Source: a virus. Taken from it: a DNA stretch of 28,359 nucleotides. The stretch spans positions 1 to 28,359 of IMG/VR virus record IMGVR_UViG_3300043410_000112; one strand, written 5' to 3'. This document shows, piece after piece, positions 1 through 28,359 of this stretch. Every line of letters begins with the position of its first letter. Positions within the stretch are counted from its first letter, which is position 1. Position numbers and translations under genes: made by a program. The notes beneath the pieces are model-generated. The model was not told where the DNA came from. It saw only the letters and a list, made by a program, of their open reading frames with translations, and ran no database searches.

Positions 1-29
1 TAATGTTATAAATGAATTTGTTATACCTA

Positions 30-45
30 CCTGTGGGTTCACAGG
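30..45 (+). other. Short hairpin ahead of the scaffold gene
   Basis: A perfect 6-bp inverted repeat (CCTGTG / CACAGG, 4-nt GGTT loop) lies about 20 nt before the scaffold start. No T-run follows, so it is not a usual intrinsic terminator. It may be an mRNA processing or stability hairpin in the packaging-to-head operon. The first 66 bases hold no complete gene. Confidence 0.4.
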
Positions 46-66
46 GTTAATTCTTGAGGGAATCTC

Positions 67-990
67 ATGTCAGAAGCAGAAGTAGTAAGAACAGCATCAA
101 ATGTAGTAACAAGTGAAAATTTAGCTGATTTCCATGCTGAAAAATTAGGTTTAGCTAGTGATGAAGCTCCTGTTGAGGCTGCGCCAGTTGAGGAAACTCC
201 TGACACAGAGCCAACAGTTGAAGCTCAAGCTGAGAGTGAACCAACAGCAGAAGAAGAAGCGGAAGTAACAGACAAGCCTAAACAAAATCCCAAACTTGAA
301 AAGCGTTTTTCTGAGCTTACTAAAAGAGCCAAACAAGCTGAAGCCGAAAAGCAAGCATTAGAAGCACGTTTACAAGAACTTGAGAGCAAAGTAGCCCCAC
401 AAGCCCCTATTCAAGAACCTGACGTATTGGGTGAAAAACCCCAAGCCAGCCAGTTTCAAGATGCTTTTGAATATGCAGAAGCATTAGCTGAATGGAGCGC
501 AGAAAAGGCAATTTTAGAGCGTGAAAAAGCAGAACAGCAACGCAAAATCGAAGAACAAAGAAACGAAGTAATCAAGTCGTGGACTGCAAAACTCGAAGCT
601 GCTAAAGCTGAATTGCCTGATTTTGACGATATGGTAGCTTCTAGCCAAGTGCAAGTGCGTGATGAAGTGCGTGATGCAATACTAGAATCAGATGTAGGCC
701 CACAAATCCTATATCACCTGGCATCAGATGACGATTATGCTCAGAAATTGGCAGCAATGCCTACTCATAAAGCACTCAAGGAATTAGGGAAATTGGAAGT
801 TCAGTTTGAGCGTAAAGAAGCTCCTGCTGAAGTCAAAAGCGAACCTGTTGCTCGTAGTAAAGCTCCAGCACCGATTAAGCCTCTTACAACAGGAAAAGGA
901 ACGTCTGACGTATTAATTGACACAAATGGTCAATTTCACGGCACATACGCTCAATGGAAAGCTGCAAGACAAGCTAAACGGATACGCTGA
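67..990 (+). CDS. Capsid scaffolding protein (P22 gp8-like role)
   Basis: The 307-residue product sits directly before the coat gene, the usual place for a scaffold, and is close in length to P22 gp8 (303 residues). The first 75 residues are very acidic and rich in Glu, Ala and Pro. Residues about 75-110 and 145-185 are heptad-like, charged coiled-coil helices. The C-terminus is short and basic (QWKAARQAKRIR), like the basic C-terminal helix by which P22 scaffold binds coat; that parallel comes from family knowledge, not alignment. A GAGGG Shine-Dalgarno (SD) sequence 7 nt before the ATG supports this start. Its expected role is to assemble the procapsid and then leave it. No protease motif is seen, so self-cleavage is not suggested. 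The call rests on position and composition, because scaffolds diverge quickly. Confidence 0.82.
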   Translation: MSEAEVVRTASNVVTSENLADFHAEKLGLASDEAPVEAAPVEETPDTEPTVEAQAESEPTAEEEAEVTDKPKQNPKLEKRFSELTKRAKQAEAEKQALEARLQELESKVAPQAPIQEPDVLGEKPQASQFQDAFEYAEALAEWSAEKAILEREKAEQQRKIEEQRNEVIKSWTAKLEAAKAELPDFDDMVASSQVQVRDEVRDAILESDVGPQILYHLASDDDYAQKLAAMPTHKALKELGKLEVQFERKEAPAEVKSEPVARSKAPAPIKPLTTGKGTSDVLIDTNGQFHGTYAQWKAARQAKRIR

Positions 991-1021
991 TAAACCCAAT
1001 TTAAATTAAAGGAAATAAATC

Positions 1022-2260
1022 ATGGCAAATAATTTGCTAACCATTTCCAAGATCACTAACGAAGCATTGATGGTCTTGGAGAACGAATTAACATTCACAT
1101 CTGAAGTAGATCGTAACTATGACGACCAGTTCGCTGTAGTTGGCGGTAAAATTGGTAACACAGTTAACGTTCGTAAACCTGGTCGTTTCATTGGAACAAC
1201 TGGCCCAGCATTGAACGTAGAAGATTTCAACGAAACTTCAGTTCCTGTAACCCTCAGCACTCAATTCCACGTTGATACTCAGTTCACAACTCAAGACCTC
1301 GCTTTGAGCCTTGATATGTTCTCTGATCGTGTATTGAAGCCTGCTGTTGCTGCTATCGCCAACAAAATTGATCGTGATGGCACATTGCAAGCTGCTAACA
1401 ATACAGCAAACATCGTAGGAACTGCTGGCACTCCACCAACAGGTTTGATCACCTATTTGACTGCTGCTGCTTACCTTGACTCTGAAGGCGCACCTCGTGA
1501 TGGCCGTAGAAGCTGTATCGTTGAGCCATTCACATCTGCAACTATCGTTGACAGCTTAAAAGGTTTGTTCGTTCCACAAGAAGCAATTGGCGAACAGTAT
1601 CGTAAAGGTTTGATGGGTCGTGATTCTGCTGGTATGAACTGGAAGATGGATCAGAACGTGGTAGCACACACATTCGGTTCTTTTGCTGGCTCTGCTACTG
1701 TTAACACATCTACTGCTGCTGGTTTCTTGACAAGCGGTTGGGCTTCTTCAAGCACAATCACTTTGACATTGACTAACGGTGTTAGCTTGAACCAAGGCGA
1801 TACATTCACAATCGCTGGCGTTTATGCAGTTAACCCACAGAACCGTCAAGCTTACGGCTCTAACAAGTTGCGTAACTTTGTTGTAAACCAAGCTGTTTCT
1901 GGCTCTGGTGGCACAATCCAAGTTAACGTATCTCCTGCTGTTATTACTGCTGGTCAGTTCCAGAACGTATCTATCCCTGCTCCTGCAAGTGGACAGGCAG
2001 TTACATTCTTCAACCAATCTGGCACAGTTTCCCCACAAAACATCATCATGCACCGCAATGCGTTTACTCTCGCAGTAGCCGACCTTGAGTTGCCTGAGGG
2101 TGTTCACTTTGCAGGTCGTGCAAGCGACAAGGAAATCGGTCTGTCAATGCGTGTAGTTCGTCAATACACCATTAACAACGACTCTATTCCTACTCGTTTA
2201 GACGTTCTGTATGGTTGGGCTAACTTGTATCCTGAACTCGCTTGCCGTGTTGCAGCTTAA
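1022..2260 (+). CDS. Major capsid (coat) protein, P22 gp5 family
   Basis: The 412-residue product matches the P22 coat family in length (430 in P22) and pattern. It opens with a helical arm (ANNLLTISKITNEALMVLEN) and a glycine- and valine-rich segment with KIGNTVNVRKPGRF. HK97-fold core sequence follows. Residues about 220-345 are rich in Thr, Ser and Val and include GDTFTIAGVYAVNP and VSPAVI. They correspond to the inserted I-domain that P22-type coats carry for folding and capsid size. The fold resumes at about 345 (NIIMHRNAFTLAVADLELP). An AAGGAAA SD precedes the ATG. GC content and codon choice are a little higher and more regular than in neighbours, as expected for the most abundant virion protein. 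It forms the icosahedral shell with the upstream scaffold. Confidence 0.95.
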   Translation: MANNLLTISKITNEALMVLENELTFTSEVDRNYDDQFAVVGGKIGNTVNVRKPGRFIGTTGPALNVEDFNETSVPVTLSTQFHVDTQFTTQDLALSLDMFSDRVLKPAVAAIANKIDRDGTLQAANNTANIVGTAGTPPTGLITYLTAAAYLDSEGAPRDGRRSCIVEPFTSATIVDSLKGLFVPQEAIGEQYRKGLMGRDSAGMNWKMDQNVVAHTFGSFAGSATVNTSTAAGFLTSGWASSSTITLTLTNGVSLNQGDTFTIAGVYAVNPQNRQAYGSNKLRNFVVNQAVSGSGGTIQVNVSPAVITAGQFQNVSIPAPASGQAVTFFNQSGTVSPQNIIMHRNAFTLAVADLELPEGVHFAGRASDKEIGLSMRVVRQYTINNDSIPTRLDVLYGWANLYPELACRVAA

Positions 2261-2287
2261 TTTAACGGATAACGAAAGGAAACTATA

Positions 2288-2722
2288 ATGTCTAATCCAG
2301 GACCAGCAGTCACAACCTCAATTCACCCACAGAACCTAGCTTCTAACCAAGCTTTGCGTTTAATTGCAACAGCTCAAGCTGTTAATTTAAACTCTTTGGG
2401 TGATACTCAAGTCAACGTAATTGATGTAACCAGCTATGTTCCAGTTTCTGTTATTACAGCTAACTGCAACAACGCAGGTTCAGCAGTATCAACTGGTAGC
2501 ACCTATTTAGGTGTTTACACAGCTCCTGCTGCTGCTGGCACAGCAATTTTGACTAAAGCAGCTTTGGCAACAAACACAACTACTGCTAACGCATCAGTTG
2601 TAGCTGCTTCGTTGACTACAAGTGCAACATCTGCTCAACAACTATATGTAAACGTATCTTCTGCTGCCGTTGCTGGCACAATCGATGTGTATGTATATGG
2701 TTACGACTTATCTGCACAGTAA
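2288..2722 (+). CDS. Small head-associated protein (candidate decoration protein)
   Basis: The 144-residue product is rich in Ala, Thr, Ser and Val, low in charge, and predicted to be all-beta. It directly follows the coat gene with a good AAAGGA SD and ends just before a strong terminator, so it is co-transcribed with scaffold and coat. Small beta proteins in this position often decorate or brace the shell. I do not recognise a named family, so the role is inferred from position and composition. It begins MSNPG, as does the fibre protein at 4198, which may be chance. There is no signal peptide and no membrane segment. Confidence 0.6.
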   Translation: MSNPGPAVTTSIHPQNLASNQALRLIATAQAVNLNSLGDTQVNVIDVTSYVPVSVITANCNNAGSAVSTGSTYLGVYTAPAAAGTAILTKAALATNTTTANASVVAASLTTSATSAQQLYVNVSSAAVAGTIDVYVYGYDLSAQ

Positions 2723-2740
2723 TCTGTTGTAAAATAAAAG

Positions 2741-2766
2741 CCCACCCCTAAAAAGGTGGGTTTTTT
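2741..2766 (+). terminator. Rho-independent terminator after the head genes
   Basis: A 6-bp GC-rich stem (CCCACC / GGTGGG, 8-nt loop) is followed at once by six T residues. It lies 18 nt after the stop of the 2288 gene. It should end or reduce transcripts from the scaffold-coat block before the glycosyltransferase-like gene. Confidence 0.9.
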
Positions 2767-2785
2767 AACATTCTGAGGGGATAAA

Positions 2786-3466
2786 ATGAAAAGTATTATG
2801 CTCGCTATGCCTTGCTATTCAGCCAAGGTGCATTTCGCTACTATGCGCTCTATTTTGCTAGATTCAGTCAATATCATGGGACGTGGCGATAAGTTTTGCA
2901 TTGCAGAAGATATAGGAAACAGCGATATTGCAGGCTCACGAGGCGCATTATTTGGGGCTTTTGTGCGTTCTGACTGCGATACTCTCGTGTTTGTTGATGA
3001 CGATGTATTTTGGAATCCAGGCGCATTAATTCAGCTTATTGACTATCCTGTAGATGTAGTGGGTGGTATTTACCCTAAGAAACAAGAGCCTTTAGCTTGG
3101 CCATTCAAGATTGAAGAAAAAGACGAATATCACACAGACCCAGAAACAGGTCTTATAGAAGTCTTAGGCTTGCCAGGTGGCTTTTTAAAAATTAGCAAGA
3201 ATTGCGCTAATAAGATGATTGAGGCATACCCTCGTCAGACTTTGCGTAGCATTTCAGAGCATACTCAGTTTTGGCCTGTTTTTGATCCATACGAGATGCC
3301 TGACGGTAATCGTTTGAGCGAAGATTTTAGCTTTTGCCAAAGATGGATTGATATAGGTGGCAAAGTATGGGCAAATCTTGAGTTTGAGCTAGGTCATATC
3401 GGCTATAAAACTTACAAAGGAAGTTGTGGAAAAAGCTTGAGAGATATGCAAAACAATGTAAAATAG
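2786..3466 (+). CDS. GT-A-type glycosyltransferase-like protein
   Basis: The 226-residue product has the layout of a nucleotide-sugar transferase of the GT-A fold. It starts with a beta strand (KSIMLAMPCYS) and has a metal-binding acidic triad at residues 71-73 (FVDDDVFW). A glycine-rich segment follows at 128-133 (GLPGGF), then a candidate catalytic acidic pair at 179-180 (SEDF) and His204 (GHIGY), which could complete metal binding. The SD is GAGGGG, 5 nt before the ATG. It lies between a terminator and a candidate promoter, so its dose may be set apart from the virion operon. Related genes are common next to phage structural genes. The target could be a virion protein, host surface sugar or phage DNA; the sequence does not say which. 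Confidence 0.78.
   Translation: MKSIMLAMPCYSAKVHFATMRSILLDSVNIMGRGDKFCIAEDIGNSDIAGSRGALFGAFVRSDCDTLVFVDDDVFWNPGALIQLIDYPVDVVGGIYPKKQEPLAWPFKIEEKDEYHTDPETGLIEVLGLPGGFLKISKNCANKMIEAYPRQTLRSISEHTQFWPVFDPYEMPDGNRLSEDFSFCQRWIDIGGKVWANLEFELGHIGYKTYKGSCGKSLRDMQNNVK
3437..3464 (+). promoter_or_regulatory. Candidate sigma70-type promoter before the fibre block
   Basis: TTGAGA at 3437-3442 and TAAAAT at 3459-3464 are separated by 16 bp; each hexamer matches the consensus at five of six bases. It overlaps the end of the glycosyltransferase-like gene and points at the 3506 gene. It would re-start transcription after the terminator at 2741-2766. Confidence 0.5.
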
Positions 3467-3498
3467 TTGTAGATTTACAACACACCCCTTTGCAAAGG
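3466..3498 (+). promoter_or_regulatory. Hairpin and palindrome in the 3506 gene leader
   Basis: GTTGTA and TACAAC form a 6-bp hairpin with a 4-nt loop at 3466-3481. A perfect 12-bp palindrome, CCTTTGCAAAGG, follows at 3487-3498 and contains the SD of the 3506 gene (AAAGGA). Together they could affect ribosome access. No regulator is known. Confidence 0.35.
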
Positions 3499-3505
3499 AA
3501 AAAAT

Positions 3506-3832
3506 ATGTCTAGCACTACCATCACTCGTGGCAATTCCCACGAAACTTTTTACATTACCCCATCTATTACCCCTGCTGCTGTAGCTGCAAATATCTCTGC
3601 TGCTCAGACTTTTAGCGTTGCAGGTCTGCAAACTACTGATATTGTGCTAGTTCAAGGCTATAACGGCACACAAACAGCAGGTATTGTTATTGCTGAAGCT
3701 GATTGCTTGACTGCTGGCGTATTGTCTATTCAATTCGCTAACGTATCTACTGGCTCTGCTACCCCTGCTTCTGGCGCATATACAGTTCAGATTACTCGTT
3801 TAGAAGGCCCAGCACCTGTAACTGCTGTTTAA
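3506..3832 (+). CDS. Small virion-block protein, function unknown
   Basis: The 108-residue product is rich in Thr, Ala, Val and Ile with few charges. Repeated short beta strands (SAAQTFSVAGLQTTDIVLVQGY and GAYTVQITRLEG, in part) suggest a compact beta sandwich. It has an AAAGGA SD inside a palindrome and lies 9 nt before the next gene of the same character. Position in the fibre block suggests a minor head or tail component. I do not recognise the family, and no enzyme motif, signal peptide or membrane segment is visible. Confidence 0.6.
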   Translation: MSSTTITRGNSHETFYITPSITPAAVAANISAAQTFSVAGLQTTDIVLVQGYNGTQTAGIVIAEADCLTAGVLSIQFANVSTGSATPASGAYTVQITRLEGPAPVTAV

Positions 3833-3841
3833 GGATAAAAA

Positions 3842-4189
3842 ATGGCTAATACATCAGCTTTTCGTGTAATAGGCCCTACAACAGCGATTGCAGTTACTAC
3901 TGCATCATCTACTGCTGTAACTATTACCCCTGCTGGCAATGATCAAGTTAACTATGTTGGCTTGCTCAATACCAATAGCTTTCCTGTTGCTGTAACAATC
4001 GCCCCTACTTCTGCGCCTGCTGCTGTATTGCCTGCTGCTGGAAGTAGCTCAAATAGCGTAGTTTTGGGCGTTTCTATGTCAACACCTTATGTTATTGCTT
4101 GTCCAGTAAATTCTTATTCTATTACGACAATCTGTGGTGGCACAAATAGCGGAACTATTTATGTAACACCTATGGCTGATCAGAACTAA
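3842..4189 (+). CDS. Small virion-block protein, function unknown
   Basis: The 115-residue product resembles its upstream neighbour in composition: rich in Ala, Thr, Val and Ser, very low in charge, predicted all-beta. It starts 9 nt after the previous stop with an AAGGA SD and ends 8 nt before the next gene, so it belongs to the fibre operon. Phrases such as NYVGLLNTNSFPVAVTI and VIACPVNSYSITTI look like the strands of a small beta barrel or Ig-like domain. It is probably a virion accessory protein. No family is recognised. Confidence 0.6.
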   Translation: MANTSAFRVIGPTTAIAVTTASSTAVTITPAGNDQVNYVGLLNTNSFPVAVTIAPTSAPAAVLPAAGSSSNSVVLGVSMSTPYVIACPVNSYSITTICGGTNSGTIYVTPMADQN

Positions 4190-4197
4190 GGAAAATC

Positions 4198-4791
4198 ATG
4201 TCAAATCCAGGCGTTGCAAGCAGTAGTAATATCAATATTGTTCCAGTTCAAACTGAATTTGATACAAACGGCAACTGCTTGGGTTTGATTGGCCCAGGTG
4301 GTAATGTTTTTTATCCACCTACTAATTTTGCCAATTTATTATCACAGCCTCATATTGAAGCTTATGATAGTTCTTCATCTATTTCTTTAACTGCTACGCC
4401 TACATTATTAGCTCCTGCAAGCACAATGTCAGGCTCAAGTGGGATTACTTATGATCCTTCAACTGGCATTTTTACTTTTGCTAATGCAGGCGCATATACC
4501 CTTTCTTTAGTCGTAAACGCTCAAGCAACAGGCGCAGGACAATCTGTTTATATTTATGCTGAAAAAAATACTGGCTCAGGATTTTCAGTAAACGCCAATT
4601 CAGGTAAATCTTACCAATTAGCTAACGGTCAGCAAACACAGATTGTTTATGCTAATGCGCTTTATCGCCAAGCAGGCGAGCAAACAAGATATTGGATTTA
4701 TTCAAATAGCACAAACGTAGTATTAAAAACTACTGCATTACCTGGATCAGTTGGCGCAAACGTATTAGCAATTCGTATTCAGTATTCTTAA
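4198..4791 (+). CDS. Head or tail fibre protein with a jelly-roll-like end
   Basis: The 197-residue product has two parts. Residues about 15-40 (VPVQTEFDTNGNCLGLIG and on to FYPP) match in pattern the start of the next gene's long fibre (LLPVQAYFNVDGSFNTFIG and on to FYA). This suggests a common anchor to the particle. Residues about 55-197 are rich in Ser, Thr and Ala and show the strand pattern of a C1q/TNF-like trimeric jelly roll, including YDPSTGIFTFANAGAYTLSL and a closing LAIRIQYS. Such ends often contact receptors. The AAGGA SD and 8-nt gap point to tight co-expression. The domain call is from pattern only. Confidence 0.65.
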   Translation: MSNPGVASSSNINIVPVQTEFDTNGNCLGLIGPGGNVFYPPTNFANLLSQPHIEAYDSSSSISLTATPTLLAPASTMSGSSGITYDPSTGIFTFANAGAYTLSLVVNAQATGAGQSVYIYAEKNTGSGFSVNANSGKSYQLANGQQTQIVYANALYRQAGEQTRYWIYSNSTNVVLKTTALPGSVGANVLAIRIQYS

Positions 4792-4800
4792 AGGATAGTT

Positions 4801-7107
4801 ATGGCTACAGGCCCAGCTTTAACGCAGGATCAAAATTTACTACCTGTTCAGGCTTACTTTAACGTAGATGGAAGTTTTAATACTTTTATTGGTCAAGGTC
4901 AGCCTTTTTACGCTTCTATTAACCCAAGTCAATCTGGGCTTAATATTACTAATAGCACGATTAATAGCACTACTATTGGTGATACAACACCATCTACAGG
5001 TGCTTTTACTAATATCAGCGCAACGACAGGCACTATTTCAACGCCTGCATCTAGCGCAAATGACATAGTTAACTATTTAACTTTGCAGTCTTATGCAGTA
5101 GGTATTAGCTGGAAAGCCCCTGTAACAGCAGCGACAACTGCAAATATTACGTTGTCAGGCACTCAAACTATTGATGGCGTAGCATTAGTTGCAGGCAATA
5201 CAGTATTGGTTAAAAATCAAACTGATAATACTAAAAACGGTATTTATCAAGTAAATGCAGGTGCGTGGACATACGCAACAGGATGCACAACTTGGTCACA
5301 ATATGTCAGCGCATTAGTATTCGTTGAGTATGGTGGTCAAGCAGGCTCTGCATGGTATTGCACAGCACAACCAGGTGGCACACTTGGCACAACTGCAATG
5401 ACATGGAGTAATTTCAGCACAGCAGCAAACTACACAGCAGGCACAGGTTTAACTCTTTCAGGCTATCAATTTAGCATTACTAATACTGCTGTTACTGCTG
5501 GTTCTTATGGTTCTGCATCATCTGTTCCTACTTACACAGTAAATGCACAAGGTCAATTAACAGCAGCGTCAAATACAGCGATTGCTATTGCTGCAAGTCA
5601 AGTTACAAGTGGAACATTTGGATCAAGTTTATTGTCAGGTTCATACACAGGCATTATTGGCGTAGGAACTCTAACAGCAGGCACATGGAACGGCTCAACT
5701 ATAGGCGTAGCTTATGGTGGAACTGGAGCTACAACTCTTACTGGTTATATAAAAGGTAGTGGCACAAGCGCATTTACAGCATCTTCTACAGTTCCTACAA
5801 CTGATCTAAGTGGAACAATAAGCAATGCACAACTAGCAAATAGCACAATTTCAGGCGTTTCATTAGGAAGCAATTTATTTGCTTTAACTGCTGGCACAAA
5901 CATTACATTTAGTAGCGGAACAACTTATAACGGTTCTGCCGCAATTACTATTAATGCAAGTTCAACACCACAAGTTTATCCTAGTGCTGGTATTGCCAAT
6001 TCAACTGGTTCAGCATGGGGAACTTCATATTCCACAACTGGTAGCGGAACTGTTGTTGCTTTAGCAACTTCTCCATCGTTTACAACTCCATCTTTAGGAG
6101 TTGCAACTGGAACTTCTTTGCAAGTAACTGGTGGATTGTATTCAACAAGCTCTAGTTCATTTACTTATACAGACGGTATTGTTGTTGATTACATTACTGG
6201 AAATGGTCGTTTTAGCGTAGGTTCAGCAGACGGATTCACTTGGTATAACGGTGGCGTAGCAACTACATCATTAATGGCTTTGTCATCTGCTGGCGTATTA
6301 TCAGGAGCAACTTGGCAAGGCGCAACCGTAGCCGTAGGTTATGGTGGAACAGGCGTTGCAACATTAAGCGGATTGGCTTACGGCAATGGAACTAGCGCAT
6401 TTACTGCCGCTACTGCCGCACAAGTTGTTTCTGTAATTGGAACAACTGCCGTAACTAATGCAACTAATGCAACAAATATTGGTATTACAGATAATACTTC
6501 TTCAGGCTCTACTTATTATCCTGTAATGTCAGTTGCTTCTAGCGGAAATAATGCTGGAACAACAAGTTCTACAAAATTTAGTTTTGTTCCTTCTACTGGA
6601 ACATTATCTGCAACAGTATTTAGCGGTGCTGGAACAAGTTTAACTGGAACTGCTTCTAGTTTAACTGCTGGAACTGCAACAACAGCTAATGGATTGAATA
6701 CTTCAAATAACTATCAAGTAAATAGTTTGGGAGTTGGAACTGCTGGTTCAGGAACTACTGGAGAAATCAGAGCAACAAATAACATTACAGCATATTATTC
6801 TTCTGATATTAAATTTAAAGAAAATATTCGCCAAATTAATAATGCGATAGAAAAATCTATTGCAATTGGTGGTAAATATTTTGATTGGACTGATGAATAC
6901 ATCAATTCAAAAGGTGGTGCAGATGGATATTTTGTTAGAAAAAATGACATTGGAGTTATTGCTCAAGATGTTCAAAAAGTTATCCCTGAAGCAGTAAGAA
7001 GCAGAGAAGATGGAACTTTAGCTGTTGATTATCAAAAATTAGTTTCTTTGGCTTTTGCGGCCATAACAGAATTAAAAGAAGAAATTAATTTATTAAAAGG
7101 TAATTAA
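4801..7107 (+). CDS. Long tail fibre with C-terminal S74 intramolecular chaperone
   Basis: The 768-residue product is a modular fibre. Residues about 14-37 are the anchor shared with the 4198 gene. Residues about 115-190 contain a small beta domain common in phage fibres (LSGTQTIDGVALVAGNTVLV and KNGIYQVNAGAWT). The shaft is Thr-, Gly- and Ser-rich and repeats units of the form GGTGxxTLxGxxxGxGTSAFTA near residues 303-326 and 517-539. The last about 102 residues are a Peptidase_S74 domain: SDIKFKENIR at 668, the DIGVIAQDVQKVIPEAV stretch, then a helical EELNLL-like end. In this family a Ser-Lys pair cuts the chaperone off after the trimer folds; S668 and K673 occupy those places. It is probably a host-recognition fibre. 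The SD is AAGGATAG. Confidence 0.88.
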   Translation: MATGPALTQDQNLLPVQAYFNVDGSFNTFIGQGQPFYASINPSQSGLNITNSTINSTTIGDTTPSTGAFTNISATTGTISTPASSANDIVNYLTLQSYAVGISWKAPVTAATTANITLSGTQTIDGVALVAGNTVLVKNQTDNTKNGIYQVNAGAWTYATGCTTWSQYVSALVFVEYGGQAGSAWYCTAQPGGTLGTTAMTWSNFSTAANYTAGTGLTLSGYQFSITNTAVTAGSYGSASSVPTYTVNAQGQLTAASNTAIAIAASQVTSGTFGSSLLSGSYTGIIGVGTLTAGTWNGSTIGVAYGGTGATTLTGYIKGSGTSAFTASSTVPTTDLSGTISNAQLANSTISGVSLGSNLFALTAGTNITFSSGTTYNGSAAITINASSTPQVYPSAGIANSTGSAWGTSYSTTGSGTVVALATSPSFTTPSLGVATGTSLQVTGGLYSTSSSSFTYTDGIVVDYITGNGRFSVGSADGFTWYNGGVATTSLMALSSAGVLSGATWQGATVAVGYGGTGVATLSGLAYGNGTSAFTAATAAQVVSVIGTTAVTNATNATNIGITDNTSSGSTYYPVMSVASSGNNAGTTSSTKFSFVPSTGTLSATVFSGAGTSLTGTASSLTAGTATTANGLNTSNNYQVNSLGVGTAGSGTTGEIRATNNITAYYSSDIKFKENIRQINNAIEKSIAIGGKYFDWTDEYINSKGGADGYFVRKNDIGVIAQDVQKVIPEAVRSREDGTLAVDYQKLVSLAFAAITELKEEINLLKGN

Positions 7108-7109
7108 TT

Positions 7110-8129
7110 ATGACATTGAATGCGTCAGGGCCAATTAGCTTGGGCGGTTCTACGTCAGGTCAATCTGTAAATTTAGAAGTTGGAAATTCTGCTACTGCTC
7201 AAGTGTCTTTTAATGATGGAAAAATAAGATCATTAACAAGCACAAGCACTGGAACAGCATTAATAATGCCAACAAATTTTTATGGAAAAACTTATTCATA
7301 TAGCGTTTCATTTTTAATAGCCGCTGGCGGTGGTGGCGGTGGTTTTGCTTCTAATCAGGTTGGCGGTGGTGGTGCTGGTGCTGGTGGTGTAGTTACTGGA
7401 AGTTTTACTGCTTCAGGTGGCACAACTTATACAGCAACAGTTGGCGGCGGTGGTTCAACTACATACAATTCAACATCAAGCGGTAGCAATTCGTCTTTAA
7501 CAGGACAAACAACTGCAATTGGTGGTGGCAATGGTGGTTCTTATAACAATGGCTCTACTATCGCTGGTGGCAATGGTGGTTCAGGTGGTGGTGGCGCATA
7601 CACCGCTGGTCGTGGAACTGGAACGTCAGGTCAAGGAAATAATGGTGGCGTAGGTCAAACTGGTCAACCTTATCCAACTGGCGGTGGTGGCGGCGCTGGC
7701 GCAGTTGGTGGAAGCGGAAGTGGTTCAACTACTGGTGCTGGTGGAACTGGTGTTTTATTTTCTCCAAATAGCACTTATTACGGTGGTGGTGGTGGTGGTG
7801 GTGGTGGTGGAAATACACCAAACAATGGCGCATCAGGAGGAACTGGCGGTGGTGGTGCTGGTGCAAATGGAGTATCAGGTTCTACACCTTCTCCTGGAAC
7901 TGCTGGAACTGCTAATACTGGTGGTGGTGGTGGCGGTGGCGGTGCTGGCTCAACTCAAGGTGGCGGTGGCGCACCTGGCGGTCAAGGTGGCGCTGGTGGT
8001 TCAGGTGTTGTTGTTTTATCTGTTCCAACTGCAAACTATTCAGGAAATGTAACTGGAAGCCCAACCGTAACAACTTCAGGAAGCAATACAATAATAACTT
8101 TTACTTCTTCAGGAACTTATACAGCATGA
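7110..8129 (+). CDS. Glycine-rich tail adhesin
   Basis: The 339-residue product starts 2 nt after the long fibre stop. Residues 1-65 are an ordinary beta region. Residues about 70-300 are dominated by glycine runs separated by short Asn/Thr/Ser/Ala stretches, beginning at FLIAAGGGGGGF. The last 40 residues return to beta sequence (SGVVVLSVPTANYSG and ITFTSSGTYTA). This is the pattern of phage glycine-rich fibre-tip domains; the adhesins of some T4-like phages use packed polyglycine II helices for receptor contact. A (GGT)9 run encodes a ten-glycine stretch. It probably sits at a fibre tip. The stop overlaps the next start in ATGA. Confidence 0.8.
   Translation: MTLNASGPISLGGSTSGQSVNLEVGNSATAQVSFNDGKIRSLTSTSTGTALIMPTNFYGKTYSYSVSFLIAAGGGGGGFASNQVGGGGAGAGGVVTGSFTASGGTTYTATVGGGGSTTYNSTSSGSNSSLTGQTTAIGGGNGGSYNNGSTIAGGNGGSGGGGAYTAGRGTGTSGQGNNGGVGQTGQPYPTGGGGGAGAVGGSGSGSTTGAGGTGVLFSPNSTYYGGGGGGGGGGNTPNNGASGGTGGGGAGANGVSGSTPSPGTAGTANTGGGGGGGGAGSTQGGGGAPGGQGGAGGSGVVVLSVPTANYSGNVTGSPTVTTSGSNTIITFTSSGTYTA
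7782..7810 (+). repeat. (GGT)9 microsatellite in the adhesin gene
   Basis: Nine perfect GGT units plus GG occur in frame and encode glycine. Slippage here would lengthen or shorten a glycine run without a frameshift. Confidence 0.9.
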
Positions 8130-8491
8130 GTCATTTTGCAAAAGTTGAAAATGGAATTGTTACAGAAGTTATTGTTGCAGAACAAGACTTTATTAATGTT
8201 TTGCCAAATCCTGAATTATGGATACAAACTTCTTACAACACAAAAAATAATGTTCATTATGCTCCAAACACCAATACGCCTGATGGCGGTATAGCATTGC
8301 GTGGAAATTATGCTGGAATAGGTTTTATTTATGATTCAATAAATGATGTTTTTTATTCTCCACAACCTTATCCTTCATGGATATTAAATAAATCTAATTG
8401 GTCGTGGGAATCTCCAATTCCTTATCCAATAGATGGAAATCATTATGTTTGGAATGAAACAGTTAAAAATTGGGAAATAGAAAATGTTTAA
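8126..8491 (+). CDS. Conserved phage fibre-associated protein
   Basis: The 121-residue product starts with MSHFAKVENGIVTEVIVAEQ and contains ALRGNYAGIGFIYD and FYSPQPYPSW. I recognise this as a widespread protein of aquatic phages, often near fibre genes and without a firm function. It is rich in Trp, Tyr and Asn. Its start overlaps the adhesin stop in ATGA and its end overlaps the next start by 8 nt, so the three are translated together. Likely jobs are a small fibre component or a fibre-assembly chaperone. Both are inferences from position. Confidence 0.7.
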   Translation: MSHFAKVENGIVTEVIVAEQDFINVLPNPELWIQTSYNTKNNVHYAPNTNTPDGGIALRGNYAGIGFIYDSINDVFYSPQPYPSWILNKSNWSWESPIPYPIDGNHYVWNETVKNWEIENV

Positions 8492-8786
8492 TTGGAAAAT
8501 TCTTGAGATTTTTGTTGATTGCAAAGGTGTTAAATACTTTGTAAGCGCAACCGATGGAAAAAATACAGTTGAAACTGAAGGAAATCATTGGTTTTCTGAT
8601 GGCATTGTAAATAAATCGTTAAATGATTGTAAAGAATCAGATTTAATTGGTTGGTTACAAACAGATACTACTAAAGATGACATAAATCATATAAAATTGA
8701 ACCTTGAAAAGCAACTAGCAGAATTAAAAAAAGAAACAAAAGTTGGATTGCCTTGGTTAGCAAACACATTTAAGGTTCAAATATGA
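8484..8786 (+). CDS. Conserved phage hypothetical protein after the fibre genes
   Basis: The 100-residue product opens with [21 protein letters not shown], then a Trp-containing segment and DLIGWLQTD. Residues about 65-87 form a charged helix ([13 protein letters not shown]). The layout resembles a small phage family (DUF7936-like), often beside fibre genes, that starts with a Trp/beta segment and ends in a helix; this is recalled, not searched. It overlaps both neighbours (8 nt upstream, ATGA downstream). A fibre or tail assembly role is possible but not shown. Confidence 0.6.
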
Positions 8787-9754
8787 CAACCCCATTTGAT
8801 ATTGTTTCAAGAGCATTAAAAGACATAGGCGCATTAGAAGCTGGTGAAGTTCCAACAGCAGATGCAGCGCAAGATGCTTTTGATATGCTCAATGACCTTG
8901 TAGATCAATGGTCAAACGAAGAAATGATGGTCTATTACAAAAATGAGATCGTGTTTCCTATTGTTCCAGGGCAAACACAATACACTATTGGCCCTACAGG
9001 TGACATTAATGCAAGCTTTGTAGGATCAATTACAGGTAATATTTTGACTGTAACAGCTATTAACTCAGGAGCTATTAACGTAGGGCAAACCCTTAGTGGC
9101 ACAGGAATTACTGCTGGCACAACAATTCAAAAAATGCTTACAGGCGCAGGCAATAACGTCAATGAAGCAGGCACATATCAAGTGTCTATTTCTCAAACTG
9201 TTGCATCTACTACGATTACAGGCTACTATCAGCGCCCATTAAGCATTGATTCAGCTTTTGTTCGTATTAACACTAACTCTAACGGTGTTCCTATCATCAA
9301 TGGTGGTTTGGATTACCCAATAGCTGTTTTAGCTCTTGAAGAATATGAAATGATTGGTTTAAAGACTTTAAATGGCCCTTGGCCAAAAGCTCTTTACTAT
9401 CAGCCTAGTGAAACTTTAGGTAACATTTATGTATGGCCTAACCCATCACAAGGCGAAATGCACATCTTTACAGACAATCTGTTTCAACGCTATACAAGCC
9501 TTTATGACTCTATTGTTCTGCCACAAGGCTACACAATGGCTCTTAGATGGTGTTTAGCAGAGCGTTTAATGCCTATGTATGGCAAAGCTTCAGCAACGCA
9601 AATTGGCATGATTAACGCTTACGCTGCACAAGCTAAAGCGACTGTAAAACGCATAAATATGAAGCCTGTTCAATCTGCTCGATTTGCTGATGCTATGCTT
9701 GCAAGCCGTCAAAAAGATGCTGGTTGGATTCTCTCTGGTGGATTCTTTAGATAA
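8783..9754 (+). CDS. P22 gp4-like tail accessory / head-completion protein
   Basis: The 323-residue product has the P22 gp4 layout: an N-terminal helical segment ([18 protein letters not shown]), [19 protein letters not shown], and [14 protein letters not shown]. In P22, gp4 closes the portal and is the first tail-plug protein. Residues about 77-149 are an insert ([15 protein letters not shown] to [11 protein letters not shown]) after PTGDIN. The gp4 fold appears to resume at [13 protein letters not shown] helical C-terminal half follows ([18 protein letters not shown]). P22 gp4 is about 166 residues; the extra length here is partly the insert and partly a longer C-terminal region, as in many gp4-like proteins. 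It overlaps both neighbours (ATGA and TAATG). Confidence 0.85.
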
Positions 9755-11886
9755 TGGCTGACTTTGGCTTTGTTGGCGCATCTTATACAGCTCCGTCTAT
9801 TTATCAAGACGATCAAGAATGTATTAACTGGCGACCTGAAATTGACCCTGCTAAAGGTCAAGGATCACGAGGCGTTGTTGCTTTATATCCTACTCCTGGT
9901 CTTACTAACGTAGTTACATTGCAAAATGCCCAAGCAGTTCGTGGCATGAGAACAGTAAGCGGTGGTCAATATTGCGTTGCAGTATGTGGCCCATACGTTT
10001 ATGTTTTAAATTCTACTTTTACACCTACTATTATTGGTCAGCTAAATAGCTCAACAGGGCAAGTAGGAATTACAGATAATGGTCAAAACGTATATATCGT
10101 AGATGGCTCAAATCGCTATACATGGCGCATTTCTAACCCATCTGCTGCGGTATTTCAAGGCACAATATCAGGCACAACGCTGACAGTTACTCGTGTTATT
10201 AGCGGAACAATCGCTGCAAATCAAGCTTTGTTTGGCATTGGAATACCTGCTGAAACTGTCATTGTTAGCGGTTCAGGCACAAGCTGGACACTTAATAATT
10301 CAGCTTCTATTGCCACAGCAGAACAAATGAACTCTGCTAACGTAGCTGCTGTTTTGACTGCTTCAATGTCAGGAACAACTTTAACAGTATCAGCTATTGG
10401 CACAAGCCAAGTTTTATATCCTGGTCAAACAATAACAGGCTCAACAGTAACGGCTAACACGATTATTACAGCTTTAGGCAACGGAACAGTATTAAGCACA
10501 TCTATTGCTACTGCTGGCACAGGATACGCTGTAAACGACACTATAACGGTCTTAGGCGGTGTTTATGGCTCAAGCCCAGCTACATATACTGTGACAGCAA
10601 TAGGAGCTTCTGGTGCTGTTTCTACACTTTCACAAACATTTGCAGGCGCATATACTTCTACACCTACAAATAACGTATCTACATCTACAAATGGTAGTGG
10701 CACAGGGTTAACCCTTACTTTGACATTTGGCACAGGTCAAGGCACAACAGGCAATTACGTTATTAATAACAGCCAAACTGTAACTTCAAGAACAATGTAT
10801 GCGCTTAATTGGAGCGTATTACCAACTTCTGATGGCGCATTTATAGGCGCAAACGTAGTAGATATTGTTGATAACTACTTTGTTTATAACTATCCTAATA
10901 CCCAAGAATGGGCTGCTTCTAATATTCTTAGCCCAATTACTTACGGTTTAAGTTTTGCAAGCAAATTTACTGGCCCTGACAATCTTGTATCTATTATTTG
11001 CGATCACGGTCAAGTTTATTTGTTGGGTGAAACAACAAGCGAAGTATGGGCAGATCAAGGAACATTCCCATTTCCATTTCAGCGTATTCCTGGCTCATCA
11101 AGCCAACATGGTATAGCTGCACAATTTTCAGTAGCTCGTTTTGGTAATAGCTTTGCTTATGTAGCTAAAAACAATCGTGGTCAAGCTGAAATCGTAGCAA
11201 TGAATGGTTATTTTCCACAAAGAATATCTACTCACGCTGTAGAAAATAGCCTTGTTAATCAAAATGTATCTGATGCTATTGCTTACACTTATCAATTAGA
11301 AGGTCACGAAGTTTATGTAGTTACTTTCCCAAGCCTAGATTTAACTTGGTGCTACGATCTTGCAACACAACTTTGGCATAAATGGCTTTGGACAGATAGT
11401 CAAAATAATTACCATCGTCATCGTTCAAATTGCTCTGCGTTCTTTCAGAACGTAGTTTTAGTAGGCGATTGGCAAAACGGTCAAATTTATCAATTAGATC
11501 CTAATAACTACACAGATAATGGCGATGCTATACGCAGATTGCGTAGATGCCCACATCTAACTACAGATTTGCAACGTCAATATTTTGATGAATTACAGCT
11601 TCAATTTCAGCCAGGCGTAGGTTTAGAAGGAATTACTACACCTCCTTTAAATCAAGAAACAATTGGTGCTGATCCACAAGCTATGTTACGCTGGTCATCA
11701 GACGGTGGCTCAACATGGTCAAACGAGCATTGGTCAGCTATCGGCAAAGTCGGTAAATATAAAAATCGTATTATTTGGCGCAGATTAGGATGGGCAAGAG
11801 ATCGTATTTACGAAGTCGTTGTGACTGATCCTATTAATGCTGTGATAGTGTCTGCTAACTTAAAAGCAAGCGCAGGGGAAAACTAA
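9754..11886 (+). CDS. P22 gp10-like packaged-DNA stabilisation protein
   Basis: The 710-residue product directly follows the gp4-like gene, as gp10 follows gp4 in P22. It begins GFVGASYTAPSIYQDDQECI and has the beta-propeller-like flow of gp10 proteins (YVYVLNS, NVYIVDGSNRYTW, FAYVAKNNRGQAEIV). In P22, gp10 forms the next layer of the tail plug. Residues about 133-348 interrupt the propeller between YTWRISNPSAA and YALNWSVLPTSDGAF. They carry two copies of the insert domain seen in the gp4-like protein, and the second is itself interrupted. P22 gp10 is 472 residues, so the insert explains most of the extra length. It overlaps the next gene by 1 nt (TAATG). Confidence 0.85.
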   Translation: MADFGFVGASYTAPSIYQDDQECINWRPEIDPAKGQGSRGVVALYPTPGLTNVVTLQNAQAVRGMRTVSGGQYCVAVCGPYVYVLNSTFTPTIIGQLNSSTGQVGITDNGQNVYIVDGSNRYTWRISNPSAAVFQGTISGTTLTVTRVISGTIAANQALFGIGIPAETVIVSGSGTSWTLNNSASIATAEQMNSANVAAVLTASMSGTTLTVSAIGTSQVLYPGQTITGSTVTANTIITALGNGTVLSTSIATAGTGYAVNDTITVLGGVYGSSPATYTVTAIGASGAVSTLSQTFAGAYTSTPTNNVSTSTNGSGTGLTLTLTFGTGQGTTGNYVINNSQTVTSRTMYALNWSVLPTSDGAFIGANVVDIVDNYFVYNYPNTQEWAASNILSPITYGLSFASKFTGPDNLVSIICDHGQVYLLGETTSEVWADQGTFPFPFQRIPGSSSQHGIAAQFSVARFGNSFAYVAKNNRGQAEIVAMNGYFPQRISTHAVENSLVNQNVSDAIAYTYQLEGHEVYVVTFPSLDLTWCYDLATQLWHKWLWTDSQNNYHRHRSNCSAFFQNVVLVGDWQNGQIYQLDPNNYTDNGDAIRRLRRCPHLTTDLQRQYFDELQLQFQPGVGLEGITTPPLNQETIGADPQAMLRWSSDGGSTWSNEHWSAIGKVGKYKNRIIWRRLGWARDRIYEVVVTDPINAVIVSANLKASAGEN

Positions 11887-12122
11887 TGTCAAATATATTA
11901 TGGGGTCAAAGTCAGGGAAATCCATATCCTGTTACCCCATTGCTAGATGATCAAACAAAATTGCCAACAAGAGCTTGGCAACAATGGTTTTTGAATTTAT
12001 TGAATTTTTCTAGTTCTACAAACGCAACAAAGGGGTCAGGAACGCTACCAAGCAATCCTGTGGGGTTTATAAACATAACTGTGAATGGTAAGCCATTTAA
12101 AGTGCCTTACTACAACGTATGA
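11886..12122 (+). CDS. Small conserved virion-block protein
   Basis: The 78-residue product contains PVTPLLDDQTKLPTRAWQQW and ends PVGFINITVNGKPFKVPYY. I recognise this pattern as a small conserved protein following gp10-like genes in many short-tailed phages. Its function is unknown. It lies where P22 has its needle gene (gp26) but lacks the long coiled coil of a needle. It overlaps both neighbours by 1 nt and 4 nt. Confidence 0.65.
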   Translation: MSNILWGQSQGNPYPVTPLLDDQTKLPTRAWQQWFLNLLNFSSSTNATKGSGTLPSNPVGFINITVNGKPFKVPYYNV

Positions 12123-12565
12123 TTGAATATAAAGATGACGATTGGCTTGAAAATTTAACAGAATTAAAGGAAATAATAAAAGATCACTATGAGGAACTAT
12201 CGGTAACTAAGACTTTTCCGTTAGACCCTGATTGGGATGCTTATAAACAGATTTTAGATAGCGGTAAATTAAGATTTATAACTTGTAAAGAAGATGGCAA
12301 ATTAATCGGTTACATCATATTTTTTGTGATGCCCCACCTTCACTACAAGACTTGTTTGACGGCTTTTGAGGATATTTACTTTTTAAAGAAAGAATACCGA
12401 AAAGGGCGAGTAGGTTTAAAAATGTTCCAATTTGCAGAAAAACTGCTAAAGGAACAAGGAGTAGATAGGGTGCTTTATAACACTAAGGTTCATTCAGACA
12501 ATAGCAGTCTTTTTGAATATTTAGGGTATAAGCTTATTGATAAAGTCTTTACTAAGATGTTGTAA
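12119..12565 (+). CDS. GNAT-family N-acetyltransferase-like protein
   Basis: The 148-residue product is a compact GNAT domain. A core strand (KLIGYIIFFV) is followed by the strand FEDIYFLKKEYRK. The acetyl-CoA loop GRVGLKMFQFAEKLL, equivalent to Q/RxxGxG/A, occupies about residues 98-112. The last part is DRVLYNTKVHSDNSSLFEYL and LGYKLIDKVFTKML, typical of the GNAT C-terminus. The substrate cannot be read. Acetyltransferase genes recur between tail-plug and ejection genes in podoviruses. It might modify a host or virion protein, or ride in the particle; both are inference. The start overlaps the upstream stop in ATGA. Confidence 0.82.
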   Translation: MIEYKDDDWLENLTELKEIIKDHYEELSVTKTFPLDPDWDAYKQILDSGKLRFITCKEDGKLIGYIIFFVMPHLHYKTCLTAFEDIYFLKKEYRKGRVGLKMFQFAEKLLKEQGVDRVLYNTKVHSDNSSLFEYLGYKLIDKVFTKML

Positions 12566-12600
12566 AAATGCGACAATTAGGGCATTAAATTGGAGAAATC

Positions 12601-13416
12601 ATGGGTGCAAGTGCAGCAATCGTAGCAGCCCCGATAGTGGGAAATGTAGTAGGTGGCCTTATTGGGGGTCAAGGCGCATCGCAAGCTGGTCAAACAGCAG
12701 CAAGTGGCGCACAACAGGCTCAACAGACCCTACAACAAAATCTTCAAAATTTAAGTCCTAATTATCAGCCATATATTGATCTTGGCAAACAAGGCACATC
12801 GTCATTATCGAGTATGTTGCCTTATTTTACTAATCAGTTTAGCAATGCCGATTTAAACGCTAATTTAGCCCCTAATTACGCTTTTCAGCTAGGTCAAGGT
12901 CAACAAGCTACTTCACAACTTGCTAATGCCTCTGGTGGCGCAATGAGTGGTAATGCTGCTAAAGCTTTGCAAGATTACACTCAGCAAACAGCAGGAAATG
13001 CTTATCAAAACGCATTTAATAACTACCAGACTCAACGTGGCAATATATTTAATACGCTGTCTGGCATAGCTAATATTGGTCAAACAGGCGTTGCAAACCT
13101 TGGAAATCTTGCTACAGGCACAGCACAAGGCGTTGGTCAATTACAGACAGGCGCAGCAAACGCAATTGCAGCAGGTCAAGTTGGCGCAGCAAACGCTTAT
13201 GGCGGTGCAGCACAAAACTTAGGCAATACAGCATTTTTAGGCTCAATGCTTAATCAAAATGCAGGAATGAATTTACTTAACAGTTCACCTACTTCTTTAA
13301 GTTATATGAATAACATTGGCGCAGGTAGTGGATCGATGGATTTATTTGGCGCAAATAGCACAGGAACAGGCGCAGGAATGAGTAGCGATATGTTGTCTAT
13401 GCTTGGTTTGGCATAA
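12601..13416 (+). CDS. DNA-ejection / internal virion protein (P22 gp7-like position)
   Basis: The 271-residue product has a hydrophobic glycine/alanine helix at residues 4-25 (AAIVAAPIVGNVVGGLIGG). The rest is strongly Gln-, Ala-, Asn- and Gly-rich with few charges. Low complexity, an N-terminal membrane-active segment and position at the start of the ejection block match phage DNA-transfer proteins. In P22, gp7, gp20 and gp16 leave the particle to form a conduit across the envelope. The SD is TTGGAGA. Assignment to gp7 rather than gp20 is by order only. Confidence 0.72.
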   Translation: MGASAAIVAAPIVGNVVGGLIGGQGASQAGQTAASGAQQAQQTLQQNLQNLSPNYQPYIDLGKQGTSSLSSMLPYFTNQFSNADLNANLAPNYAFQLGQGQQATSQLANASGGAMSGNAAKALQDYTQQTAGNAYQNAFNNYQTQRGNIFNTLSGIANIGQTGVANLGNLATGTAQGVGQLQTGAANAIAAGQVGAANAYGGAAQNLGNTAFLGSMLNQNAGMNLLNSSPTSLSYMNNIGAGSGSMDLFGANSTGTGAGMSSDMLSMLGLA

Positions 13417-13425
13417 GGAATAAAT

Positions 13426-14652
13426 ATGGCAACTTATGACGTTTCTACCGTAGCTTCACAGATTCAACCACCTCAAGCAACCAGTTTGGGTGATATGCTT
13501 AATATTGCTCGTGGCGCACAAGCTTATCAACAAGCACAACAAGTTAATCCATTAATTGCACAACAGCAACAAACAGCCACAGAGCAGGCACAATTTAATT
13601 TAGCACAAGTAAAAGCTGACAAAGTTAAAGGTTTAGCTAATTCTTTATTGGCAAGTCAAAATTGGTCTGATCCTGCAAAAATGGATCACGAATTTGAATT
13701 TATTGAAAGAGTTGCTAAAAGCCAAGGATTAGATGTTACAAGTCCTAACAATCCTCTTGAGTTGATCAAAAAAGAATATAAAGATCAAGGCCCAGAAGCA
13801 GCTTATCAAAAGCTTTATCAAATGACTTATGGCGCACAACCACAAGGCACACAATTCGAAGCTGCTTCTAAAGGCGTTGTTGCGCCTCCATTACCAGGCA
13901 AACAACAGCCTACAACAACTACAACTAGCGAAGTAGAAAACTATAGCCAACCAGAAAAAGCTCCTTATCAGCCACCTGTGCCAGGTCAAGTTAGACCACA
14001 AAATCCTAATGAAGAAGTTGATAGAACTTATGGCGCAAAGTATCGCCAAGACCTTAAACCTATTCAAACTCAATATGCTGCAATTCGTCAAAACTATGAC
14101 AAACTTATTGATCAAGCTGAAATGATTGCTGGCAGTAGCATTTTTGGTGGCGCAGCAGGAACTGCTGAACGTGCTTTAAAAGCAAAAATTGGAACACCTG
14201 AATATCAACAGCTTTCTAAAGATTTGGCAAATGCACAAATTGCACAAATTCAAGCTCAAGGCGGTTCATTGGATACTGTTGCAGGTCAAGCATTAACAGC
14301 TCATGCTAATGGTTCTGTTATTTATGATCCAAAAGTTCTTGTTGATATTGCTAGAAGAAATGCTGCAAATCTTGAAAATTCTTATGGTCAATCTTTTGGA
14401 GCAGATAAAGCAAGTGAAAAAATGGGCGATGCAAACGTGCAACGCAAATTTAGAACAGAATGGAATAAAAACGCAGATAATAATGCAGTTTTTGAAATGC
14501 AATATATTTTCAAACACGCTAAAAGTCCTGAAGAAGGAGCTGCTGCAGTTGCTAAATACATTAAAGAATCTGGTTTGACACAAAAACAACGCAAAGAATT
14601 AGCTACAAAATATTTAAACTTACAGAAACTTCAGAATGAAGGATCTTTATAA
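13426..14652 (+). CDS. DNA-ejection / internal virion protein (P22 gp20-like position)
   Basis: The 408-residue product begins with a Gln/Ala-rich helical region (residues 1-75, AYQQAQQVNPLIAQQQQTA). A charged helical stretch, a proline/threonine-rich linker (about 150-205) and a mostly helical second half (about 205-408) follow. It lies between two other ejection-type genes, 9 nt after one and overlapping the next by 1 nt. The middle position and Gln-rich helical sequence resemble P22 gp20 by position. No catalytic motif is visible. The SD is AAGGA. Confidence 0.7.
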   Translation: MATYDVSTVASQIQPPQATSLGDMLNIARGAQAYQQAQQVNPLIAQQQQTATEQAQFNLAQVKADKVKGLANSLLASQNWSDPAKMDHEFEFIERVAKSQGLDVTSPNNPLELIKKEYKDQGPEAAYQKLYQMTYGAQPQGTQFEAASKGVVAPPLPGKQQPTTTTTSEVENYSQPEKAPYQPPVPGQVRPQNPNEEVDRTYGAKYRQDLKPIQTQYAAIRQNYDKLIDQAEMIAGSSIFGGAAGTAERALKAKIGTPEYQQLSKDLANAQIAQIQAQGGSLDTVAGQALTAHANGSVIYDPKVLVDIARRNAANLENSYGQSFGADKASEKMGDANVQRKFRTEWNKNADNNAVFEMQYIFKHAKSPEEGAAAVAKYIKESGLTQKQRKELATKYLNLQKLQNEGSL

Positions 14653-17147
14653 TGGCAGATGCCTTATACAATGCAATTCTTGGCGAAGAAACGCCAAAAC
14701 CTGCACCTCAAGGTAATGTTCCTAGCGTTGTAAATCCTAACAATGTTGGGAATTTAAGACCAGTAGGGCAATCTACAGGCTTTCAGCAATTTAGTTCGCC
14801 TGAAGAAGGCATCAAAGCTATGGATAATCAGTTGCGTATCTATGGCGAAAAACACAAAATTAATACATTAAGAGGCATAATTACAAGATATGCGCCACCT
14901 TCTGATAAAAACGACACAGAAGGATACATTAAGTTTGTTGCAGATAAAACTGGATTAAAGCCAGATCAAGAAATTAATTTGTCTGATCCTGTAATTCGCC
15001 ATATTATTAGTGGCCCTATGATCATTCAAGAAAAAGGTTACAAAAACCTTTATGGTCAAAAAGCAGAAACAAAACCATCTTCTAATGATCCTTTATACAA
15101 TGCTATTTTAGGTGGTGAGCCTGCACAATCAACTCAAGAAACGCAAAAGACTAAAGTTGAAGAAGCTAAAAAACCATTGTCATTTATGGAAAAGTTTTCT
15201 CAAGTTGCTGGTAAGGCACGAGAGTCAAACGAACCATTGACAGGAGTTGGAGAGGCTGTTGCATCTAATGTTATTAACCCTTTAGTTCAATTAGCTGGAA
15301 ATGTAAAAGGTATTGTTCAAAGTATTCCTGAGGCTATTAAAACAGGTCAAGCCCCAGCACCTATTGGTGAACGCATAGCTAGTAAATTTGCAGAACAACA
15401 TACTTATGAACCTAAGACTGAAACAGGAAAGGCTATAAATGAATTTATTAGTTCTATACCTGAAAAAGTAACTGGTTCACACATGGGATTTGGCCCTGTT
15501 CCTGAATTAATGGCTGTAACTGCAACTCCTAAAGAAGCTGTTGCTGGCAAAGCAAAAGGGGCAGTTGCAGAAGTTGGCAAACAATTTGAAAAGCGTTTTC
15601 CTAAATTTGAAGAAGCAGCAGTTGTTGAAGTCCCTAAAGCAGAACTTAAAGGCGTTGGCGCAGCTAAAGCAGAATTTAATCCTTACGGCACATTAACTGG
15701 AGAAGAAAAAGCTAGAGGCGAATTTCCTGTTGTTAAATTGTCAAAAACTCCTAAAGATGTTGCGCCTACAGAACAAGCAACAAGAGCAAAAATTGCATCA
15801 GAAATTCTTGGCCCTGACTCTGGTGTTCGTCAAGGTGTTATTACAGGCAACGAAGATACATTACGCAACGAACATACATTAGCAAAATCATCAAATAGAA
15901 CACCTGAAGGCGAACTATTAAAAGAGCAAATTGCTAAAGAACAAAATGCTTTGTCTGATTATGCTAAAAAACGCATAGAAAACACAGGTGCAGATCAATT
16001 ATTGCAAGATAATTATGAACGTGGTGAACGCATTAATAATGCTTTTGCAGGCGATGAAGGCGCAACAAGCTTTATTAAAAAAGCTAAAAATGCCATTTAT
16101 GAAGATGCTAGATCAACTGTTGGAAACAATCCAATTCAATCTAGTCATGTAAATTCTTTATTTGAAAATCCACAATTTAAAGCAGGAGCAGGTTTGCGTG
16201 GCAATGAAGGTGTATTAAAAAGCGCAGAAAGTCTTATTAAGCTTGCTAAAGAAGTTGGTTTTGAAGATGAGTTTGGCAATAAATTTGCGCCTAATAGCGT
16301 GGGCGCTTGGGATGCAGTTAGAAAATCTTTAAATTCTGAATGGACACCAGCTAACGCAACAATGATTCGTAAAATTAATCAAGCTATTGACAAAGATATT
16401 GCTAGTGCTGGTGGTTCAGAATTACTTAAAAAGGCTGATGCTATTCATCAAGCGGAAAAAGAATTGTTTGGCTCAAAAGGCATTAAAAAATTATTTGGTG
16501 AAATTGATTCAAATGGAACACAAACAGCTACACCATTTGCTGATATTCCTAAACGCTTAAATAGTATGGATTTTGACGAATGGCGTCATGTTTATGATAC
16601 TGCTGATAAGTTTTCTAGAGAAACTATTGAAATAAAAGGTCAGCAATTAAATATTCCACCAGAACTTAGAGAAGCAGCAGATGCAGCAAAAAAAGAAATT
16701 ACAGGCGCTTTAGCTAGAGAAGTTTACGAAGCAGGCGCAGCAAAAGTTGGCGTATGGAATCAAAATTCTGTTAATAATGTTCTTAATGCTAGAGCAAGAA
16801 AAATTAAATACGCTTTTAGCCCTGAAGAACAAAAAGCATTTCACACACTTAATTATGGCGGTCATTTAATGCCAGGCGTTCATGCTTATGAAGGAGCAGG
16901 TTTACAAGCAGAACGTGTAGGAAAATTAGCAAACAGATTGCCTGGTATTGGTCGTGAAATAGGAGCATTTACAGGCGTTCCTTTTGCAGCAACTTTAGGT
17001 GAAAAACTTGGAGAAAAAGGTAAAGTAGCTTTAGTTAATAGAAAATTAGCAAAACAAGCTACTACTTTAGAAAAGAAAATGAAAGAAAATGCTAAATTAG
17101 GCACTAAAATTTCAGATATAGGAAAACCAGATATAGGAAAACAATAA
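14652..17147 (+). CDS. Large internal virion / ejection protein with an N-terminal phage domain (P22 gp16-like position)
   Basis: The 831-residue product has a distinct N-terminal domain at about 30-135. It starts at NVGNLRPVGQSTGFQQFSSP, passes TLRGIITRYAPPSDKNDTEGYI and ends near IIQEKG. This small domain is common in phage internal virion proteins and near cell-wall-acting domains, so a role in crossing the envelope is possible. The motif LYNAILG occurs on both sides of it, at residues 5-11 and 148-154. The remainder is long, mostly helical and Lys/Glu/Ala-rich. A glycine-rich segment at about 760-785 (LPGIGREIGAFTGVPFAAT) could be membrane-active. It closes the ejection block and overlaps both neighbours by 1 nt. 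Confidence 0.75.
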   Translation: MADALYNAILGEETPKPAPQGNVPSVVNPNNVGNLRPVGQSTGFQQFSSPEEGIKAMDNQLRIYGEKHKINTLRGIITRYAPPSDKNDTEGYIKFVADKTGLKPDQEINLSDPVIRHIISGPMIIQEKGYKNLYGQKAETKPSSNDPLYNAILGGEPAQSTQETQKTKVEEAKKPLSFMEKFSQVAGKARESNEPLTGVGEAVASNVINPLVQLAGNVKGIVQSIPEAIKTGQAPAPIGERIASKFAEQHTYEPKTETGKAINEFISSIPEKVTGSHMGFGPVPELMAVTATPKEAVAGKAKGAVAEVGKQFEKRFPKFEEAAVVEVPKAELKGVGAAKAEFNPYGTLTGEEKARGEFPVVKLSKTPKDVAPTEQATRAKIASEILGPDSGVRQGVITGNEDTLRNEHTLAKSSNRTPEGELLKEQIAKEQNALSDYAKKRIENTGADQLLQDNYERGERINNAFAGDEGATSFIKKAKNAIYEDARSTVGNNPIQSSHVNSLFENPQFKAGAGLRGNEGVLKSAESLIKLAKEVGFEDEFGNKFAPNSVGAWDAVRKSLNSEWTPANATMIRKINQAIDKDIASAGGSELLKKADAIHQAEKELFGSKGIKKLFGEIDSNGTQTATPFADIPKRLNSMDFDEWRHVYDTADKFSRETIEIKGQQLNIPPELREAADAAKKEITGALAREVYEAGAAKVGVWNQNSVNNVLNARARKIKYAFSPEEQKAFHTLNYGGHLMPGVHAYEGAGLQAERVGKLANRLPGIGREIGAFTGVPFAATLGEKLGEKGKVALVNRKLAKQATTLEKKMKENAKLGTKISDIGKPDIGKQ

Positions 17148-17902
17148 TGGCATCAGTTCTACTATCACCAGTTGGCGTAGGTCAACAATATTTTGATAAC
17201 AATGGATTACCCCTAGCTGGTGGTTTAATCTATACCTATCAAGCTGGCACAAGCACTCCATTAGCTACTTATACAGACAATGGTGGAACTATTGCTAATG
17301 CTAATCCTATTGTATTAGACAGCGCAGGCCGTGTTCCTTACGAAATTTGGATGTTTACAGGATATAGCTATAAGTTTGTTATTCAAACTGCTGCTGGCGC
17401 ATCTATTCAGACATTAGATAACCTATACCCTATTTTGCAAAATGCCCCTGCAAGCGCACCAGCAGTTCCTAGTGGCGGTATTATTTTATGGTCAGGTTCT
17501 ACAGGTTCAGTTCCTAGTGGTTGGTATCTTTGCGATGGAACAAACGGCACGCCAGACCTACGCAACTCATTTATTGTAGGCGCAGGCAATACTTATGCAG
17601 TAGGAGCAACAGGCGGAACAGCAGATGCTATTGTTGTAAGTCATACTCATACAGCTACATCTACATCAGTTGTAACAGACCCTGGACATCATCATATGTC
17701 GCAAGGCAACGCTGCGCCAAATGGCGGTGGTGCTGGTGCGGTATATTCTTCAGGATCAGGAAATCAACCTGGCTATGCAACAACAGATGCAACAACAGGA
17801 ATTACTGTAGCTACAACAACTACTAATGCTTCTGCTGGTGTAAGCGGAACAGGTCAAAACTTGCCACCTTATTATGCTCTTGCATACATTATGAAAGCAT
17901 AA
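17147..17902 (+). CDS. Tail fibre / tip protein: P22-tailspike-like N-terminus plus collar domain
   Basis: Residues 1-95 of this 251-residue product resemble the head-binding domain of P22-type tailspikes: QQYFDNNGLPLAGGLIYTYQ, TPLATYTDNGG, PIVLDSAGRVPYEIW. This part would attach to the tail machine. Residues about 107-147 are a phage tail-collar domain (SGSTGSVPSGWYLCDG and PDLRNSFIVGAG). The C-terminus contains HTH at 166-168 and HHH at 181-183, followed by a Gly/Thr-rich stretch and PPYYALAYIMKA. In T4 gp12-like tips such His pairs bind metal ions. No sugar-cutting beta-helix is present, so it is a receptor binder rather than an enzyme. It is a second host-contact protein besides the fibres at 4801 and 7110. 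Confidence 0.85.
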   Translation: MASVLLSPVGVGQQYFDNNGLPLAGGLIYTYQAGTSTPLATYTDNGGTIANANPIVLDSAGRVPYEIWMFTGYSYKFVIQTAAGASIQTLDNLYPILQNAPASAPAVPSGGIILWSGSTGSVPSGWYLCDGTNGTPDLRNSFIVGAGNTYAVGATGGTADAIVVSHTHTATSTSVVTDPGHHHMSQGNAAPNGGGAGAVYSSGSGNQPGYATTDATTGITVATTTTNASAGVSGTGQNLPPYYALAYIMKA

Positions 17903-17904
17903 TC

Positions 17905-18111
17905 ATGGTAGAGATTGATCCAGTTAAGGTGGGGGTCATGTGGCAAAAAGTAGAAGCTATGGAAAAAGAAGTGTCTGAATTGCGTGATGATGTAAAACAA
18001 CTCTTGGAATTAGCCAATAAATCCAAAGGTGGCCTTTGGGCTGGCATGATGGTAATTTCTGCTGTTTCTAGTTTTGTTGGTTTTTTAATACATTATTTGA
18101 CAGCAAAATGA
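17905..18111 (+). CDS. Small coiled-coil membrane protein, lysis module (holin-associated candidate)
   Basis: The 68-residue product has a charged coiled coil (residues about 8-40, MWQKVEAMEKEVSELRDDV) and one C-terminal transmembrane (TM) helix (about 44-65, GLWAGMMVISAVSSFVGFLI). This shape resembles XhlA-like phage proteins that help holins. It starts 2 nt after the previous stop without a clear SD, so it depends on coupling. Holin, holin partner or another membrane role cannot be separated by sequence. Confidence 0.7.
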   Translation: MVEIDPVKVGVMWQKVEAMEKEVSELRDDVKQLLELANKSKGGLWAGMMVISAVSSFVGFLIHYLTAK

Positions 18112-18114
18112 CCT

Positions 18115-18564
18115 ATGATCGACCCATTCTCACAAGGGGTAAAATCTCTTAGTGAAGGTTTAGATGCTACTAGAGAAGCTACAAAAAGCCTTACAAAAAG
18201 CGTAGAGAGCATCCAGCAAGATGGATTAGAAATAGCTCAAAGAAAAGCTAGAGAAAGACATAAAGCTTATCGTGAAGCAGAGTTAAAAAAGCAAAATGCT
18301 TTAATTAGAGCATTAGAAGATTGGAAGCAAAAGAAGCAAATTAGCGATAAAGAAGCACAGCTAAAAATAGATTTTGTAAAGAAGTATGGCGCAAAAGAGT
18401 GGGAAGCCGTCTTGAAAATAAAGCTAGACATTGAAAATCTTGAGCGCAAAGAAAACGAGGCATTTCAACACGATGCTAGAGAAATACAGCGTGTAAAATT
18501 GTATTGTTGGATAGCAGCATTAATAGTAACTTTATGGCTTAAATTTGTATTAGGAGTAATTTGA
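18115..18564 (+). CDS. Coiled-coil protein with a C-terminal membrane anchor
   Basis: The 149-residue product is almost entirely charged helix rich in Lys, Glu, Ala and Arg (residues about 5-125). It ends with one hydrophobic helix (about 129-148, YCWIAALIVTLWLKFVLGVI). A C-terminal anchor leaves the coiled coil in the cytoplasm. It sits between two candidate holin-type genes, 3 nt after one and overlapping the next by 1 nt (TGATG). Function is unknown; a regulator of the membrane step of lysis is possible from position. Confidence 0.65.
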   Translation: MIDPFSQGVKSLSEGLDATREATKSLTKSVESIQQDGLEIAQRKARERHKAYREAELKKQNALIRALEDWKQKKQISDKEAQLKIDFVKKYGAKEWEAVLKIKLDIENLERKENEAFQHDAREIQRVKLYCWIAALIVTLWLKFVLGVI

Positions 18565-18800
18565 TGGGCGATATATTTACACATTTACTTACAGGTAAAG
18601 ATAATCAGACACATGACATTGCAAAATGGGCATGGATGTTAGGCTTTATTTTAGTAGGCGCATCTGCGATCTATTTAATCTATTCAGGAAAAGAAATTAG
18701 CTTAACTGAGCTTGCTGGTGCTTTAGGCATCGTATCAGGTTCAGGCGCAGCATCAGTAGCTGGCAAACACATGGCAGGGGCAGAGCCTGATCCACAATGA
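18564..18800 (+). CDS. Candidate holin-like small membrane protein
   Basis: The 78-residue product has one clear TM helix at about 22-42 (WAWMLGFILVGASAIYLIYSG). A weaker hydrophobic, Gly/Ala-rich segment follows at about 50-68. Location just before Rz and the endolysin makes it the best holin candidate of the three small membrane proteins. I place the start at the ATG at 18564, with TAGGAG at a good distance, rather than at the TTG three bases earlier. The stop overlaps the Rz start in ATGA. Holins have no diagnostic motif, so this is positional. Confidence 0.62.
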   Translation: MGDIFTHLLTGKDNQTHDIAKWAWMLGFILVGASAIYLIYSGKEISLTELAGALGIVSGSGAASVAGKHMAGAEPDPQ

Positions 18801-19225
18801 AATTTTTACTTAATCTAATAGGCGGTCTAGGTGGACAAGCTTACTTATATATGGCTTTGGTTTTTGGTGGTTTTAGTGCTGGTTTTTATATTGAGCATTT
18901 ACGATTTGCTGAGTATAAAGCTGACGTTGTGGCAGCAGGAGAAAAACAAATTGCAGAAAACAAAGTCAAGGCAGAAGAACAGGAGATAATTAATGAAAAT
19001 GTTGCCAAAACTTATCAAGATAATATCAATAACATCCATACTTTTTATAACAGGATGCTCGACACCAGTAGCGGTGCAATGTCCCCCAATGGCACAGCCA
19101 CCATCACAATTAATGGTGAAACCCATAACTTATTATCTGTTGCCGAGCAATGCGCCCAAACAACCCAACAATTAGTGTCTTTACAAGACTGGATTAACCA
19201 ACAGGTAGGATTAGATGCAAAATAA
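18797..19225 (+). CDS. Rz: Rz-like inner-membrane spanin
   Basis: The 142-residue product has an N-terminal TM helix (about 14-31, AYLYMALVFGGFSAGFYI) and a periplasmic coiled coil (about 38-78). The C-terminal helical end contains AEQCAQTTQQLVSLQDWI, usual for Rz proteins. A lipoprotein gene with the features of Rz1 is embedded in the +1 frame, the classical Rz/Rz1 arrangement. Spanins join inner and outer membranes and disrupt the outer membrane in the last step of lysis. Translation starts at an ATGA overlap with the holin-like gene, and the end overlaps the endolysin by 11 nt. Confidence 0.85.
   Translation: MKFLLNLIGGLGGQAYLYMALVFGGFSAGFYIEHLRFAEYKADVVAAGEKQIAENKVKAEEQEIINENVAKTYQDNINNIHTFYNRMLDTSSGAMSPNGTATITINGETHNLLSVAEQCAQTTQQLVSLQDWINQQVGLDAK
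18993..19175 (+). CDS. Rz1: Rz1-like outer-membrane spanin lipoprotein, embedded in Rz
   Basis: The 60-residue product lies entirely inside Rz in the +1 frame. It has a basic start (KMLPKLIK), a hydrophobic signal segment and a lipobox ending at Cys22 (ILFITGC). The mature part is 39 residues and proline-rich (CPPMAQPPSQ, SNAPKQPNN), typical of Rz1. AGGAGA, 7 nt before the ATG, is one of the best SDs in the lysis module. Lipid attached to Cys22 would anchor it to the outer membrane, where it pairs with Rz. Confidence 0.88.
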   Translation: MKMLPKLIKIISITSILFITGCSTPVAVQCPPMAQPPSQLMVKPITYYLLPSNAPKQPNN

Positions 19226-19736
19226 CTTTAAAAAATGCCTTGAGCTTGTATTGAAGTCAGAAGGTGGTTGGGTAAACAACCCTAAAGACCCTGGTGGCGA
19301 AACTAATCTTGGAGTGACTAAAAAAGTCTGGGAAGAATGGGTCGGGCATGAAATTAAGACTATGCAAGGTTTGACACCTGAAGATGTAGCCCCCATGTAT
19401 CAAGCTAAATATTGGATGTCTTGCTATGCAAACCAACTGCCCGTAGGAATTGATTATATGGCGTTTGACATGGCTGTAAACGGTGGGCCAGGGCGTAGTG
19501 TCAAATTATTGCAAGAGTGCCTTGGTTGCGTTCCTGACGGCACTATAGGCCCACGAACAATGCAATTAATTGATCAAAAAAAGCCAGAAGATATTGTAGA
19601 AGCATTTAGTCAGCGTAAAATTGACTTTTATAAGTCATTAGCGACTTTTGCGACATTTGGCAAAGGCTGGCTAAAACGAGTAGAAGATGTTAAACAAAAC
19701 GCATTAAAAATGATTGGAGAATCAAATGGCAACTAA
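19215..19736 (+). CDS. Endolysin, GH108 (TtsA-like) with C-terminal peptidoglycan-binding domain
   Basis: The 173-residue product shows the GH108 signature at its start: LKSEGGWVNNPKDPGG, with Glu16 as the expected catalytic acid, then ETNLGVTKKVWEEWVG. Residues about 90-165 fit the PG_binding_3 domain (NGGPGRSVKLLQECLG, DGTIGPRTMQLI, KIDFYKSLATF, GWLKRVEDV). It cuts the glycan chain of peptidoglycan. There is no signal peptide, so it should need a holin to reach the wall. Length is normal for the family. It overlaps Rz by 11 nt and the next gene by 11 nt. Confidence 0.93.
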   Translation: MQNNFKKCLELVLKSEGGWVNNPKDPGGETNLGVTKKVWEEWVGHEIKTMQGLTPEDVAPMYQAKYWMSCYANQLPVGIDYMAFDMAVNGGPGRSVKLLQECLGCVPDGTIGPRTMQLIDQKKPEDIVEAFSQRKIDFYKSLATFATFGKGWLKRVEDVKQNALKMIGESNGN

Positions 19737-19935
19737 TTTTAAAATTACTGGCAAAACATACGAAAGCCCAAAAGGTCATTACGTTAAAGAATCGCCACAT
19801 CGTATTGAAAAAGAAGTAGAGCGTTTAGAACGTAAGCTTGATAAACACATTGCTTTGCCTATGGAGAAAGCTCACCACGCAGAACATGGCTCAAGCCAAA
19901 AAGAAGCTCCATTGCCAAATATGAGAAAATACTAA
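19726..19935 (+). CDS. Small basic hypothetical protein at the end of the late operon
   Basis: I take the ATG at 19726, which has GGAG 6 nt upstream, rather than a TTG at 19714. The 69-residue product is rich in Lys, His and Glu with a charged helix (HRIEKEVERLERKLDKHI) and a disordered His/Pro end. It overlaps the endolysin by 11 nt. Its stop overlaps the stop of the minus-strand 19932 gene, and no terminator is visible at this convergent point. Function is unknown. Confidence 0.6.
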   Translation: MATNFKITGKTYESPKGHYVKESPHRIEKEVERLERKLDKHIALPMEKAHHAEHGSSQKEAPLPNMRKY

Positions 19936-20360
19936 AAAATCTGAGTTAAATCAGCAATTTTGAACATTTGGATGGGGCAATCGTAAAACATTTCCCCTTT
20001 AGTAACATATTTGTTATGGACTTCAATCAATGGGCAATTTGCTATCAAGTCTGCTTTCACCCAATAAGCACGAGATAAGTCCTGAGTTAAGGCAAAAAAT
20101 AGAGTCGGCAGACCTTCCTGAAATAGCTTGTCTTTGCGTTGCCCTACGTGGATGGTTCGATGTCGATCAAAACCTTCTTGACGAACTTCTACCTCAAGCA
20201 AGCCAACTGGAGAACCTGATCGAAAACAGACTAGGTCAACTCCATACTTATTAGGGTTGTCTTTTACTTCTAAACCCCATTTCATTTTGACCCAGTCGCT
20301 TACTGCTTTGCGAGCTGGGCCATCATATACATCGTGTAAATATTTGCTAAAAGGTTTCAC
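19932..20360 (-). CDS. Possible nuclease-like protein (PD-(D/E)XK-type core, ExE variant)
   Basis: The 142-residue product starts at a GTG that overlaps the upstream stop in GTGA. Residues 38-60 (NKYGVDLV, then GLLEVEVRQE) place Asp42 before a strand with Glu56-Val-Glu58. That is the spacing of a PD-(D/E)XK nuclease core in which the usual Lys is Glu, as in BamHI. His65 (FDRHRTIHVGQRKD) and a later strand (PTLFFALTQDLSRAYWV) also fit an alpha-beta nuclease fold. This is my reading of motifs only. It is the last gene of the minus-strand accessory chain and meets the late operon head-on. Confidence 0.6.
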   Translation of the reverse strand: MKPFSKYLHDVYDGPARKAVSDWVKMKWGLEVKDNPNKYGVDLVCFRSGSPVGLLEVEVRQEGFDRHRTIHVGQRKDKLFQEGLPTLFFALTQDLSRAYWVKADLIANCPLIEVHNKYVTKGEMFYDCPIQMFKIADLTQIF

Positions 20361-20572
20361 GCTTTAAGAATAATTACTAATAAAACAAAACACAGCAAAA
20401 CAATATAAGCTACATTGCACCAGTATTCAAAACGTAATTTTGCAGGATCACCAATAAGCCATTTCTGTATCTCAAGCATATCAGGGTCTTGTTCTACATA
20501 CTTAGGTTTTAATGGGTTTTCATCATATCGAGAGCCAATTAATACTTTGCCATTGTTTAAAAAATCAATCAT
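20357..20572 (-). CDS. Small single-span membrane protein
   Basis: The 71-residue product has a polar, charged first half and one C-terminal TM helix (about 50-70, CNVAYIVLLCFVLLVIILKA). Its start overlaps the 20569 gene stop in ATGA and its stop overlaps the next start in GTGA. Function is unknown; no lipobox or signal cleavage site is seen. Confidence 0.6.
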   Translation of the reverse strand: MIDFLNNGKVLIGSRYDENPLKPKYVEQDPDMLEIQKWLIGDPAKLRFEYWCNVAYIVLLCFVLLVIILKA

Positions 20573-20880
20573 TTCTCTTGTGCCTTTCTTAGTATTGCTT
20601 TAGCAAAAATATTCACAATTTCAAATTCCAAAGCACCATTTACATGACTTTCTTTCCAAATTTGTTTTATTTCCTCATCTGTTAGTGTCTTTGCTTTTAA
20701 CGCCTCAATTTGCGCTTGTTGTTCTTTAATTAGACTATTACTCCAAATTCTTAACTCAGCTTTCAACGCCTCAATTTCAGCTTGTTTCTGACGTAGCATG
20801 GTAGCTGCTTCTTCAAATAAACTATCATTTTCTGTATGCCAAAACAATTTTAAATTATCAGCTAGTTCATTTGCGTTCAT
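20569..20880 (-). CDS. Coiled-coil hypothetical protein with an LTDEEI phage tail module
   Basis: The 103-residue product begins NANELADNLKLFWHTENDSLF and has a central coiled coil with two IEALKA units. Its C-terminal module contains KTLTDEEI and ends AILRKAQEK. That ending is shared almost exactly with the upstream 20877 gene, and the DNA copies are 34/35 and 28/28 identical. The LTDEEI module is common in small phage accessory proteins of unknown role. It is joined to both neighbours by ATGA overlaps. Confidence 0.65.
   Translation of the reverse strand: MNANELADNLKLFWHTENDSLFEEAATMLRQKQAEIEALKAELRIWSNSLIKEQQAQIEALKAKTLTDEEIKQIWKESHVNGALEFEIVNIFAKAILRKAQEK
20570..20604. repeat. 35-bp repeat, copy 1 (gene-junction repeat)
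   Basis: This copy spans the AILRKAQEK codons of the 20569 gene and the start codon of the following gene. It differs at one base from copy 2 at 20878-20912. Confidence 0.9.
20668..20695. repeat. 28-bp repeat, copy 1 (LTDEEI-coding)
   Basis: Identical to 20991-21018. It encodes AKTLTDEEI in the 20569 gene. Confidence 0.9.
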
Positions 20881-21137
20881 TTCTCTTGTGCCTTTCTTAG
20901 TATTGCTCTAGCCCTTTCAAATCCATCTGCTAATCCTTCAACATAAGATGAACCATAGCCTTGCATAATTGCATATTCAATTTCTTTATCTATTTCCTCA
21001 TCTGTTAGTGTCTTTGCTGGATGGGTGTAGAGTGGAACTGTGTATTTACCTTCAACTCTGTCATGTTCTTCAGGGTGAATAGCATCCCAAAAATCACCAT
21101 CTACAAACATAGCCCATGCTACTGGTTTATTATTCAC
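20877..21137 (-). CDS. Hypothetical phage protein with an N-terminal PVAW / YTHP region and the LTDEEI module
   Basis: The 86-residue product starts at a GTG (GTGA overlap with the upstream stop). It opens NNKPVAWAMFVDGDFWDAI and reaches VPLYTHPAKTLTDEEI. I recognise this PVAW-to-LYTHP layout from many small phage proteins without known function. The last part, ERARAILRKAQEK, is nearly the same as the end of the 20569 gene product, so the two share a duplicated C-terminal module. It is probably a non-essential accessory protein. Confidence 0.65.
   Translation of the reverse strand: MNNKPVAWAMFVDGDFWDAIHPEEHDRVEGKYTVPLYTHPAKTLTDEEIDKEIEYAIMQGYGSSYVEGLADGFERARAILRKAQEK
20878..20912. repeat. 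35-bp repeat, copy 2
   Basis: Partner of 20570-20604, with one mismatch. It includes the stop of the 20877 gene and the start of the 20569 gene. Confidence 0.9.
20991..21018. repeat. 28-bp repeat, copy 2
   Basis: Identical to 20668-20695. It encodes AKTLTDEEI in the 20877 gene. Confidence 0.9.
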
Positions 21138-21352
21138 TTTTTACTCTTTTTCTCAACGTGCATAGCTAATAAAGCTTCTATTCTGCGTTGTAAACGATCA
21201 TATAAGTTTTCGCAAACATCGTGACAAAGCCATAATGTGCCACTTTCAGGATCGCTAGGTATTTTTTCTGCAACAAGCTCTAATACATTGCCTAAACAAG
21301 AAATTTGATTAGAAATATTTTCTAATTCGTTTGCTTCATCCCATAAGCTCAT
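21134..21352 (-). CDS. Small helical hypothetical protein
   Basis: The ATG at 21352 is chosen because it overlaps the upstream stop in ATGA and has GAGGGA upstream; a start nine codons earlier has neither advantage. The 72-residue product is acidic and helical (SLWDEANELENISNQI), with a Cys/Trp segment (LWLCHDVCENLYDRL) and a basic end (EKKSKK). No family is recognised. Confidence 0.6.
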   Translation of the reverse strand: MSLWDEANELENISNQISCLGNVLELVAEKIPSDPESGTLWLCHDVCENLYDRLQRRIEALLAMHVEKKSKK

Positions 21353-21597
21353 TTTTGATCCCTCGCTGATGTTGACCATAACTGCTCTGTTGTTTCTGCT
21401 GCGCCCATTCTGACAAGTTCTTCTTTGTAAAAAGAACGTCTTTCGTAGATCGCTTTAATTCGACCTGTTTCTACTCGTTTACTTGGCCCTACATATAAAC
21501 CTGGTATTTCGTAGTGAGGAATATACATAATATTGCCCAGCTTATAGCATTTGTAATTCTTTGTTTCAGGAATTGCGTATTCAGTATCCATAACCAT
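21349..21597 (-). CDS. Hypothetical protein rich in Tyr and Lys
   Basis: The 82-residue product has a GGAAGGA SD 7 nt before its ATG. It contains a Tyr-rich beta region (YKCYKLGNIMYIPHYEIPGLYVGP) seen here only in part, and a basic helix (RVETGRIKAIYERRSF). It overlaps the upstream gene by 17 nt and the downstream start by 4 nt. There is no recognised domain and no membrane segment. Confidence 0.6.
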   Translation of the reverse strand: MVMDTEYAIPETKNYKCYKLGNIMYIPHYEIPGLYVGPSKRVETGRIKAIYERRSFYKEELVRMGAAETTEQLWSTSARDQK

Positions 21598-21799
21598 AAT
21601 TTAATCCTTCCTTTGCGTTGTATTCATATCCAAAAGCGTAAAACAATGGTGAATTAGCCATCATTACGATTTTGCGTTTTGCTTCTAAAGAGCTGCCCCT
21701 ACGTTTTAATAACAAAGCTAAACAAGTTCTGTTTTTAAAAAATTGTTTGTTTGAATTTGATCCCATTAATTCTATTTTGAAAGCAGATTTGTCTATCAT
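21581..21799 (-). CDS. Small basic hypothetical protein
   Basis: I take the ATG at 21799, which overlaps the stop of the 26-residue membrane peptide gene (TAATG) and has GGGGA upstream, rather than a start 20 codons earlier. The 72-residue product is basic in the middle (FKNRTCLALLLKRRGSSLEAKRK) and ends with Tyr/Gly (LNYGYGY). Function is unknown. Confidence 0.55.
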   Translation of the reverse strand: MIDKSAFKIELMGSNSNKQFFKNRTCLALLLKRRGSSLEAKRKIVMMANSPLFYAFGYEYNAKEGLNYGYGY

Positions 21800-21879
21800 T
21801 AGAATCCCCATGCAAACATTAAGCCAAGTAATACACCTAGTAGTATTACGCCAATCCAATCAAGTAATGTAGTTTTCAT
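21799..21879 (-). CDS. 26-residue membrane peptide
   Basis: A short open frame, AAACTACATTACTTGATTGG after the ATG, encodes MKTTLLDWIGVILLGVLL and then GLMFAWGF. This is a single hydrophobic helix. AGGGGAA precedes the ATG at a good distance, and the stop overlaps the next start in TAATG. The good SD and the coupling argue that it is translated. Tiny membrane peptides of this type are frequent in phage accessory regions; the role is unknown. Confidence 0.6.
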   Translation of the reverse strand: MKTTLLDWIGVILLGVLLGLMFAWGF

Positions 21880-21893
21880 AAATTCCCCTAAAT

Positions 21894-21969
21894 AAAAAAG
21901 ACAGGTCAAGGTCTTTTTGTATAACAGTCGCTTCGTATAGCCGTTGCCGAATAGTGTCAATGACCTGTC
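21894..21969 (-). ncRNA. Structured RNA element or long-loop terminator (element A)
   Basis: On the minus strand, GACAGGTCA (21969-21961) pairs perfectly with TGACCTGTC (21908-21900). This is a 9-bp stem around a 52-nt interior. Six T residues follow at once (21899-21894). The stem plus T-run looks like an intrinsic terminator, but the large interior suggests a folded RNA domain. It lies between the 43-residue gene and the accessory chain, so it may be an attenuator or a small RNA. It does not fold as a tRNA. Confidence 0.5.
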
Positions 21970-21977
21970 GTAAAAGT

Positions 21978-22109
21978 TTAAATTATGTTTGATTTGAACA
22001 AATCAATCATTCGCATAATTTCTTCAAAAGACAACTGTGGACAAATTTCTTTGATTTTGTTGTAGTTTTCTTCTGAAATTACATAACCAGCTTTAGTTTG
22101 ATATTCCAT
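21978..22109 (-). CDS. 43-residue helical hypothetical protein
   Basis: The frame is led by AAGGAGC and encodes MEYQTKAGYVISEENYNKIK to DLFKSNII. It is charged, mostly helical and without Cys-rich or membrane parts. It stands alone between control region 22110-22308 and element A, so it may have its own promoter. Small size plus a clear SD and leader hairpin make it a credible gene; a regulatory peptide is possible but unproven. Confidence 0.65.
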   Translation of the reverse strand: MEYQTKAGYVISEENYNKIKEICPQLSFEEIMRMIDLFKSNII

Positions 22110-22127
22110 TTGTAGCTCCTTTTAAAT

Positions 22128-22146
22128 TTACTCCCCCGTGGAGTAA
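22128..22146 (-). promoter_or_regulatory. Leader hairpin of the 43-residue gene
   Basis: TTACTCC and GGAGTAA form a perfect 7-bp inverted repeat with a 5-nt loop, close upstream of the SD of the 21978 gene. It may be an operator or a leader hairpin. Confidence 0.45.
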
Positions 22147-22164
22147 CTACAGTTTTTCATAGTT

Positions 22165-22192
22165 TTGATATAAAAAAGTTGATCTAGATCAA
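22165..22192 (-). promoter_or_regulatory. Candidate promoter with FNR-box-like palindrome
   Basis: TTGATCTAGATCAA at 22179-22192 is a perfect 14-bp palindrome and fits the FNR/ANR consensus TTGAT-N4-ATCAA. On the minus strand TTGATC and TATCAA (22170-22165) are 16 bp apart and could be a moderate promoter for the 43-residue gene. The palindrome would then sit over the -35. Binding by a host regulator is inference. Confidence 0.4.
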
Positions 22193-22246
22193 GAAAATGA
22201 AAAATAATTTGGATATTTTTAATTTGTTGTAAAAAAACAACAGGGT

Positions 22247-22300
22247 GGGGCTGACTCCTCACGGAAGGATGTAATGGTCGGGGGAAACCAAGCCAGCCCC
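22247..22300 (-). ncRNA. Structured RNA element (element C), candidate three-way junction
   Basis: On the minus strand GGGGCTGGCT pairs with AGTCAGCCCC, 10 bp including one G-U. The G-U becomes an A-C mismatch on the plus strand, so minus-strand RNA is favoured. Inside are two short arms: TGGT/ACCA with an 8-nt loop and TCCT/AGGA with a 6-nt loop. It begins 8 nt after the 22309 gene stop. A T-rich 6-bp hairpin (22225-22242) follows. It could be a 3'-end, attenuator or small-RNA element. Confidence 0.45.
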
Positions 22301-22308
22301 ATAAAATT

Positions 22309-23079
22309 CTATAAACCCGATTTTAACTGATAAAAACGCAAAAGGTGGAAAAAGCACTTTAAACCCTTTTGTAGGTCTGCTTCTTCTATTTCGCACAGCT
22401 TTACTTCGTTAGTTAGGCCGTTGACAAACATAATCCCACATCTAGCACCTTCTAAACCCAAAAGCTCACGGTAAGCTGCCATCTGCATGATATGATCATC
22501 GTATGGAACGACCTTTTCCAAGGGGGTTTCTTTTGTCTTAAAATCTACAATTACGCTTGGTATGCCCTTAACTTTATCTGCTTTGGCGTGTAAATCCACC
22601 TTGCCACCGAATTTTAGCTCTGTATGGCTGGCACTTTGTTCTGGAATCCATAATCTAGCCCCATACGCAGCTTGTAGGGCGTTTTCTATGTTACGGCAAT
22701 AGGTAGGGACTGACTCAAGCAAAATACCGTCAAAGAAGCTCTCTATGATGGCGTGAATGGCGCTACCACGCTCGGCTGCTTGTTTGCCTTGGGCTTTACT
22801 GTCGCTTAATACTCGACTAAGCCACTCGGATTCTTCTTCGCCCTCTAAGCGAGGTAATGTAAGCGCAGCGAGGATGGCCTGTTCTTGTTTCCATCGGTCA
22901 AGACCTGGCTTGGCTGCGACTCCCAAGATTGTTGTAACTGAGGGCAATAAACCGAGTTTTTTAGCATCTCGTAAGGTTGTGTTCCTTTGTTTGCCATTCG
23001 CACCGATGATTTCGTAGGCTGGATTGCCCATTTCGTCATACCAATGCCCACTTTCACTTGTCTGATCCTTTATTAGCAC
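22309..23079 (-). CDS. PD-(D/E)XK exonuclease-like protein (RecB / Cas4-like)
   Basis: The 256-residue product carries the ordered motifs of the RecB-nuclease group: RGSAIHAIIE with His109, FGGKVDLHA with Asp162, VIVDFKTK with Asp179 and Lys181, and HIMQMAAYRELLG with Gln199 and Tyr203. Such phage proteins trim DNA ends for recombination with an annealing protein; here ERF is in the same operon. The first 100 residues contain LLPSVTTILGVAAKPGLDRW, as in related phage proteins. Translation starts at a GTG after GGGGAAG and overlaps the upstream gene by 26 nt. There is no helicase domain. The exact substrate is not shown. Confidence 0.85.
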   Translation of the reverse strand: MLIKDQTSESGHWYDEMGNPAYEIIGANGKQRNTTLRDAKKLGLLPSVTTILGVAAKPGLDRWKQEQAILAALTLPRLEGEEESEWLSRVLSDSKAQGKQAAERGSAIHAIIESFFDGILLESVPTYCRNIENALQAAYGARLWIPEQSASHTELKFGGKVDLHAKADKVKGIPSVIVDFKTKETPLEKVVPYDDHIMQMAAYRELLGLEGARCGIMFVNGLTNEVKLCEIEEADLQKGLKCFFHLLRFYQLKSGL

Positions 23080-23296
23080 TTTTTCTTCCCCTTTTTGGTT
23101 TTACTTCATCCGTGTTGATGTCATATACAACTTCTACTACAGGTGCTGCTGGCACAACTTCTACTTCATATTGCGCTGGGATTTCTTGGCCGCACCAATC
23201 TGATGGCATTTTATTAACTACCACAGGATTGAGCTTACAAGCTCCCATCATATCATTTTGATTAAATACAAAAAACTTACAAGCTTTGCAAGTCAT
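23054..23296 (-). CDS. Small protein with a four-cysteine cluster
   Basis: The 80-residue product starts MTCKACKFFVF and contains MGACKLNP and DWCGQ. Cys3, Cys6, Cys20 and Cys35 could bind zinc or iron. The second half is Val/Pro-rich and ends basic (KPKRGRKSANKGSDK). I recognise CKFF-GxCKLNP-WCG as a recurring phage hypothetical family. It lies between an unknown gene and the nuclease gene; the start overlaps the previous stop in TAATG. Confidence 0.65.
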   Translation of the reverse strand: MTCKACKFFVFNQNDMMGACKLNPVVVNKMPSDWCGQEIPAQYEVEVVPAAPVVEVVYDINTDEVKPKRGRKSANKGSDK

Positions 23297-23502
23297 TATA
23301 TGCCTTTAGAATAATTAGTAATTCTCATACTGTCCTCTTGGAACACGCATAAGTCTGCTGCAACTAGCAGAACCGCTTTAATGACTGCTGCTAAATCATT
23401 TGGTGTAAAGCTAATCAGTTGCTGTTCTTCGTCAACACCAACCCCTTGCCATACTTTTTCCGTGTATTTAGTATTAATAATGTCTTTAATTTGGTTCTGC
23501 AT
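23296..23502 (-). CDS. Small helical hypothetical protein
   Basis: The 68-residue product has AGGAGA 6 nt before its ATG. It is a mixed helical protein with a hydrophobic middle (LAAVIKAVLLVAADLCVF), which may be a buried helix rather than a membrane span. It lies in the recombination operon. No family is recognised. Confidence 0.6.
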   Translation of the reverse strand: MQNQIKDIINTKYTEKVWQGVGVDEEQQLISFTPNDLAAVIKAVLLVAADLCVFQEDSMRITNYSKGI

Positions 23503-23512
23503 GATTTTCTCC

Positions 23513-23641
23513 TTATCGGCAGAGTGTTACCCAATGACAACCGCCACCACCGCATACATACTGTTGCCAGCAGTTTGCGTATTGAGCTGATGCCAAACCA
23601 ATTACAAAAAATGCCATTGCTGCTACGATTATTTTTTTCAT
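23513..23641 (-). CDS. 42-residue secreted cysteine-rich peptide
   Basis: The frame encodes MKKIIVAAMAFFVIGLASA, a textbook Sec signal, followed by QYANCWQQYV and a short mature peptide. The mature 23 residues carry four Cys (24, 30, 35, 41), a GGGG run and HWVTL, so two disulphides in the periplasm are likely. AAGGGG precedes the ATG by 6 nt. It is inside the early recombination operon, far from lysis genes. Function is unknown. A surface-exclusion, envelope-acting or signalling peptide is possible but speculative. Confidence 0.72.
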   Translation of the reverse strand: MKKIIVAAMAFFVIGLASAQYANCWQQYVCGGGGCHWVTLCR

Positions 23642-23651
23642 TTTTAACCCC

Positions 23652-23912
23652 TTAAAATGGAACGCTATCGTCAATAAATGGATCAGACTTTGGCAACTCG
23701 TCTGACCCTGCTGGTTTAAAACCTACAGGCAGTTTTTCTTTGCCAATCGAAATGCTGAAAAACTTGCCTTTTTTGCCTTCTTTAACCCAACCCGAAAGCC
23801 AATGCTCTTTACCATTAACCATAATTGTGCCTGTATAGTCAGGGTGCGAATCAGTTTGCTTACGGTCATTCTTGAAAAGATTTCCTGAACCTTCTTTTGC
23901 TTGGTATGCCAT
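23652..23912 (-). CDS. SSB-like single-strand DNA-binding candidate
   Basis: The 86-residue product has an OB-like beta pattern (YTGTIMVNGKEHWLSGWV, then GKFFSISIGKEKL). It ends with an acidic tail, PFIDDSVPF, resembling the DDDIPF tail by which SSB proteins recruit partners. It lies next to ERF in the same operon, the usual companion of phage recombination genes. It is shorter than host SSB, so it may be a phage-specific binding protein. The tail and context support the call; the fold is inferred. Confidence 0.65.
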   Translation of the reverse strand: MAYQAKEGSGNLFKNDRKQTDSHPDYTGTIMVNGKEHWLSGWVKEGKKGKFFSISIGKEKLPVGFKPAGSDELPKSDPFIDDSVPF

Positions 23913-23922
23913 TTCATGTCCT

Positions 23923-24369
23923 TTATAAAATATCTTTGGCTATTGATTTCATTGATGGGCTAGATTTAGTTTGAATCCCTGATGCTGCATTACCATCATC
24001 ATCATCACCAGGCACTACTCCAGTTACTGCTGCTACCGACAGCCTTCTCATATAGGTAAGTGCAGAGGCAATTCCATGAGGATCGGGCTTAGTTATTGGC
24101 ATAGACATTTCTTGACCAATCCACTCACCAGAGCTGTGAGCTAGGATCGTGGTCATTGACATTGTGCCGTCAATATATTCGCCAGGAAATTGCATAACTG
24201 AGAGGCCGTTTGCAGCCAAAAGATCACGACAAGCATCCCACACAGACTCCAAGTCAGCATACTTAGACTTGAAGAACGGATTTGATGAATCTTTTTTTGC
24301 ATGGCTCAATTTCCCCTGAACGATTGACAAAGCTGTAGCTAATTTAGCGATTGATTCTGATTGATTCAT
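23923..24369 (-). CDS. erf: ERF-family single-strand annealing protein
   Basis: The 148-residue product is an ERF-superfamily recombinase: NPFFKSKYADLESVWDACRD, LLAANGLSVMQFPGEY, ILAHSSGEWIGQEM, DPHGIASALTYMRRLSVAAV and an acidic GDDDD run. These proteins anneal complementary single strands and act with an exonuclease and an SSB; matching candidates lie downstream. It is shorter than P22 Erf (204 residues) because the C-terminal region is brief. The start overlaps the previous stop in ATGA, so it is translated with the 24366 gene from the left early promoter. Confidence 0.92.
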   Translation of the reverse strand: MNQSESIAKLATALSIVQGKLSHAKKDSSNPFFKSKYADLESVWDACRDLLAANGLSVMQFPGEYIDGTMSMTTILAHSSGEWIGQEMSMPITKPDPHGIASALTYMRRLSVAAVTGVVPGDDDDGNAASGIQTKSSPSMKSIAKDIL

Positions 24370-24560
24370 TTTGCACTCCTAAATACGGTTGCAAAATCAT
24401 CAAACAATGGTGCTAATACAGAGCGTTTGTTGCGTGGTTTGCCACAAGCATGACGAATGATGTCAATCTGATCTTGTGTGGGCCATCCACACTCCATTGC
24501 ATCTAATGCTTCTTCAAGTTGTTTTTCATGCTCTAACATCAATTGGTGTAATTCACCCAT
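24366..24560 (-). CDS. First gene of the left early operon, helical hypothetical
   Basis: The 64-residue product has a GGGGGA SD 5 nt before its ATG and is the first gene after the left promoter. The N-terminal half is an acidic helix (ELHQLMLEHEKQLEEALDAM). The C-terminal half (PTQDQIDIIRHACGKPRNKR) has helix-turn-helix-like spacing but no clear DNA-binding family. Its stop overlaps ERF in ATGA. Possible roles are an ERF helper or a small regulator; neither is shown. Confidence 0.6.
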   Translation of the reverse strand: MGELHQLMLEHEKQLEEALDAMECGWPTQDQIDIIRHACGKPRNKRSVLAPLFDDFATVFRSAK

Positions 24561-24602
24561 TTCGTTCCCCCGAAAATAAATAGCGAAATTGCTACACTAT
24601 TG

Positions 24603-24630
24603 ATTGTAAGCATATTTACATAGGTGTCAA
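24603..24630 (-). promoter_or_regulatory. Left early promoter
   Basis: On the minus strand TTGACA (24630-24625, full consensus) and TACAAT (24608-24603) are 16 bp apart. It drives the recombination operon starting at 24560. Operator site 24606-24619 overlaps its spacer and -10, so binding there should block it. Confidence 0.8.
24606..24619. promoter_or_regulatory. Operator 1 (GTAAG-type)
   Basis: GTAAGCATATTTAC has GTAA/TTAC arms and matches the second site at 24660-24673 in length and arms. It lies over the left promoter. Confidence 0.7.
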
Positions 24631-24637
24631 CAACTAT

Positions 24638-24666
24638 TTGCAAATTAGCAACATACGGTGTAAGAT
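24638..24666 (+). promoter_or_regulatory. Right early promoter
   Basis: TTGCAA (24638-24643) and TAAGAT (24661-24666) are 17 bp apart. The expected RNA start falls at about 24673-24674, at the ATG of the Cro-like gene. That gives a leaderless mRNA. Confidence 0.75.
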
Positions 24667-24673
24667 AGCTTAC
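24660..24673. promoter_or_regulatory. Operator 2 (GTAAG-type)
   Basis: GTAAGATAGCTTAC is a near-perfect palindrome (GTAAG/CTTAC). It covers the right -10 and the probable RNA start and touches the Cro-like ATG. Confidence 0.7.
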
Positions 24674-24919
24674 ATGAAACTAAAACTATCAGATTCAGCA
24701 ATCATAGATTTGCTGGGGGGATCAACAAAAGTCGCTAAACTTGCAGGGGTTACGCCTAATGCTGTATCAATGTGGCGTAAAAACAACATTCCTTACGAAA
24801 AATTTGTAATATTGGCTGCCACGCTTGAACGTGAATCGCATGGTCTAGTGACTCGTAAAGATATATTTCCTCAATCTTGGCATTTAATTTGGCCAGAACT
24901 ACAAGAAAATGAATGGTAA
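24674..24919 (+). CDS. Cro-like helix-turn-helix regulator
   Basis: The 81-residue product has a Cro/YdaS-type DNA-binding domain: DLLGGSTKVAKLAGVTPNAV (first and second helices), then SMWRKNNIPYEKFVILAATLE. The end, TRKDIFPQSWHLIWPEL, is typical of phage Cro-like and YdaS-like proteins. It probably binds the two GTAAG-type operators beside it and controls both early promoters. I choose the ATG at 24674, not an in-frame TTG at 24638, because the promoter -10 overlaps the longer version. There is no SD, which fits leaderless translation. Only this regulator is seen; a partner repressor may lie outside the window. Confidence 0.85.
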   Translation: MKLKLSDSAIIDLLGGSTKVAKLAGVTPNAVSMWRKNNIPYEKFVILAATLERESHGLVTRKDIFPQSWHLIWPELQENEW

Positions 24920-25077
24920 TGACACGAGAACAAATGCTTATCAAAATGCTAGAACGAGCAGATCAAGAAATACGAGATTTGCAGCACAAAACTGAGTTTT
25001 TAACGAAAGAGCTTAACCAGCTTAGAGAACGATTGAATTACATGGATCATCAAGTATTTGGTGGAACAACGAAGTAA
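24919..25077 (+). CDS. 52-residue coiled-coil protein
   Basis: The start overlaps the Cro-like stop in TAATG. The product is a charged coiled coil (MTREQMLIKMLERADQEIRD, then FLTKELNQLRERLNYM) with a short tail. It is too short for a recognised domain. Coupling to the regulator suggests early expression. It may be a partner of a DNA-binding or host protein. Confidence 0.6.
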   Translation: MTREQMLIKMLERADQEIRDLQHKTEFLTKELNQLRERLNYMDHQVFGGTTK

Positions 25078-25094
25078 ATTTGTAGTAAAATCTA

Positions 25095-25163
25095 TGGACA
25101 GGCTAGGGTCATTCCCGAAAAGTCGCTTTATCACCGACCTGCCAAGTCCACCTTTAGTGATAA
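25095..25163 (+). ncRNA. Structured leader or small RNA (element B), possible pseudoknot
   Basis: TGGAC-GGC-GGTC (25095-25110) pairs with GACC-GCC-GTCCA (25136-25150), with small bulges. Loop segment TTATCAC (25128-25134) is complementary over 7 bp to GTGATAA (25157-25163), downstream of the stem. This could be an H-type pseudoknot or an alternative fold. A TAAAAT -10-like hexamer lies at 25086-25091, so the RNA could begin at the stem; no good -35 is seen. It ends 10 nt before the SD of the GIY-YIG gene. Confidence 0.5.
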
Positions 25164-25184
25164 CCTTTGATAGAGGAACAAACT

Positions 25185-25541
25185 GTGCATTATTACCCCC
25201 ATGAAATAGGTGATATTGAAGCTAATGCAAGGCTTCATAAGCTACCTATGACTTATGTTTTAAGAACAAACAATTTTGAATTCATCAAGATTGGATATGC
25301 AAAATCAATAAAACAAAGAATGTCAAACATTCAAAACGGTTGCCCATTTAAATTATTTTTTTGGCTCGGTATTTACAGTCCTCGTTATGTTGAGATTGAA
25401 AAATATTTACATACAAAATTTGATCATTGTAGGTATCGTGGCGAATGGTTTACGCCACTTCCAGATGATTTAGATGAATTATTAATATTTTTTGAAAATA
25501 CTAACAAACACATAAGAGAGGTGCAAAATGCACTACTATAA
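25185..25541 (+). CDS. GIY-YIG (T5orf172 / MUG113-like) protein with DUF1376-like N-terminus
   Basis: The 118-residue product starts at a GTG 6 nt after GAGGAA; a TTG 18 nt earlier has no SD. Residues about 23-89 form a GIY-YIG-type nuclease core of the T5orf172 kind: TYVLRT, FIKIGYAKSIKQRMSNIQNG (Arg45), IYSPRYVEIEKYLHTKF (Glu70) and YRGEWF. The first 18 residues, MHYYPHEIGDIEANARL, read like the start of DUF1376 replication proteins. The next gene is a real DUF1376 protein beginning MHYYKKNIGDY. It may be a mobile endonuclease fused to a borrowed start, or a joint replication/recombination factor. It overlaps the next gene by 14 nt. Confidence 0.75.
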   Translation: MHYYPHEIGDIEANARLHKLPMTYVLRTNNFEFIKIGYAKSIKQRMSNIQNGCPFKLFFWLGIYSPRYVEIEKYLHTKFDHCRYRGEWFTPLPDDLDELLIFFENTNKHIREVQNALL

Positions 25542-26295
25542 AAAAAATATTGGGGATTATGCTAAAAAAACAGGCAGATTGTCTATGTTGCAGCATGGGG
25601 CTTACACGCTTTTAATTGATTCTTGTTATGACCGTGAAAAATTCCCTACATTAGAAGAAGCTATTGAATGGTCTTGGGCAATTACAAAAGACGAAATTGA
25701 TGCAGTTGAATTTGTTTTAAAACGATTTTTTACGTTTGAAAATGGTGTTTATGTTCAATCTAGAATTCAAGAAGAAATTATTGAATATCACAGCAAAGCC
25801 AATAAAAACAAGGAAATTGCCATACAAAGAGAGGCAAAACGTAGAGGTGAAAGCACAAAACGTGAACGAATCGTAAACGAAACCCCACCTAACCAAGAAC
25901 CAATAACCAATAACCATAAACCAAAGATAATTACACCTGAAGGTGTTTCTGAATCTTTGTTTAAAGATTATTTAGAAGTTCGCAAAGGCAAGAAAGCCAA
26001 GTGGACAGAAACAGCTTACAAAGGATTACAAAGAGAAGCTGATAAAGCTAAAATGACTCTTTCAGAAGTAATGCAAATGTGTTGCGAAAGGGGTTGGGTT
26101 GGATTTAAAGCTGAATGGGTCAAAGAAGAAGCCATTAAACAGAAACAGTTACCTCTGGCTACAAACGAACAGATTGAAGAAGCTTACAGAGTGGAATGTG
26201 GTAAAGACCCAAAACTAGCTCGTTTTGGAAGCTATTACGAAATGCGAGAATATGTCATTAAACAGAGGGAATTGCGATTCAGAACACAGGCATAG
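25528..26295 (+). CDS. DUF1376 (YdaU-like) replication protein
   Basis: The 255-residue product starts after GAGAGG with MHYYKKNIGDYAKKTGRL, LSMLQHGAYTLLIDSCYD and KFPTLEEAIEWSW, the DUF1376 domain (about 1-90). Such proteins are replication-initiation or loader-type factors in phages. Residues about 90-135 are a polar linker. Residues about 145-205 carry a helical module (AYKGLQREADKAKMTLSEVM, ERGWVGFKAEWV) often attached to DUF1376. No helicase motif is present. It is the likely replication gene of the right early arm. Confidence 0.82.
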   Translation: MHYYKKNIGDYAKKTGRLSMLQHGAYTLLIDSCYDREKFPTLEEAIEWSWAITKDEIDAVEFVLKRFFTFENGVYVQSRIQEEIIEYHSKANKNKEIAIQREAKRRGESTKRERIVNETPPNQEPITNNHKPKIITPEGVSESLFKDYLEVRKGKKAKWTETAYKGLQREADKAKMTLSEVMQMCCERGWVGFKAEWVKEEAIKQKQLPLATNEQIEEAYRVECGKDPKLARFGSYYEMREYVIKQRELRFRTQA

Positions 26296-26485
26296 ATGCG
26301 GTATTCGCTATTTGTGTCATCTGCGCCACAAAAAAGGATTAAGTTGGTTTAGAAACTACATTAGCGATAAAAACTTTAGTAAAGTGGTATTAGACGATTT
26401 TTTTGAGCAATACAAACATGGAAACAAGGGGGAGTGGGGAACATGGATAGAATTATCATCGCAGCAACAGGGATTGGGTATTTGA
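26252..26485 (+). CDS. Small Cys/His-containing phage protein (DUF7696-like)
   Basis: I prefer the ATG at 26252 (77 residues); a TTG at 26225 is also possible. The product has CDSEHRHRCGIRYLCHLRHKKG, seen here over residues about 8-28, and then SWFRNYISDKNF. The RHRCxxRxxxxL spacing resembles a phage family I associate with DUF7696. It overlaps the replication gene by 44 nt and the next membrane gene by 43 nt. Function is unknown; Cys and His could bind metal. Confidence 0.58.
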   Translation: MSLNRGNCDSEHRHRCGIRYLCHLRHKKGLSWFRNYISDKNFSKVVLDDFFEQYKHGNKGEWGTWIELSSQQQGLGI

Positions 26486-26586
26486 TTGTAGGAATTGAGC
26501 AGTTAAGAAAACAATCAATACCTAATGCTTTTATTTGGTTTGGTTACAGCTTTGCTCAAATTGGCTTATGGATGGCCCTTAAATGA
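26443..26586 (+). CDS. 47-residue membrane protein
   Basis: The product MDRIIIAATGIGYLIVGIEQ, LRKQSIPNAFIWFGYSFAQI and then GLWMALK has two hydrophobic segments and a short basic loop. I recall near-identical small phage proteins of this pattern, without known function. GGGGGAG precedes the start, and the stop overlaps the next start in ATGA. It overlaps the 26252 gene out of frame. Confidence 0.68.
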   Translation: MDRIIIAATGIGYLIVGIEQLRKQSIPNAFIWFGYSFAQIGLWMALK

Positions 26587-27140
26587 TTGCTGTGTTATTT
26601 GCAAGAACAGATAGCCGATACAAAGATTTACAAGGCTATGATGTTTATGACATTGAGCGTGATGCTCGAAAATTTGATGGTGATTATCCTGTTATTGCTC
26701 ATCCACCATGCAGAGCTTGGGGTCGGTTAAGTCACATGGCAAATCCTAGGCCAGACGAAAAAGATTTAGCTTGGTTTGCCTTGGAAAAAGTCCGTAAAAA
26801 CGGTGGCATATTGGAGCATCCAAAAGGCAGTAAATTATGGAAAGAAGCACCGTTACCATTACCAGGCGAGTTTCCTGATGAATATGGTGGCTTTACTGTT
26901 TTAATTGATCAATATCATTTTGGCCATGTAGCTCGTAAATGGACACATCTTTACATTGTGGGAATTGATCCAAAAGATTTACCTGAAATACCAATTAGGG
27001 AAGGGCAACCGTGGAAAACTATTTGTGGCATTACTGGCCAGCCTGGTCGCAGATGCACACAATATGAACGTGAATACACACCAGACGGCCTAATTGAATT
27101 TATGACTAAAATTTGTGAGAAGATCAATGAAAGAATTTAA
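26583..27140 (+). CDS. Conserved phage protein with a PPC motif
   Basis: The 185-residue product has AHPPCRAWGRLSHMANPRPD, KNGGILEHPKGSKLW, GGFTVLIDQYHFGH and WTHLYIVGI. These form a conserved phage pattern I recognise, with no settled function. PPCRAWG resembles motif IV (PPC) of cytosine-C5 methyltransferases, but no clear AdoMet loop is seen at the start and the protein is about half their size. It might be a DNA-modifying relative or an unrelated protein. ATGA coupling links it to the membrane gene upstream. Confidence 0.65.
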   Translation: MIAVLFARTDSRYKDLQGYDVYDIERDARKFDGDYPVIAHPPCRAWGRLSHMANPRPDEKDLAWFALEKVRKNGGILEHPKGSKLWKEAPLPLPGEFPDEYGGFTVLIDQYHFGHVARKWTHLYIVGIDPKDLPEIPIREGQPWKTICGITGQPGRRCTQYEREYTPDGLIEFMTKICEKINERI

Positions 27141-27456
27141 TCCACATGATTCGATTGAATTTATCTATCAAAAAGCTCCTGACTATGCGAAAGCCAAAGG
27201 TGAACTGGCGCAACTCGAAGCCTTTAAGCATAGCCTTAAAGCAATTAAGATGGCGCAAGCGGATGGGGCTACGATTGCAGCAAAAGAAATGGAAGCATAC
27301 CGTAGCCCTGAATACCAAGAGCTATGTAAGGCTATAGGCACAGCCACAGAACAAGCAGAAAAGTTAAAATGGCAACTTGAAGCAGCAAAAATGCGTTTTG
27401 AAGCTTGGCGCACAGAACAGGCTAACAACAGACAACTAGAGAAAATGACAACATGA
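27127..27456 (+). CDS. Conserved phage helical protein
   Basis: The ATG at 27127 is chosen over a GTG at 27115 because it has GAGA upstream and a better first residue pattern. The 109-residue product is nearly all helix (YAKAKGELAQLEAFKHSLKA, AAKEMEAYRSPEYQELCKAI, EKLKWQLEAAKMRFEAWRTE). This DYAKAK-AYRSPEY-W pattern is common in phage early regions, near Nin-type genes, without a defined role. It overlaps both neighbours. Confidence 0.65.
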   Translation: MKEFNPHDSIEFIYQKAPDYAKAKGELAQLEAFKHSLKAIKMAQADGATIAAKEMEAYRSPEYQELCKAIGTATEQAEKLKWQLEAAKMRFEAWRTEQANNRQLEKMTT

Positions 27457-27617
27457 CAGATTACGCTGATAACTTATTAAAAATTAACAGACTTACAAAA
27501 CATTTTCTTAATGCAGTATTAAAACAACGTAAGACAGAAGCGTATTTAATCGCTTGTCAGATCACAGAAACAGCTCAAGAATTGGAAGAATGGTCATGCA
27601 AAAATTCATTACATTAA
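27453..27617 (+). CDS. 54-residue helical hypothetical protein
   Basis: The ATG overlaps the previous stop in ATGA. The product is basic and helical (MTDYADNLLKINRLTKHFLN, then AYLIACQITETAQELEEW). Its last 22 nt overlap the HNH gene in another frame, so the homing gene may have been inserted close to its end. Function is unknown. Confidence 0.58.
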   Translation: MTDYADNLLKINRLTKHFLNAVLKQRKTEAYLIACQITETAQELEEWSCKNSLH

Positions 27618-28111
27618 CTCAGAACAAAAACTTTTATTACGATTATGTTCGTGCTTTATTTGATTACAAAGATGGTGAGCTTTATTGGAAACAATCAAAA
27701 GGCAATTCAAAAGCTGGTTGCAAAGCTGGAACAATAGATAAAATAAATAAATATTGTTATGTAAAAATTAACAATAAAAGATATCAATTGCATAGAATAA
27801 TATTTTTATATCATCATGGTTATCAGCCTATTATTATTGATCACATAGATGGCAATGGCTTAAACAACAAAATTGAAAATTTGCGTGAAGCAACGGCCAC
27901 AGAAAATCAATACAATTCTAAAATTAGAAAAGACAATACATCTGGAATTAAAGGTGTAAATTGGAACAAAATTGAAAAAAAATGGCACGTTAAATTTCAA
28001 GTTAACGGAAAATCTAAATTTTTTGGTAGATATTATGATTTAAATGTGGCTAAATTTGTTTGCGAAACTATGCGACATAAATACCACAATAAATTTTGTA
28101 ATAATGGCTAA
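27596..28111 (+). CDS. HNH homing-type endonuclease with AP2 domain
   Basis: The ATG at 27596 is preferred; GGAAG lies 7 nt upstream. Further upstream starts are possible. The 171-residue product has the HNH core at residues about 64-104: QLHRIIFLYHHGYQPIIIDH (Asp82-His83), IDGNGLNNKIENLREAT and TEN (Asn104). An AP2 DNA-binding domain follows at about 113-150 (GIKGVNWNKIEKKWHVKFQV, FFGRYYDLN). This pair is typical of free-standing phage homing endonucleases. It is more AT-rich than its neighbours, which hints at separate origin. It overlaps the 54-residue gene by 22 nt and the Ref-like gene by 8 nt. Confidence 0.88.
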   Translation: MQKFITLTQNKNFYYDYVRALFDYKDGELYWKQSKGNSKAGCKAGTIDKINKYCYVKINNKRYQLHRIIFLYHHGYQPIIIDHIDGNGLNNKIENLREATATENQYNSKIRKDNTSGIKGVNWNKIEKKWHVKFQVNGKSKFFGRYYDLNVAKFVCETMRHKYHNKFCNNG

Positions 28112-28359
28112 TAAAAGTGAAAAGAACGCTCTCCGTAAGATTGCAGAACTCGGATGTATTTTATGTTCCGAAATCCTTGGGTTTGAAGGCACTCCGTCAG
28201 AACTCCATCACATACGCAGGTATGGAAACAAGCGGTCTGCATCCCCTGTCATCCCATTATGCCCAGAACACCATCGGGGAAATAGTGGCGTTCACGGATT
28301 GGGTCACAAAGGTTTTAGCGATAAATGGGGCGTTACCGAGGCGTGGTTATTGGAACGAG
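28104..28359 (+). CDS. Ref-like RecA-dependent nuclease, truncated by the window end
   Basis: The 85 visible residues match the RecA-dependent nuclease family (phage P1 Ref): CILCSEILGFEGTPSELHHI, then SPVIPLCPEHHRGNSGVHGL and GHKGFSDKWGVTEAWLLE. Cys18/Cys21, Cys53 and His56/57 could bind zinc, and His35/36 belongs to an HNH-type core. In P1, Ref cuts DNA at RecA filaments. With ERF and the exonuclease it would form a recombination set. GC content is higher than in the upstream HNH gene. The ATG overlaps the HNH stop region; no strong SD is seen, suggesting coupling. The C-terminal end is outside the window. Confidence 0.85.
   Translation, partial: MANKSEKNALRKIAELGCILCSEILGFEGTPSELHHIRRYGNKRSASPVIPLCPEHHRGNSGVHGLGHKGFSDKWGVTEAWLLER

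Follow-up and report, generated by a model that had tools for sequence, protein, structure and literature searches.

In the IncI/IncB-type repZ leader, a hairpin loop pairs with a site beside the Shine-Dalgarno sequence (SD) of the replication gene and controls its translation; the pseudoknot so formed is the activating structure and is blocked by an antisense RNA. The leader described here, which precedes a GIY-YIG gene in a viral sequence of 28,359 nt (the window, meaning the whole stretch of DNA analyzed), shares with repZ, as a comparison from general background, an upstream hairpin loop predicted to pair next to an SD, whereas no sign of an antisense RNA is seen here and, among its relatives, many of the downstream genes are of other kinds than replication genes. 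Its closest catalogued counterpart is the Rfam family int-alpA (RF02996), typed there as a phage "sRNA" with function not assigned; in the literature searched, the name was met only as a table entry. IsrK of Salmonella Gifsy-1 is a phage leader and small RNA with its own promoter that pairs with the ribosome-binding site (RBS) region of the downstream ORF, has two exclusive structures, and controls a phage gene, while the P4 CI RNA has two pairing sites, seqA and seqC (both according to the available part of PMC4825925). The present leader resembles IsrK in its candidate pairing at a downstream RBS, its two exclusive structures and its presumed control of a phage gene. It differs in that most int-alpA-type copies have no terminator after the leader, and in that the description of IsrK in that part of PMC4825925 contains no three-way junction presenting a loop to two downstream partners in succession. 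The C4 (P1/P7) and CI (P4) RNAs are likewise small structured phage RNAs complementary to sites in the same transcript; in phage P4, however, one site precedes CI and the other follows it, the processed RNA acting in trans, whereas both sites considered here lie directly 3′ of the element.

An Rfam scan of the window at gathering cut-offs gave no match. A permissive scan of positions 24900-25300 aligned the int-alpA model in full length (model positions 1-71) to 25096-25163 with a score of 22.1 bits (E 0.023), against a gathering cut-off of 35.8 bits for this family; the P1/P2/P3 junction with its conserved junction strands is present in that alignment. The only other matches in this region up to E 10 were two weak snoRNA matches, with none to IsrK or C4. 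Relatives with the same architecture as the window pass the cut-off (L011, L015, L047, L041, L062, L009 and L123) and score 38-73 bits on int-alpA, the P22-like phage BIS08P22 (L123) reaching 38.5 bits. Judged by these comparisons, the window leader is a variant of the catalogued int-alpA RNA type, one that itself misses the formal Rfam cut-off passed by its same-architecture relatives. Shared with the family are the three-way junction, the conserved CUAG, CGAAAAG and CCUG segments, and a phage or prophage context. In contrast, the structure line of the match carries no pseudoknot, the model stops at copy 1 and does not reach copy 2 or the SD (features are collected in Table 1), and most relatives gathered here stand before DUF1376-like genes. 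No int or alpA gene adjoins the leader in the window, an expectation drawn from the family name alone; its immediate neighbors are a YdaS/Cro-like gene, a small ORF, the GIY-YIG gene, and a DUF1376 gene. A BLAST search of the whole intergenic region against phages returned short matches only, these being the int-alpA core. Two other identities were dropped, namely a self-cleaving ribozyme, for which there was no Rfam match to a known class, and a tRNA-like tail after P1 (CCCACC), which is not conserved.

Table 1. Features of the leader and of the genes behind it, in window coordinates
Feature	Position	Strand	Remarks
-10-like hexamer TAAAAT	25086..25091	+	Predicted start ~25096-25098, at the 5′ end of P1; position conserved across relatives
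Three-way-junction domain (P1, P2, P3)	25095..25150	+	int-alpA alignment, pair counts, model R1
P1a	25095-25099/25146-25150	+	TGGAC with GTCCA, confirmed by reading the letters
P1b	25101-25103/25141-25143	+	GGC with GCC, confirmed by reading the letters
Junction strands	UA 25104-25105; GAAAA 25117-25121; CU 25139-25140	+	
P2	25106-25108/25114-25116	+	Hairpin of the conserved fold
P3	25122-25125/25135-25138	+	Hairpin of the conserved fold, with L3 as its loop
L3, loop of P3, CTTTATCAC	25126..25134	+	25128-25134 complementary to copy 1; 25126-25133 complementary to copy 2
Copy 1, GTGATAA, putative pseudoknot partner of L3, flush with P3	25157..25163	+	7/7 pairs, covariation, change in L323
P4, weak hairpin CCUUUGAUAGAGG containing copy 2 and SD	25164..25176	+	-2.5 kcal/mol
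Copy 2, TGATAGAG, second L3 complement overlapping the SD	25168..25175	+	8 pairs including one G-U; contains most of the SD
SD AGAGG	25172..25176	+	For the GTG start at 25185
GIY-YIG ORF (MUG113/T5orf172), GTG start	25185..25541	+	Directly behind the leader
DUF1376 replication-region gene	25528..26295	+	Usual gene behind the leader in relatives

Read 5′ to 3′, the leader consists of P1a, an internal loop, GGC:GCC, UA, P2, GAAAA, P3 with L3, and CU. A bulged stem of about 13 bp had been proposed from the letters of this region; its P1a and P1b pairs stand, but its inner part (25106-25110 with 25136-25140) is not conserved and gives way to the P2 and P3 hairpins. Folded as a single sequence, the window leader is not significant (z = 0.16 and -0.20), so that the case for it rests wholly on comparison. 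A strict pattern derived from the core matched at least 120 viral stretches, with the same layout in nearly all of the matches listed. A second pattern, scanned over genome contigs, was too loose: the majority of its matches fail to form the motif, and the set was cut down to those having P3 and a CCTG-like closing. Since copies were found by pattern and P3 pairing was required in part of the parsing of relatives, conservation of the core letters and of P3 pairing is partly by construction. Pairs were counted in an alignment of 32 relatives (A1), in which copy 1 was placed by best fit to L3, after exclusion of four entries whose placement was doubtful. Standard pairs fill 98.1% of the pair cells of A1, compared with 83.4% after shuffling and 28-60% when partners are slid. 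P1, P2 and P3 co-vary, and L3 always lies within the P3 loop. The model built here (R1) matches the window at 25095-25151, the window being part of its training set. That the fold arose by chance might be argued from the single-sequence z-scores near 0, yet all comparative tests speak against it and refute it, leaving it a negligible probability; on this comparative evidence, the folded RNA before the GIY-YIG gene is real.

The putative pseudoknot joins L3 to copy 1, the end of which lies about 9 nt 5′ of the SD AGAGG in the window. The segment TTATCAC of L3 is, by reading of the letters, fully complementary to GTGATAA, as had been noted in the sequence-only reading, which had also asked for compensatory changes. 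Such changes were found: in A1, the L3:copy 1 helix is 96.4% paired, with double substitutions in four of its seven pairs. Among 87 non-redundant relatives, the best duplex between L3 and the downstream sequence averaged 15.2, as opposed to 10.6 with permuted loops, a value reached by none of 300 permutations; for 15 copies from bacterial genomes, a few of which overlap the first set, the best duplex scored 15.4 versus 11.7, reached by none of 500. The bias introduced into A1 by the best-fit placement of copy 1 is absent from these permutation tests because permuted loops are given equal freedom. In the Rfam consensus of int-alpA, moreover, the loop CCuUua and the tail uaAgGG look complementary, suggesting that the pseudoknot, though unmarked in the Rfam structure line, is probably a feature of the whole family. 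The same repeats might instead be read at the DNA level, TTATCAC, GTGATAA and TGATAG being operator sites for a repressor and the RNA fold incidental, given that three related 7-mers lie at most 50 bp from a promoter-like site. This reading is very improbable: it is opposed by the covariation of the three stems and the constant position of L3 inside the P3 loop, by the variation of the repeat sequence among copies of one genome (G004, below), and by the presence of the element also between structural genes, where no -10 is seen.

Nearly every copy holds a second complement of L3 (copy 2), which lies a few nucleotides 3′ of copy 1 and either at the SD or immediately before it; this element is missing from the sequence-only reading. 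Both copy 1 and copy 2 are present in nearly all of ~100 distinct relatives. The second duplex scored 12.7 compared with 8.4 for permuted loops, and 14.0 compared with 9.6 in the second set (genome copies), with no permutation reaching either value. Individual pairs of phages show the same dependence. The near-identical phage L323 differs from the window mainly in the loop, copy 1, and copy 2, which are changed together; in L323/L324, which are close to the window over the YdaS-like gene and almost exact over the GIY-YIG gene, L3 reads TAGTCAC in place of TTATCAC, copy 1 TTGACTG in place of GTGATAA, and copy 2 TTGACAG in place of TTGATAG. Likewise, L415 and L416 are near-identical over the element and differ in one L3 base (C versus T; ACCCTTTCA versus ATCCTTTCA), and copy 2 differs to match it (GAAAGGGA versus GAAAGGAT), copy 1 being unchanged. 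These results bear on the alternative of a constitutive structured 5′ leader that protects the mRNA or tunes ribosome access without switching, in which the second complement would simply be SD-like sequence. The position of P1 at the predicted 5′ end and the often anti-SD-like L3 of GC-rich copies fit such a leader, but copy 2 follows L3 far better than it follows permuted loops, and does so also in AT-rich copies whose L3 is no anti-SD; together with the concerted changes and the junction bases kept before unrelated genes, this makes a constitutive leader distinctly unlikely.

The two complements are not equivalent. The last nucleotide of L3 is paired by copy 1 in 81 of 91 copies and by copy 2 in 24 of 91, suggesting that copy 1 is able to stack on P3 and that copy 2 fits there less cleanly. 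For the reach of copy 2 into the 5′ part of L3, 469 of 500 permutations were at least as good, in a design that holds many entries at zero and is biased against a positive result. The P4 stem scores 11.1 family-wide compared with 9.0 after shuffling and is individually significant in 21 of 93 copies, and P4 as a universal SD-sequestering hairpin was on that account dropped to an optional feature.

Because the same loop bases would be used, L3:copy 1 and L3:copy 2 exclude each other. Two mutually exclusive pairings, one of them with the SD, are what a translational switch of the riboswitch type would have, and both are present here at the level of sequence. The suggestion of two exclusive folds made at the outset thus looks right as to exclusivity, but the competing pair consists of L3:copy 1 and L3:copy 2 at the SD, not of the two helices then named. 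The reading favored here, held with somewhat more belief than doubt, is that of a cis-acting int-alpA-type leader that governs how the phage gene behind it is translated through the choice between pseudoknot and loop:SD pairing. By sequence comparison, the three-way junction displays L3, which is complementary to two successive downstream sites, first copy 1 and then copy 2. With junction and pseudoknot formed, L3 would be locked on copy 1 and the SD left free (presumably the ON state); with L3 on copy 2, the SD region would be occluded and, copy 2 being at the SD, ribosome binding should be blocked (presumably OFF). The kept junction bases UA, GAAAA and CU may be the site at which a ligand, a protein or a co-transcriptional event biases the choice; their retention before unrelated genes suggests that the junction senses or binds something shared.

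Transcription of the leader from its own start was considered next to this cis-acting switch. A -10-like hexamer (at least 5 of 6 matches) stands 14-17 nt before P1b in 42 of 85 copies, the four offsets summed, against 0-3 per offset elsewhere, and with this spacing transcription is predicted to begin at the 5′ end of P1. No full sigma-70 promoter was called in the window itself, where the -35 is poor. The idea of a small RNA starting at TAAAAT consequently draws family-level support from the -10 box in about half of the relatives, and meets a weak -35 and the lack of a called promoter in the window. It leads to the main competitor, a mainly trans-acting small RNA of the IsrK, P1/P7 C4 or P4 CI type, in which an RNA of ~65-75 nt would be made or processed here and its L3 seed would bind copy 1 or copy 2 in further transcripts from this operon and set their translation or termination. 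Besides the start predicted at P1, the typing of int-alpA as an sRNA in Rfam agrees with it, and the IsrK locus, in the part of PMC4825925 available, shows a leader acting both in cis and in trans. In L015 (9100-9213, minus strand), L026 and L041 (4463-4566), a terminator-like hairpin separates copy 1 from copy 2, which fits a released small RNA and counts against a purely cis reading. On the other hand, no intrinsic terminator was found near the element in the window, most copies likewise having none after copy 1, and the window region has no Rfam match to IsrK or C4. The Methylomonas genome G004 contains four int-alpA-type leaders (L432-L435) before different genes, with three different L3 loops that each match their own downstream sites, which favors action in cis. 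A predominantly trans-acting RNA is accordingly considered unlikely, though a more serious contender than the constitutive leader.

The position of the element is the same before very different genes. In 55 of 87 copies, no more than 20 nt separate the stop codon of the upstream gene from P1b, and a start codon follows ~40 nt past P1 in nearly all copies. The proteins encoded downstream fall into ~40 unrelated groups, of which the largest (55 of 105) comprises mainly DUF1376-like replication-region proteins, others including HNH, NUMOD4, and AntA. Among named phages, the element precedes a tail assembly chaperone gene in St162 and hypothetical genes in BIS08P22, CGphi29, and P7869. An earlier proposal of control specific to the endonuclease proved too narrow, the same leader standing before some 40 unrelated gene families. 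The int-alpA-type leader is widespread among phages: with R1, 32 of 299 genomes sampled from the phylum of G004 proved to carry the element, and the P22-like version is present in 54 of 5,426 E. coli genomes. For a family catalogued without known function, a covarying pseudoknot, a second complement of its loop at the SD, and constant placement ahead of diverse phage genes point to a gene-control device that can be tested. A broader proposal, offered tentatively and with more doubt than belief, is that int-alpA-type RNAs form a large, previously unrecognized class of phage translational switches, possibly riboswitches, in which the junction would sense a signal common to many proteobacterial hosts and the loop, free to vary, would in each instance be fitted to a decoy as well as to the start site of the gene that follows, as in a portable regulatory cassette. 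If the junction does sense a general signal, it would illustrate how a single RNA-based decision can govern different phage genes.

In this phage, the gene directly behind the leader seems to have been inserted. The GIY-YIG ORF begins with VHYYPHEIGDI, which resembles the start of DUF1376 proteins behind the leader in relatives (e.g., MHYYQHHIGDF in L087), and it is followed by the window's own DUF1376 gene; the GIY-YIG gene seems to have entered between the leader and that gene, taking the leader over. A recombination boundary also seems to lie at the leader. In L323, a different stretch of ~840 nt (1960-2797) takes the place of the window's 52-aa ORF in the interval from the YdaS/Cro-like gene to the leader (24902-25077 in the window). 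Finally, L331, L334, L340, L359, L362, and L373 carry, upstream of DUF1376 genes, variants in which P2 is long (e.g., GGCTAGGTATGAAGTCATGAGCATACCGAAAAG) and P3 short; these fall outside model R1, and their L3 complements seem to be kept.
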